Source of the DNA: an uncultured Bacilli bacterium
GTDB lineage: Bacteria; Bacillota_I; Bacilli_A; RF39; UBA660
DNA: 52,937 nucleotides
Direction of reading: 5' to 3'
Assembly (NCBI GenBank): GCA_944358875.1
Contig: CALVRZ010000005.1
Location: forward strand, 1-52,937
Position 1 is the first letter of the stretch, and every line of letters starts with the position of its first letter. The translations under genes were made by a program, and so were the position numbers. Shown here one piece after another: positions 1 to 52,937 of this stretch. Below the pieces are notes generated by a model. It did not search any database, was not told the origin of the DNA, and saw only the letters and a program-made list of their open reading frames with translations.

Positions 1-18
1 TTATTATATTTTTTAGTA

Positions 19-66
19 GGACATTTTAACTTGTAAACCAATTAAAAAAAACGGACATTTTAACTT
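19..66. repeat. Two direct copies of a 14-bp sequence at the window edge
   Basis: GGACATTTTAACTT occurs at 19-32 and again at 53-66, a 34-bp period. Closely spaced multiple terminal repeats of this kind are typical of the ends of some insertion sequences such as the IS21 family. No transposase is visible because the window starts here, so the IS assignment is only a guess. Confidence 0.35.
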
Positions 67-92
67 AAAAGTCACAAAATTAAAAAAATAGC

Positions 93-121
93 TTGTCAAA
101 CCCTTAAAAGTATGATAGAAT
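93..121 (+). promoter_or_regulatory. Promoter of tRNA-His
   Basis: TTGTCA (93-98), a 17-bp spacer and TAGAAT (116-121) lie 13 bp upstream of the tRNA. The match to the housekeeping sigma consensus is good. Confidence 0.6.
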
Positions 122-133
122 TATATACGTACT

Positions 134-210
134 GGCGGACATGGTGAAGTGGTTAACACATTGGATTGTGGTTCCAACATGCGTGGGTTCGATTCCCACT
201 GTCCGTCCCA
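134..210 (+). tRNA. tRNA-His (anticodon GTG)
   Basis: A cloverleaf can be folded by hand. The seven-pair acceptor stem is GCGGACA with TGTCCGT. The anticodon loop carries GTG, and the T arm contains GGTTCGATTCC. The histidine identity element is present: an extra G at position -1 (134) opposite the discriminator C73 (207), followed by a genome-encoded CCA (208-210). GUN-anticodon tRNAs such as this are the normal substrates for queuosine at position 34, and a queuosine salvage gene lies further right in this window. Confidence 0.95.
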
Positions 211-223
211 TTAAGTATATAAT

Positions 224-250
224 CCCTTGTATATCAAGGGTTTTTCTTTT
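224..250 (+). terminator. Terminator after tRNA-His
   Basis: The stem is CCCTTG (224-229) with CAAGGG (235-240), followed by a T-rich run at 241-250. It ends the tRNA transcript and faces the convergent 836-aa gene. Confidence 0.8.
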
Positions 251-270
251 GCCAAAAAAAGAAAAGATCA

Positions 271-2781
271 TCAAAGTCTTTTCTTTTTCTTAGTCTTATT
301 AACCAAAATATTATTAAATACATTATAAGTAGATTCTAAAGCTTCTTTATACTCAAATCTAGCTCTAATATCCCATGGTAAAAATTTCGAAATAATATTA
401 CCATCTTTATCAACAGCTACAAACCAATCTTTATTACCTTCAATATAAATAAAATTAGTTACATCAATATTCTGAAAATTTTTCTTTAGTAGTTCTTTCT
501 GCTCCAAAGAAATAGGCATATAATCAATATCACTGTAAAGAATACTATTTACAATAATGCTAATTCTTTCCTGATCCTTTTCTTTTAAAACATCATATTT
601 AAACACTGGAGGTCTTTTTTGCAAAAATCTATCATCAGATAAATAATAATAGTTCTTATCATATGTCTTACTTTTAAATAAAATATAATTAGTGATAGTT
701 GGTTTATTATAATCTGTATAAAGTTCAGTATTTAAAGGAATAGGCTCATCTAAGTGATAGATTTCAAAATCCTGCTGTGACATGTAGCTTTGAATATGTA
801 AATCTGTTATTGTTACTACTTCAATATTTAAAAAATGTTCCCGATTATTTTTAACAGATTCTTCACAAATATTTTGTCCAAAAAGCATTAATGTTTCCAT
901 AATATCATCTAATACTTCTTCAGGTGGTTCTGGATCAATACCATTACAATGAATGGCATTACCACTTCTAACAAAAGGACAAATATATGTATTACCATAA
1001 TTATCATTTAAATATACAATTACACCTTGTTCATTAGTTAAACAATATTCTAAAAAGTCACCACCAATTGCGCCAACTTTCATACAATTGCCAGCATCGA
1101 CACCAACTCTTAACAAATATTCGGCATCGTAAGGTACAACGTTATAATCAAATTCACTAGTTCTTCCTTTAATCGTAGGAATAGAGGATGATGTTTTCTT
1201 TTTTCTTTTACGATGTAATTCAAAGACCTTTTTAACTATGTCATCTTCTTTTTCGAAACAATAAGTTCTTGACTTAATAATCTTCGATAAAGTTTCTAAT
1301 GTAATATCTAACAAATCAGGCTCTAATTGATATAAATTAGATTTAGAAATATCAATAACATCTAAAATAGAATTTAAAGATAAAGTTCCGTTAGCTTTTT
1401 TTACAATATCTTTAAAAATATCAAATCGATTAATAACCTGATCGATTGTTGTATTAAGTCCCCAAGCTTCACCATTTAAAATAATCCGCAAAAGAGCATC
1501 GTTATCATGTTTTAAATTACCAAGCAAAAACGATTGTAACTGAGGATCAACAATAGCACGTCCATTTTTATCTAATGTTAAAGGATAGTCACAATTACCC
1601 AGTAATGAAATAATTTCTTTAGCACTGATAGTTTTTCTTTCTTCTTTAGCATCTAATCTTTTCTTTAATGCTGCCATATAAATCCTCTTAAAATTATCTT
1701 CTCTTTCTTTTATTTTTTCATTTAAGATTTCTTTAATAATTTTTCTTTTACTATCTAAAGGAACATCTTTAATTCTATCTTTAATCATATTCATAAGTAC
1801 ATATTTTTCCCTATCAGAAGTAAAAATAAGAAAGTTTCCAAAGAAATCAATATCCATTTTATCAATAGCCTCTATTGTATCATCCTCAATACCATAGTAA
1901 TAGAACCTTTTTTGATGATTTAAACGAAATTCACGACGTTCATCTTTAAATCCATCACTACCAATCCTTTTAATAGCCATTGGTGTTAAATATGTAAAAT
2001 AATCTCTAACAATTTTATAAGCATTATCATAACCAAATATGGCATATAAAGTAAGAGAAGCTACTAAAATATCTTCATCACTATCTATCTTTTTTTCTTT
2101 TAATACGTGAATAATATTATTAATTTGTTTCGTATTAATTTTCTTTAACATGTCGTAACTATAGCTTCTATTATCATCTAAAATAATTTCATCATTCAAA
2201 CTATCTTTAACTTTTACAACAAGGCCAAATTTAGCTAAGATAAATAATTCTTTTTCATTTTTTGTTCGCAATAAATAAAGAGGATTAAGACCTGTCTTAA
2301 CTTTATTATTAAATAAATCAATAACATAAGAATCATAATTAAGCTCATTATTCATGTAATCATTTATAATCGAAGAAATCTCATTATTAAAAGTAACATT
2401 TTCCTTGTTCATTGCCCCAATAATAATATCAAAAATCTTATCATTAACAATTTGGCAATACTCAAATATCTCTTTAGCACATAAAGATGCCCATTCACTA
2501 CCAATAATCTTCTCAATAACAATGCTATCGACTAATTCAAAAATGGTTCTTCCAGCCTTAGAAGGACTTATATCTATTACTCTTTTATATAAGTTAGAAT
2601 TTTCAAGTATTTTAAATTTAATTGTATTATTAGAACGTAAGAAAAACAATCTGAATATTTCATCATTAACTTTTTCTAAAGAACCATCCTCCACAATTTT
2701 TATTAAATCACATTCATTAAGTTTATTATAATAAGATAAAAATTCACCTATACTAAGTTGACTCATAAATAAATTATTCAT
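271..2781 (-). CDS. Large uncharacterized cytosolic protein (836 aa)
   Basis: I do not recognise this protein with certainty. There is no signal peptide or membrane segment. It is rich in charged helices, and its C-terminus is a basic KTKKKKRL tail. Residues of roughly 540-640 form the most distinctive part: a DAGNCMKVGA motif, then a beta-rich stretch with YICPFVRSGNAI and CNGIDPEPPEEV. That layout (Cys motif, strand pair, G-N/D-P turn, helix) loosely recalls PcfJ-like plasmid proteins, but this is an impression only. The start is ATG at 2781, preceded on the minus strand by GGTGGTGAT; the later ATG at codon 6 has no ribosome site. It is a single-gene unit, convergent with tRNA-His and divergent from the SDR gene. 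Confidence 0.75.
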   Translation of the reverse strand: MNNLFMSQLSIGEFLSYYNKLNECDLIKIVEDGSLEKVNDEIFRLFFLRSNNTIKFKILENSNLYKRVIDISPSKAGRTIFELVDSIVIEKIIGSEWASLCAKEIFEYCQIVNDKIFDIIIGAMNKENVTFNNEISSIINDYMNNELNYDSYVIDLFNNKVKTGLNPLYLLRTKNEKELFILAKFGLVVKVKDSLNDEIILDDNRSYSYDMLKKINTKQINNIIHVLKEKKIDSDEDILVASLTLYAIFGYDNAYKIVRDYFTYLTPMAIKRIGSDGFKDERREFRLNHQKRFYYYGIEDDTIEAIDKMDIDFFGNFLIFTSDREKYVLMNMIKDRIKDVPLDSKRKIIKEILNEKIKEREDNFKRIYMAALKKRLDAKEERKTISAKEIISLLGNCDYPLTLDKNGRAIVDPQLQSFLLGNLKHDNDALLRIILNGEAWGLNTTIDQVINRFDIFKDIVKKANGTLSLNSILDVIDISKSNLYQLEPDLLDITLETLSKIIKSRTYCFEKEDDIVKKVFELHRKRKKKTSSSIPTIKGRTSEFDYNVVPYDAEYLLRVGVDAGNCMKVGAIGGDFLEYCLTNEQGVIVYLNDNYGNTYICPFVRSGNAIHCNGIDPEPPEEVLDDIMETLMLFGQNICEESVKNNREHFLNIEVVTITDLHIQSYMSQQDFEIYHLDEPIPLNTELYTDYNKPTITNYILFKSKTYDKNYYYLSDDRFLQKRPPVFKYDVLKEKDQERISIIVNSILYSDIDYMPISLEQKELLKKNFQNIDVTNFIYIEGNKDWFVAVDKDGNIISKFLPWDIRARFEYKEALESTYNVFNNILVNKTKKKKRL

Positions 2782-2867
2782 AACATCACCACCAAATCCC
2801 TTTAAATATAGCTTAATATTCTAACACAAAAATAAATAAATAGCAAATTTACCATCCTATTCTATCA

Positions 2868-2896
2868 TTTACAACCTAAAATATCCATGATATAAT
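2868..2896 (+). promoter_or_regulatory. Promoter of the SDR / PLP-enzyme operon
   Basis: TTTACA (2868-2873), 17 bp, then a perfect TATAAT (2891-2896). It lies just upstream of the ribosome site GAGGG of the SDR gene. Confidence 0.75.
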
Positions 2897-2919
2897 AGGC
2901 ATGGAAAAGAGGGAAAAAT

Positions 2920-3660
2920 ATGAATTTCAAAAATAAAGTTGTTTTAGTTACAGGCTCATCCCATGGCATAGGGAAGGCTACTATTATTGAATTTGCTAAA
3001 AAAGGATGTAATGTCATTATCAATTATAATCAAAGCAAAAAAGAAGCTCTTGCTTTAAAGAAACAGATTGAATCATTATATCCCATCAAAGTATTAGCTA
3101 TTAAAGCAGATATTTCAAATGAAGAAGAAGTAATTAACATGATTAACAAAATAATAAGTACTTTTGGCCGTATTGATATTTTAGTTAACAATGCAGGAAT
3201 AGCTATCGATACAACTTTTGAAGATAAAACCAAAGAAAACTTCCAAAAAATTTTAGATGTCAATTTAATTGGAACCTTTTTAGTTAGCAAATATGCAAGT
3301 ATTTATATGATTAAACAAAAACATGGCAAAATTATTAATGTAAGTTCTACGAATGGTATTGACACTTATTACCCATATAGTTTAGACTACGATGCTTCAA
3401 AAGCGGGCCTTATCTCATTAACTCATAATTTATCAAAACAACTAGCACCCTATGTTAATGTTAACTGTGTTTGTCCAGGTTGGGTAAATACTCCAATGAA
3501 TAATGATTTAGATTCTGAATACATTAAAGAAGAAATAGCTAAAATTAATCTTCGTCGCTTTGCTAGACCTGAAGAAATAGCTAAAGTTATTCTTTTCTTA
3601 GCCAGTGAAGATGCCAGTTATGTCAATAATGCTATTATACGTGTGGATGGTGGTTACTAA
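2920..3660 (+). CDS. Short-chain dehydrogenase/reductase (FabG-like)
   Basis: This is a 246-aa NAD(P)-dependent oxidoreductase of the classical SDR family. The cofactor motif TGSSHGIG is at residues 11-18 and NNAG near 88-91. The catalytic set is Ser (INVSS), then YDASK with Tyr and Lys. The PGWV motif and the C-terminal VDGGY typical of FabG-like enzymes are present. Length is normal for the family. The substrate cannot be read from sequence. FabG of fatty-acid synthesis is one option, but no fab genes are nearby, so a role linked to the adjacent PLP enzyme is equally possible. It overlaps the next gene by one base (TAATG), which implies translational coupling. Confidence 0.9.
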   Translation: MNFKNKVVLVTGSSHGIGKATIIEFAKKGCNVIINYNQSKKEALALKKQIESLYPIKVLAIKADISNEEEVINMINKIISTFGRIDILVNNAGIAIDTTFEDKTKENFQKILDVNLIGTFLVSKYASIYMIKQKHGKIINVSSTNGIDTYYPYSLDYDASKAGLISLTHNLSKQLAPYVNVNCVCPGWVNTPMNNDLDSEYIKEEIAKINLRRFARPEEIAKVILFLASEDASYVNNAIIRVDGGY

Positions 3661-4916
3661 TGTTCGAAAATTTAAAAATAAGCCATGAAAGTCAAAAAAT
3701 AGTAAATGAAAGTGAACAGAAATTAAAAAACATTTACCAAGAACTAGATAACATATGTGATTACAATAGTATGAAAGTACTAAATGCCTTTAACAAAAAT
3801 AATTTAAATGAAAGTCATTTTAATAGTACAACCGGTTATGGTTACAATGATGAAGGAAGAGATGTAATTGAAAAAATTTATGCTGATATTTTTAATACCG
3901 AAGATGCACTTGTAAGAAGTCAGTTTATTTCAGGATCTCATGCCCTAACAGTCTGCCTTTTTGCTTTACTAAGACCCGAAGATACTTTATTAAGTATAAC
4001 TGGTAAACCATATGATACTTTAGATGAAGTAATTGGTTTAGTCGATAATCCAAGTTCTCTTAAAAGTTTCAATATTAATTATGACCAAGTAGACCTTATC
4101 AATAACGATTTTAACTATGAAGAAATCGCGGACAAAATAAAAAATAATCCCCATATCAAAGTTATTGAAATTCAACGTAGTAAAGGTTATTCTACTAGAA
4201 AAAGCTTGTCGATTAGTAAAATAGCACAAGTAATAACCTTTATCAAAAAACTTAATCCTAACATTGTAATTATGGTTGATAACTGCTATTGTGAATTTGT
4301 ATCTAAACAAGAACCAACCGAAGTAGGTGCCGATGTTGTCGTTGGCTCTCTAATAAAAAACCTAGGTGGAGGTATTACTCCAAATGGAGCTTATATTGTT
4401 GGGAAGAAAGATCTAATTAAACTTTGTAGTGAACGTCTAAACTTACCAGGAGAGGGCAAGGAAGTAGGGCCAAGTCTAAACATGAATAAAAGCATTCTTC
4501 AAGGCCTATTTATGGCTCCATCTGTTGTCAATTCAGCCTTAAAGACAGCCGTCCTAACTAGTTATATCATGGAAAAATTAGGCTTTGATGTTGAACCAAA
4601 ATACAATGAAGAAAGAGCAGATATTGTTCAAAATATTATCTTTCATGATCAAGAAAAACTAATAAAATATTGTGCAGCTATTCAATCATCAAGTCCTATT
4701 GATTCAAATGTAACTCCAGTACCATGGGATATGCCTGGTTATCAAGATCAAGTTATCATGGCCTCAGGTAGTTTTACCCAAGGAAGTTCTATTGAATTAT
4801 CTTGTGATGGCCCAATAAGAGAACCATATATAGCATACCAACAAGGATCTCTTACATATTCATATGGCAAAATTGCCCTTATGAAAGCTATTGATACATT
4901 AATAGAAAATAAATAA
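3660..4916 (+). CDS. PLP-dependent methionine gamma-lyase family protein (aluminium-resistance type)
   Basis: This 418-aa protein matches the PF06838-type family often annotated as aluminium resistance protein or methionine gamma-lyase family. Recognisable blocks are TGYGYNDEGRD near 58-68, RSQFISGSHA near 83-92, and MVDNCYCEF near 205-213. The segment GSLIKNLGGGI near 224-234 holds the probable PLP-binding lysine, and the C-terminal part contains REPY and QGSLTYSYGK. The fold is that of cystathionine gamma-synthase-like type I aminotransferases. The true substrate of most members is unproven. It is the second gene of a two-gene operon with the SDR enzyme. Confidence 0.88.
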   Translation: MFENLKISHESQKIVNESEQKLKNIYQELDNICDYNSMKVLNAFNKNNLNESHFNSTTGYGYNDEGRDVIEKIYADIFNTEDALVRSQFISGSHALTVCLFALLRPEDTLLSITGKPYDTLDEVIGLVDNPSSLKSFNINYDQVDLINNDFNYEEIADKIKNNPHIKVIEIQRSKGYSTRKSLSISKIAQVITFIKKLNPNIVIMVDNCYCEFVSKQEPTEVGADVVVGSLIKNLGGGITPNGAYIVGKKDLIKLCSERLNLPGEGKEVGPSLNMNKSILQGLFMAPSVVNSALKTAVLTSYIMEKLGFDVEPKYNEERADIVQNIIFHDQEKLIKYCAAIQSSSPIDSNVTPVPWDMPGYQDQVIMASGSFTQGSSIELSCDGPIREPYIAYQQGSLTYSYGKIALMKAIDTLIENK

Positions 4917-4945
4917 TTATACCATCAAAAAAAACACAAAATACC

Positions 4946-4974
4946 TTGACGAAATAGAATATTTATAATAAAAT
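4946..4974 (+). promoter_or_regulatory. Promoter of the glyS T-box transcript
   Basis: TTGACG (4946-4951), 17 bp, TAAAAT (4969-4974). It predicts a transcript start near 4981. Confidence 0.65.
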
Positions 4975-4980
4975 AAAAAT

Positions 4981-5125
4981 ACATTGATAAAAAGAAAAGC
5001 GAAGATGAGTCTGGCAAACTTGGAGCTATATATAAGAAAGAGATTCTAACTATAGAATAATTAAGGTGGAACCGCGGGTCTAACTCGTCCTTAAACATAC
5101 AAAGAATCTCTTTCTTTTATATTTA
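4981..5125 (+). promoter_or_regulatory. Glycine T-box leader with terminator
   Basis: The T-box core GGTGGAACCGCGG lies at 5064-5076. Its TGGA can pair with the UCCA end of tRNA-Gly (discriminator U). AAGG and TCCTT flank it as the antiterminator helix. A 12-bp stem, GAAAGAGATTCT (5036-5047) with AGAATCTCTTTC (5103-5114), precedes a T-rich run and is the likely terminator. A small hairpin, ATTCTA/TAGAAT (5043-5058), competes for the terminator's 5' arm. Only about 85 nt lie between the predicted start and the T-box, so stem I must be very short. Candidate glycine specifier codons are GGC (loop) or GGA (3' side) around 5012-5024. Confidence 0.88.
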
Positions 5126-5142
5126 CGAAAGGAAAGATAAAA

Positions 5143-6516
5143 ATGGAAGAATTAACAATGGAAAAATTAGTAAGTCTTTGTAAACAATATGGTTTCATTT
5201 ACCAAGGAAGTGAAATCTATGGTGGATTATCTAATACATGGGATTATGGTCCTGTTGGGGCATTACTAAAGAATAATATTAAAAGTGCTTGGTTAAAGAA
5301 ATTTATTCAAGAAGATCCCAACAATGTAGGTCTTGACAGTGCTATTCTAATGAATCCCAAAGTATGGGAGGCGAGTGGTCACATTTCAACTTTTTCTGAC
5401 CCTTTAATCGACTGTAAAAGTTGTAAAACTCGCCATCGCGCTGATAAACTAGTCGAAGACTTTGCTCATATTGATGCTGCATCAATGAATAATGAAGAGT
5501 TAATAAAATATATAAATGAACATCAAATACCATGTCCTAAATGTGGCAAAGTTAATTATACAGATATAAGACAATTTAATTTAATGTTTAAAACTTTTCA
5601 AGGTGTAACTGAGGACTCAAAAAGTACCATCTATTTACGCCCTGAAACAGCACAGGGAATTTTTGCTGATTTTCTAAATGTTCAAAGAAGTATGCGTTTA
5701 AAAGTACCTTTTGGAATTGGTCAAGTAGGTAAGAGCTTTAGAAACGAAATAACTCCTGGAAACTTTATTTTCCGTGTCAGAGAATTTGAACAAATGGAAT
5801 TAGAATTTTTCTGTAAACCAGGAACCGAATTAGATTGGTTTAAATATTATAAAGATTATTGCAAAAAATTCTTAATAAGTTTAGGAATTAAAGAAGAAAA
5901 TTTACGTCTTCGCGACCATAGCCAAGAAGAACTAAGTTTCTATAGTAATGCCACAACTGACATCGAGTACAAATTCCCATTTGGCTGGGGTGAGTTATGG
6001 GGAATTGCCAGTCGTACCGATTATGATTTATCACAACATCAAAAATATTCCGGTGAATCTATGCAATATCTAGATCCTGAAACAAATGAAAAATATATCC
6101 CATATGTCATCGAACCATCTCTAGGAGTAGAAAGATTAGTATTAACAATCCTATGTAATGCTTATCGAAACGAAACTCTAGAAGATGGATCTAGTAGAGA
6201 AGTAATGGCTTTTCATCCATATCTTGCACCATATAAAGCTTGTGTTTTACCTTTAGTAAAAAAATATCATAGTGAAAAAGCAACAGAAATATATCGTAAC
6301 CTTTCTAAAAACTTTATGGTTTCTTATGATGAAACAGGAAGTATTGGTAAAAGATATCGTCGTCAAGATATCATTGGAACTCCATTATGTATAACCGTCG
6401 ATGAAGAAACATTAAACAATAACACGGTAACTATTAGAGATCGTGATACAATGGAACAAATAACTTTACCATTAGATCAAGTAGAAGAATATATATCAAA
6501 TAAAATAAAATTTTAA
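5143..6516 (+). CDS. glyS: Glycine--tRNA ligase, single-chain class II type
   Basis: This 457-aa enzyme charges tRNA-Gly with glycine. It is the homodimeric (eukaryote-like GRS1) type rather than the alpha2beta2 GlyQS type. The N-terminus has [18 protein letters not shown] and the class II motif 1 region. Cysteine pairs CKSC (near 88) and CPKC (near 127) form a zinc site, and [20 protein letters not shown] is motif 2. GVERL near the end is motif 3, and an anticodon-binding domain follows. Length is normal. The ribosome site is AGGAAAG before ATG 5143. Control by uncharged tRNA-Gly through the T-box upstream is clear. Confidence 0.96.
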
Positions 6517-6522
6517 AACTAC

Positions 6523-6551
6523 TTGTCAAAATACTAACAATATGGTAATAT
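6523..6551 (+). promoter_or_regulatory. Promoter of the G-tract leader and surface protein
   Basis: TTGTCA (6523-6528), 17 bp, TAATAT (6546-6551), starting 7 bp after the glyS stop. The predicted start near 6558 gives a leader of about 200 nt containing the small ORF and the terminator. Confidence 0.65.
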
Positions 6552-6591
6552 TATATTGGATCAAATAAAGAAAGAAAGGTGGTGCCTCCCT

Positions 6592-6648
6592 ATGCAAAAA
6601 TTGAATTTTAAATCGTTAACTTATTGTATACTAGGGGGGGGGGTATAA
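6592..6648 (+). CDS. 18-aa leader peptide ORF with a G10 tract
   Basis: ATG 6592 has a good ribosome site (AAAGGTGG, 6575-6582, 9-nt spacing). The ORF encodes 18 residues and contains ten consecutive G (6634-6643). With G10 it stops at 6646-6648. Deleting one G by hand opens the frame for 27 more codons to a TAG at 6722-6724, inside the 3' arm of the downstream terminator. With eleven G it stops within a few codons. The ORF therefore looks like a regulatory leader whose length depends on the tract. It could also simply be a small peptide gene. Confidence 0.55.
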   Translation: MQKLNFKSLTYCILGGGV

Positions 6649-6680
6649 ATTAACCCAAATCACTGAAAATAAAGAACTGC

Positions 6681-6734
6681 AAACTACAAAGATAAGTTTA
6701 GTAAAAACTAAACTACTTTCTTTGTAGTTTTTTT
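6681..6734 (+). terminator. Leader terminator / attenuator before the surface protein
   Basis: AAACTACAAAG (6681-6691) pairs perfectly with CTTTGTAGTTT (6720-6730). An inner stem AGTTTAGT/ACTAAACT (6695-6702/6707-6714) extends the hairpin, and T7 (6728-6734) follows. It sits between the only visible promoter and the surface-protein start, so that gene needs readthrough. Confidence 0.85.
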
Positions 6735-6758
6735 GCGTGCCAAGAAAGGAAGTAAAGT

Positions 6759-8936
6759 ATGAAATCTATTAAGAAATATTATCTATTGTTATTATTAATC
6801 ATAACATTAGCATGCGTATCAATATATGGAACATACGCCATGTTTACTAGTGAAATAGGTATTGATGCATTTAAATTAGAAGCATCTACTATACCAGTAG
6901 ATCAAGAAATTATGGAATATGAAAAAATAACAATAAATGCAAATGATAGTAAGACAATATCATTAAATGTAAGTAATTCAACTAGTCAAGTATTACATTA
7001 TGGAGCTTGGTATCAAATGATTAGCCCAGATACAATTAATGATAATATCACAATAGCAAAATTAACCGATAGTCCTGATGAGACAAGTGGCACCATTGAT
7101 GGTAATAGTAATAAGATTGTTTATATTTATATAGGTAATAATAGTAGTAGTGAAATTACATTATATGTAGGTATAAAATACAGTGAAACAAGTAGTTTAG
7201 GTTTACCAGATAACAGAGTATTAATTACAGGTACTAGGGATGGTAAATATGTAGTAGGAGTAACAGTAACAAATGGAACGGTGGAGAATGGTGCAACTTT
7301 AACTAATTTAATAACAAATGGTAGTTTTGAAGATGGAAGTATGGGATGGAGTACCTCAAGATTAACAACACCAAATAATAGAGTAGCGGGAACTATATCT
7401 TCATCTAAACATGCAACAGGAAATAATAGTTTATATATTAATGATACAAGTGATACAACTGGCTACTGGAACTATCAATATTTTACAGCTTCAATTGGTG
7501 ATTTATTATACATTCAATCTAAAGCATACGTCATATCAAGAGCATTCAGAATGTATGTGACTACAGATATTAATGGGCAAAATTCTGAATTTAATGCTTT
7601 TACTTTTGAGAATAATAATAAATTTATGTTATATTCTATAGAATATAAAGCAACTTCTACAACGCAATTTTTTCAAATTGGTAGCAGCATTGCTTTAAAT
7701 TCTTCAGAAGGGTATTTAGATGATATAATGATTTTGAATTTAAATGAAAATTCTGGGAGTAATTATCCATCAAAAGAAATACTGGATAGAAGTATAAGTT
7801 ATTTTGATGGAAGTGTAAGTTATAATTATAAAAAATTAAATAAAGGAAATGGTATTTCATTTAAAGTGACACCTACAGATAATGCTGGAATCGAAAGTGT
7901 GTCATGTACTAATAGTAATGCTAGTTATAATGAAAATAACGACGAATTAACTATAAGTAATATAACAGGAGATGTAAACTGTAATGTTAAATTTAAAGAA
8001 CCGATCACTGTAGCAGAATTAGTTGAACAGATGAAAAATAATTCCAACACTGGAACACCAGATTTTAGTCAAATAGCAACAACAGATGAAGGAGTATATA
8101 GTGCCCAAGACGATTATGGAACAAGCTATTATTTTAGAGGCGCTGTTGAAAATAATTATGTCAAATTTGCAGGATATTATTGGCGAATAATAAGAGCAAA
8201 TGGTGATGGAAGTCTCAGACTAATTTATGATGGAACAAGTTCCCATGCGAATGGAGAAAGTAGTATAGATAGGCATATCGGTACAAGTGTATATAATAAT
8301 AATTGTAATGACAATACATATGTTGGATATATGTATGGAAGTTCTCGTGCAAATAGTTATAATTCTACGCATTCAAATACCAACAACAGTGCAGCAAAGA
8401 CAGCAGTAGATAATTGGTATAAAATAAATATAGCCGATAAAGACTATGGAAAATATATAGCAGATGTAATCTACTGCAACGATCGAAGCTTATATAGTGG
8501 TGGTGGATATGCGAGCCAAACAACGTATTATAGTACATATAATAGATTAGAAACAAATAAAAATCCAGTATTAACATGTAGTCAAAAAAATGATGCTTTT
8601 ACGGTAAGCGATACAAGTAAAGGAAATGGAGCATTAACATATCCGGTAGGTTTAATCACGGCAGATGAAGCATCATTGGCGGGAGGAGTACTTAATGCTG
8701 CAAAAATCAATACAAATTATTACTTATACACAGGAAATCATTACTGGACCATGAGCCCAAGAAACGCAGATTACAATGTAGCATATGTTTCTCATATTTC
8801 ACACAGAGGATATATAGGATATTTTCCATCAAACCATACTACTCCGGAAAGTTATATAAGACCTGTTATATCTCTAAAACCAGACACAAGATTAATAGGA
8901 AACGGTACCATTACTTCCCCTTTTGAAGTATTATAA
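6759..8936 (+). CDS. Secreted multidomain surface protein
   Basis: This 725-aa protein starts with a signal peptide or anchor (KK followed by a hydrophobic stretch at about residues 8-26, then TYAMFTS, a pattern seen in TasA/camelysin-like and gut surface proteins). Residues about 185-325 begin with NLITNGSFEDG, typical of a jelly-roll carbohydrate-binding module. Residues about 345-420 form a small beta domain with two cysteines. The C-terminal 300 residues contain YYWRIIRANGDGSLRLIYDG and end with SYIRPVISLK, a module repeated in surface proteins of gut Bacilli and often left as a DUF. No LPXTG motif or C-terminal anchor is seen. The ribosome site is AAGGAAG. The leader terminator suggests switched expression. 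Confidence 0.8.
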   Translation: MKSIKKYYLLLLLIITLACVSIYGTYAMFTSEIGIDAFKLEASTIPVDQEIMEYEKITINANDSKTISLNVSNSTSQVLHYGAWYQMISPDTINDNITIAKLTDSPDETSGTIDGNSNKIVYIYIGNNSSSEITLYVGIKYSETSSLGLPDNRVLITGTRDGKYVVGVTVTNGTVENGATLTNLITNGSFEDGSMGWSTSRLTTPNNRVAGTISSSKHATGNNSLYINDTSDTTGYWNYQYFTASIGDLLYIQSKAYVISRAFRMYVTTDINGQNSEFNAFTFENNNKFMLYSIEYKATSTTQFFQIGSSIALNSSEGYLDDIMILNLNENSGSNYPSKEILDRSISYFDGSVSYNYKKLNKGNGISFKVTPTDNAGIESVSCTNSNASYNENNDELTISNITGDVNCNVKFKEPITVAELVEQMKNNSNTGTPDFSQIATTDEGVYSAQDDYGTSYYFRGAVENNYVKFAGYYWRIIRANGDGSLRLIYDGTSSHANGESSIDRHIGTSVYNNNCNDNTYVGYMYGSSRANSYNSTHSNTNNSAAKTAVDNWYKINIADKDYGKYIADVIYCNDRSLYSGGGYASQTTYYSTYNRLETNKNPVLTCSQKNDAFTVSDTSKGNGALTYPVGLITADEASLAGGVLNAAKINTNYYLYTGNHYWTMSPRNADYNVAYVSHISHRGYIGYFPSNHTTPESYIRPVISLKPDTRLIGNGTITSPFEVL

Positions 8937-8967
8937 ATTTATGATAGTATGTATTAACTAATAATTA

Positions 8968-9036
8968 AAATAACTTAATCATAAACAATTCAAACATAAA
9001 GAACTGTTTATAAACCTAAGTTATTTTTTATTTTTT
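8968..9036 (+). terminator. Terminator of the surface-protein gene
   Basis: AATAACTTA (8969-8977) pairs with TAAGTTATT (9017-9025). An inner interrupted stem TAAACAaTTC/GAAcTGTTTA sits inside, and a long T-rich run follows. Confidence 0.75.
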
Positions 9037-9086
9037 CTTTGTTTCTTTCCTAATTTAGTGTATAATTAACTTAAGAAGGTGGAAGT

Positions 9087-10874
9087 ATGTCTAAAATAAG
9101 AGTAATGGATGAACATTTAAGTAACAAAATAGCCGCTGGCGAAGTAGTCGAAAAATGTGTATCAATTGTCAAAGAACTAGTCGAAAATTCTATTGATGCT
9201 AAAGCTAGTGAAATAAAAATAGAACTAAAAGAGGCTGGTCTTCGTGAAATAAAAATTATTGATGATGGTATAGGTATGGATAAAGAAGATGCTCTTTTAG
9301 CTTTTCAACGTCATGCTACAAGTAAATTATATACCGATGATGATTTATTTTCCATAAATTCTCTAGGCTTTCGTGGTGAAGCCTTGCCATCGATTGCTTC
9401 TGTTTCTGAAGTGATCTTAAAAACATGTCAAAACGACATTGGAACTTTAATTCATATCAAAGGGGGTAAAATTCTCGAAAACACAAATTCTGAAGCTAGA
9501 CAAGGTACTAGTATTACCGTCAGTAATCTTTTCTTTAATACTCCAGCCAGATTAAAACACTTATCAAGCTATTATACTGAATTATCCAATATTATTGATT
9601 ATGTTAACAAGATGGCCTTATCATATCCCAGTGTCAAATTTATTTTGACTAATGATGATAAAGAATTATTAAATACGGATGGTTCAGGAAATCTTTTAAA
9701 AGTGATTAAAGCCATTTATGGAGCGAATATTGCCCGTAAAATGATTAAAGTAGAATGTAGTAATGATGATTATGAAGTTGATGGTTATATTTCTCTTCCT
9801 GAAGTAAACCGTTCTAATCGTAACTATATAAGTATTTTAGTCAATGGCCGTGTTGTAAGAAATACCATTTTAAATCGCGTTATTAATGATGCCTATCAAG
9901 GCTTTAAAGAAGAATCAAGATATCCCATCGTCGTTTTAAACCTAACGACTGACCCTAGCTTAGTTGATGTTAACATTCATCCAGCAAAATTAGATATCAA
10001 ATTCAGTAACTTTGAAGACTTGCAAACAATGATTAGTGAAATGATTAAAGAAGCATTAAGAAATAAATTACTAATTCCTAAAATAGAAATCAAAGAAAAA
10101 AAGACTGAGGTACGTTATGAAAATATTGCTCTTGATTTAGAAAGAACCAAAGTAAATGAAGCAAGTAGTGAGTATACAAATAATCTATCTAAGTTAATCA
10201 ATTTTGAAAATGAAGAAAAAGAGGAAGAAGAACCTGAAAAAATAACTATCATCAATAATGATTATATCGAAGAAGTAGATGTTGAAGAAAAGCTACCTGA
10301 ATTATATCCTATAGGTCTTTTCCTAGGAACCTATATTGGTTGTCAAAATGAAAAAGGTATCTATTTAATTGACCAACACGCTGCCCAAGAACGTATCAAT
10401 TATGAAAAATTTTCTTATCTTATCTCTCATCCTAGTAATAATAGAATAAGCCCTCTTGTTCCTATAGTTATAGAACTACCGTTAAATGAAATTGTTATTA
10501 TTAAAGAGAATAAAGAAATATTAGATAATTTAAATATAGAAATCGAGGACTTTGGAACGTCTGCTTTAAGAATAACAACCATCCCAACATGGATCCCTAA
10601 GAATAATGAAACAAAAACCATCCGTCTAATTTTTGAACAAATTATAAAAAAAGAGAAAAATTTCAATTTAGCCAAATTTCACGATCATCTCGCTGCGACG
10701 ATGGCTTGTAAAGCCAGTGTTAAAGGTAATACCAATATAACCATCCAAGACATGGAAAGTTTAATTAATGATCTAAGAAAATGTCATAATCCTTTCAATT
10801 GTCCTCATGGTAGACCAACCATAATCCATTTTAGTATCTATGAACTTGAAAAGATGTTCAAAAGGAGTATGTGA
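9087..10874 (+). CDS. mutL: DNA mismatch repair protein MutL
   Basis: This 595-aa protein couples MutS mismatch recognition to downstream repair. The GHKL ATPase motifs are at the N-terminus: NKIAAGEVVE (11-20), KELVENSIDA (27-36), DDGIGM (57-62), and RHATSKL followed by LGFRGEALPSI. The C-terminal dimerization/endonuclease domain contains DQHAAQERINYEK and CPHGRPT. The usual DQHA and C-P-H-G-R-P metal-site motifs of endonuclease-type MutL are both visible. MutS is not in the window. A TATAAT at 9061-9066 precedes the ribosome site AAGGTGG. The stop overlaps the start region of the next gene. Confidence 0.97.
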   Translation: MSKIRVMDEHLSNKIAAGEVVEKCVSIVKELVENSIDAKASEIKIELKEAGLREIKIIDDGIGMDKEDALLAFQRHATSKLYTDDDLFSINSLGFRGEALPSIASVSEVILKTCQNDIGTLIHIKGGKILENTNSEARQGTSITVSNLFFNTPARLKHLSSYYTELSNIIDYVNKMALSYPSVKFILTNDDKELLNTDGSGNLLKVIKAIYGANIARKMIKVECSNDDYEVDGYISLPEVNRSNRNYISILVNGRVVRNTILNRVINDAYQGFKEESRYPIVVLNLTTDPSLVDVNIHPAKLDIKFSNFEDLQTMISEMIKEALRNKLLIPKIEIKEKKTEVRYENIALDLERTKVNEASSEYTNNLSKLINFENEEKEEEEPEKITIINNDYIEEVDVEEKLPELYPIGLFLGTYIGCQNEKGIYLIDQHAAQERINYEKFSYLISHPSNNRISPLVPIVIELPLNEIVIIKENKEILDNLNIEIEDFGTSALRITTIPTWIPKNNETKTIRLIFEQIIKKEKNFNLAKFHDHLAATMACKASVKGNTNITIQDMESLINDLRKCHNPFNCPHGRPTIIHFSIYELEKMFKRSM

Positions 10875-10879
10875 TAATC

Positions 10880-11410
10880 ATGTTTTTTGATAAGGTAAAA
10901 ATGCTCGTCGATGAGCTTGATCGTCTTTTTAAATTTTACTATCAAATATGTCAAAATGATAACAATGAAAATTCATTTGTGGCTCTAATCATTGGTAGTG
11001 AAGAAAATTCCATCTCCTTTCATTTAGTTTTAAATAATATAGATGAAGATTTTGTTGAAATAAATTTTAGTCCTAAAGAACGTTCTTTATATGAATATCT
11101 ATCTTTATTTTATATAGCTCATTTTTTCGATAATATGAATGTAATGGTCGATAAAGAAGCCTATGAACTAAGTAATAATTTTTTCTATCCTTACTTTAAA
11201 ATAATAAATTTAGATGATTTACTTTGGGATAAAATCGAGGAAATTGTCGATGCTAAACATCAATTTGATTTTGAACAAATTGATGAATTATTACATTGCC
11301 AATATAAAGAAATGAAATTTTGGCAACGAAGACTAAGTAACCAATTTCTTGTAGATTTAAGTCAAAATGTTGCCAAGAGAAAAGCACTTCTACTAAAGGG
11401 GGAAAATTAA
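10880..11410 (+). CDS. Unknown protein between mutL and miaA
   Basis: The protein has about 176 residues; I do not recognise a family. It is acidic and mostly helical, with aromatic-rich segments (FKFYYQIC, SLFYIAHFF) and no signal or membrane helix. The start is uncertain. AAAGGAG at 10861-10867 is 12 nt from ATG 10880 but only 3 nt from an in-frame GTG at 10871, which would overlap the mutL stop. Its stop overlaps the miaA start by one base. The tight packing indicates co-translation with mutL and miaA, so a link to DNA repair or tRNA modification is possible but unproven. Confidence 0.8.
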   Translation: MFFDKVKMLVDELDRLFKFYYQICQNDNNENSFVALIIGSEENSISFHLVLNNIDEDFVEINFSPKERSLYEYLSLFYIAHFFDNMNVMVDKEAYELSNNFFYPYFKIINLDDLLWDKIEEIVDAKHQFDFEQIDELLHCQYKEMKFWQRRLSNQFLVDLSQNVAKRKALLLKGEN

Positions 11411-12294
11411 TGAATAAAATAATTGTTATAACCGGACCAACTTCCGTTGGTAAGACAGCTCTAAGTATTGCCATTGCTAAAAAATATGATGGTGAAATCA
11501 TCAATGCTGATTCTATGCAATTTTATAAAGGATTAAATATTGGAACTGCTAAAATCAAAGAAGAAGAGAAAGAAGGAATTCCACATCATTTATTTGATAT
11601 TAACGAAGTAGATGATGAGTATAGTATTTATCACTATCAAAAAGATGCTAGAATTATTATCGAAGATATTCAAAAAAGACATAAAACACCCATCCTTGTC
11701 GGAGGAACCGGACTATACCTAAAAGCGGCCCTCTATGATTACCAACTATCTAAAGAAACACAAAATTCAAAATTTGAAGAGTATACTAATGAAGAATTAT
11801 ATAAATTGCTAACTAAAATAGACCAAAATGCAAAAGTTGATCCAAATAATCGACGAAGATTAATAAGAGCTTTGAGTTACTATCAAGAAAATAATAAATC
11901 CATTAGTCAAAACAAAACTGATAAACTATTATATGATACTATTTTTATTGGTCTAACTTGTGATCGCAATATTTTGTATGATCGCATTAATCAAAGAGTC
12001 GATATTATGGTTAAAGAAGGCCTTATTGATGAAGTTCGCAAATTCTATGATCAAAAAATATACACCAAACCATTAATAAATGGTATTGGTTATAAAGAAT
12101 TGTATCAATATTTTGATGGAAAGATAACCCTAGACGAAGCCATTGACTTAATAAAGAAAAATTCAAGACACTATGCTAAAAGACAATATACATTCTTTAA
12201 CCATCAAATGAATATTAAGTGGTTTAATGTATCATTCACCAATTTTAATGATACGATTGAAGAAGTCATCAAATACATTGATAGCAATAACTAA
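11410..12294 (+). CDS. miaA: tRNA dimethylallyltransferase MiaA
   Basis: This 294-aa enzyme adds the dimethylallyl group to N6 of A37 in tRNAs that read UNN codons. The P-loop GPTSVGKT is at residues 8-15. INADSMQFYKGLNIGTAK follows, as does GGTGLYLKA near 98-106. The tRNA-binding part has RRRLIRAL and IGYKEL. Length is normal. It is the last gene of the mutL operon, overlapping the preceding stop (TAATG). The mutL-miaA neighbourhood is common in bacteria. Confidence 0.97.
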   Translation: MNKIIVITGPTSVGKTALSIAIAKKYDGEIINADSMQFYKGLNIGTAKIKEEEKEGIPHHLFDINEVDDEYSIYHYQKDARIIIEDIQKRHKTPILVGGTGLYLKAALYDYQLSKETQNSKFEEYTNEELYKLLTKIDQNAKVDPNNRRRLIRALSYYQENNKSISQNKTDKLLYDTIFIGLTCDRNILYDRINQRVDIMVKEGLIDEVRKFYDQKIYTKPLINGIGYKELYQYFDGKITLDEAIDLIKKNSRHYAKRQYTFFNHQMNIKWFNVSFTNFNDTIEEVIKYIDSNN

Positions 12295-12390
12295 ATAGAT
12301 AGTAACTATCAAAAGTATTATTATACAATTCATACATAGGGACGCCATGCGATTAACTAAAAAAAACATAAAATTTCTTCATTATATTAC

Positions 12391-12419
12391 TTGACATTTA
12401 CATATATTTAATATATAAT
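12391..12419 (+). promoter_or_regulatory. Consensus promoter of infC-rpmI-rplT
   Basis: TTGACA (12391-12396), exactly 17 bp, TATAAT (12414-12419): a perfect sigma-A type promoter, as expected for ribosomal protein genes. Confidence 0.9.
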
Positions 12420-12425
12420 CAATTA

Positions 12426-12559
12426 GGAAAACGGAAAGAAGATGTATTTATCTCACCTGATTGCCATAGCAATAGGTTAAAAGCCTTAAATCTTAAATAT
12501 AATTAAAAAGAAAATATAGGTTTTTTGTGATGAATACTGCTTTCTAGTATTCATTTTTT
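12426..12559 (+). promoter_or_regulatory. L20-type leader with attenuator terminator
   Basis: A roughly 135-nt leader lies between the promoter and infC. It has a central hairpin around TTGCCATAGCAATAGG and ends in a terminator: TGAATACT (12531-12538), AGTATTCA (12546-12553) and T6 (12554-12559). In Bacillus the same operon is repressed when L20 binds its leader and favours termination. Position and layout match that system; the L20-binding fold itself is inferred. Confidence 0.75.
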
Positions 12560-12574
12560 ATGGAGGTGTTAGCT

Positions 12575-13096
12575 ATAGCTAAAGAAAAAGAAAACCCTAT
12601 TAATGAACAAATAAGATACAGTAATGTAATGGTTATTGGTCCAAATGGGGAACAGTTAGGTGTTAAAAGTAAAGAAGATGCTCTTACTCTTGCTAATTAT
12701 GCTGGATTTGATCTCGTTTTAATGAACGAAAATGCTAATCCACCTGTATGTAAGATTATGGATTACAACAAATTCAAGTATGAAAAGAAGAAAAAGAGTA
12801 AAGAAGCCATCAAAAAACAAAGAGAAGCAATCGTTGATATCAAAGAGTTTAGATTATCGATCACTATCGATAAGCATGATTTTGATACACGTGTTAGAAA
12901 TGCTCGCAAAAATTTAGAAAAAGGAGCAAAAATCAAAGCAAGTATCAGATTTAAGGGTAGACAAATAACCCATCCTGAACTAGCTAAAGATGTTTTATCA
13001 CGTTTCGCTGATGCTCTTAGCGATGTAGCGGAAATTGAAATTCAACCAAAATTTGAAGGAAAAAGTATCTTTATGCAATTAATGCCTAAAAAATAG
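12575..13096 (+). CDS. infC: Translation initiation factor IF-3
   Basis: IF-3 (173 aa) binds the 30S subunit and checks the start codon. The N-domain contains INEQIRYSNVMVIGPNGEQLGV and the C-domain contains EFRLSITIDKHDF, KASIRFKGRQ and EGKSIFMQLMPKK. I place the start at ATA 12575, because GGAGGTG (12562-12568) is then 6 nt upstream. The in-frame ATG at 12560 overlaps that ribosome site and sits directly on the terminator T run. Non-AUG starts (AUU, AUA) are a known autoregulatory hallmark of infC. It is followed by rpmI after 14 bp. Confidence 0.93.
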   Translation: MAKEKENPINEQIRYSNVMVIGPNGEQLGVKSKEDALTLANYAGFDLVLMNENANPPVCKIMDYNKFKYEKKKKSKEAIKKQREAIVDIKEFRLSITIDKHDFDTRVRNARKNLEKGAKIKASIRFKGRQITHPELAKDVLSRFADALSDVAEIEIQPKFEGKSIFMQLMPKK

Positions 13097-13110
13097 AAGG
13101 AGGATTAAAT

Positions 13111-13320
13111 ATGGCAAAGAAGAAACAAAAGAAAAACAAAATGAAAACTCATTCAAGCTTGAAGAAAGTACTTAACATAAGACAAAGTGGTTCAATCACA
13201 ATGTGTGCACAAGGTGGTTTACACAATACTGGTAAACAATCAGCAAAAAGAAGTAGACAAAAAAGAAATGCCAATGCACTTCACAAATCAGATTATAAAA
13301 GAATTAAAGATATGATATAG
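13111..13320 (+). CDS. rpmI: 50S ribosomal protein L35 (divergent)
   Basis: A 69-aa basic protein between infC and rplT, the standard place for L35. The family pattern survives in KMKTHSSLKKV near residues 10-20 and in the C-terminal KSDYKRIKDMI. The middle part differs from typical L35, with a Cys and QGGLHNTGKQ. Ribosome site AAGGAGG. Assignment rests on both the motifs and the context. Confidence 0.92.
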   Translation: MAKKKQKKNKMKTHSSLKKVLNIRQSGSITMCAQGGLHNTGKQSAKRSRQKRNANALHKSDYKRIKDMI

Positions 13321-13338
13321 TATTAGAAGGAGGAAAAT

Positions 13339-13902
13339 ATGACAAGAGTAAAAGGTGGCACTGTTGCACGTGCAAGAAGAAAGAAAGTATTAAAAGAAGC
13401 CAAAGGTTACTTTGGAAGTAAACATAGATTATATAAAACAGCTCACGAACAAGTAATGCATTCAGGAAAGTATGCATACCGTGATCGTAGACAAAATAAA
13501 AGAAATTTCCGTAAATTATGGATTACCAGAATTAATGCAGCTTGTCGTGAAAACGAAATTAGTTATTCAAAATTCATCAATGGTTTAAGTATTGCAGGAA
13601 TTGAAATTAATAGAAAAATGTTAAGTGAAATGGCTATTGAAGATATGAACCAATTCGCTGAATTAGTTAAAATTGCTAAAGATGCTTTAGATGGGAAAAA
13701 ATATACACCTAAAGAAGTAAAGACCGAAACTAAAGCAGAAAGCAAAAAAGAAGAAGTAAAAACAGTAGCCAAAGCTGAAACAAAAACTGAAGCTAAGAAA
13801 GCTACAACCAAAAAAGAAACACCTGCTAAGAAAACAACAACTAAAAAAGCAAGTACTGCAACTACTAAAAAAACTACAGCTAAAAAAGAAGAAACTAAAT
13901 AA
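13339..13902 (+). CDS. rplT: 50S ribosomal protein L20 with a long Lys/Thr/Glu tail
   Basis: Residues 1-118 are a standard L20: [47 protein letters not shown], and [21 protein letters not shown]20 assembles early into the 50S subunit and in this operon also represses its own leader. Residues of about 120-187 are an extra low-complexity tail made of K, T, E and A blocks ([19 protein letters not shown]). Typical L20 ends near 118, so the tail adds more than half the domain's length. Ribosome site AGAAGGAGG. Confidence 0.95.
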
Positions 13903-13928
13903 GGACAAAATTATGTCCTTTTTTTTCT
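13901..13928 (+). terminator. Terminator of the infC operon
   Basis: AAGGACA (13901-13907) and TGTCCTT (13914-13920) with an 8-base T run after it. Confidence 0.85.
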
Positions 13929-13971
13929 TCTCTTTTTATGATATACTATATTAAAGTAGAGGAGGATAACT

Positions 13972-15732
13972 ATGTTAGGAAAAATAATCGGTATCGAAGA
14001 AAATAAAGTTCTGGTAAAATTAGATATCAATATTTATGAAATTGCCAATATCATCGGTAAGAATGTCATTTTTGTTGAAGGAGAAAATAAAATAATTGGT
14101 GAAATAACCAATATCAACAATGGTATTGCCACCATAACCTTAGTTGGAGAAATTGTCAATAACAATTTTATCTACGGTGATATTAATAAACCAAGTTTTG
14201 CCAGCAGTGTTAAACTAATTACAAATGAAGAGTTAGATATCATTTTTAGAAATAATAACAATAATTCCATTATCTTAGGCAATTCCTTTGCCTATCGAAA
14301 TTATCAAATCAAATTAGATATTAATACATTCTTTTCTAATCATTTTGCAATCTTAGGTAACACCGGTTCTGGTAAAAGTTACTCTGTTGCCAAAATTATT
14401 CAAAGTATTTTCTATCAAGCAAATAAACTACCATATCGCACTAACATTTTCTTATTTGATGCATATGGTGAATATCAAAGAGCTTTCAATAACATAGGGG
14501 ACTATAACGAAAATATTAACTATAAAGTGTATACGACCAACGTTAAAAGTACCACTAACGAAATTGTTAAAATTCCCTTTTGGTTACTTGGTGTTGATGA
14601 CATTGCTCTTCTTTTAAATGCTAATAATCAAGCTCAGATTCCCATTATTGAAAAAGCTTTAAAATTAGTCGCTTACTTTGCTAAAAACGAAGAAACTGTT
14701 ATCAAGCAAAAAAATGATATCATTGCTCGTTGTCTTTTAGATACTATTTTTGCTTTAGATCAACCCCATGAAGTTAGAAATAAAGTCATCTCTATCTTAT
14801 CTAAATTTCATACGAAAGATTTAAATTTAGAACTTCCCCTCGTCAAAGGTGGTTGGTCAAGAACCCTAAGACAATGTCTTTATATCGATGAACATGGTAA
14901 AATCGCCGACATTGAATCAGTTATCACTTATTTAGAAAGCTTAATTGGTGATGATTTTGAATTAACATTCCCTGATGGCAGTTTTAGTTACACCCTTAAC
15001 GATTTTGCTACAGCTTTAGAATTTGCTTTAGTAAGTGAAGGCACCTTAAACAGTGACCATATCTACGATTATGCCAATATCTTAAAAGTAAGACTAAATA
15101 CTATTATTAACAGTGAATATGCTACTTATTTTGATTTCACAACATATATAAATCGCGAAAACTATATTAAATGGCTCCTAACTACTAATGAAGGTAGAAA
15201 AGTCCAAGTCATTAATTTTAATATCAATTATGTTGATGACCGTTTTGCCAAAACATTAGTTAAAATTTACTCTAAATTACTATTTGATTACATCGTAACA
15301 TTAAAGAAAAGAGCATCACTACCATTTCACATTGTTTTAGAGGAAGCTCATCGTTACGTCCAAAACGATACCGACACCAATGTTATTGGTTATAACATTT
15401 TTGATCGCATTACTAAAGAAGGACGAAAATATGGTTTGATCTTAGGTCTAATTTCCCAAAGACCATCTGAAATAAGTGAAACTGCCATTTCTCAATGTAG
15501 TAACTTCCTAATTTTTAAAATGTTTCATCCTAAAGATTTGACTTTCATTAATGCTATTATTCCTAATGCTGAAGGAAGTATTATCAGTAAATTAAAAACT
15601 CTTCATCCTGGAACTTGTATGATTTTTGGTAATGCTTTTAGAATGCCTGTCTTAGTAACTTTAGATAAACCTAATCCAGAACCAATGAGTAGCAATGCTG
15701 ATATTAATAAAAGTTGGTATATTGACCAGTAA
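13972..15732 (+). CDS. HerA-type ATPase (DUF87 family)
   Basis: This 586-aa protein has a HAS-barrel-like N-terminus, then Walker A LGNTGSGKSYS near residues 127-137 and FLFDAYGEYQRAF as the adjoining HerA motif. The Walker B region is IVLEEAHRYV near 459-468, with DRITKEGRKYGL and ISQRPSEIS after it. HerA/FtsK-like ATPases form hexameric DNA pumps, often with a NurA nuclease or another effector. No NurA, Sir2 or DUF4297 partner is evident; the next gene (11 bp on) is an unknown 199-aa protein. Ribosome site AGAGGAGG. Confidence 0.9.
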   Translation: MLGKIIGIEENKVLVKLDINIYEIANIIGKNVIFVEGENKIIGEITNINNGIATITLVGEIVNNNFIYGDINKPSFASSVKLITNEELDIIFRNNNNNSIILGNSFAYRNYQIKLDINTFFSNHFAILGNTGSGKSYSVAKIIQSIFYQANKLPYRTNIFLFDAYGEYQRAFNNIGDYNENINYKVYTTNVKSTTNEIVKIPFWLLGVDDIALLLNANNQAQIPIIEKALKLVAYFAKNEETVIKQKNDIIARCLLDTIFALDQPHEVRNKVISILSKFHTKDLNLELPLVKGGWSRTLRQCLYIDEHGKIADIESVITYLESLIGDDFELTFPDGSFSYTLNDFATALEFALVSEGTLNSDHIYDYANILKVRLNTIINSEYATYFDFTTYINRENYIKWLLTTNEGRKVQVINFNINYVDDRFAKTLVKIYSKLLFDYIVTLKKRASLPFHIVLEEAHRYVQNDTDTNVIGYNIFDRITKEGRKYGLILGLISQRPSEISETAISQCSNFLIFKMFHPKDLTFINAIIPNAEGSIISKLKTLHPGTCMIFGNAFRMPVLVTLDKPNPEPMSSNADINKSWYIDQ

Positions 15733-15743
15733 AAGGCGTATAT

Positions 15744-16343
15744 ATGCAAGAAAAATTACAAATAAAGCATTATAAAAATTCAAAGGTAATTAAACAAAAC
15801 AAGTCCTTATACTTTTATCATTTAGTAGATAAAAATAGTGATTTAACTAAAGGTATTTTAAGTTTAAAATATATGTATGACCATCATCAAGAAGAATTAT
15901 TTGCTAAATATACATTAAAATATCAAGATCGTGTCGCACAGGAATTAAAAAAAGATCCTCAAACCTTGATCAAAGAAGATTATTTAACTTGGTTTAATCA
16001 TCAAAGAGGAAAAAATGGTGCCTCATACATTTACTTTTTTCGCTATCCTCCTACCACTGATTTAGGTAACCATATGCAAGACATATTAAAGGATAAGGAT
16101 ATTTATTGTATAGATATTAATGATGAAGAACTTCGCCAAAATATTTTAGATATCTTCTATGGTTATGATGTAAATACTAAAAAAAGTTTAGATCAAACAT
16201 ATTATGAAAATGTCACAAAAGAAGAATATTTTGCTCATTATCAAGATAATATAGCAATGAACTTTAGCACCATCAATCATATTGCTATTATGTTTAAAGA
16301 TGATTATTGTCCTATGTCTTTCATAAAGAAAGTAAACAAATAA
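15744..16343 (+). CDS. Unknown 199-aa protein behind the HerA ATPase
   Basis: No family recognised. It is soluble, with many aromatic residues (LYFYHLVDK, SYIYFFRYPP) and acidic C-terminal half. Motifs that stand out are KNGASYIYFFR and IDINDEELRQNIL. It starts 11 bp after the HerA gene and shares its terminator, so the two are one operon. An effector or substrate adaptor for the ATPase is possible, but nothing in the sequence shows a nuclease motif. Confidence 0.75.
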   Translation: MQEKLQIKHYKNSKVIKQNKSLYFYHLVDKNSDLTKGILSLKYMYDHHQEELFAKYTLKYQDRVAQELKKDPQTLIKEDYLTWFNHQRGKNGASYIYFFRYPPTTDLGNHMQDILKDKDIYCIDINDEELRQNILDIFYGYDVNTKKSLDQTYYENVTKEEYFAHYQDNIAMNFSTINHIAIMFKDDYCPMSFIKKVNK

Positions 16344-16371
16344 ACAGATTTAAAATTTCTGTTTATTTTTC
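16342..16371 (+). terminator. Terminator after the HerA operon
   Basis: AAACAGA (16342-16348) pairs with TCTGTTT (16358-16364), followed by ATTTTTC. Confidence 0.7.
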
Positions 16372-16420
16372 TTTACTATTTATCAAAATTTATATATAAT
16401 TAATACGGAGGTAAATAGAA

Positions 16421-17320
16421 ATGTTAAAAGTAGAACATGTAACAAAATATTATGGTGATTTATGTGCTGTAAATGATTTAAGCTTTGAAGTTGCCGATGG
16501 TGAAATATTTGGCCTTCTTGGTTTAAATGGCGCCGGAAAAACCACAACTTTCAGAATGATCATGGGTCTAATCGATGATTATACTGGTACCATTCTTTTA
16601 GATGGTAAGAAAATAGATTATAGTGTCACTGATCATATTGGCTTTTTGACAGAAGAGCGAAGCCTACTTACTAAAATGACTGTTTTAGAACAAATAACAT
16701 ATTATGGTGTTCTAAAAGGTATGGAAGAAGATAGTATCGAAAAGAAACTAGATTATTGGCTAGATCGCTTTGATATCAAGGATTACAAAAATAAAAAAAT
16801 AAAAGAATTATCAAAAGGTAATCAACAAAAAATTCAATTCATAAGTGCTATCATTCACGAACCAAAATTGTTAATCCTAGATGAACCCTTTTCAGGTCTA
16901 GATCCTATAAATGTTGAACTATTCAAGCAAACAATCTTAGATTTAAAAAATAAAGGAACAAGTATTATTTTTTCATCTCATCGCATGGAACATGTCGAAA
17001 TGTTTTGCGAAAAGCTAGTTGTTCTAGTCAAAGGAAAAAGTGTCATCAATGGTTATTTAAAAGATATTAAAGAAGAATATCGCAAAAAAAATATTATAAT
17101 CTGTGGTGATATTGATACCAAAAAATTAAAAACTGTTAAAGGTGTTATTGATATTACTAAAAATGGTGATAATTATCTTGTCAAAATTGAAGATAAGAAA
17201 TATGTAAGTGATGTCTTTAAAGCCATTAGCAAATGTAATAATATTACCAAATTTAGTGTTGAAGATGCTTCTTTAAATGAAATTTTCATTGAGAAAGTAG
17301 GTGAAGCATATGAAAAATAA
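16421..17320 (+). CDS. ABC transporter ATP-binding protein (NatA-like)
   Basis: This 299-aa ATPase energises the permease encoded next. Walker A GLNGAGKTT is near residues 34-42. The signature is LSKGNQQKIQ near 132-141, Walker B is LLILDEPFSGLDP near 152-164, and a switch histidine follows in SSHRME. The C-terminal 80 residues resemble the DUF4162 extension found in NatA-type exporters. The substrate is unknown; sodium, peptide or drug export are possible for this class. Ribosome site CGGAGG. Confidence 0.93.
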   Translation: MLKVEHVTKYYGDLCAVNDLSFEVADGEIFGLLGLNGAGKTTTFRMIMGLIDDYTGTILLDGKKIDYSVTDHIGFLTEERSLLTKMTVLEQITYYGVLKGMEEDSIEKKLDYWLDRFDIKDYKNKKIKELSKGNQQKIQFISAIIHEPKLLILDEPFSGLDPINVELFKQTILDLKNKGTSIIFSSHRMEHVEMFCEKLVVLVKGKSVINGYLKDIKEEYRKKNIIICGDIDTKKLKTVKGVIDITKNGDNYLVKIEDKKYVSDVFKAISKCNNITKFSVEDASLNEIFIEKVGEAYEK

Positions 17321-18629
17321 ACTAAAGTTCTTAACCAAAATTAGCTTAAATAAAAAAATAAAAAGCAAATGGTTTGTTATTGCTAACGTTATTATTTTAG
17401 TAGCTATTGTCTGTTTAGTAAATGCCGATAGCTTAGTAAAATTATTTGGTGGTGATTTTGACGATACGACAGATATTTTAGTTATTGATAATACTGAAGA
17501 ACAAGTCTTTGATGAATTTAAATCAACATACGAGCAAGCTGGCAGTTACCTTGAAGATAGTGTCAAAACGGATATTACTTTATATGAAGACTCCATTGAT
17601 GAAGCTAAAGAGGAAGTAAAAGAAGAAGATAAAGTCTTATTAGTATTAGAAGATGATGATACTAATTTCCTAAAAGCAAGTCTTATCAGCAATAGTGGCG
17701 TCGATGTCTTAATATCTCAGATCATCACTAGCTCCATCAATAGTGTCAAAAGCAATTTAGCTTTAAATTACTATGACATTACTCCCGATAAACTAGCTAT
17801 TATTGATAAAAGTGTCGAGATTGAAAGTATAAAACTAGACGATTCACAGAGCAATGATGAAATGATGGAATTATTGATGGGCGTAGCTTTTCCAATCATT
17901 ATTTTACCATTCTTTATGTTAACATTATTTTTAGTCCAAATGATTGGAGCCGAAATAAACGAAGAGAAAACGACGAGAGGTATGGAAATAATTATTTCTA
18001 ACGTCTCTCCCAAAGTTCACTTTTTCTCTAAATTATTAGCTAGTAACATCTTTGTTATTCTCCAAGGAGTCCTCCTCATTATTGATGTTGTCATCGCAGT
18101 TATTGTTCGTATGGCCACAACTGGTGTCAGTGATTTGAGTAGTATAGTTGAAATGGCTGGTGTAGGGGACATGATAACGGCTCTAACAACATCAGGTATT
18201 CTAAATAATTTAATTTATATCATTCCACTTACATTAATATTGATGTTACTAACATTAGTAGCTTATTCTCTCGTCGCTGGTATCCTAGCATCGATGACTA
18301 CAAATATCGAAGACTATCAACAAGTGCAAACACCAATTGTTATCATATCTCTAATTGGTTATTATTTAGCGATGATGGCTGTCATGTTTGATGGCTCACT
18401 ATTTATAAGAATCTTATCTTATGTTCCATTCATATCTGCTTTATTAGCGCCTGCTTTATTAATTTTAGGCCAAATCTCTATCATTGATGTAATTATTGCT
18501 ATTGTTATTCTAATCATCTCAATAGCCCTCTTATTCAAATATGGTCTTCGTATTTATAAAGTTGGTATCTTAAATTACTCTTCAAACGGATTATGGAAAA
18601 AAATGTTTAAGGCGGTGCGTAATCGATGA
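17310..18629 (+). CDS. ABC-2 type permease (NatB-like)
   Basis: The membrane subunit has about 439 residues. It has one N-terminal helix (VIANVIILVAIVCLV), an extracellular domain of about 150 residues rich in D/E, and at least five C-terminal helices including LLMGVAFPIIILPFFMLTLF. The segment EINEEKTTRGMEIIISN is typical of the ABC-2 (PF12698) family. The start is ATG 17310 with AGGTG six bases upstream; the in-frame GTG at 17301 overlaps that site. It overlaps the ATPase gene by 11 bp. Confidence 0.9.
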   Translation: MKNKLKFLTKISLNKKIKSKWFVIANVIILVAIVCLVNADSLVKLFGGDFDDTTDILVIDNTEEQVFDEFKSTYEQAGSYLEDSVKTDITLYEDSIDEAKEEVKEEDKVLLVLEDDDTNFLKASLISNSGVDVLISQIITSSINSVKSNLALNYYDITPDKLAIIDKSVEIESIKLDDSQSNDEMMELLMGVAFPIIILPFFMLTLFLVQMIGAEINEEKTTRGMEIIISNVSPKVHFFSKLLASNIFVILQGVLLIIDVVIAVIVRMATTGVSDLSSIVEMAGVGDMITALTTSGILNNLIYIIPLTLILMLLTLVAYSLVAGILASMTTNIEDYQQVQTPIVIISLIGYYLAMMAVMFDGSLFIRILSYVPFISALLAPALLILGQISIIDVIIAIVILIISIALLFKYGLRIYKVGILNYSSNGLWKKMFKAVRNR

Positions 18630-18979
18630 AAAAAATATTAATTATCTTATTATTATCAATATCTTTAGTTGGTTGTTCTAGTTCCAGTTATAAAACAATT
18701 GACCAAGAAGAAGCTTATAAAGCCATGTCTCTCGATGATAATATAGTTGTCATCGATATTAGAACTGAAGAAGAATATAACGAAGAACATATCGTTGATG
18801 CCATAAATATACCTCTAGATAATATTGAAAGTATTGACCTAGATAAAAATACAACCATATATGTTTATTGCCAAAGTGGAAACCGAAGTAAAGAAGCTGC
18901 TCAAAAACTAAATGAGCTAGGCTATAGCAATGTCTATGATATGGGTGGCATCAACACTTGGACCTACGAAACAGAGTAA
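18626..18979 (+). CDS. Rhodanese-domain lipoprotein
   Basis: This 117-aa protein begins with a lipoprotein signal: MKK, a hydrophobic run and lipobox LVGC at residues 14-17. It is then anchored outside the membrane. The rest is a single rhodanese domain with IDIRTEEEYNEEHI and the active loop YCQSGNRS, where the cysteine carries the persulfide. Role is probably extracytoplasmic sulfur or thiol handling. It overlaps the permease stop by four bases (ATGA), so it is cotranslated with the exporter. Confidence 0.9.
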   Translation: MKKILIILLLSISLVGCSSSSYKTIDQEEAYKAMSLDDNIVVIDIRTEEEYNEEHIVDAINIPLDNIESIDLDKNTTIYVYCQSGNRSKEAAQKLNELGYSNVYDMGGINTWTYETE

Positions 18980-19038
18980 AGATAGCTCTCTAAAGAGTCA
19001 AAACTAGCATATATCAAGCAAAAAACATATCCAAAAGC

Positions 19039-19067
19039 TTGAATATTATATCAAATAATGATATAAT
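19039..19067 (+). promoter_or_regulatory. Promoter of rpsU
   Basis: TTGAAT (19039-19044), 17 bp, TATAAT (19062-19067). Confidence 0.7.
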
Positions 19068-19096
19068 TTAACTACATGGGAAGGGAGGTATAAGTA

Positions 19097-19333
19097 GTGT
19101 CAGTTAATGTTAGAGATAATGATTTAGAATTTGCCCTAAAACGTTTTAAGACCGAAGTAGCACGTAGTGGGACCCTTTCTATAGCTAAAGAACGAGCTAA
19201 TGGTTATAAAAAACCAGGTGTAAGAAGAAAAGAAGAAAAAAAGATTAATACCATTAATTCTCGTCGTAATGCTCGTAATAATAACTCTCGTAGAAATTAT
19301 AATTCAATGAGAAATAATCACAAAGCAGCTTAA
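19097..19333 (+). CDS. rpsU: 30S ribosomal protein S21
   Basis: A 78-aa basic protein. S21 core: MSVNVRDNDLEFALKRFK, then SGTLSIAKERANGYKKPGVRRKE. A C-terminal Asn/Arg-rich stretch (RRNARNNNSRRNYN) extends it beyond the usual 57-70 residues. The start is GTG 19097 after GGGAGGT. The rpsU and yqeY-like order (19372) is the arrangement common in Firmicutes. Confidence 0.95.
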   Translation: MSVNVRDNDLEFALKRFKTEVARSGTLSIAKERANGYKKPGVRRKEEKKINTINSRRNARNNNSRRNYNSMRNNHKAA

Positions 19334-19371
19334 CAGCATAAATAATTATATAATGTTAGGAAGTGACTAAA

Positions 19372-19818
19372 ATGACTTTATTAGATCAAATTAATGAAGA
19401 TATGAAAGAAGCGATGAAGAATCGTGAAAGTTTCAAACTAAATGTTATTAGAATGTTAAAAGGAGCTATACAGCTAGAGAAAATTAACAAGAAAAAAGAA
19501 CTATCTGATGATGAAATAATAAGTGTTGTTAATAAACAAATAAAAATGCGTAAAGATTCTATCGCTGAATTTAGCAAAGCTAATCGTGATGATTTAGTAA
19601 AACAAAATGAAGCAGAAATAGAAGTTTTAACTAAATATATGCCTCCTCAATTATCAGAAGAGGAAGTAAATAAAATAATTGATGATGCTTTTGCCATTGT
19701 TAACCCAACTTCAATGAAGGACATGGGCAAAATCATGAAAGAAATTTCTCCTAAATTAAATGGTAAAGCCGATATGAGTCAAGTAAATATGCTTGTAAAA
19801 AGTAGATTAGGGAACTAA
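19372..19818 (+). CDS. GatB/YqeY domain protein
   Basis: This 148-aa protein is a stand-alone YqeY domain, related to the tail domain of the GatB amidotransferase subunit, which touches tRNA. Helical motifs include KLNVIRMLKGAIQ, VVNKQIKMRKDSI and LTKYMPPQLSEEE. The exact role of YqeY proteins is not settled. The start is ATG 19372, with AGGAAG 10 nt upstream; the in-frame GTG at 19363 lies within that site. Cotranscribed with rpsU and closed by a terminator. Confidence 0.93.
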   Translation: MTLLDQINEDMKEAMKNRESFKLNVIRMLKGAIQLEKINKKKELSDDEIISVVNKQIKMRKDSIAEFSKANRDDLVKQNEAEIEVLTKYMPPQLSEEEVNKIIDDAFAIVNPTSMKDMGKIMKEISPKLNGKADMSQVNMLVKSRLGN

Positions 19819-19843
19819 AAGAGATTTAAATATCTCTTTTTTT
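19818..19843 (+). terminator. Terminator of the rpsU operon
   Basis: AAAGAGAT (19818-19825) and ATCTCTTT (19832-19839), then T run. Confidence 0.8.
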
Positions 19844-19935
19844 ATATAAATTTAACCGAATATTTAATTTTAAGTTAACTTTATTTACAATTACCCTAAT
19901 GTGCGTTATAATTGGTATATAAATAGGAGGAACAT

Positions 19936-21933
19936 ATGAATGAATTAGAACAAATTCCTGGAATTGGTCCTAAAACCGTAACTCTTTTAGAAAAACTAGG
20001 AATAAGAAGCAAAGATAATTTACTTCATTACTATCCCTTTCGCTATGAAGTAATTAAAAGAACCGACTTATCTCTCGTTAATGATGGAGATAATGTAACC
20101 ATTGATGGCATCGTGGAAGGTCAACCCACCACCATCTTTCTTAGTAAAAAACTAAAAAAAATAATCTTTAGAATTAACTGTAAAAAAACAATTGTTAATG
20201 TCACTGTCTATAATCAAGTATATTTAAATAATGAATTAAAGTATGGTAAAGAAGTAACGATCATTGGTAAATATGACCGCTTAAAAAATACTATTGTTGC
20301 TAAAGAAGTAAGATTTGGTCTATTACCTGATGTTCCTGTGATTGAGCCTGTCTATTATACAACATCAGGATTGTCTCGCAAAAATATCGCTAAATTTATC
20401 ACCAATGCTCTTGCCACAACTGAAGATTATATTGACTATATTCCTGATTACTTGAGTGAAAAATATAACTTTATTTCTAAAAAAGAAGCCTTAATCAATA
20501 TCCATAATCCAAGTGATATACTATTATTAAAAAAAGCCCGTCAAAGACTAAAATATGAAGAATTATTCATGTATCTATTAAAAGTAAATTATTTAAAAAT
20601 GAAAATTAAAGATGATAAGCTTGCCATAAAAAGAAACATTGATGTTGAGGAAGTTAAAAAATTTATTTCCCAATTAACTTTTACTTTAACTACTGACCAA
20701 ATTAAAGCTACAATGGAAATTATAAGTGATTTAAATAGTGATAAACGTATGAATAGGTTACTCCAAGGAGACGTTGGTAGTGGTAAGACGATCGTTGCTT
20801 TTATCAGTGCCTATGCCAATTATCTAGCAGGTTATCAGACTGCCATGATGGTTCCAACCGAAATTCTTGCCAGTCAACATTACGACAACGCTATCAAACT
20901 ATTTTCTAACTATAATTTAAAAATAGCCCTATTAACAGGTTCCGTTTCTAAAAAAAATAAAGAAGAAATCCTAACGAAATTAGAAAACGGTGAAATAGAC
21001 TTTGTCATCGGAACCCAAGCCCTTATTCAAGATAAAATAGTATTCAAAAATCTTGGTTTGGTTATCACGGACGAACAACATCGTTTTGGTGTTAATCAAC
21101 GTAATAATTTCAAAAATAAAGGAACAATGCCCGATATTCTATCTATGAGTGCAACTCCAATCCCTAGAACCTATGCCTTAACTATTTATGGCGATATGGA
21201 TGTCTCATCGATTGTGACCAAGCCAGAAGGAAGAAAAGAAGTCATAACATATGCTAAAAAAGAGAAAGATCTCTTTGAAATATTAACGATGATGAAAAAA
21301 GAACTAGATCAAAAACACCAAATCTACGTTATTGCTCCATCAATCGAGGAAGATGATGATAGTTATAGTGTCATCGAATTAAAAGAAAAAATGGAAAAAG
21401 CTTTTGGCAAAATTGCCAAGATTGAAGTTGTTCATGGTAAATTAGAGTCAGAAGAAAAAGAGAAGGTAATGCGTAATTTTGAAAAAAGTAAGATCGATAT
21501 ATTAATTTCAACGACTGTAATTGAAGTCGGCGTTAATGTTCCCAATGCTTCGATGATTGTCATCTTTAATGCTAACTTATTTGGCCTATCAACCTTACAC
21601 CAATTAAGAGGCCGTGTGGGTCGTGGCGATATTCAAAGTTACTGTATTCTAATTTCTAAGGAAAATTGTGATCGTTTAAAATTCTTAGAAAATAATAACG
21701 ATGGTTTCAAAATTAGTGAATACGATTTTGAAAATCGTGGTGAAGGAGATCTCTTTGGTGTCCGCCAAAGTGGTGAAACAGGATTAATTCTAGCTAACAT
21801 CAATCGTGACTTCAAGATGCTAGTTAGAGTCAAAGAAGATGTTGTCAACTTTATGTCAAATGTCTTTAATGAGCAATTAGAACAATATAACCATATATAT
21901 AAAGAGTTAGATAAGATTGGCAATTTAAATTAG
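19936..21933 (+). CDS. recG: ATP-dependent DNA helicase RecG
   Basis: A 665-aa branch-migrating helicase that rescues stalled forks and processes recombination junctions. The N-terminal wedge/OB domain is at about residues 1-180, including the IPGIGPKT opening. Walker A is LLQGDVGSGKTIVA near 275-288. VITDEQHRFG carries the DEQH box, MSATPIPRT follows it, and HQLRGRVGRG is in the C-terminal helicase half. Length is typical. TATAAT-like promoter sequence precedes it, and the ribosome site is AGGAGG. Confidence 0.97.
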   Translation: MNELEQIPGIGPKTVTLLEKLGIRSKDNLLHYYPFRYEVIKRTDLSLVNDGDNVTIDGIVEGQPTTIFLSKKLKKIIFRINCKKTIVNVTVYNQVYLNNELKYGKEVTIIGKYDRLKNTIVAKEVRFGLLPDVPVIEPVYYTTSGLSRKNIAKFITNALATTEDYIDYIPDYLSEKYNFISKKEALINIHNPSDILLLKKARQRLKYEELFMYLLKVNYLKMKIKDDKLAIKRNIDVEEVKKFISQLTFTLTTDQIKATMEIISDLNSDKRMNRLLQGDVGSGKTIVAFISAYANYLAGYQTAMMVPTEILASQHYDNAIKLFSNYNLKIALLTGSVSKKNKEEILTKLENGEIDFVIGTQALIQDKIVFKNLGLVITDEQHRFGVNQRNNFKNKGTMPDILSMSATPIPRTYALTIYGDMDVSSIVTKPEGRKEVITYAKKEKDLFEILTMMKKELDQKHQIYVIAPSIEEDDDSYSVIELKEKMEKAFGKIAKIEVVHGKLESEEKEKVMRNFEKSKIDILISTTVIEVGVNVPNASMIVIFNANLFGLSTLHQLRGRVGRGDIQSYCILISKENCDRLKFLENNNDGFKISEYDFENRGEGDLFGVRQSGETGLILANINRDFKMLVRVKEDVVNFMSNVFNEQLEQYNHIYKELDKIGNLN

Positions 21934-21977
21934 TTTACACAAAAATTAATAAAAAATGTAAAGTTTTGGAAAAGGTA

Positions 21978-22006
21978 TTGTTATTTACTTAATAAAATGT
22001 TATGAT
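21978..22006 (+). promoter_or_regulatory. Promoter of the small RNA after recG
   Basis: TTGTTA (21978-21983), 17 bp, TATGAT (22001-22006). No ORF follows, which supports a non-coding transcript. Confidence 0.5.
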
Positions 22007-22012
22007 TAAGAT

Positions 22013-22118
22013 GTCATAGGAAACATAGAAATATGAGAATATGACCACTCGCTACGACTTAATGTAGGAGTGAATTCAACCAAAACCCCCTGAAGGCTAC
22101 CGAAAGGTAGCCATTTTT
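22013..22118 (+). ncRNA. Candidate small structured RNA, host of the island's attachment site
   Basis: Downstream of a promoter and with no ORF, a hairpin forms from CACTC-g-CTAC and GTAG-GAGTG (about 22047-22073). A single-stranded stretch ending CCCCCTGAA (22086-22094) follows. The end is a terminator, GGCTACC (22095-22101), loop GAAA, GGTAGCC (22106-22112) and T5. The predicted transcript is about 106 nt. No known RNA family is recognised. The last part (terminator) probably belongs to the inserted element; the original terminator may be the one at 39352-39387. Confidence 0.45.
22086..22094 (+). repeat. Candidate attL core
   Basis: CCCCCTGAA, repeated in the same orientation at 39343-39351. 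It is followed here by the terminator hairpin at 22095, which the element would supply. Confidence 0.4.
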
Positions 22119-22158
22119 GTTTATTTGTGGGGATTTTTTGATATTTTGATAGTACGCT

Positions 22159-22188
22159 ACTCATCATTCTACCCATCAACTTGATGGT
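22159..22188. repeat. Integrase arm-type sites, left end
   Basis: ACTCATCA, then TTCTACCCATCA (22167-22178), then inverted TTGATGGT. TTCTACCCATCA recurs exactly at 39214-39225. Confidence 0.5.
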
Positions 22189-22208
22189 TTGTTATAGTTT
22201 ATATAGGT

Positions 22209-23351
22209 TTAATTAGAAGACTTTTCGTTAAAGTCTTTTTCTAATGAGTCAAAAAATTTAGGAACATTTGCATAATCTTTTTTGACTAAATGGGTATATG
22301 TTTCTAATGTTTCAGTTGTTTCTGAGTGGCCTAAATAATTAGATACAGCGGTAATAGGGGCAGCAGCTGATATTAAAGCACTAGCACAAGAATGTCTAAA
22401 ATCGTTTATTCTAATATGTCTAAGTCCAGCTTTTTTACAATAATTATTATTTCTACTGTAAATTTGATGATAGGTTATAGGAACATCATCTCCAAATACA
22501 AACCAAGTTTGTTTAAACTTTGAAAAACGTTCATTTGATTTTTTTAATTCAGCTAAGTCTTTTAATAAAACTTCAGGAACGGGAATAGTTCTATTAGATG
22601 ATTCTGTTTTAGGACTTGCTATATACCATGAACTACTAGCATTATTTCCAGCTAAATTTAAAACTTGTTAAGCTATTGTTAAAGTATGATTCTTAAAATC
22701 AATATGTCTCCATTGTAAACCTCTAGCTTCACTTCTTCTAAGTCCACAGTAATACAATGTTTCAAATAAGCATTTATCACGTAAATCATCTATTACTGAT
22801 ATATACTGAAAAAATTCTTGTGGTTCATAAAAATCCATTTCTTTTTTTATAGCCCCAGGTGTTTTAAATGGTTCTAATTTATTATAAAATTTTCTTAAAT
22901 TAAAATCCCATTGTTTTTCAGCAAAGTTTAATACCTGTTTAATAAATTTCTGTATATCAGTTTTATATTTATCACATAAATTAGTTTTATTCATTTGAGA
23001 TCTCCATTTTTGATAGTGTTCCCAGTTCAAATTTACTAATTCTATATTATCTAATAAACCCATATATTTAATTCTATCTCTATATGTTTTTAGAGTAGAG
23101 TCTTTTATTTTATCTTTTTGATATTCATAATAAAGTGTATATGCTTCTTTAAAAGTCATATGGGGATTAACTTCAACATCTTTATATTTGTCTAAATATT
23201 CTAGTTCTGCTTTTGTTGCTTCTTCTTTGGTAAAATAGGCTTGTGATTGATATTGATGTCTTTTACCATCTAATCCTTTACTATATTGTATAAATACCCA
23301 AGATCTTCCATCTCTTGTTCGTTTATTTTCTTTAAGTTGTCTTACGGACAT
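22209..23351 (-). pseudogene. Tyrosine recombinase (Tn916-Int type) with an internal stop
   Basis: This is the phage-type integrase for the element. Reading from ATG 23351 (GGAGGT 9 nt upstream) gives an N-terminal arm-binding part, a core-binding domain and CGLRRSEARGL with the first catalytic Arg. A TAA at 22668-22670 then breaks the frame. The same frame continues without shift through HIRINDFRHS (His and second Arg), LGHSE and ETYTHL (nucleophile Tyr) to a stop at 22209. The full length would be 380 aa, normal for this family. One base change would restore it. The stop separates the first Arg from the H-R-H-Y part, so the product is inactive unless the stop is read through. Confidence 0.85.
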
Positions 23352-23488
23352 TAAATTATTACCTCCTTTATTAATCCGTAAAATATCGACATACATCTAT
23401 ATTTTACCATTTATTTAATTATTTTTTATGATTATCTAATTAATTTATCGATTTTATCAAAAAAGAAGAAAGATAACTAGTTTTTTAG

Positions 23489-24937
23489 TTATCTTTCAAA
23501 ATCATCAGATTTATCTTTATCATATTTTTTATTGATTCTTTTACTTAAACTTTTGAAACAGTAGTGGTCATATTCTTGTTCTTTATCAACATCTAGACCT
23601 AGTGTTCTTTTTAGAGCTTTAAATAAATCAGTGGCAACTTCTTTAACATTAGAGATTATTTCATTAAATGTTTCTTTTAATTCTGATATTTCTTTTCTAA
23701 GCGAATTAATAATTTTATTTTGATAATTTATTGTTTCATCTTTTTCTTCAATAATTAATTTTTGATTTTCAATAATTTTATCTTTTTCTTGTAAAGTTTT
23801 ACCTGATTTAAGATTTCTTATTTCATTATTTAATTTATCAATTTGTTTTTGTTTATATTTGAGATTAATTTCATTTTGTTCAATTGTTTTATCTTTACTT
23901 AAATTATCTTTAGTTACTTCTTTAGAATAATTAGATAAATTGATAATGTCTTTTTCTTTATACCCAATTGTTCTGCCTTTTTCAGGATTTAGAAGTGGAT
24001 TAGTATCAACATCAGATATTTTATCTTTATATTTTAATTCTACTTTGTTTAAGTCTTTATTTTTGTTATATTCCATTTTTATTAATTTAGTTTCTGCTCT
24101 AAGTTCATCTAAATATTTTTCTGCTTTTGTTTGATGATGTTTATTAGCTCCAATTTGACCTCTATCAAGACTGAATCCTTTATCATTGATATATTTATTA
24201 TAATCATCTTGAATTTTAGCAAATGAAGTTTTAAATCCTCTGTCTTTCCAAAATTGATCGGAATTTAAGAATTTTCCATATTCAATAGTATACATATTTT
24301 TTCCGTTTTCATCTTTCTTTTGAATAGGTATTAATTTTTCTTTTCCATCTTTACCAACATATGACTTTAATAATTGATGACCATTTTCATCAGTTTCAAA
24401 TACTTTTCTATGAACTTGATTTACTACTGGAGTAAAATAAAAATGCATATGAGGAGTATCTTCATCAAAATGAACAGCAGAGTAGACTACATTTTCTTTT
24501 CCAACTAAATCACACAAAAATTGATGAGAATATTCAAAATAATCTAATACTTTTTTCGGAATATCATTTTTATCATTAATAACGACTTTATTTATAGGTT
24601 CACCTTTATGATCTCCAGTTAAATGAATTCTACCTGTTTCTTCAAATCTCATTCCTAATGCTTTGAAAAATTCTTGACCACTTGTTATTACACATCCATT
24701 TAATAAGTTAATTTTTTTATTATTTTTATTAAATTCTACCTTGTTATTATAAAGTGTTTTATAAGTTGAACTAGCTAAATTAGTACTACAAAGAGGAACA
24801 TATTCTATATTAAATTTTGTTCTATTTGTATCGTAATTACCTGTGCCAATTCTATCAGTAAGTTCTTTACCAAGACCACCAATATCAGATGATTTTATTT
24901 TGTTTGTTATTGTTAAAACTTGTTTACCAGCAAACAT
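23489..24937 (-). CDS. MobV-family relaxase (Pre/Mob)
   Basis: This 482-aa protein nicks oriT and leads the strand during mobilization. The N-terminal relaxase domain includes a GRIHLTGDH segment and the metal-binding motif HFDEDTPHMHFYF near residues 154-168, the MobV signature. From about residue 330 the protein is coiled coil (repeated LNNEIRNLK and EKDETINYQNK heptads), as in other Mob proteins. The ribosome site on the minus strand is AAAGGA before ATG 24937. It lies just downstream of the oriT-like hairpin. Confidence 0.92.
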   Translation of the reverse strand: MFAGKQVLTITNKIKSSDIGGLGKELTDRIGTGNYDTNRTKFNIEYVPLCSTNLASSTYKTLYNNKVEFNKNNKKINLLNGCVITSGQEFFKALGMRFEETGRIHLTGDHKGEPINKVVINDKNDIPKKVLDYFEYSHQFLCDLVGKENVVYSAVHFDEDTPHMHFYFTPVVNQVHRKVFETDENGHQLLKSYVGKDGKEKLIPIQKKDENGKNMYTIEYGKFLNSDQFWKDRGFKTSFAKIQDDYNKYINDKGFSLDRGQIGANKHHQTKAEKYLDELRAETKLIKMEYNKNKDLNKVELKYKDKISDVDTNPLLNPEKGRTIGYKEKDIINLSNYSKEVTKDNLSKDKTIEQNEINLKYKQKQIDKLNNEIRNLKSGKTLQEKDKIIENQKLIIEEKDETINYQNKIINSLRKEISELKETFNEIISNVKEVATDLFKALKRTLGLDVDKEQEYDHYCFKSLSKRINKKYDKDKSDDFER

Positions 24938-25020
24938 AATATAATCCTTTCGTTAGTTTATGACGTTGTGACATTAGATATTTGGGTGGGATTGTTCTTT
25001 TGGTCATTTTATGACCTATT

Positions 25021-25050
25021 CTCACTAGGGCATAGCCCGAAAGTGAGTTA
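25021..25050 (+). other. Candidate oriT
   Basis: CTCACT (25021-25026) and AGTGAG (25042-25047) form the outer stem; GGGC (25028-25031) and GCCC (25035-25038) the inner stem, loop ATA. TTA follows the right arm, as at MobV nick sites of the pMV158 type (AGTGTG then TTA). It sits some 85 bp upstream of the relaxase start. Confidence 0.6.
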
Positions 25051-25207
25051 AGGGAATCCCTTAAAAACCCATTCTTGTTTATAGCAAAGACTTAAGATAT
25101 ACTTAAGCCTAAGCTAATAAACAAGTGCTTATTTATTTTAACGATAAATAAGCAGAAGATGAATCATTATCGCCACTTTCACTTGCAAGCAAGCAAAACG
25201 TGCCACA
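25051..25207. other. Gene-free region rich in inverted repeats (possible replication origin)
   Basis: The region holds an AAGGGA/TCCCTT mini-hairpin at 25050-25062 and CTTAAG repeated at 25091-25096 and 25102-25107. A perfect 11-bp stem is formed by TGCTTATTTAT (25126-25136) and ATAAATAAGCA (25144-25154). No T run follows in the minus direction, so an origin or regulatory structure is more likely than a plain terminator. Confidence 0.35.
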
Positions 25208-26174
25208 TTAATCATCTTTATTTTGCGAAGGTTCTATAAATGTAGCATGATATAATCTGTTATCAGCAGTTCTACATTTAGTGATATGAACGCCTTCGCT
25301 TTCTAAGAGTTCCAGACTACTATTAAGTAGTCTACCAAATCTCTTAGGTGACATTGGTATATTGGCTTTTAATACAATATCAGTACAAGTAAAGTCAATT
25401 CCTTTTTGACTAGCAACATACTTTATAAAAGAAGTCATTTCATATGAAAGTTCATCATCTTCAATAGAATTTATTTTTTGAAATATAAGATTATCTAATT
25501 TCTTTAATTGGATATCTAACTCTGGAAAATCTCTATTAATTGTTTGCAATTTAACGTATCTTTTATTAGATTTATTTTCTATTAAAGTGATTCTACCATC
25601 TACTGTTGCATCTAATGCAACACTTCCTAAAGTTTTACCAGTTTTATTTAGATGATGTGTAACTAAAAAAGTAACGTTATATTTATCACAATAAGTTCTT
25701 AATTTTGGAAATACCTGCTGAGCAACATCTTGATAATTATTAATGTCATATTGAACTCCAAAATCAATATCTTTTAACATATCTAATATTATTAATTTAC
25801 CATTGTAATCTTCAGCAAAAACTTTAATATCATATTCTATATCTCTTAACGATATATTAGCTTTTGTTTGTCTATCTATTATAAATAGTGAGTCGTTTTT
25901 TTGCGGAAAGTTCTAGGAATTCTAGACGTTCCTTTAATTGACCAGCATCGGATTCTGTGGTAACATATAAAACAGGTGAGTGATTTACTTTTTGTCCTAA
26001 AAATGGTGTTCCGTTAATAACGGAGCAGGAAAGTTGCAGTGCCAACATAGACTTTCCTACTTTTGGATTAGAAACTAGTAGATACACGCCTTTAGACTTC
26101 ATTATACTATTTATGATGATGTCTTTTTTTATGCTTGTATCTACTTTTTCAATAGGTTTGAGCAATTTTAACAT
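25208..26174 (-). pseudogene. RepA-like hexameric helicase ATPase, split by a frameshift at an A7 run
   Basis: The upstream part (26174 to about 25903) holds Walker A VSNPKVGKSM and a VLYVTTESDAGQLKERL segment, typical of the AAA_25/RepA class of plasmid helicases. After a run of seven A (minus strand, about 25898-25904) the frame runs into TAG. In another frame the protein continues as NDSLFIIDRQTK, KLIILDML (Walker B) and LVTHHLNKTGKT to the stop at 25208. Six A would join the frames into about 322 aa. It is therefore a single-base insertion, unless slippage restores the product. Confidence 0.8.
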
Positions 26175-26412
26175 CTCCCTTCAAATTTTTACTTCTTGAT
26201 TCTAAATAATCAATATCGATATTTAAATATTTAACAACTTCTTGCATTGGTACAGCGTTCTTTGGAACATAATAACCTTTACTTTCTAAATCATTTTTGA
26301 TTTTACTTTTAATAGTTAATGCTGAATTTCTGCCTATATTTGCAAGTTTCATTAAATCTGACAAGTTGCACCATTGTTGTGCAATAAGCTTTAAAGTTTC
26401 ATCTACGGTCAT
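26149..26412 (-). CDS. Small helical DNA-binding-like protein of the element
   Basis: An 87-aa protein upstream of and overlapping the RepA-like gene by 26 bp. The segment LSDLMKLANIGRNSALTIKSKI looks like a helix-turn-helix, followed by KGYYVPKNAVPMQEVVKYLNID. The layout resembles small DUF3173/excisionase-type proteins of Firmicutes integrative elements. A replication or excision accessory role is inferred. Confidence 0.6.
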   Translation of the reverse strand: MTVDETLKLIAQQWCNLSDLMKLANIGRNSALTIKSKIKNDLESKGYYVPKNAVPMQEVVKYLNIDIDYLESRSKNLKGDVKIAQTY

Positions 26413-26425
26413 ATTACACCTCCTT

Positions 26426-26743
26426 TTATCTTTCTAATTCTTCGTATTTTTTGTATCTTATATCAACAACTTTTTTATATTCATCAGTAGGTTGCATAGA
26501 GATACTAAGACCAAGATATGAATCTTTACTAACACATTCTTCTAAGCCAAAGAAATGTGCATAATCATTTTCCATTAATTCATTAGCAAACTTTATAGTT
26601 TCTGCTTTAGTATTAGGATCTAATAGAAGTTGTCTTAATGATGTTGTTACATCAAAACATATTAAGCAATAAAGTCCTTTAGCTCCTAATGATAACTTAG
26701 AATTTTCTAAAACATCATTTCTAATAGAAGTAAAGTATTTCAT
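26426..26743 (-). CDS. Replication-initiator-like winged-helix fragment
   Basis: A protein of about 105 aa that begins MKYFTSIRNDVLENSKLSLG and continues with AKGLYCLICFD. This is the opening of the winged-helix domain found in RepA_N/DnaD-like initiators (FTxIPNxLLxDxxLSxxAKGLL). The remainder is shorter than in those families, so it may be a reduced member or a C-terminally eroded one. The start is ATG 26743, with AGGAAGTG about 8 nt upstream; ATG 26764 is in frame but overlaps that site. Confidence 0.6.
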   Translation of the reverse strand: MKYFTSIRNDVLENSKLSLGAKGLYCLICFDVTTSLRQLLLDPNTKAETIKFANELMENDYAHFFGLEECVSKDSYLGLSISMQPTDEYKKVVDIRYKKYEELER

Positions 26744-26906
26744 ATATTTTTTCACTTCCTTCATTATCTAAAAAGGGTAGAGTACTTTCGGGCATAAGCC
26801 CTTTTGAAATTTTAGTTATTTCATAACTTGATATATTAGTCATACCATAACTTCTCTTTGCCAGTATGAGGATAATTTCTGCCTTGCATTTTTTACTTAA
26901 TGGCAT
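26721..26906 (-). CDS. Small hypothetical protein
   Basis: 61 aa from ATG 26906, or 74 aa from a TTG at 26945. It is helical at its start (KCKAEIILILAKR) and overlaps the next gene by about 20 bp. The ribosome site is weak. It lies first behind the leftward promoter, so it may be translated, but no family is seen. Confidence 0.4.
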   Translation of the reverse strand: MPLSKKCKAEIILILAKRSYGMTNISSYEITKISKGLMPESTLPFLDNEGSEKIYEILYFY

Positions 26907-26963
26907 ATCGGTGATTTCCACTAAGACTAAGTTTTCAAAGAACAAATTTAACTTAACATTTCG

Positions 26964-27063
26964 TGTCCGAAATATCAGTCAATTAAAATATAACACTGTC
27001 CGAAAAAGTTGTCAATACTTTTTGTCCGAAATTATAGACAATTTTTAAAAAAAATGATAAAAT
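26964..27063. promoter_or_regulatory. Divergent promoter region with three operator repeats
   Basis: TGTCCGAAA begins three similar 20-bp blocks at 26964, 26997 and 27023, each ending near GTCAAT or GACAAT. The third contains TTGTC...GACAA dyad symmetry. They cover a leftward promoter (minus-strand TTGACA 27014-27009 and TATATT about 26990) and a rightward one (TAGACA 27035-27040, 17 bp, TAAAAT 27058-27063). The Xre protein encoded next is the likely ligand. Confidence 0.65.
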
Positions 27064-27082
27064 TAGTTAAGAAGAAGAAAAA

Positions 27083-27625
27083 ATGGGAGAAAGAAGTGAA
27101 TATATGAATTCAGAAGAACTTAAAAGTATTATTGAAAGTGCTAGAGAAGCTAAAGGTATATCACAAAGAGAACTTGCAAAGTTATCAGGAATCAGTAGAA
27201 GTACTTTAAATGATATTATTAATGGTAAAATAAAAAAAATAGATGTAGATGCATTAAAAAAGATAGCTGAAACATTAGACTTATCTTTAAAAAAGTTATT
27301 AAAAGTGGCAGGATATGATGAATTTCTTGATTATTTATCATTAGATAGATATAAAAATAAATCCACAAGGGATTTAAAAGATATGATAGAAAGATATAAA
27401 AAGTCCCAATTAGATTTATTAGATTGGGATGCTAAAAAAAGAGCAGTAGTAAATGATGCAAGAGGTAAACTATTTTATACTATGGAACATTTAAAATTAA
27501 TGCAAGAAAATAAGGATAGTTTATATACGATAGATAAAGCTATAGAAGATATAAAATATGCTTTTGATGAATTGGTAAAAGCTCAAAATAAGTATGATTA
27601 CAGTAAATTGCCAAAAGATTTTTAG
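27083..27625 (+). CDS. Xre-family transcriptional regulator of the element
   Basis: This 180-aa protein has a lambda-repressor-like HTH at about residues 11-65: IIESAREAKGISQRELAKLSG then ISRSTLNDIINGK. A helical C-terminal part of about 110 residues contains DWDAKKRAVVNDARGKL. It probably binds the three repeats upstream, repressing the leftward replication/mobilization genes and controlling its own operon. The methylase genes start 12 bp after its stop, so it may also act like a controller of the restriction-modification cargo. An alternative start is ATG 27104. Confidence 0.88.
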   Translation: MGERSEYMNSEELKSIIESAREAKGISQRELAKLSGISRSTLNDIINGKIKKIDVDALKKIAETLDLSLKKLLKVAGYDEFLDYLSLDRYKNKSTRDLKDMIERYKKSQLDLLDWDAKKRAVVNDARGKLFYTMEHLKLMQENKDSLYTIDKAIEDIKYAFDELVKAQNKYDYSKLPKDF

Positions 27626-27637
27626 GAGGTAGATAAA

Positions 27638-28489
27638 ATGATTAAAGGAAAACCATTTGTAAAATGGGCAGGTGGAAAACGACAAATTATAGATAAATTA
27701 AAACAATATATTCCTGATGAATTTAATACTTATTATGAACCATTTGTTGGTGGAGGTGCTTTATTATTTGAATTGTCTCCTAAAAATGCAGTTATTAATG
27801 ATTATAATAGAGAACTTATGAATGTTTATGAATGTATTAAAGATGCTAAAAAGTTTGAATCTATGTGTAAAGAATTGAATCATCATGAAACTATGCATTC
27901 TGAGGAATATTATTATGAAATTAGAAATTTAGATAGGGATAAAAAGAAGTTTAATAAGTTAGCTGATTATAAAAGAGCTGCTAGAACAATTTATCTTAAT
28001 AAGGCTTGCTTTAATGGATTATATAGAGTAAATAGTAAAAATGAATTTAATGTTCCATTTGGAAAGAAAAATAAAGTTAATACTTATGAAGGACAAAATC
28101 TAGGAATTATATGTGGATTTTTAAATTACAACAATATTAGATTATTATCAGTTGATTTTGAAGAAGCAGTAAAAGACGCAAAAAAAGGGGACTTTGTATA
28201 TTTTGATCCGCCATATGATTCAGATACAACTACTTTTAATAGTTATACTGAAGATGGCTTTGATAAAGAAGAACAAAAAAGACTTGCAAAAGTATTTAAG
28301 GATTTGGATAAAAGGGGTTGTTATGTAATGTTATCCAATCATAATACAACCTTAATAAATGAATTATATAAGGATTTTAATATACATGTAATTGAAGCAA
28401 AACGAAATATAAATGCAAATGGAAAGAAAAGGGGAAAAGTAGAGGAAGTTATTATAACTAATTTTGAAAATAAAAGAGGTTTTGAATAA
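27638..28489 (+). CDS. DNA adenine methylase, D12/Dam class (DpnM-like)
   Basis: A 283-aa alpha-class N6-adenine methyltransferase, expected to methylate GATC. KWAGGKRQ is at residues 9-16 and motif I, FVGGGA, at 36-41. NDYNRELMNVY follows and motif IV DPPY is near 190-193 with a T-rich loop after it. In DpnII-type systems this protein protects double-stranded GATC. Ribosome site AGGAGG. GATC specificity is inferred from family and from the DpnII endonuclease downstream. Confidence 0.92.
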   Translation: MIKGKPFVKWAGGKRQIIDKLKQYIPDEFNTYYEPFVGGGALLFELSPKNAVINDYNRELMNVYECIKDAKKFESMCKELNHHETMHSEEYYYEIRNLDRDKKKFNKLADYKRAARTIYLNKACFNGLYRVNSKNEFNVPFGKKNKVNTYEGQNLGIICGFLNYNNIRLLSVDFEEAVKDAKKGDFVYFDPPYDSDTTTFNSYTEDGFDKEEQKRLAKVFKDLDKRGCYVMLSNHNTTLINELYKDFNIHVIEAKRNINANGKKRGKVEEVIITNFENKRGFE

Positions 28490-28508
28490 TAGTTAAGGAG
28501 GTGGCATT

Positions 28509-29279
28509 ATGTCTAAAAAGCCATATTATGAAAAAGATGGTTTTAAATTGATACATGGTGATTCGTTAAAGGAATTAAAAAAGATTGAACCAAAATCGAT
28601 AGACATGATATTTGCAGACCCTCCTTATTTTTTGTCTGGTGATGGAATAAGTTGCAGTTCTGGTAAAATGGTTAGCGTAAAAAAAGGTGAGTGGGATGAA
28701 AAAATAGATATTGATAAAAAACATAAGTTTAATAGAAAATGGATTAAATTGTGTTACGACATTTTAAAGGATGAAGGAACAATATGGATTAGTGGAACAA
28801 TGCATAATATTTATTCAATAGGAATGGCATTGGAACAAGAAGGGTTTAAAATAATAAATAACATAACTTGGAAAAAATTAAATCCACCACCAAATATAAG
28901 CTGTCGTGCATTTGTTCATTCTACTGAAACAATTTTATGGGCAAAAAAAAATATCAAAAAAGCAAAACATAAATTTAATTATTCCTTGATGAAAGAGTTA
29001 AATGATAATAAACAAATGAAAGATGTTTGGGAATCGTCATTAACTAAACCTAGTGAGAAAAAACAAGGAAAACATCCAACTCAAAAGCCTATTGCTATAT
29101 TAGAAAAAATAATATTAGCATCTACAGATGAAGGTGATTTGATTTTAGATCCATTTAATGGAAGTGGAACAACAGGAATTGTAGCAAATAAGTTAAATAG
29201 AAAATATATAGGAATAGAACAAGAAAAAGAATATCTTGATTTAACTATTAGAAGAAAGGAAATTGAAAATGGAAAGTAA
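28509..29279 (+). CDS. DNA methyltransferase, beta class (DpnA-like)
   Basis: A 256-aa N6/N4 methyltransferase. The catalytic DPPY comes first (37-40), and the AdoMet motif FNGSGTTG is C-terminal (about 216-223), the order of the beta class. In the DpnII system the second methylase, DpnA, also acts on single-stranded DNA and helps incoming DNA survive. It starts 19 bp after the Dam-class gene, as in dpnM-dpnA. Ribosome site AAGGAGGTGG. Confidence 0.92.
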   Translation: MSKKPYYEKDGFKLIHGDSLKELKKIEPKSIDMIFADPPYFLSGDGISCSSGKMVSVKKGEWDEKIDIDKKHKFNRKWIKLCYDILKDEGTIWISGTMHNIYSIGMALEQEGFKIINNITWKKLNPPPNISCRAFVHSTETILWAKKNIKKAKHKFNYSLMKELNDNKQMKDVWESSLTKPSEKKQGKHPTQKPIAILEKIILASTDEGDLILDPFNGSGTTGIVANKLNRKYIGIEQEKEYLDLTIRRKEIENGK

Positions 29280-30270
29280 ATATAGAGATTTAATTATTGA
29301 AGAAGTAGAATTGGATATGAATAATCCTAGAATTGCAAAATTTATTGAAATGTATGATAAAGATACATTAAATAGTGAACAATTAGCTTTAGCTTTAGGA
29401 AGTGGAGTGGAAGACTCAAATCAAACAAATTATAGTAGTTTATACAATTCAATTAAAACAAATAGAGGGATTATTCATCCTATAATTGTAAATCATCAAT
29501 TAGATGGCAAGTATGTCGTTATTGAGGGAAATACAAGAGTACAAATTTATAAAGAATTTAAAGAAAATAACATAGATGGAAATTGGAATACAATACCGGC
29601 TATTGTTTATGAAAATTTAAATGATAGCGAAATTCATGCTATTAGGCTTCAATCTCATTTAGTTGGTCCAAGAGAATGGGATCCATATTCAAAAGCAAAA
29701 TATTTATATTATTTAAGTAATGAAGAAAATCTTCCGATGAGTCAAGTTATAGATTTTTGTGGTGGTAAATCTAGTGAAGTGACAAAGTATATAAATGCTT
29801 ATCAAGATATGGAAAAGTACTATAGACCTCAATTAAATTCTGATGATGAATTTGATCAAAGAGAATTTTCTAAATTCTTTGAATTACAAAATTCTAGTGT
29901 AAAAACAGCATTGTTAGCAAATTATACTATGGAGGATTATGCAAAATGGGTTATAAATGGTAATGTTGATACTGCTATTAATGTTCGTAAATTGCCACAA
30001 ATACTTAGGGATGAAGAAGCTACAAAAGTATTGCTAAAATCTAATATAAAAGAGGCTTATGAAAAAACAATTACAAATAAACCAGAGTATAAAGATCTTA
30101 AGGCTGTGTCTCTTGAGCAATTGTGTGTTGAATTAACAAATAGAATGAATAATATGCCTTTAAAAGATTATAAAGATATAAAAAATGAAAACAATGAGAT
30201 TAAATCATATTTAACTGATTTAAAAGAAAATTTAGATTGGTTTGTAAATGATATATCAGCTAAGGAATAA
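29269..30270 (+). CDS. ParB-like protein 1 (ParB/Sulfiredoxin N-terminal domain)
   Basis: A 333-aa protein. Residues of about 65-95 carry the ParB N-domain signature (GIIHPIIV, VVIEGNTRVQIYKEF), the fold that binds CTP or hydrolyses nucleotides in ParB and sulfiredoxin relatives. IRLQSHLVGPREWDPYSKAKYLYYL near 126-152 and a helical SEVTKYINAYQD segment resemble the ParB spreading/HTH region. It is paralogous to the second ParB-like gene. No ParA is near, so a segregation role is unlikely. ATG 29269 with AAAGGA is preferred over TTG 29263; it overlaps the methylase by 11 bp. Confidence 0.85.
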   Translation: MESKYRDLIIEEVELDMNNPRIAKFIEMYDKDTLNSEQLALALGSGVEDSNQTNYSSLYNSIKTNRGIIHPIIVNHQLDGKYVVIEGNTRVQIYKEFKENNIDGNWNTIPAIVYENLNDSEIHAIRLQSHLVGPREWDPYSKAKYLYYLSNEENLPMSQVIDFCGGKSSEVTKYINAYQDMEKYYRPQLNSDDEFDQREFSKFFELQNSSVKTALLANYTMEDYAKWVINGNVDTAINVRKLPQILRDEEATKVLLKSNIKEAYEKTITNKPEYKDLKAVSLEQLCVELTNRMNNMPLKDYKDIKNENNEIKSYLTDLKENLDWFVNDISAKE

Positions 30271-30689
30271 TGGAATCTTTAAAACATCATAATTTAGTAA
30301 AAGAAATATATAAATATGTTATTAGTTGTAAAAATGTTGAAAAGAGCTTAATCGAAAGCGATATATTTGAAGTTTCTGGTAATGTAACAAGAATGCCTGA
30401 AGGATTTATTCCTGATTTATATTATAAGTACAATAATTTATTGATAATTGGTGAGGCAAAGACGGATGAAGATTTTCAAAGAGAACATAGTATGCAACAA
30501 TATATTTCGTATTTAAATTGTTTAAAGAATTATTCAAGTGAATATATGTGTATCTTTATAATTGCAGTTCCATGGCAAACAACAAAAACTGCATGTAGAA
30601 TAATTAATAAACTTGCAAGTGACAATAATAATTTGAAAATTGTTGTAATAAATGAGATGGGAGTATATAGGAGTTATGAAAAAGATTAA
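30270..30689 (+). CDS. Small PD-(D/E)XK nuclease-like protein
   Basis: A 139-aa protein. FIPDLYYKYNNLLIIGEAKT at residues about 47-66 has the D-x(n)-(E)XK spacing of a PD-(D/E)XK nuclease (Asp, then GEAK), with an upstream helix containing Glu and a downstream Q-x(n)-Y (MQQYISYL). So a metal-dependent nuclease, or an inactive DNA-binding version of the fold, is likely. Its start overlaps the preceding stop by one base (TAATG) and its end overlaps the helicase start. Confidence 0.65.
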   Translation: MESLKHHNLVKEIYKYVISCKNVEKSLIESDIFEVSGNVTRMPEGFIPDLYYKYNNLLIIGEAKTDEDFQREHSMQQYISYLNCLKNYSSEYMCIFIIAVPWQTTKTACRIINKLASDNNNLKIVVINEMGVYRSYEKD

Positions 30690-32148
30690 TATAAAAAATG
30701 AACCTAAATATGAATCAAAATTTAATTCTTTTGTTTATCAAGAACAAGCGGTAGAATTTGTTAAAAATTTAGATTATGGTGCGATTTTTCATGAACAAGG
30801 ACTTGGTAAAACAAAGATTGCATTAGATTTAACTTTATATTGGTTATCAGAAAAAGACATAGATACTGTTCTTATTGTCACAAAGAAAGGCCTAGTTAAA
30901 AATTGGGAAGAAGAAACTAGTATACATTCTTATTTAAAAACAAAAATTTTGGATAATAATCGTAATAGTAATTATTATGTTTTTAATAGTCCTACAAAAT
31001 TAATAATAACAAACTTTGAAACAATTTCTATGGAATTAAAAAGATTTAAATTATTTTTAAAATCTAGAAATGTTGCAATCATAATTGATGAATCTGCGAA
31101 ATTAAAAAATCCTGATTCAAAACTTACAAAGGATTTTTTTGAGTTATCATCGTTATTTAAGAAAAAAATAATAATGACTGGTACCCCAGTAGCAAATCGA
31201 CCATATGATATTTGGTCTCAAATTTATTTTTTGGATGGTGGAAAAAGTTTAGGAGACTCATTTAAAGAATTTAAATCTAAATCTGATTTGACAAATAAAC
31301 TTGCAAAAAGTGCTGAAAAAAGAACTGAATTTGAAGATTTTATTTCCAGTATTTTTCAAAAAATAAATGATTTTAGTATAAGAGAAACAAAAAAATCTGC
31401 AAAGATATTATTACCTGAAAAAAAGTATATAGATGTTTGGACTATGTTTACGCCAGAACAAAGCAAACTTTACAACAAATTAAGAGAAGAATTGATAATA
31501 GAATTAAAAATCAATAATAAAAAATCGATTGATGACGCTTCATCTATTTTAAAGAGAATTTTAAGGTTAGAACAAATTACTTCAAATCCTAAAATGTTAA
31601 ATGAAGACATTACATATATTTCTGGCAAAGAACTTGAATTAGATTCTTTGGTAAAAAGTATAATAAATAGAAATGAAAAAGTAATTATATGGACTAATTA
31701 TATTTATAATGTTAATTATTTTTGTGATAAATATAAAAAATATAATGCTGTAAAAATAAGTGGTAGTATGTCTACGGAAGATAGAAATCATTCTGTTAAC
31801 GAATTTAAAAAAGGTGATGCCAAAGTATTGATTGCTACACCACAGTCTGCAAAAGAAGGATTAACTTTAACTGTTGCAAATAATGCGATTTTTTATGATA
31901 GAGGATTTAGTTTAGATGATTATCTTCAAGCACAAGATAGAATTCATAGAATATCTCAAGTTAAAGAATGCAATATATATAATATTATGATAAAAGGAAG
32001 TATTGATGAATGGATTCATAAGCTACTATTAAGTAAAGAAAAAGCAGCTTCGTTAGTACAAAATGATATTTCGAAAGCTGATTATCAAAATATAGCAGAT
32101 TATTCATATGATGAATTAATTAAAAAAATATTAGAAGTAGAGGAATGA
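30676..32148 (+). CDS. SNF2-family DNA translocase/helicase
   Basis: A 490-aa superfamily 2 ATPase. YQEQAVEFV is the Q motif; Walker A is QGLGKTK at 41-47. Walker B is IIIDESAKLKNP with DESA in place of DEAH (138-141), and MTGTPVANRP is motif III. The C-lobe has KVLIATPQSAKEGLTL and the SNF2 arginine-finger motif QAQDRIHRISQ near residue 415. It is a compact SNF2 core without extra domains. Such proteins translocate on double-stranded DNA without unwinding. ATG 30676 is preceded by AGGAG at only 2 nt; ATG 30652 is in frame but lacks a site. Confidence 0.92.
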   Translation: MKKINIKNEPKYESKFNSFVYQEQAVEFVKNLDYGAIFHEQGLGKTKIALDLTLYWLSEKDIDTVLIVTKKGLVKNWEEETSIHSYLKTKILDNNRNSNYYVFNSPTKLIITNFETISMELKRFKLFLKSRNVAIIIDESAKLKNPDSKLTKDFFELSSLFKKKIIMTGTPVANRPYDIWSQIYFLDGGKSLGDSFKEFKSKSDLTNKLAKSAEKRTEFEDFISSIFQKINDFSIRETKKSAKILLPEKKYIDVWTMFTPEQSKLYNKLREELIIELKINNKKSIDDASSILKRILRLEQITSNPKMLNEDITYISGKELELDSLVKSIINRNEKVIIWTNYIYNVNYFCDKYKKYNAVKISGSMSTEDRNHSVNEFKKGDAKVLIATPQSAKEGLTLTVANNAIFYDRGFSLDDYLQAQDRIHRISQVKECNIYNIMIKGSIDEWIHKLLLSKEKAASLVQNDISKADYQNIADYSYDELIKKILEVEE

Positions 32149-32152
32149 TTTT

Positions 32153-33163
32153 ATGGAAAATATAATTGATGATACGTTAATGATTGGTAAAGAAAAATAT
32201 CCAATAAAAAGATGTGAATTAGAGCAAAAAAAATTAATGTTTTTTCCTGAAAATCCACGTGTGTATTCAGTTTTAAATATAAGTGATGAAAAACCAACAC
32301 AAGAAACAATAGAAGAAGTTATGTGTAGAGCAGATCATGTTAAACAATTAAAAGAGTCAATAAAATCAAATGGTGGTTTAATAGATCCTATTATAGTAAG
32401 AGATGGTGATTTTGTTGTTCTTGAGGGAAATAGTAGGTTAGCAGCTTATAGGATGTTGAACAAACAAGATCCAATAAAGTGGGCTAAAATTAGTGTTATT
32501 TTATTGCCTTCTGATATACCAGAGTCAGCAGTATTTGCTTTACTAGGTCAATATCATATAATTGGAAGAAAAGATTGGGAGCCCTATGAACAAGCAGGTT
32601 ATCTTTATAGAACTTTAAAAGAATCTAATAAATCACAGGAATTACTAGCATCTGAGCTAGGGATTACAGTATCTTATATAAAAAAATTGATAGATGTATA
32701 TACTTATATGATTGACAAGAATGATAATCATCCTAATAAATGGAGTTATTATGAAGAATTGTTAAAAAATAGAGGCATAAGAAAGGCTTTTGAAGAAATT
32801 CCTGAATTGGAAGAAAAAATAATAGATGACATAAAAAATAATAGAATAAAAATGGCTATTGATATTAGAAAACTTGGAGATATAGCAAAAATAAATGATA
32901 AATTATCCAAAAAGACATTAAGAGATATTGTTAAAGGTGAAGAAGATTTATATTCTGCATATGAAATCGTAGAAAGTTCTGGAAAGATGGATAACAATTA
33001 TCAATTAGTATCAAATTTTAGAAAGAAAATATCTGATGAAAATTTTGCAAATAAATTATTAAATGATGAAAATTTAGGAGATGTAGAATTTGAGTTAAAA
33101 AAAATAGAGAGAATTGTTTCCACACTTTTAAGTAAAATTAATAGAAACAAAAAAAATTATTAG
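32153..33163 (+). CDS. ParB-like protein 2
   Basis: A 336-aa paralogue of ParB-like protein 1. GGLIDPIIVRDGDFVVLEGNSRLAAYR covers residues about 74-100. LGQYHIIGRKDWEPYEQAGYLYRTL matches the GPREWDPYSKAKYLYYL block of the other copy. SELGITVSYIKKLIDVY is a likely helix-turn-helix. The C-terminal third is helical and divergent. Starts 4 bp after the helicase gene. Two non-identical ParB-like proteins flanking a nuclease-like protein and a translocase suggest a complex on DNA (inference). Confidence 0.85.
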   Translation: MENIIDDTLMIGKEKYPIKRCELEQKKLMFFPENPRVYSVLNISDEKPTQETIEEVMCRADHVKQLKESIKSNGGLIDPIIVRDGDFVVLEGNSRLAAYRMLNKQDPIKWAKISVILLPSDIPESAVFALLGQYHIIGRKDWEPYEQAGYLYRTLKESNKSQELLASELGITVSYIKKLIDVYTYMIDKNDNHPNKWSYYEELLKNRGIRKAFEEIPELEEKIIDDIKNNRIKMAIDIRKLGDIAKINDKLSKKTLRDIVKGEEDLYSAYEIVESSGKMDNNYQLVSNFRKKISDENFANKLLNDENLGDVEFELKKIERIVSTLLSKINRNKKNY

Positions 33164-33176
33164 AGGAGGTTATAAA

Positions 33177-34034
33177 ATGAATAGAAATTTTAATGAATGG
33201 TTAAGTAAATTTAAATCTAGTATTTCAAATTATACATATTATGTTGATTTTGAAAAAATATATAGAGCTGCTGAAAAATATAAAGTAGAACTAAATATTT
33301 TAAATTCATTAATAGGTAGTAAGGATATTGAAAAAGAGTTTGAAAATATTATTATTAAATATCCTGAAACATTAGAAGTTATTCCATTATTACTTGCAGT
33401 AAGATCAAATGAAATATTTGTTAAAGATAATATGGATGAATATTTATTTACTTTTAATAAACTGGTATATTCTATTAGTGATTATGTTAAATTTATGAGA
33501 GAAACAGGCTTGTTTGAATTGCTACAAAATCATATCATAAATAATTTATATGATTATGTTTTAGGCGTTGAAGTTGGACTTGATTCTAATGGTAGAAAAA
33601 ATCGTGGTGGACATCTAATGGAAGATTTGGTTGAAGGCTATATAGTAAAAGCTGGATATGAAAAAGGTATAAATTATTTTAAAGAAATGTATTTATCAGA
33701 TATAGAAAGAAAATGGAACTTAGATTTATCATCTATGTCTGGAAATAACACATCAACAAAGAGATTCGACTTTGTTATTAAAACAGAAAATCAAGTATAT
33801 GTTATAGAAACTAATTTTTATGCAAGTGGTGGTTCAAAATTAAATGAAACTGCTAGAAGTTATAAAATGCTTGCTGAGGAGTCAAAAAAGGTTAATGGAG
33901 TAACATTTATTTGGTGTACTGACGGTCAAGGATGGATAAGTGCGAGAAAAAATTTAGAAGAAACATTCAACGAATTAGAAACAATTTATAACATTGATGA
34001 TTTAGATAATGGTATTTTAAAGACTTTGAAATGA
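33177..34034 (+). CDS. Type II restriction endonuclease, DpnII/MboI family
   Basis: A 285-aa endonuclease expected to cut unmethylated GATC. The family block GVEVGLDSNGRKNRGGHLMED lies near residues 128-150 and EGYIVKAGYEKG follows. The catalytic region is KRFDFVIK ... VYVIETNFYASGGSKLNETA, with Asp near 198 and the E-T-N version of the PD-(D/E)XK motif near 212, as in DpnII. Both DpnII-type methylases are upstream in the same operon but four genes away. Ribosome site AGAGGAGG. Confidence 0.9.
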   Translation: MNRNFNEWLSKFKSSISNYTYYVDFEKIYRAAEKYKVELNILNSLIGSKDIEKEFENIIIKYPETLEVIPLLLAVRSNEIFVKDNMDEYLFTFNKLVYSISDYVKFMRETGLFELLQNHIINNLYDYVLGVEVGLDSNGRKNRGGHLMEDLVEGYIVKAGYEKGINYFKEMYLSDIERKWNLDLSSMSGNNTSTKRFDFVIKTENQVYVIETNFYASGGSKLNETARSYKMLAEESKKVNGVTFIWCTDGQGWISARKNLEETFNELETIYNIDDLDNGILKTLK

Positions 34035-34051
34035 TTAAGGATGGAGGTATT

Positions 34052-35020
34052 ATGAGGTTATTATTTGCTAATAAAGAATTTATTGAATATGAATATCAAC
34101 ATGAAAAGGAATTTGAAGAGGATATTGTAAAAAATTCAAAGGAATTATTTGGTAAAAAAACAATTTATATAAATATAAAAAAGAGACTTAAAGGAAAATA
34201 TGGAAATGATTCTATTCCAGATGGTTATTTATTTGATTATACTTATGAAAAAAATCCAAGACTATATTTTGTAGAAAACGAATTAAAAGGTCATTCAGTT
34301 AGAGACCATATTGGGCCCCAATTATTACAATTCGCTTTGAATTATAAATTTAATATGCATTCTTTAAAAAATATCATAATTGAAAGTATTAACAATTTAG
34401 GATATAACTTGGATTCAATAGCAGTAAATGCCGGATATAGAAATTCAGATGATATGCTTACTGATATAATTTCCAAAAACGATATTGCTATTATCATTCC
34501 TGTTGATGAAATAACGGATGAGCTAAGAGAAGCAAAATCATTATTTAGATTTAAAATCGAACTCTTGGAATTCAAAAAGTTTGTGTGTGGGGATTCTATT
34601 CAATACGCATTTGAACCTTTTAATATTGACAGTGAGGTACAAGATGGCATACCTAGTGAAGATATTGATACTATAATAGTACCAGCTGAAAAAGAAGGAT
34701 TTAATGAAGAATTTATAAATAACAATTGTTGGTATGCGATATCAATAGGAATAAATAAGCTTGATAAGATAAAATATATTGCAGCGTATCAAAAAAGCCC
34801 TATTGGGGCAATTACGCATTATGCTGAGATATCAAATATAGATTTATATAAAGACACAGGAAAGTATATTATTTATTTTAAGGATAAGGCAGTAGAATTA
34901 AAAAATCCTATAAGATTAAATAAAAATAATCCCTCAAAAGCACCTCAAGGTAGAGTTTATACGAATATTAATAAAATATTAAACGCAAAAGAAAATACGA
35001 CATTAGATGATATCTTTTAA
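34052..35020 (+). CDS. Nuclease-like protein following the DpnII endonuclease
   Basis: Unrecognised; about 322 aa. EKEFEEDIVKNSKELFG, then SIPDGYLFDYT and LYFVENELKGHSV, resembles a PD-(D/E)XK fold with P-D then E-x-E in place of E-x-K (residues about 50-85). HIGPQLLQFAL is the helix after it. The C-terminal half is a separate alpha/beta region. The start is ATG 34052 with GGAGGT 3-4 nt before it; ATG 34031 overlaps the endonuclease stop and has no site. It could be a nuclease or a DNA-binding specificity protein of the cargo system. Confidence 0.65.
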   Translation: MRLLFANKEFIEYEYQHEKEFEEDIVKNSKELFGKKTIYINIKKRLKGKYGNDSIPDGYLFDYTYEKNPRLYFVENELKGHSVRDHIGPQLLQFALNYKFNMHSLKNIIIESINNLGYNLDSIAVNAGYRNSDDMLTDIISKNDIAIIIPVDEITDELREAKSLFRFKIELLEFKKFVCGDSIQYAFEPFNIDSEVQDGIPSEDIDTIIVPAEKEGFNEEFINNNCWYAISIGINKLDKIKYIAAYQKSPIGAITHYAEISNIDLYKDTGKYIIYFKDKAVELKNPIRLNKNNPSKAPQGRVYTNINKILNAKENTTLDDIF

Positions 35021-35090
35021 TGAAATGACTTTGTACTATTTTACTAAGATTTGAACTACATTGTTTATTAATGTCATAACGTCATAAAAT

Positions 35091-35110
35091 AATGTAATAA
35101 AGATTACATT
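35091..35110. promoter_or_regulatory. 20-bp palindrome before the Gabija-like pair
   Basis: AATGTAAT (35091-35098), AAAG, ATTACATT (35103-35110): perfect 8-bp arms in the 135-bp gap between the two cargo modules. Possible operator or stem-loop; the gap also contains two ATGTCATAA-like copies. Confidence 0.4.
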
Positions 35111-35155
35111 GATGTTAAGGGAAAAACTCATTTTCTTATGAAAGAGGTATAAATT

Positions 35156-37303
35156 ATGCAGTTAAAAAAATTAAATATTAAAAATTATAAAAGATTATTA
35201 GATGTAGAGCTTTCTTTAGAAGATGATATTACATTGATAGCTGGACCAAATAATTCTGGTAAAACATCAATTATTGAAGTATTAAAATTTCTTTTTACTG
35301 AAAATAAAGATAAAATAGAAATTTCAGAATTAAATATTTCGTTATTTAATAATTGGATAAATGATTTTTATGAGTGTTATAAAAATGTTTTAGATAAGAA
35401 AAAAGAAGGCTTTGAATTAATAGAGGAATTAACAAATTTTTTAAATGATAAATCAATATCTTTTAAAAATTTTTTGCCTGAAATAAATATTGAAGTTTCT
35501 TATGATAGGGATAAAGATAATTTATCAGATATAATTAAGTATTCATTTGAATTGGACGAAAACAATTCTGTTTATTTTGTTTACCAATGTGAATTAAATT
35601 TAAATCTTTTTCAAAAGAATTTGATTAATTCTAATAAGAAAATATCTGATAGATATAATAATTCTGGTATAAAAAATATTCAAAAAGAGAAATCAATAAA
35701 AAAAATAATCAAAAATATTATTCAAACTTCAATAGAAGAAAAATATTATTACACTAATTCTAAATATTTAGAAAAAAGTACAATTACAAAAAAAGAATTT
35801 AAATCGTTGTTTAATATAAAAATAATAAATGCATTAAGAAAATTAGATGATATAAAGAATGATTCTAATAATTCATTGAGTAAATCAATGGTAGATATTG
35901 CATCTAAAAAAGAAGATTTTGTAAAAAAAATGGATAATATTTCTGATTCTTTAATTCAAAAATTTGAAGATGAAGAAATTGAAAATATAATAGTTACTGA
36001 AAGTATGAACAAGTTTAATAGTTCTGTTAAAGAAACATCAGGTAGTGAAAGTTTTGCTGAGGTTAATTTACTTATTAATCCAGATACAAGTGATATTAAT
36101 GCATTATTGAAGGATGTATCAGAAGTACAATATAGTATAGATAGTTTTTTATTAGGAGAGTCTTCTCAGGGATTAGGATATAGTAACATGGTGTATTTGC
36201 ATATGTATCAACAAAATTTTGAGGATAATATAGATGATTCTAAAGTAAATATAATGATTATTGAAGAACCTGAATCACACATGCATCCGCAAATGCAATA
36301 TTCATTTTTTACAAAAATTATGTCATATTATGAGAATAATAGTCCTCAATGCATTGTCTCCACTCACTCTACAGATATTATAAATAGCATTAATAATTTA
36401 AGTAAGATTAGAGTTGTTAGGGGAACAAAGAGTATTTTTTCATCTAAGATATATGATTTAAGAAAATTTGTGGATAGTATAAAAGATAAAAAATATGATT
36501 CTTTGACTAGTAAAATAGAATTTTATGACTTTTTCTTTAATGTAGGATTGCCAAATATTATCTTTTCTAATAAAGTAATACTTTTTGAGGGAGATTCAGA
36601 AAGAATATTTTTGAAACGCATTATAAAAGATAAATTTGATAAATTATACAAAGACTATATTTCATTTATTCAAGTAGGTGGTGCATATGCAAAAAACTAT
36701 TTTGATATTATTAAATTTTTAAATATAAAAACTCTTGTTTTGACTGATATAGATTACAAAAAAAGATATGTAGATAAAGATTGTATTTTAAAATCACATT
36801 CTTCTAATGCAACTATTAATTATTCATATAATAATTTGAATAAATTAATGTCAAATCTCGATTTTCAAGTTGAAGAGTGTAATCTAACTGATGAAGAATC
36901 AAATGTTGATGATAGTACTGAATTAGATTTGGTAAGTGATGAGATAAAAATTTCTGATATTTATAACTGGTTGAAAGAAGAAAAGAATGAGATAATTGGA
37001 ATTTTTACTCAAACTGAAATGGATAACTATTCTAGGACTTTAGAAGAATCAATGTTAACAAAATATTTAGATATGAATATTTGGGACACAAAAACGACTA
37101 ATGATTGGAAAAAAATTAGAAAAGAAAATAATATTCGCTTTTCAATTCCAAGAACGGATGGAGCCGTTAGTATTAGAGATATTATTAATAGTTCTTCACA
37201 GAATAAAACTGATTTTATGTATTCTGTAATTTTAAGTAATAAATATTTGAAAATGATACCTTACTACATACAAAAAGGATTGGAGTGGTTAGAAAATGAA
37301 TGA
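35156..37303 (+). CDS. OLD-family ATPase/TOPRIM nuclease (GajA-like)
   Basis: A 715-aa protein. Walker A GPNNSGKTS is at residues 30-38. An ABC-type ATPase lower half has GESSQGLGYSN, MIIEEPESHMHP and STHSTDI (residues about 345-410). A C-terminal TOPRIM domain follows: VILFEGDSERIFLKRI with the Glu near 478, IQVGGAY, and LVLTDIDYKKR with the acidic pair near 530. This is the GajA arrangement of Gabija anti-phage systems, where the nuclease is held inactive by nucleotides. It is somewhat longer than usual GajA. It overlaps the UvrD-like gene by 8 bp, the Gabija gene order. Confidence 0.88.
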   Translation: MQLKKLNIKNYKRLLDVELSLEDDITLIAGPNNSGKTSIIEVLKFLFTENKDKIEISELNISLFNNWINDFYECYKNVLDKKKEGFELIEELTNFLNDKSISFKNFLPEINIEVSYDRDKDNLSDIIKYSFELDENNSVYFVYQCELNLNLFQKNLINSNKKISDRYNNSGIKNIQKEKSIKKIIKNIIQTSIEEKYYYTNSKYLEKSTITKKEFKSLFNIKIINALRKLDDIKNDSNNSLSKSMVDIASKKEDFVKKMDNISDSLIQKFEDEEIENIIVTESMNKFNSSVKETSGSESFAEVNLLINPDTSDINALLKDVSEVQYSIDSFLLGESSQGLGYSNMVYLHMYQQNFEDNIDDSKVNIMIIEEPESHMHPQMQYSFFTKIMSYYENNSPQCIVSTHSTDIINSINNLSKIRVVRGTKSIFSSKIYDLRKFVDSIKDKKYDSLTSKIEFYDFFFNVGLPNIIFSNKVILFEGDSERIFLKRIIKDKFDKLYKDYISFIQVGGAYAKNYFDIIKFLNIKTLVLTDIDYKKRYVDKDCILKSHSSNATINYSYNNLNKLMSNLDFQVEECNLTDEESNVDDSTELDLVSDEIKISDIYNWLKEEKNEIIGIFTQTEMDNYSRTLEESMLTKYLDMNIWDTKTTNDWKKIRKENNIRFSIPRTDGAVSIRDIINSSSQNKTDFMYSVILSNKYLKMIPYYIQKGLEWLENE

Positions 37304-39209
37304 TAGATTTTATTTGATAAACGCTCCGGCCGGAAGTGGAAAGACAACTTTTATTCATAATAAAATATTAGAATTGAGTATAACTGATTCTAGATGTAAG
37401 ATATTATGTATAACATATACCAATAGAGCAGCAGAAGAGTTAATAAACAGATTTAAATATAGCGATAATAATAATTTGCAAGTATATACGATTCATTCGT
37501 TTATAAGTGGATTTATAAATGCCTACTTTTGTAAAAAGGAAGTTATTGATTTTTATTTTGAACTATATGGTTGTGAAATAGAAAAAATAATTAATTTTCC
37601 TGAAGATGAAAAAAATAAAAAAAAGATTGAAAAATATAAAGAAAAATATGGTAATAATATAACTATTGATGTTGTCAGAAATAATATAGATACCTTATAT
37701 TATAATGAAACAAATTATAATAGCTATCTATATGGCGGTTTATCTCATGATTGTCTAATTGAATTCGTTTATTTACTTTCTAAAAGGTATTCAGTAATCC
37801 AATTTAAATTAGCAAATATGTTTAATTATATTTTTATTGACGAATATCAAGATACTCCTTCATGTGTGTTAAAATTATTTTATAATTCTTTAAAATATTC
37901 TAAAGCTAAACTATTTCTATTTGGTGATAAAATGCAACAAATATATGATAAATACGATATTTCTTTTGATAATGTATTAACTTCTTTTAATAAAAGTATT
38001 AAATTAAATAATAATTATAGATCTTCAAAGAAAATAGTTAATGTTTTAAATAATATTTATCATGATTCAGAATTTGTGCAAAGTGCAAAAGGTAAGCTTG
38101 TTAATTATGATTCTAAAATATTATGCATTTTTACAAATAACTACAATTTAGAAATAAAAAAATATACAAATTATTATAAATTATTTTTACTTAATAAGGA
38201 AAAATATGAGCAAATAGGCTCAATAAATTTATATAATTCAATATCATTAATTGACCAGTATTCATATAATGGTAAGTATAATGTTAATGATGCACTAAAT
38301 AGTAATATCGATGAAAATGCTGATATTTTATTTAAACCAATGTATTTAGTAAAAAATATTGTTGAATGCTATTATAAAAGCAATTATGGTGCTATTGCTA
38401 GAATAATAGAAAAATATAACAAAATTTTTAATGAAAATAATATAACAACATACAATTTTAAGCAAATTGAAGAATTAAAAAAATTTTTTGCAAACGTTGC
38501 TTGTGAATATGAAAATAATGAAAATACTATATTAGATTTTCTTAGTAAAATAAATGTTTTGAAACAAGAATATTACGATTTTATAGTTTCAAATCAAGAG
38601 TATGAGAAAGTATTAAATACTAAGTTGATTGAATTTAAGAACTATTGTAATTATACAATTGAATCTGATTGTTCCACACAACATGGGGTAAAAGGTGAGG
38701 GTCATGACAATATAATATTTGTTTCTGAATCATCGTCTAATCCAAACGTTCAAATGTATGAATTTTATAATTATTTTAGCCAAAAAAATATAGACATCAT
38801 TAAATTTGAAAAATTTAATGATGCATATTTGAAATATTTGTTAGATATTGAAAAAGTTATTAATATGAAAATAAATGCTTTAACAGCTGAAACATATTCT
38901 ATTTATTCAACTCAAATAGATTTAATTATTAATAAAATGTATAATGAATTTAGAGAAAATGAATTATTTAAATTATTAGAAAAAAAATATTTTAAATATA
39001 TTGCTAACAAAAAAGTTACAAATTTAAAGAGTTTATTAAAAAAAGGAAATATCTCTGGTATATTAACAGCATATAAAATATTTTATGTTGGATGTTCAAG
39101 AGCAAAAAAAAATTTGGTATTGTTAATAAATAAAGATAAAACAAGTAGTTATCAAGAAGATTTATCAAATAAGTTGAAAAGTATTGGATTTGATATTGAA
39201 ATAGCATAA
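37296..39209 (+). CDS. UvrD-like superfamily 1 helicase (GajB-like)
   Basis: A 637-aa helicase. Walker A APAGSGKTT is at residues 10-18, motif Ia is CITYTNRAAEEL, and YIFIDEYQDTP is motif II. LFGDKMQQIYDKY is motif III, LNNNYRSSKKIV motif IV, TQHGVKGEGHDNIIFV motif V and VGCSRAKKNLVLLI motif VI. It lacks the large extra domains of PcrA/UvrD. In Gabija, GajB joins GajA in a supramolecular complex. Low-complexity A/T-rich codons dominate the sequence. No dedicated ribosome site stands out; translation is probably coupled to GajA. Confidence 0.88.
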   Translation: MNDRFYLINAPAGSGKTTFIHNKILELSITDSRCKILCITYTNRAAEELINRFKYSDNNNLQVYTIHSFISGFINAYFCKKEVIDFYFELYGCEIEKIINFPEDEKNKKKIEKYKEKYGNNITIDVVRNNIDTLYYNETNYNSYLYGGLSHDCLIEFVYLLSKRYSVIQFKLANMFNYIFIDEYQDTPSCVLKLFYNSLKYSKAKLFLFGDKMQQIYDKYDISFDNVLTSFNKSIKLNNNYRSSKKIVNVLNNIYHDSEFVQSAKGKLVNYDSKILCIFTNNYNLEIKKYTNYYKLFLLNKEKYEQIGSINLYNSISLIDQYSYNGKYNVNDALNSNIDENADILFKPMYLVKNIVECYYKSNYGAIARIIEKYNKIFNENNITTYNFKQIEELKKFFANVACEYENNENTILDFLSKINVLKQEYYDFIVSNQEYEKVLNTKLIEFKNYCNYTIESDCSTQHGVKGEGHDNIIFVSESSSNPNVQMYEFYNYFSQKNIDIIKFEKFNDAYLKYLLDIEKVINMKINALTAETYSIYSTQIDLIINKMYNEFRENELFKLLEKKYFKYIANKKVTNLKSLLKKGNISGILTAYKIFYVGCSRAKKNLVLLINKDKTSSYQEDLSNKLKSIGFDIEIA

Positions 39210-39213
39210 GTAT

Positions 39214-39237
39214 TTCTACCCATCAGCCACCCATCAA
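39214..39237. repeat. Integrase arm-type sites, right end
   Basis: TTCTACCCATCA at 39214-39225 is identical to 22167-22178, followed by a second ACCCATCAA at 39229-39237. Confidence 0.5.
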
Positions 39238-39308
39238 ATTGTACTAAATTTCGTAATTTTTAGTTAAATTTTATTAAACTTAAAATTAATTGTATGCCGA
39301 TATTACGG

Positions 39309-39333
39309 GGATTTTTGATAATCCTCTTTTTTT
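39309..39333 (+). terminator. Terminator after the Gabija-like pair
   Basis: GGATT (39309-39313), loop, AATCC (39320-39324), then TC and T7. Confidence 0.6.
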
Positions 39334-39342
39334 ATTAAATTG

Positions 39343-39351
39343 CCCCCTGAA
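39343..39351 (+). repeat. Candidate attR core
   Basis: CCCCCTGAA, as at 22086-22094. It is followed directly by a second terminator hairpin, which would be the original end of the host small RNA. Confidence 0.4.
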
Positions 39352-39387
39352 AGTCGGCATATTAAAGTATGCCGACTACTTTTTTTA
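39352..39387 (+). terminator. Probable original terminator of the interrupted small RNA
   Basis: AGTCGGCATA (39352-39361) and TATGCCGACT (39368-39377), then a T run to 39387. A further TATGCCGA at 39293-39300 could pair with the 5' arm as an alternative. Confidence 0.65.
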
Positions 39388-39556
39388 GGAAATATAATGG
39401 TTTGCGAAGACTGGCTATTTTAAAAATATGCTTTTAGGCAACAAATAGGTAACATTTTTTATTAAAAAAGTTAAATTTATCTAATAATACACTTTTATAT
39501 GGTATAATAAATAACAGAAGTAATTTTACTTTATAAAAATGAATGGAGGAAATAAT

Positions 39557-39901
39557 ATGGAAAAAGTAAATGCAAAAGATTATTTAGGGAAGGAAGTATC
39601 TATAGAAATAGATAGACCATTAGGAACAAGGCACCCTAAACATGGGTTTATGTATATGATAAATTATGGATTCATTCCTAACACTGTAAGTGGAGATGAT
39701 GAAGAATTAGATGCTTATTTAGTTGGAGAATTTGAACCAGTAGAAAAAAGCAGTGGTAAAGTAATTGCTATCATACATCGTACAAATGATGATGATGATA
39801 AATTAATTGTTTCAAAAGATGGTAAAGACTATTCAGATGATGCCATAAGAGCCTTAACAGAATTTCAAGAAAAATATTTTGAATCAATTATAATCAGATA
39901 A
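39557..39901 (+). CDS. Short inorganic pyrophosphatase-family protein
   Basis: A 114-aa protein related to class I soluble pyrophosphatase, which hydrolyses PPi to phosphate. The block KHGFMYMINYGFIPNT near residues 32-47 matches the YxINYGxIP part of the family. DDEELDAYLVGE carries acidic metal ligands. It is much shorter than the 170-180 aa of standard enzymes, as in a Firmicutes subgroup of unproven activity. The start is ATG 39557; GGAGGA (39545-39550) is 6 nt upstream and lies inside the longer in-frame reading from 39539. Confidence 0.85.
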   Translation: MEKVNAKDYLGKEVSIEIDRPLGTRHPKHGFMYMINYGFIPNTVSGDDEELDAYLVGEFEPVEKSSGKVIAIIHRTNDDDDKLIVSKDGKDYSDDAIRALTEFQEKYFESIIIR

Positions 39902-39927
39902 TGACTCGTATATAAGGGGGAATTTTT

Positions 39928-40056
39928 ATGGAAAAATTAGAATTTGAAAAAGAAAAGGAAAAATTAGAACAGACAATAGCTATTATTAAACAAATTTTAC
40001 AAGATGAAAACCCTGATTTAAAAAACATTCAAAAGCAATTAATTAGAAAAAGATAA
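39928..40056 (+). CDS. 42-aa charged helical protein
   Basis: A small ORF with a strong ribosome site (GGGGGA, 7-nt spacing), 27 bp after the pyrophosphatase gene. The product is a single charged helix (EKLEFEKEKEKLEQ, then IIKQILQDENPDL) with a basic end. No family recognised. Placement and site suggest it is translated in the ppa operon. Confidence 0.6.
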   Translation: MEKLEFEKEKEKLEQTIAIIKQILQDENPDLKNIQKQLIRKR

Positions 40057-40100
40057 TATAAAATTAATAAAATATAAAATTACACTAAATATGGTAAAAA

Positions 40101-40148
40101 AGAGACATAATCTTAATGTCTCTGAAGGAACCGAAAGACTCCATTTTT
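40101..40148 (+). terminator. Hairpin after the pyrophosphatase operon
   Basis: AGAGACAT (40101-40108) and ATGTCTCT (40116-40123) form an 8-bp stem, followed by GAAGGAACCGAAAG and CCATTTTTG. The latter part resembles the end of the small RNA at 22089-22119. It may be a terminator or part of a small RNA. Confidence 0.5.
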
Positions 40149-40294
40149 GTTATGTTATATATCAAAAATACTAATACTATTGTCAAAGTTTTAAGCTATT
40201 AATAAACTTCATGATAATAAAATGTACCTAACAAATTTAATAAAAAATTTTCTAAATAAGTATGGTATAATAAATCCAAAAGGAGTGACTAACT

Positions 40295-41239
40295 ATGCTA
40301 GATAAAATAATACCTACATGCAAATTCGTCGTTGATAATGCCAACCATGTAAAAATTAATTATGCTAAAATTAAAGAATTAATTGATGAACTATTAGTTT
40401 TTGATAATGTTCACTATTTAACTAAAGTACCTTATAGTGTGTATGATATGAGTACTAAAGATATAGTTAATTTTTTACTGATATATGACTCAATTGATTT
40501 CTCTTTTTGGGGCAATCCCAAATGGACAATTGATGCGAATGGTGAATATTTAGATGGTGGAATAGCACTATTACATTGTATTTTTAATTTGTTTAATGGT
40601 CATGATAGCTCAGAAGTCTATCAAAAGTTAGAACATATGACACTAGAAGAATTTAAAGAAATTTTAAAAGGAAATGTTACTATACCACTTCTAGAAGAAA
40701 GATATAACATAGTAACTAATATTGCCAAAATAGTTAATAACAAAATGAATGGTAATTTTTATAACTATATTAGTAATTTAACTAAAGATAAAGAAATATT
40801 TAAAGTAATCCATGAAAATTTTACTAATTTTGACGATACTAGGACTTATAAAGGACAAACCATATATTTTCATAAATTAGCCCAATTATTAGTATCTGAC
40901 ATACTCCATGTCATTAAAAATAAAGAAAATATTAAAGTTGATTATTCAAATTTAGTTGGTTGTGCTGACTATAAAATACCACAAGTAATGCAGGGGTTAG
41001 GTATTTTAGAATATAATAATGAATTATTTTCATTATTAGAGTCAAAAAACGAAATAGAAGAAAATAGTGAATATGAAGTTGAGATTAGGGCTAGTATGAT
41101 TATTGTCATAAATCATATCTGGGAGCAAATAGATAAAAGCATTGATCGAATAGATATAAATGATTTTATATGGAGTAAAGGTCAAGATAAAACTAAGAAA
41201 TATAAACCATACCATTTAACTAGAACATCGTCATATTAA
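40295..41239 (+). CDS. Queuosine salvage protein (Q-nucleotide N-glycosylase family, DUF2419)
   Basis: A 314-aa protein matching the Q_salvage family (PF10343, Qng1-like). These enzymes release queuine from queuosine 5'-phosphate for reuse in tRNA. Family features seen are SFWGNPKWTID near residues 70-80, the DGGIALLHC region, GQTIYFHKLAQLLVSDI, and the C-terminal block VGCADYKIPQVMQGLGIL. Presence implies use of external or recycled Q rather than synthesis. TATAAT at 40266-40271 and AAAGGAG precede it. Monocistronic. Confidence 0.85.
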   Translation: MLDKIIPTCKFVVDNANHVKINYAKIKELIDELLVFDNVHYLTKVPYSVYDMSTKDIVNFLLIYDSIDFSFWGNPKWTIDANGEYLDGGIALLHCIFNLFNGHDSSEVYQKLEHMTLEEFKEILKGNVTIPLLEERYNIVTNIAKIVNNKMNGNFYNYISNLTKDKEIFKVIHENFTNFDDTRTYKGQTIYFHKLAQLLVSDILHVIKNKENIKVDYSNLVGCADYKIPQVMQGLGILEYNNELFSLLESKNEIEENSEYEVEIRASMIIVINHIWEQIDKSIDRIDINDFIWSKGQDKTKKYKPYHLTRTSSY

Positions 41240-41296
41240 ACTAAGAATATGACTTTAAAAAGCCTATATAAGATTGCTATAAAATTACTAAAGCAA

Positions 41297-41325
41297 TTGA
41301 CAAACAATTGTTTGAATGATATCAT
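41297..41325 (+). promoter_or_regulatory. rarA promoter with LexA-like palindrome
   Basis: TTGACA (41297-41302), 17 bp, TATCAT (41320-41325). The 14-bp perfect palindrome CAAACAATTGTTTG (41301-41314) overlaps the -35 and spacer. It resembles Firmicutes SOS boxes (GAAC-N4-GTTC) and recurs at 50770-50783. Confidence 0.6.
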
Positions 41326-41355
41326 ATACATGTAGGAAAATTAAGAGGTGAAAAT

Positions 41356-42684
41356 ATGGAGCAAACATCACTATTTGAAATATCCACTAACGAACCCCTC
41401 GCATCCCGTATGCGACCTAGAAATCTAAGTGAATTTGTTGGCCAGACTCATTTATTAGGAGAAAATAAAATTCTAAGAAAAATAATTGAAAGTGACAACG
41501 TTTCTTCCATGATCTTTTGGGGACCACCTGGTGTAGGTAAGACCACATTAGCTCGTATAATCGCTAGAGAAACCAAATCAGAATTTATTACCTTTTCAGC
41601 TGTTACTTCCGGAATTAAGGAAATAAAAAAAGTCATGGAAGACGCTGATAACAATAAAAAATTAGGTATAAAAACGATTGTCTTTGTCGATGAAATTCAT
41701 CGTTTTAATAAAGCTCAACAAGATGCCTTCTTACCATTCGTTGAAAAAGGATCTATTGTTTTAATTGGCGCCACTACTGAAAATCCCTCTTTTGAAATTA
41801 ATAATGCCTTACTTTCAAGATGTAGAGTATTTGTTTTAAAAGAATTGTCTAATGAAGATATTTTGATCTTATTAAAAAGAGCTATCAGTGATGAAAGGGG
41901 ATTTGGTCAGGTAAAAATCAATATATCTGATGAATATTTAAAAGTAATAGCTAACTTTGCCAATGGTGATGCCAGATCAGCATTAACTACTTTAGACATG
42001 ATTGTTACTAATAGTGATGAAAATGAAGATGGTAGTATAACTATTACTAAAAATAATATTGAAGAATGCATAACTAAAAAAACATTACTATATGACAAAA
42101 ATGGTGAAGAACATTATAATATAATTTCCGCTCTTCATAAATCAATGCGAAATAGTGACCCAGATGCTGCCGTCTATTGGCTTGCCAGAATGCTAGAAGC
42201 AGGGGAAGATCCTATTTATATCGCAAGAAGGATTACCAGATTTGCATCAGAGGATATTGGGCTTGCCGATACGAATGCCCTAAATGTTGCTATTAATGTA
42301 TATCATGCTTGTCATTTTATTGGCATGCCGGAATGCAATGTTCATTTAACTGAAGCAGTAATTTATATGTCTTTAGCACCCAAATCAAATGCCTGTGATA
42401 TTGCTTATCAACTAGCTAGCGCTGATGCTAAAAAAATGCTTGCTGAACCCGTTCCATTAGTTATTAGAAATGCTCCTACAAAATTAATGAAAGAATTAAA
42501 TTATGGTAAAGGATATCAATATGCTCATGACAGTAAAGATAAACTAACAACCATGGAATGTTTACCACCTTCTTTATTAGGAAAAACATACTATCATCCA
42601 ACAATCCAAGGTAATGAAATACGCTTTAAACAAAGATTAGAACAAATCAAAGAATGGAAAAAAACTCACCAAAATACGAAATAA
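41356..42684 (+). CDS. rarA: Replication-associated recombination protein RarA (MgsA)
   Basis: A 442-aa AAA+ ATPase acting at stalled forks. PLASRMRPRNLSEFVGQ opens it. Walker A GPPGVGKTT is near 55-63, Walker B is VFVDEIHRF near 111-119, and sensor 1 is IGATTENPSFE. FANGDARSALTTLD is sensor 2, and the tetramerization domain has HKSMRNSDPDAAVYWLARM. Normal length. Ribosome site AGAGGTG. The palindrome in its promoter suggests damage-dependent control. Confidence 0.96.
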   Translation: MEQTSLFEISTNEPLASRMRPRNLSEFVGQTHLLGENKILRKIIESDNVSSMIFWGPPGVGKTTLARIIARETKSEFITFSAVTSGIKEIKKVMEDADNNKKLGIKTIVFVDEIHRFNKAQQDAFLPFVEKGSIVLIGATTENPSFEINNALLSRCRVFVLKELSNEDILILLKRAISDERGFGQVKINISDEYLKVIANFANGDARSALTTLDMIVTNSDENEDGSITITKNNIEECITKKTLLYDKNGEEHYNIISALHKSMRNSDPDAAVYWLARMLEAGEDPIYIARRITRFASEDIGLADTNALNVAINVYHACHFIGMPECNVHLTEAVIYMSLAPKSNACDIAYQLASADAKKMLAEPVPLVIRNAPTKLMKELNYGKGYQYAHDSKDKLTTMECLPPSLLGKTYYHPTIQGNEIRFKQRLEQIKEWKKTHQNTK

Positions 42685-42743
42685 GTATTGCAACGTCCTA
42701 GTCATATGATATAATTAATTATGTAATTAAAGTGAGGTAAAAA

Positions 42744-43805
42744 ATGAAAATCGAAGAAGCTAAACAAGAATTAATCAAAAGATACAGATACTTATATGAA
42801 AATGCTTTATTTATTTTAGCACCATATATGTATGAACAATCCCAAGAAGAATACCAAGAAACATTACGCACAATTCATAAACAAAGCAACCTAATTAGTG
42901 CTCCATTAATATATTTGAAATTAAATAGACTAGACAGTATTGTACCCATCTTTGAAGAATTTCTTTTATCTGATCAACATATGGAGGAAAGTAAACTTTA
43001 TCAACTAACTGAAGAAAATAAAAATGATAAAGAATATTTAGCCAAAGTCAAACAAGGAATAGCCTTAGTTACAAAGAAAAACAAGGCAGAAACTTATTTC
43101 AAAGAAAAGTTAAACATTGGAAACATCTTAAAAGTCGTAGGTAATTACATTGAAGAACAATCAGGCGATTTAACCAATAAAAAAAATAAATTATTTGTTC
43201 TCGATGAATATTATAGGTTATATCGCTATAAAAATGATGGTAAAGTATACACTAGTGGTAGAAATCTAAATCTTCATGATTGTGGTTATATAAGCATTAG
43301 AATGCAAAATCATATTGCTACAAGAGACAGAAAAGACATTGGTGTAATAAAAAATTCATTTATTATAGCTGTAAATAAAATACCACTATATGAATATAAT
43401 AGTTCCATTTTTATGGAAAGTGAAAAACAACGAATATATTTAGACTATCATGATGAACTACCATGTGATTTAGAAATTGATTGTAATTTAGAGATAAAAA
43501 ATGCTGAGCCAAATAAAATGTTAAAACGTCCCGAAAATACAACTTCCTGTGGCAAGCCATTTACCATCAAAGAGGAAGAAATTTTCGTTGGGCCAAATAA
43601 CCAATATTATCAGTTATGTCCACACTGTGGATTCATCGTCAATATTCCAAGTAACATAATATCTGATGGTATAAAGAAACGTATCAATGAAAGATGCCAA
43701 AAAGATGATAAATTATTTAGAAAAATGTATCTTTATTCAGAATTATTTAGCTTAGATAGACAATCGACACAAGAACAAAAAAGATTACTAAAAAATAATC
43801 GTTAA
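42744..43805 (+). CDS. Unknown protein with a zinc-ribbon-like motif
   Basis: A 353-aa soluble protein I do not recognise. The N-terminal 130 residues are helical. The middle holds FVLDEYYRLYRYKNDGK and a beta-rich part. TSCGKPF and then YQLCPHCGFIV near residues 270-300 give a Cys set like a zinc ribbon, though the first pair has a single Cys. It is alone between rarA and the decayed cupin gene. Ribosome site weak (GTGAGG). Confidence 0.75.
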   Translation: MKIEEAKQELIKRYRYLYENALFILAPYMYEQSQEEYQETLRTIHKQSNLISAPLIYLKLNRLDSIVPIFEEFLLSDQHMEESKLYQLTEENKNDKEYLAKVKQGIALVTKKNKAETYFKEKLNIGNILKVVGNYIEEQSGDLTNKKNKLFVLDEYYRLYRYKNDGKVYTSGRNLNLHDCGYISIRMQNHIATRDRKDIGVIKNSFIIAVNKIPLYEYNSSIFMESEKQRIYLDYHDELPCDLEIDCNLEIKNAEPNKMLKRPENTTSCGKPFTIKEEEIFVGPNNQYYQLCPHCGFIVNIPSNIISDGIKKRINERCQKDDKLFRKMYLYSELFSLDRQSTQEQKRLLKNNR

Positions 43806-43890
43806 AATAATAATAGTAAATATATAGTATGATAAAAAAGTGTGAAATAATTAATTAAAATTATTTCATAAATAAAAGGAGGAAACAAAT

Positions 43891-44630
43891 ATGATAAAAC
43901 AAACTGCAGGTAGAGATAATTAGGAGAATTCACTCCAAAATTTGCAGAATTAAACGATGATATATTATTTGGAGAAGTATGGTCAAGAGAAGATAAACTA
44001 TCTTTAAGGGATAGATCTCTTGTTACCATATGTGTTTTTATGGGAAAAGGCTTAATTGATAGTTCCCTAAAACATCATCTTATTAATGCCAAAAATAATG
44101 GTATAACCAAAGAGGAAATGGCTGAAATTATTACTCATGCGGCTTTTTATGCTGGTTGGCCAAATGCCTGGGCTGTTTTTAATCTAGCCAAAGAAGTGTA
44201 TGCAGATGAAGAAAGTAAAGAAGAACATGGTGGCATGTTTGGTTTAGGTGAACCTAATACTGCTTATGCTAAGTATTTTATTGGTAATTCTTATTTAAAA
44301 CCATTAACAAAGCCAGGCGAAAGCAGCATTTCCTTAGCTAATGTAACATTTGAGCCTAAATGTCGTAATAATTGGCACATTCATCATGCCACTAAAGGTG
44401 GTGGGCAAATCTTAATTTGTGTTGATGGCCAAGGTTTTTATCAACAAGAAAACGAACCAGCAAGAAAATTAAAACCAGGTGATATCGTCGTTATTCCTGC
44501 TAATGTCAAACACTGGCATGGTGCTAGCAAAGATTCATGGTTTAGCCATATTGCTATTGAAGTCACAGGAGAAAACGCATCAAATGAATGGTGTGAACCT
44601 GTAAGCGATGAAGAATATGACAAATTATAA
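43891..44630 (+). pseudogene. Carboxymuconolactone decarboxylase-cupin fusion, frameshifted near the start
   Basis: From ATG 43891 (AAGGAGG upstream) ten codons MIKQTAGRDN are read, then TAG. The other frame continues LGEFTPKFAELNDDILFGEVW and onward without a break to 44630. Adding one base near 43920 would restore a protein of about 247 aa. The first half is a CMD/AhpD-like domain (LSLRDRSLVTI, EMAEIITHAAFYAGWPNAW). The second is a cupin with WHIHHATKGGGQ and HWHGA metal ligands. An intact ORF from ATG 44040 could still give the cupin half. Sequencing error is possible. Confidence 0.8.
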
Positions 44631-44645
44631 GCAATAAAGATTATC

Positions 44646-45096
44646 ATGCATATTGGTATCATCAAATACAAAAACAAAACTATCTATCTTGATTTAAATT
44701 GAATTTATTGAACAATCATCAGAAGGAAAAATAAAAGTAAATAATATTGAAATAGAAATAACAAACGTTGAGCATGGTAAAATAAAACCGTCATTTGGAT
44801 ATATTGTAAGTATTAAGGGTTGCCACTTAGCTTTATCTGGTGATTCATCTTATTGTCAAGAAGTAGATTATTTAGTTCAAAAGACAAATACAGCTATATT
44901 AGATATGAGTTTAGCCAAAAATGGAAACGATAAACACATGGGATATAATGATATAAACAATATTTGTCAAAAAAATCCAAATAAAACAATTATTGCTACT
45001 CATATGCAAGATATTACTAGAAAAACAGCATTAAATAATCCAATAAAAAATCTTATTATTCCTGAAACTAATTTTGAGATAATAATTAAAAAATAA
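44646..45096 (+). pseudogene. Metallo-beta-lactamase-fold remnant
   Basis: One frame gives MHIGIIKYKNKTIYLDLN, then TGA at 44700. A shifted frame from 44701 continues EFIEQSSEGKIKV, VEHGKIKPSFGYIV, LSGDSSYC and HMGYNDI to the stop at 45096. These blocks match the C-terminal half of RNase Z-like metallo-hydrolases (GD metal ligand, later His). The N-terminal HxHxDH half is missing, so it is a truncated, frameshifted relic next to another broken gene. Confidence 0.7.
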
Positions 45097-45107
45097 AGGA
45101 GGAAAAA

Positions 45108-45578
45108 ATGCAACACAAAGGAATTATAATTTACTATTCTTATGGTGGTAATACTAAACAAATAGCAAATATGATTAAAGAGCAAACCAATTTTGAACTT
45201 TTAGAATTAACACCCAAAGTTCCATATACAACCAATTATCAACAATTAGTTGATGACGAAGAAGAAAAAATGAATACAAAAGAAATAATTGAAATAAATG
45301 ATATCGATATTGAATTTAATGACTATGATAAAATTATTATTGGCACGCCTGTATGGTGGTACAGTATGAGCCCTGTCATTAGGTCATTTCTCGAAAAAAA
45401 GAATTTACCAAATAAAAAAGTTGATATATTCATAACTAATGGTGGCTGGTTAGGACATACTGTTGAAGACTTTGAAGAATATTTACCAATCAATAGTTAT
45501 ATTGATATAAAATTCAATGGTAATGATTTAGAAACTCCAAAAGAAGAAATCAAAAATTGGATATATAAGCTACAATAA
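45108..45578 (+). CDS. Flavodoxin-family protein
   Basis: A 156-aa FMN-binding electron carrier or NAD(P)H-dependent reductase. The phosphate loop is YYSYGGNTKQIA at residues 9-20, PVWWYSMSPVIRSFLE near 85-100 is the second FMN loop, and FITNGGWLGHTV the third. No extra domains. Starts 11 bp after the metallo-hydrolase relic; ribosome site AAAGGAGG. It likely worked with the former decarboxylase-cupin and hydrolase genes in one operon. Confidence 0.92.
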   Translation: MQHKGIIIYYSYGGNTKQIANMIKEQTNFELLELTPKVPYTTNYQQLVDDEEEKMNTKEIIEINDIDIEFNDYDKIIIGTPVWWYSMSPVIRSFLEKKNLPNKKVDIFITNGGWLGHTVEDFEEYLPINSYIDIKFNGNDLETPKEEIKNWIYKLQ

Positions 45579-45609
45579 AAAAGAAGCTACAATAAAGTAA
45601 CTTCTTTTT
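45577..45609. terminator. Bidirectional terminator between flavodoxin and the collagen-like gene
   Basis: AAAAAGAAG (45578-45586) and CTTCTTTTT (45601-45609), with TAC/GTA inside. The A run on one side and the T run on the other serve both convergent genes. Confidence 0.8.
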
Positions 45610-45612
45610 GCT

Positions 45613-46593
45613 TTAGAATATTTTTGAAATAGAAACCGCAGCTGAATATAAGTCATTTGGAACTAATTTTATATCAACATCTGATGTGTTAATCAATCTA
45701 TAACTTGCACCAGGTAAAGCTTCAAATATAGCAGTTCCATTAATTGTACCAGTATCACAACAAGTTAATCTATTATGCGTAGAAGAATGTGCAATTAATA
45801 CATCAGTAGGCCAATATTGGTGAAGTTCAATACCTAAAGCCTTAGGTTCACAACTAGCATCTTTTTTATCACTGTGACGAACATTTATCCACCAGTGTAT
45901 CAAATAAATACCTGCTTCAGGGATAGAAAAGTCACCTGTATTAGGATCATAAGAAATTTTGTTTGAAATGTTTACTGTTTGAAACATTACAGGTTGTTGT
46001 ACTCCAACAGTAGAATCTGATCTATCATGAACCATAGCATAACTATCTAATGTAGTACCAGGCCCAGTAGGTCCTGTAGCACCAGTTGCCCCGGTAGCTC
46101 CAGTTGCACCCGTAGCACCCGTAGGTCCTGTTACGCCTTGAGGTCCAGTAGGTCCTGTAGCACCAGTTGCCCCGGTAGCTCCAGTTGCACCCGTAGCACC
46201 CGTAGGTCCTGTTACACCTTGAGGTCCAGTAGGTCCTGTAGCACCAGTTGCCCCGGTAGCTCCAGTTGCACCAGTAGCACCCGTAGGTCCTGTTACACCT
46301 TGAGGTCCAGTAGGTCCTGTAGCACCAGTAGCACCCGTAGGTCCAGTCACACCTTGAGGCCCCGTAGGTCCTGTAGCACCAGTTGCCCCGGTAGCACCCG
46401 TAGGCCCAGTCACACCTTGAGGTCCAGTAGGTCCTGTAGCACCAGTTGCCCCAGTTGCTCCAGTAGCACCGCGAGGTCCAGTAGGTCCAGTAGGACCATT
46501 TTTGCATAGACAGTCAATTACTTTACATAAGCACTCGTCTTTTGGCTTATTAGGACGATTGTCTTCACAATTATTCATAATTTCTTCATTCAT
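45613..46593 (-). CDS. Collagen-like protein with BclA/C1q-like head
   Basis: A protein of 326 aa. Residues 1-32 form a short N-terminal region with several Cys ([15 protein letters not shown]). Then about 150 residues are Gly-X-Y triplets, mostly GAT, GPT and GPQGVT, in longer units that are nearly identical in DNA. The last about 135 residues form a C1q/TNF-like domain as in Bacillus BclA. Such proteins form trimeric surface filaments. There is no signal peptide, as in BclA exosporium proteins. The start is ATG 46593 with AAAGGAG 8 nt upstream; the in-frame GTG 46611 is on that site. Confidence 0.92.
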
Positions 46594-46710
46594 ATTTTTA
46601 ACTCCTTTCACACTAATATGATATGAAGCATTAAAAAAATGTCGTGCACTAACAACTAATAATTACTAAAAAAGAAAAAGTTTCTAAATAAAAATAGGTA
46701 TCCCCACTAA

Positions 46711-46739
46711 TTTACAAGTAATAACATTCATGATATAAT
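46711..46739 (+). promoter_or_regulatory. Promoter of the membrane Xre gene
   Basis: TTTACA (46711-46716), 17 bp, TATAAT (46734-46739). Confidence 0.7.
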
Positions 46740-46781
46740 TATATTCAGAAAACTAAAAAAAGAAAGAAGGAGTACGCCCAG

Positions 46782-47489
46782 ATGAATCAAGAAAAAATCG
46801 GTCAAATAATTAAAGAAATTAGAAAAAAGAACAATTTAACTCAAATGGCTTTTGCGGCCAAATATGGAGTGACCTATCAAGCCGTTAGCAAATGGGAGAA
46901 CGGTAAAAACATTCCTGATATTGCTTTAATTAAACAAATAAGTAAAGATTTTAATATCGATCTCGATGATTTTCTAAATGGTAAGATAACACCAACCAAG
47001 AAAAAGAGTCATGCTAAAAAAATCCTTCTAATTTTAACAATTGCTATTATCATCCTTTTATCAATAATAATTATTTTATTGTTAACTCACGATAAAGACT
47101 TTGAATTTAAAACTCTAACTTCGAATTGTAATGAATTCACTATTTCTGGTAGCATTGCTTATAATACCAAAAAGTCATCTATATACATTTCAGAAATAGA
47201 TTACTGTGGAGGTAGTGATACCACCAATTATCAAAAAATAGAGTGTAATTTATATGAATCAAGCAATAACATTGAAAATAAGATAAGTAGTTATAGCTAC
47301 GAAGAAGAAGTACCACTTACTTTAGAAGATTTCCTCAAAAAAGTAGAATTCAATATCGATAATTACACCAGAACCTGTAAAGAATATTCTAACAATAGTC
47401 TATATTTAGTAATTAACGCTACTGATAAAAACAATAAAGTCACATCATATAAAGTGCCATTATCACTAGATAAAAGTTGCACAGAATAG
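46782..47489 (+). CDS. Membrane-anchored Xre-family regulator
   Basis: A 235-aa protein. Residues 5-62 are an Xre HTH (IIKEIRKKNNLTQMAFAAKYG, TYQAVSKWENGKN). A basic linker follows, then one membrane helix at about 75-97 (ILLILTIAIIILLSIIIILLL). The outer part of about 135 residues has six cysteines (CNEF, YCGG, ECN, TCKEY, SCTE), so disulfides are likely. It probably senses something outside and binds DNA inside. Ribosome site AAGGAG. Divergent from the collagen-like gene and upstream of the sulfotransferase. Confidence 0.85.
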   Translation: MNQEKIGQIIKEIRKKNNLTQMAFAAKYGVTYQAVSKWENGKNIPDIALIKQISKDFNIDLDDFLNGKITPTKKKSHAKKILLILTIAIIILLSIIIILLLTHDKDFEFKTLTSNCNEFTISGSIAYNTKKSSIYISEIDYCGGSDTTNYQKIECNLYESSNNIENKISSYSYEEEVPLTLEDFLKKVEFNIDNYTRTCKEYSNNSLYLVINATDKNNKVTSYKVPLSLDKSCTE

Positions 47490-47490
47490 G

Positions 47491-47516
47491 AAACTCAACT
47501 ATAGGTTGAGTTTTTT
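47491..47516 (+). terminator. Terminator after the membrane Xre gene
   Basis: AACTCAAC (47492-47499) and GTTGAGTT (47505-47512), then T run. Confidence 0.8.
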
Positions 47517-47583
47517 CAACTACCATTTTATTGCTTTTTAAAATAAAAGAAAGTAAAATTTAGATGGAAGAGAGGTACAGAAT

Positions 47584-49545
47584 ATGAAAAAAAAGAAAGT
47601 AATGATCGCTATAGTTGTATTTTTACTCATACTGCTAATTATAACTATTGCTTGGTACTTAGACGACCAAAGTAAAAATTATTCAAAACTAGAAGTTAGT
47701 GATAGCCTTATTGCTATGCAAAATAATTATGAGGAGGAATTTGAAACCGAAGGATTTACCATTGATAATCCTAACATAATTTTAAATCCCTATCACATAT
47801 CCCCATTGACAGCATTAGTAATTTTTGAAACAGAAACTGAAGTATCACCCCATGTAACTATTGTTGGTAAAGATGAACATACTACTTATAATCAGACTTT
47901 TTCTAAAGGCACAAAACATTTGTTACCAATCTACGGCCTTTATCCTAATTATGAAAATGAAGTTATCATTGAATACACAATAGATAATCAAAAAATAAGC
48001 AAAACATTAAGTATTCAAACAGATAAATTACCTGATGATTTTATTTTACCGACAAGTGTTACATCATCAAAAGAAGATTTATCTAATGAGCTATACTTTT
48101 TTAGTCCATCAAGTAAAGGATATACCTGTGCTTATGATATTAATGGTGATGTTAGATGGTATTTAACAACTAATGCCCTTTGGGATATAAGTAGACTTGA
48201 AAATGGTCATATGCTAATAAGTACCGAAAGAAGAGTAAATTCACCATATTACATGACAGGACTATATGAGATTGATCTATTAGGAAAAATATATGTTGAA
48301 TATAGTTTACCAGGTGGTTATCATCATGACTATGACGAATTACCAAATGGTAACTTATTAGTAGCCACTGATGATTTTAATAATGATGCAGGAACTGTTG
48401 AAGATTATATTGTTGAATTAGATCGTGATACTGGCAAGATCATCAAAGAATATGATTTAAAAGATATTTTAAATATGGAAGATGGCAAAAGTGAGAATTG
48501 GACCGCTTATGATTGGTTTCATAACAATTCAGTCTGGTATGATGAAGCAACAAATTCAATAACTTTATCAGGGCGTCATCAAGATGCAGTTATAAATATT
48601 GATTACGAAACAGGTAAGTTGAATTGGATAATTGGTGATCCAACTAATTGGAGTGAAGAATATCAAAAATATTTCTTTACACCTGTCGGTGAAAATTTTG
48701 AATGGCAATGGAGTCAGCATGCCGCTATGATAACTCCAGAAGGCTATGTTTTTGTTCTCGATAATGGCAACAATAAATCTAAAAATAAAGACGAATACGT
48801 AAGTGCTACTGATAGCTATACAAGAGGAGTTATGTATAAAATAAACACTGATGATATGACAATTGAACAAATATGGGAATATGGCAAAGAAAGAGGTAGT
48901 GAATTCTATTCACCATATATATCCGATGTTGATTATTTAGCCGAAAACCATTATATTGTTCACTCTGGTGGAATTGTCTATCAAAATGGTGAAGTTCAAA
49001 ATCAACCAGCCGGTCTAGGAGGATATGATCGCCTTGTGTCAGACACCGTTGAATTATTAAATGATAAAGTGATTTTTGAAATAGTTTTACCAACAAATAA
49101 TTATCGTGTTGAAAAAATGCCTTTGTATAGTAATGATGAATATAATTTATCCGAGGCTAAAGAGTTAGGAACGCTAGGAGAAACAGAAGTGACCAAGATG
49201 AAAATTGGACCTATCCTAAACTCATTAGATATAAAAGAAATTGAAGAAAAACACAACATCAGTTTTAGTAAAGAAAAAGATAGACTTGTTTTCACCGGTC
49301 AATTTAAGAAAGGAACTACTGTCAATATTCTTCTATATAAAAACTTATCATCTAAAGTTTACAACGTGCCAATAAGCAAAAAACCATATACTGCTTTATG
49401 TATAGATGTCTTTACCGATGAAGAAAATGAGAATGGTATTACTATTACAAAATATATTAATGAAATAGGTCTAGAAGGAGAATATTCCATCTATCTAGAA
49501 ATTGATGGTAAAATATATGACACTAATAAATATGTTGAATTTTAA
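47584..49545 (+). CDS. Arylsulfotransferase (ASST family), membrane-anchored
   Basis: A 653-aa protein with an N-terminal anchor (KKKK, then VMIAIVVFLLILLIITIAWYL). It has the ASST N-domain and beta-propeller: TCAYDINGDVRWYLTT, YHHDYDELPNGNLLVATDD, WFHNNSVWYDEATNSITLSGRH, LNWIIGD and SQHAAMITPEGYVFVLDNG. The conserved histidines of these blocks are present, including the probable catalytic His in the WFHNNS block. Family enzymes move sulfate between phenolic compounds (PAPS-independent). The disulfide oxidation partner DsbA/B is not seen nearby. Ribosome site AGAGAGG. Confidence 0.88.
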   Translation: MKKKKVMIAIVVFLLILLIITIAWYLDDQSKNYSKLEVSDSLIAMQNNYEEEFETEGFTIDNPNIILNPYHISPLTALVIFETETEVSPHVTIVGKDEHTTYNQTFSKGTKHLLPIYGLYPNYENEVIIEYTIDNQKISKTLSIQTDKLPDDFILPTSVTSSKEDLSNELYFFSPSSKGYTCAYDINGDVRWYLTTNALWDISRLENGHMLISTERRVNSPYYMTGLYEIDLLGKIYVEYSLPGGYHHDYDELPNGNLLVATDDFNNDAGTVEDYIVELDRDTGKIIKEYDLKDILNMEDGKSENWTAYDWFHNNSVWYDEATNSITLSGRHQDAVINIDYETGKLNWIIGDPTNWSEEYQKYFFTPVGENFEWQWSQHAAMITPEGYVFVLDNGNNKSKNKDEYVSATDSYTRGVMYKINTDDMTIEQIWEYGKERGSEFYSPYISDVDYLAENHYIVHSGGIVYQNGEVQNQPAGLGGYDRLVSDTVELLNDKVIFEIVLPTNNYRVEKMPLYSNDEYNLSEAKELGTLGETEVTKMKIGPILNSLDIKEIEEKHNISFSKEKDRLVFTGQFKKGTTVNILLYKNLSSKVYNVPISKKPYTALCIDVFTDEENENGITITKYINEIGLEGEYSIYLEIDGKIYDTNKYVEF

Positions 49546-49690
49546 AAATAAAATTTAAAACTATTCAGAAATAATAAATAATAGTTAATAAGCACAAAAT
49601 GGTAGTTAATAATTACCATTTTCTTGCATTATTCCTATAATATGTTATAATGAAATAACAAAGAATGTATAAGAGAGGATGATAAATAAT

Positions 49691-50590
49691 ATGACATTAC
49701 TTATTATGGCTGCCGGTATGGGTAGTCGCTTTGGAGGCCTTAAGCAAATCGAGCCAGTTGGCCCCAATGGAGAATTCATTATTGATTATTCTATCTATGA
49801 TGCTATCAAAGAAGGCTTTGATAAAGTTGTCTTCATCATTAAAGAAGAAAATTATGATATTTTCAAAAAAACAATCGGCTCTAGAGTTGAAAAACATATT
49901 TCTGTTTCTTATGTCTTTCAAAAGCAAGATGCTATTCCCATTGAATATCTTAATTTAACAGACAGAACTAAGCCATGGGGCACAGGACATGCCATTTTAG
50001 CAGCTAAAGATGTTATTAATGAACCATTTGCAATTATCAACGCTGATGATTTTTATGGTCGTGATGCCTTTCACCAAGTTGCCAATTTTCTTAAAAATAA
50101 TCAAGAAAAAAATCATTATGCTGTCGTTGGTTATCAAATAGCCAACACCCTAACAGAAAATGGTTCCGTCAAGCGAGGTATATGCCGAGTTAATGCTGAT
50201 GAATTAGTCGAAATTATTGAAAGTAACGTTCAAGAACAAAATGGAGTAATTGAAGCAACACCTCTTTCAGGAAAAGCAAAATTTACTGTTACTAAAGATC
50301 AAGTTGTGTCGATGAATATGTTTGGTTTTATCCCAAGTCTCTTCACATATTTAGAAGAAAAAATCAAAATATTCTTTGAAAAAAATAAAGATAATTTAGA
50401 AAAATGTGAATTTTTAATTCCTGATATTGTCGCTGAGCTAGTTAATGAAAACAAAGTTAATGTTTCCGTCGTTCCAACAAATGCCAAATGGTTAGGCATA
50501 ACATATAAAGAAGATATAGATAAAGTTGTCAAAAATATAAATAGCCTTATTCAAACAGGTGAGTATAGTCAAAATTTATGGGATAAATAA
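49691..50590 (+). CDS. Sugar-nucleotide pyrophosphorylase-like nucleotidyltransferase
   Basis: About 299 aa. The NTP_transferase fold opens with LLIMAAGMGSRFGGLKQIEPVG, the signature and substrate loop. WGTGHAILAAKD and INADDFYGRDA contain the metal-binding Asp. The C-terminal part has GNFI-type FGFIPSLFTYLEE and TNAKWLGITYKEDI. Activation of a sugar-1-phosphate is likely, substrate not readable. Start chosen at ATG 49691 since GAGAGG would abut ATG 49679; spacing of 12 nt makes either possible. Confidence 0.85.
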   Translation: MTLLIMAAGMGSRFGGLKQIEPVGPNGEFIIDYSIYDAIKEGFDKVVFIIKEENYDIFKKTIGSRVEKHISVSYVFQKQDAIPIEYLNLTDRTKPWGTGHAILAAKDVINEPFAIINADDFYGRDAFHQVANFLKNNQEKNHYAVVGYQIANTLTENGSVKRGICRVNADELVEIIESNVQEQNGVIEATPLSGKAKFTVTKDQVVSMNMFGFIPSLFTYLEEKIKIFFEKNKDNLEKCEFLIPDIVAELVNENKVNVSVVPTNAKWLGITYKEDIDKVVKNINSLIQTGEYSQNLWDK

Positions 50591-50610
50591 CTTTATTTAT
50601 CCTTTTTCTT
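50581..50610 (+). terminator. Terminator of the nucleotidyltransferase gene
   Basis: GGATAAAT (50581-50588) and ATTTATCC (50595-50602), then T5. The 5' arm overlaps the stop codon. Confidence 0.75.
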
Positions 50611-50624
50611 AGGAGGCAAGTAGT

Positions 50625-50759
50625 ATGTCAAAATTTATAAATGAAGTTAAAAGAGTTTATCATGAAACTAAAAAAAGTTCTATTATTGTCTATTTTATTT
50701 TACGTTTTCTAGTTATTTTATACAATAGGAATTTAACAAAAATATATTTTTTTAGCTAA
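50625..50759 (+). pseudogene. 5' part of a split membrane protein gene
   Basis: ATG 50625 has a perfect AGGAGG 8 nt upstream. Codons 1-32 read MSKFINEVKRVYHETKKSS and then IIVYFILRFLVIL, the start of a membrane protein. After that the frame enters the insert and stops at 50757-50759. Joining codon 32 (ending 50720) to 51053 restores an unbroken frame: ...LVIL then CLILQIIRGEYNN.... The 3' part is the ORF ending 51769. Confidence 0.7.
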
Positions 50760-51052
50760 AATATATTGACAAACATATGTTTGCGTGATATACTCTAATA
50801 AATTGGAGGTGATGTAAAAAAGTTATTAAAGACTATGTTGTGATTACAAAATAATAAATATAAAGAGAAAATTAATGATAAAAGTTGAAACATAAATATA
50901 AAATAAGTTTGAATATCTATAAATAATTTTAAAAAAGTACGGTGGCGACCATCGGAGTTTATGCCTATGAATAACAGAAATTGTTTCTGTTTGCAGTAGG
51001 AAACCTTGTAGGTAACGACAAGGAGAGGTAAAACTTGTTTTACCTTTTGTTC
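50721..51052 (+). mobile_element. Hairpin-bounded insert of about 332 bp, non-coding
   Basis: It separates the two halves of the membrane protein gene in frame-compatible positions. Left end hairpin: AATATATTTT (50741-50750) and AAAATATATT (50758-50767). Right end hairpin: AGGTAAAAC (51026-51034) and GTTTTACCT (51037-51045). Between them lie a strong promoter, a GGAGGTG site followed at once by ATG TAA, and hairpins ACAGAAA/TTTCTGT and CCTTGT/ACAAGG. No ORF over 15 codons. The ends recall IS200/IS605-like elements, but no transposase or clear target duplication is seen. Confidence 0.5.
50766..50794 (+). promoter_or_regulatory. Promoter with LexA-like palindrome inside the insert
   Basis: TTGACA (50766-50771), 17 bp, TATACT (50789-50794). 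The 14-bp palindrome CAAACATATGTTTG (50770-50783) sits at the same place as the one in the rarA promoter. Confidence 0.65.
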
Positions 51053-51769
51053 TGTTTAATATTACAAATAATAAGAGGCGAATATAATAATGCCTTTCTT
51101 TGTATACTATCATTAATTCTTTTTACTATTCCATTCTTTATCCAAAGAAGATTTAAAATTGAACTGCCTAATTTATTAGAAACAATCATTTTTTTCTTCA
51201 TTTTTAGTGCTGAAATTTTAGGTGAAATTAATAATTTTTATGGTCTTATTCCATATTGGGATACCATGCTTCATACCATCAATGGCTTTTTAGCAGCCGG
51301 TATCGGTTTTGGTCTTGTCGACTTGCTTAACGAAAATAGTAACAAAATAAAATTATCCCCTGTCTTTTTAGCCTTGGTATCCTTTTGTTTTAGCATGACT
51401 ATTGGTGTTGTCTGGGAATTTTTTGAGTACGGATCCGATCGATTCCTAAATTTAGACATGCAAAAAGATACCATTGTAAATAAAATAGCGACAGTTGAAT
51501 TGGATCCTAATAAAAGCAATAAAGTAGTAGTTATCGATGATATTCAATACACAGAAATTTATTCTAAAGATGAAAACAATAATCTTACATCGACAGTAAT
51601 CAGCAATGGTTATTTAGATATAGGTATCGACGATACCATGGATGATTTATTTGTCAATTTCATTGGAGCCTTTTGTTTTTCAATCCTAGGATATTTCTAC
51701 GTAATCAACCGTCACAAATATCATTTTGCGGGTAATTTCATTCCCAAGAAACAAAAGAAACAAGTCTAA
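51035..51769 (+). pseudogene. 3' part of the split integral membrane protein
   Basis: Up to 244 aa from TTG 51035, which has AGGAGAGG 7-8 nt upstream, contributed by the insert. So a shortened protein could still be made from the insert's promoter. At least four membrane helices: FLCILSLILFTIPFF, IIFFFIFSAEILGEI, TINGFLAAGIGFGLV, and ALVSFCFSMTIGVVWEFFEYG, plus one near the C-terminus. The block IPYWDTMLHTINGFLAAG is typical of a Firmicutes membrane family of unknown function. The first helix and N-terminus are in the fragment at 50625. Confidence 0.75.
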
Positions 51770-51846
51770 AAATTTATTTTTGTCAAAAAGCATTTATATT
51801 TTTTTAAATTTCTGATATAATTAATATGAAAGTAGGTTAAAGAATT

Positions 51847-52937
51847 ATGGCAAAGTATAATGAAAAAAGAATAATTAACGATATACGTTTATTATCATTA
51901 GATATGATTGATAATGCAAGAAGTGGTCACCCAGGTATTTGCCTAGGAGCGGCTCCTATTATCTATACCTTATTCGCTAATGAATTAGATTTTGATTTAG
52001 AAAGACATAATTGGGTCAATCGTGATCGTTTCGTCATGTCAGCAGGTCATGGATCTGCCTTATTATATGCAACAATGCATGTTGTAATGGATGAATTTTC
52101 CATGGAAGATTTAAAGAATTTCCGGAAACTAGATTCAAGATGCCCTGGTCATCCTGTATATAACATTCAAGATCGCATCGAAGTTACGACAGGACCACTT
52201 GGGCAAGGATTAGCTACAGCCGTTGGTATGGCTATCGGTGAAAAGTTTTTAGAAAGCAACTTCAACAGTAAAAAGAATAGTCTATTTGATTATGATGTCT
52301 TTGCTTTCTGTGGCGATGGCGATATGATGGAAGGAATATCATATGAAGCATGTTCACTCGCCGGAAATTTAGGTTTAGATAATTTAATTGTTATCTACGA
52401 TATGAATGAAGTAAGTCTCGATGGAGATATTGAAAAAACATTTACAGAAACAGTATCGGATCGTTTCTTAGCTATGGATTGGGATGTCCTATATGTTAAA
52501 AATGGTGAAAACGTTCATGATATCAATAAAGCTCTAGCAACTGCTAGAAAGAACAAAAAACCAACCCTTATTGGTATCAATACAACGATTGGCAAATATT
52601 CTAAATATGAAGGAACTCATAAAGTTCACGGAGGTCCTCTTGAAAAAGAAGATCTTGCAGCCATTCGTGAAGAATTAAAAGGCTTAGGACCATTTACTTA
52701 CGATAATGAAAATGTCAAAAAGCTAAGAGATTATGTTAAAGATCGTGTAAGTGATAATTATGCATACTGGTATAGTGAATATGAAAAATATTGTAATGAA
52801 CACGATGAGAAACAAGTTGATGTCTTAAATAGTATTATTAATAAAGAAGAAATAACCCTAAAACTAGATAAAGTCATCGATACATCTAAATTATTTACTG
52901 ATCGTTCTATGCGTGATATCAATTACCAAGTTATGAA
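51847..52937 (+). CDS. tkt: Transketolase (5' part, cut by the window end)
   Basis: The first 363 codons are open with no stop. Transketolase moves two-carbon units in the pentose phosphate pathway using thiamine diphosphate. Seen: LLSLDMIDNARSGHPGICLGAAPI, DRFVMSAGHGSALLYATMH, TTGPLGQGLATAVGMAIGEK and the ThDP motif FCGDGDMMEGISYEA, followed by IYDMNEVSLDG. The rest (pyrimidine-binding and C-terminal domains) lies outside. TATAAT at 51816-51821 precedes it. Confidence 0.95.
   Translation, partial: MAKYNEKRIINDIRLLSLDMIDNARSGHPGICLGAAPIIYTLFANELDFDLERHNWVNRDRFVMSAGHGSALLYATMHVVMDEFSMEDLKNFRKLDSRCPGHPVYNIQDRIEVTTGPLGQGLATAVGMAIGEKFLESNFNSKKNSLFDYDVFAFCGDGDMMEGISYEACSLAGNLGLDNLIVIYDMNEVSLDGDIEKTFTETVSDRFLAMDWDVLYVKNGENVHDINKALATARKNKKPTLIGINTTIGKYSKYEGTHKVHGGPLEKEDLAAIREELKGLGPFTYDNENVKKLRDYVKDRVSDNYAYWYSEYEKYCNEHDEKQVDVLNSIINKEEITLKLDKVIDTSKLFTDRSMRDINYQVM

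Follow-up and report, generated by a model that had tools for sequence, protein, structure and literature searches.

A predicted surface-protein gene in the window, a 52,937-nt stretch of a contig from an uncultured Bacilli bacterium, is probably switched by slipped-strand phase variation of translation-coupled attenuation. The locus consists of a promoter, a leader ORF that contains a tract of ten Gs, a terminator and the surface gene, all in the places where an earlier note on this DNA had put them (Table 1). We propose that transcription would start from the promoter at 6523–6551 and that a ribosome would translate the leader ORF across the approximately ten Gs. At two of the three tract lengths, the leader would stop just behind the tract, the terminator would fold and transcription would end before the surface gene (OFF). 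The sequenced tract would correspond to this state. At the third length, the ribosome would occupy the 5' arm of the terminator, which then lies in the open frame, and would block the hairpin, allowing the polymerase to reach the surface gene (ON). Slippage during replication would alter the tract by one G and flip the state. As ~22 copies of this module are found before related surface proteins, each of these would be switched independently.

We infer translation of the leader at the window locus from its ribosome site and ORF; AAAGGTGG is located 5' of the ATG at 6592–6594. The stem-loop of the terminator has a folding energy of -20.7 kcal/mol (z = -5.7 compared with shuffles). The early stops that the earlier note gave for the leader with ten Gs (ending at 6648) and with eleven Gs are both present. 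Loss of one G yields a leader of 44 codons, and its stop is a TAG inside the 3' arm of the terminator, as had been claimed, although three bases away from the coordinates given (6725–6727, not 6722–6724). The claim that the surface gene has no other clear promoter also holds, as the gap of ~28 nt between the terminator and the ATG of the surface gene contains no promoter match.

Table 1. Features of the window locus (positions in the window) and the retroelement with its matching leader gene (positions within the named loci).
Feature	Position	Strand	Details
Predicted sigma-70-type promoter of leader	6523–6551	+	TTGTCA 6523–6528, 17-nt spacer, TAATAT 6546–6551
Leader ribosome-binding site	6575–6583	+	AAAGGTGGT; from sequence and folds
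Leader ORF, sequenced G10 (OFF) phase	6592–6648	+	18 aa, MQKLNFKSLTYCILGGGV followed by stop
G10 putative slippage tract	6634–6643	+	Other copies: 9–12 Gs
Predicted OFF-phase stops	6646–6653	+	G10: TAA 6646–6648; G11: TAA 6651–6653
Predicted ON-phase stop TAG, in terminator 3' arm	6725–6727	+	G9-type lengths only
Intrinsic terminator	6681–6734	+	Stem-loop 6681–6730 and T run; 5' arm 33 nt past OFF stop
Putative switched gene	6759–8936	+	Predicted secreted surface protein (725 aa), large paralogous family
Diversity-generating retroelement	L248:3192–3304 (G000:C3)	-	
Matching gene of leader L021	L021:162–275 (G000:C30)	-	

Long G tracts are far more frequent than expected. Shuffles predict 0.02 runs of at least nine Gs in the window, and the AT-rich 1.31-Mb genome contains 21 such tracts versus 0.05 expected. 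The arrangement of the frames is less exceptional in a single copy. Dinucleotide shuffles of the stretch between tract and terminator gave a probability of ~0.2 that a single leader has one open and two early-closed phases. The window locus alone thus proves little, and we consider the frame arrangement convincing only through its paralogues and relatives.

All 21 tracts of the genome sit in leaders of one build. Each of the 21 leaders has a single phase that stays open beyond the 5' arm of the terminator, and the other two phases stop early. By sequence, these leaders are either of type A (MQKLNFKSLTYCILGGG..) or of type B (M..NKPMFVMGGG.., with variants). Look-alikes of the window promoter (TTGTCA-N17-TAATAT) were recognized by eye at other type A leaders. 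In L033, the 22nd copy, the tract is interrupted (GGGGGAGGGGG), which would fix the switch in the OFF state; a compensatory change (ATTACAAAG/CTTTGTAAT) preserves the stem of its terminator. All 20 occurrences of the terminator motif ACTACAAA..TTTGTAGT in the genome follow a poly-G leader. Copies with identical bases adjoining the tract (CGTCA-G9/G10/G11-TATAAATTA) cover all three phases. Several type B copies differ in their distance to the terminator by non-multiples of three; the ON frame nevertheless remains open, reading the arm in a different frame.

The two types differ in the spacing of their elements. In type A, the OFF stops lie ~28–40 nt before the terminator arm, and type B has an intermediate OFF stop at ~21–26 nt. 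The terminator-to-ATG distance in type A is 24–35 nt, which leaves no room for another promoter. At most type B loci, ~116–135 nt separate the terminator and the gene, and 10 of the 11 type B leaders of this genome have a possible promoter-like sequence in between. Type B leaders, for example L025, L017 and L026, have a conserved promoter-like TTGTAA-N17-TATAAT with an inverted repeat (TATGACA..TGTCATA) at ~+95 to +190 downstream of the tract. These sequences make a second control of the genes possible, and the switch may not be the sole control at most type B loci.

The same build is found in other species. A pattern scan of genome contigs found the second species of the genus (uncultured Bacilli bacterium E24__bin45), which has 11 leaders. 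Five of these are ON, five are OFF by one G and one (L106) has no passing phase, so that 10 of 11 fit. The earlier note had suggested looking for the same leader before paralogous surface genes, and it is indeed repeated: 21 copies and the interrupted one in the window's genome, with those of the sister species in addition. Three other genera of the family share the layout with unrelated leader peptides and terminators. In one of them (G075), two kinds of leader share the layout although their peptides (ACACATACTAA..) and terminator do not evidently resemble those of the window's genome; here, one phase stops just past the 5' arm and the others at most 15 nt from the tract. Two further genomes (G199 and G234) have one leader each, both fitting the layout. 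A leader from another genus (L178 in G220) has two passing phases, and G221 has no clear terminator at its leader. No such leader was found in viral contigs, and the other inspected matches of the scan were poly-G runs in unrelated contexts. The counts from a survey pattern are lower bounds, as its spacing is too short to capture the leaders of the window's own genome.

Across several species and genera, 38 of the 40 testable leaders pass the frame test, defined as a single phase that crosses the 5' arm without a stop and two phases that stop at least 14 nt ahead of it. This, together with the presence of both OFF and ON copies, supports the earlier reading of the locus as a switch. The exceptions, which count against it, are L106, which passes in no phase, and L178, which passes in two. 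Leaders of one genome are also related to each other and cannot be counted as independent tests. When counted by sequence family, seven of eight show the arrangement (P = 3e-4). A rough star-tree simulation with the observed substitution numbers gave probabilities of 0.04 (type A) and 0.009 (type B) that all copies keep one open phase.

The genotypes of the 40 leaders are unevenly distributed over the possible states. Seven are ON, 28 would be ON after losing one G (one of them after a change in either direction), four after gaining one and one never. Six of the ON copies belong to the window's genome and the second species, and a single leader out of 21 is ON in the former (L026). Tract lengths differ between copies as well as between species. 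Of the OFF copies that only one direction of change would rescue, 27 carry one G too many and four carry one too few. The numerical excess of overlong tracts is real, but the copies are related. It may be due to a preferred tract length of ten with ON at nine, to selection for OFF or to rescue by frameshifting.

A further property is common to three large leader families, in which the same pairing of the leader ribosome site is reached by different sequences. In type B, folds place the ribosome site against the sequence directly after the tract (AGGAGGTAAT/ATTACCTYYT), as in the second species (AAAGGTAG/CTACCTTT). In type A, the ribosome site pairs with AUCACU/ACCACC and the adjoining CCUCCC pairs with the G tract; at the window locus, 6578–6583 can pair with 6659–6664. 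Once transcribed, the pairing segment would shut out new ribosomes. As a result, only an early-loaded ribosome close behind the polymerase would translate the leader, which would help the timing needed for attenuation. This pairing was not evident in other genera.

The skew in tract length bears on an explanation without any heritable switch, in which the G run makes ribosomes (or RNA polymerase) slip and the OFF genotype yields constant low read-through. The 27 copies that are one G too long, versus four that are too short, err in the direction that a +1 ribosomal slip would rescue, and compensating changes at the borders of the type B tracts keep the one-too-long phase. However, the seven ON leaders need no slip by genotype, tract length varies freely between copies and L033 has been kept despite its interrupted tract. 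The skew itself is inflated by related copies, and a mutational optimum near ten Gs with ON at nine explains it as well. Programmed frameshifting thus seems unlikely to us. We give still less weight to a constitutive attenuator, in which the leader would do no more than set a basal level and the G tract would serve as a Gly-Gly-Gly peptide or as the partner of CCUCCC. The pairing of the tract with CCUCCC in type A, and an equivalent C-rich stretch in the leaders of the second species, agree with such a role, but this partner is absent from type B and from other genera, and glycine can be encoded without poly-G. Moreover, copies differ in phase, and elsewhere in the family poly-G serves as a slippage site, in the promoter spacers and early codons of other genera. 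All of this makes a fixed attenuator highly improbable. Homopolymer errors in sequencing or assembly combined with an accidental open frame could be suspected for a lone leader, which is not significant, in a draft genome of 56 contigs of which some end at these repeats. Twenty-one tracts in one genome, and the recurrence of this design in separately assembled genomes of other species and genera, effectively refute chance or artefact.

Slipped-strand switching of the attenuator, the reading that we prefer, invokes coupling of transcription and translation. The polymerase of Bacillus subtilis can outrun ribosomes, and this would weaken such coupling. Several other candidates were rejected. Glycine-codon attenuation tied to the upstream glycyl-tRNA synthetase gene does not apply as other leaders lie elsewhere, and for a T-box or other riboswitch nothing came near the Rfam gathering score. 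Reiterative initiation at the G tract, which lies 3' of a -10-like TATACT, was dismissed as conservation is instead seen for the upstream promoter, the ribosome site and the ORF, and as type B lacks TATACT.

The earlier note considered the combination of poly-G slippage and attenuation unusual. The logic has already been shown in Streptococcus gallolyticus, where changes in repeat number in a leader ORF control a premature terminator at pil1 (Danne et al. 2014, PMC3894217), whereas neither a poly-G nor a multi-copy version of a leader-attenuator switch was found in the literature searched. The pil1 switch was demonstrated including its translation dependence and terminator deletion, and the same design was found at pil3 (PMC3894217). 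As in pil1 and pil3, the module described here has a presumably slippery repeat in a short leader ORF upstream of surface genes and an intrinsic terminator between leader and gene, and repeat number moves the leader stop from well before the terminator to at or inside it, as expected for ribosome-induced antitermination. In S. gallolyticus, a leader stop at 4 nt from the terminator is ON and at least 28 nt is OFF (PMC3894217), and the intermediate OFF stop of type B falls between these distances. The modules have no evident sequence relation. New compared with pil1 are the poly-G tract (9–12 Gs, versus ~22 GCAGA pentamers in pil1/pil3), the single ON phase in three (versus two high-expressing phases), the regulon of ~22 paralogous non-pilus surface genes (versus two pilus loci), the possible sequestration of the ribosome site in all three large families of leaders, and the overlap with a diversity-generating retroelement described below.

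Homopolymeric G tracts of ~8–12 also slip and switch surface genes in the poly-G/poly-C contingency loci of Neisseria, Campylobacter and Helicobacter (PMC5084427, PMC8355987). In those loci, the tract belongs to the promoter or to the switched gene's own frame, whereas here it is part of a separate leader ORF and would act through the terminator. Similar to trp-type leader-peptide attenuation, the position of the translating ribosome would decide whether the terminator forms; unlike trp-type attenuation, there is no amino-acid sensing. As the position of the ribosome would be set by the length of a DNA tract, the state would be heritable and random rather than responsive. If true, this is multi-copy and widespread surface-protein switching by leader-attenuator repeat length in an uncultured gut lineage; the papers searched describe it for streptococcal pili only. 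As the state can be read from DNA alone, from tract length and frame, the ON/OFF patterns of whole repertoires can be scored in metagenome reads.

The surface gene of the window is one of a family whose products are predicted to be secreted, and the genome contains 38 stretches that match this family. One relative, C21, lacks a poly-G leader and has an ordinary promoter. The window protein has no significant Pfam or NCBIfam match and no curated family fits it; DUF6273 is weakly matched in some members of the family. The predicted structure of the C-terminal domain has a pLDDT of 39, too low to be of use. Among the surface paralogues, the C-terminal region before RPVLSLK is hypervariable.

The genome also carries a diversity-generating retroelement, in which a reverse transcriptase (RT) ORF is accompanied by a short Avd-like ORF and a template repeat rich in AAC. 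The surface gene downstream of poly-G leader L021 shows a 77% match to this template, and all 20 core mismatches are at adenines of the template, which make up 30 of its 97 bases. The putatively switched L021 protein is thus also a target of the retroelement. A second reverse transcriptase is encoded at L249 (G000:C19; RT ORF 1285–2388, minus strand), with an AAC-rich template-like stretch at 1165–1246. The OFF skew and the retroelement overlap raise questions on how surface repertoires are displayed. Approximately 22 independent one-in-three switches, nearly all OFF by one G so that a -1 slip turns one on, and at least one protein that would also be rewritten by the retroelement, could amount to near one-at-a-time antigen display; we put this forward tentatively and hold it to be rather doubtful.

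Poly-G tracts also occur at other sites in related genera. In G028 (loci L124–L143), tracts of 8–11 Gs lie between TTGACA and TATAAT-like boxes, as well as in early codons of surface/pilin-like ORFs. G022 (loci L144–L163) contains ~69 tracts, mostly in a repeated promoter-like TGCAACT-G9-TGCAATACAAT element, where they are apparently promoter spacers. Both carry massive poly-G contingency repertoires. Type IV pilin-like ORFs of G074 (loci L121–L123) have poly-G among their first codons, which suggests translational phase variation of pilins. Given these tracts in promoter spacers and first codons of other genera, poly-G slippage seems to be commonplace in this lineage. At L113 (G075:C164), a long surface-protein reading frame contains a G9 at position 664, probably an in-gene contingency tract.
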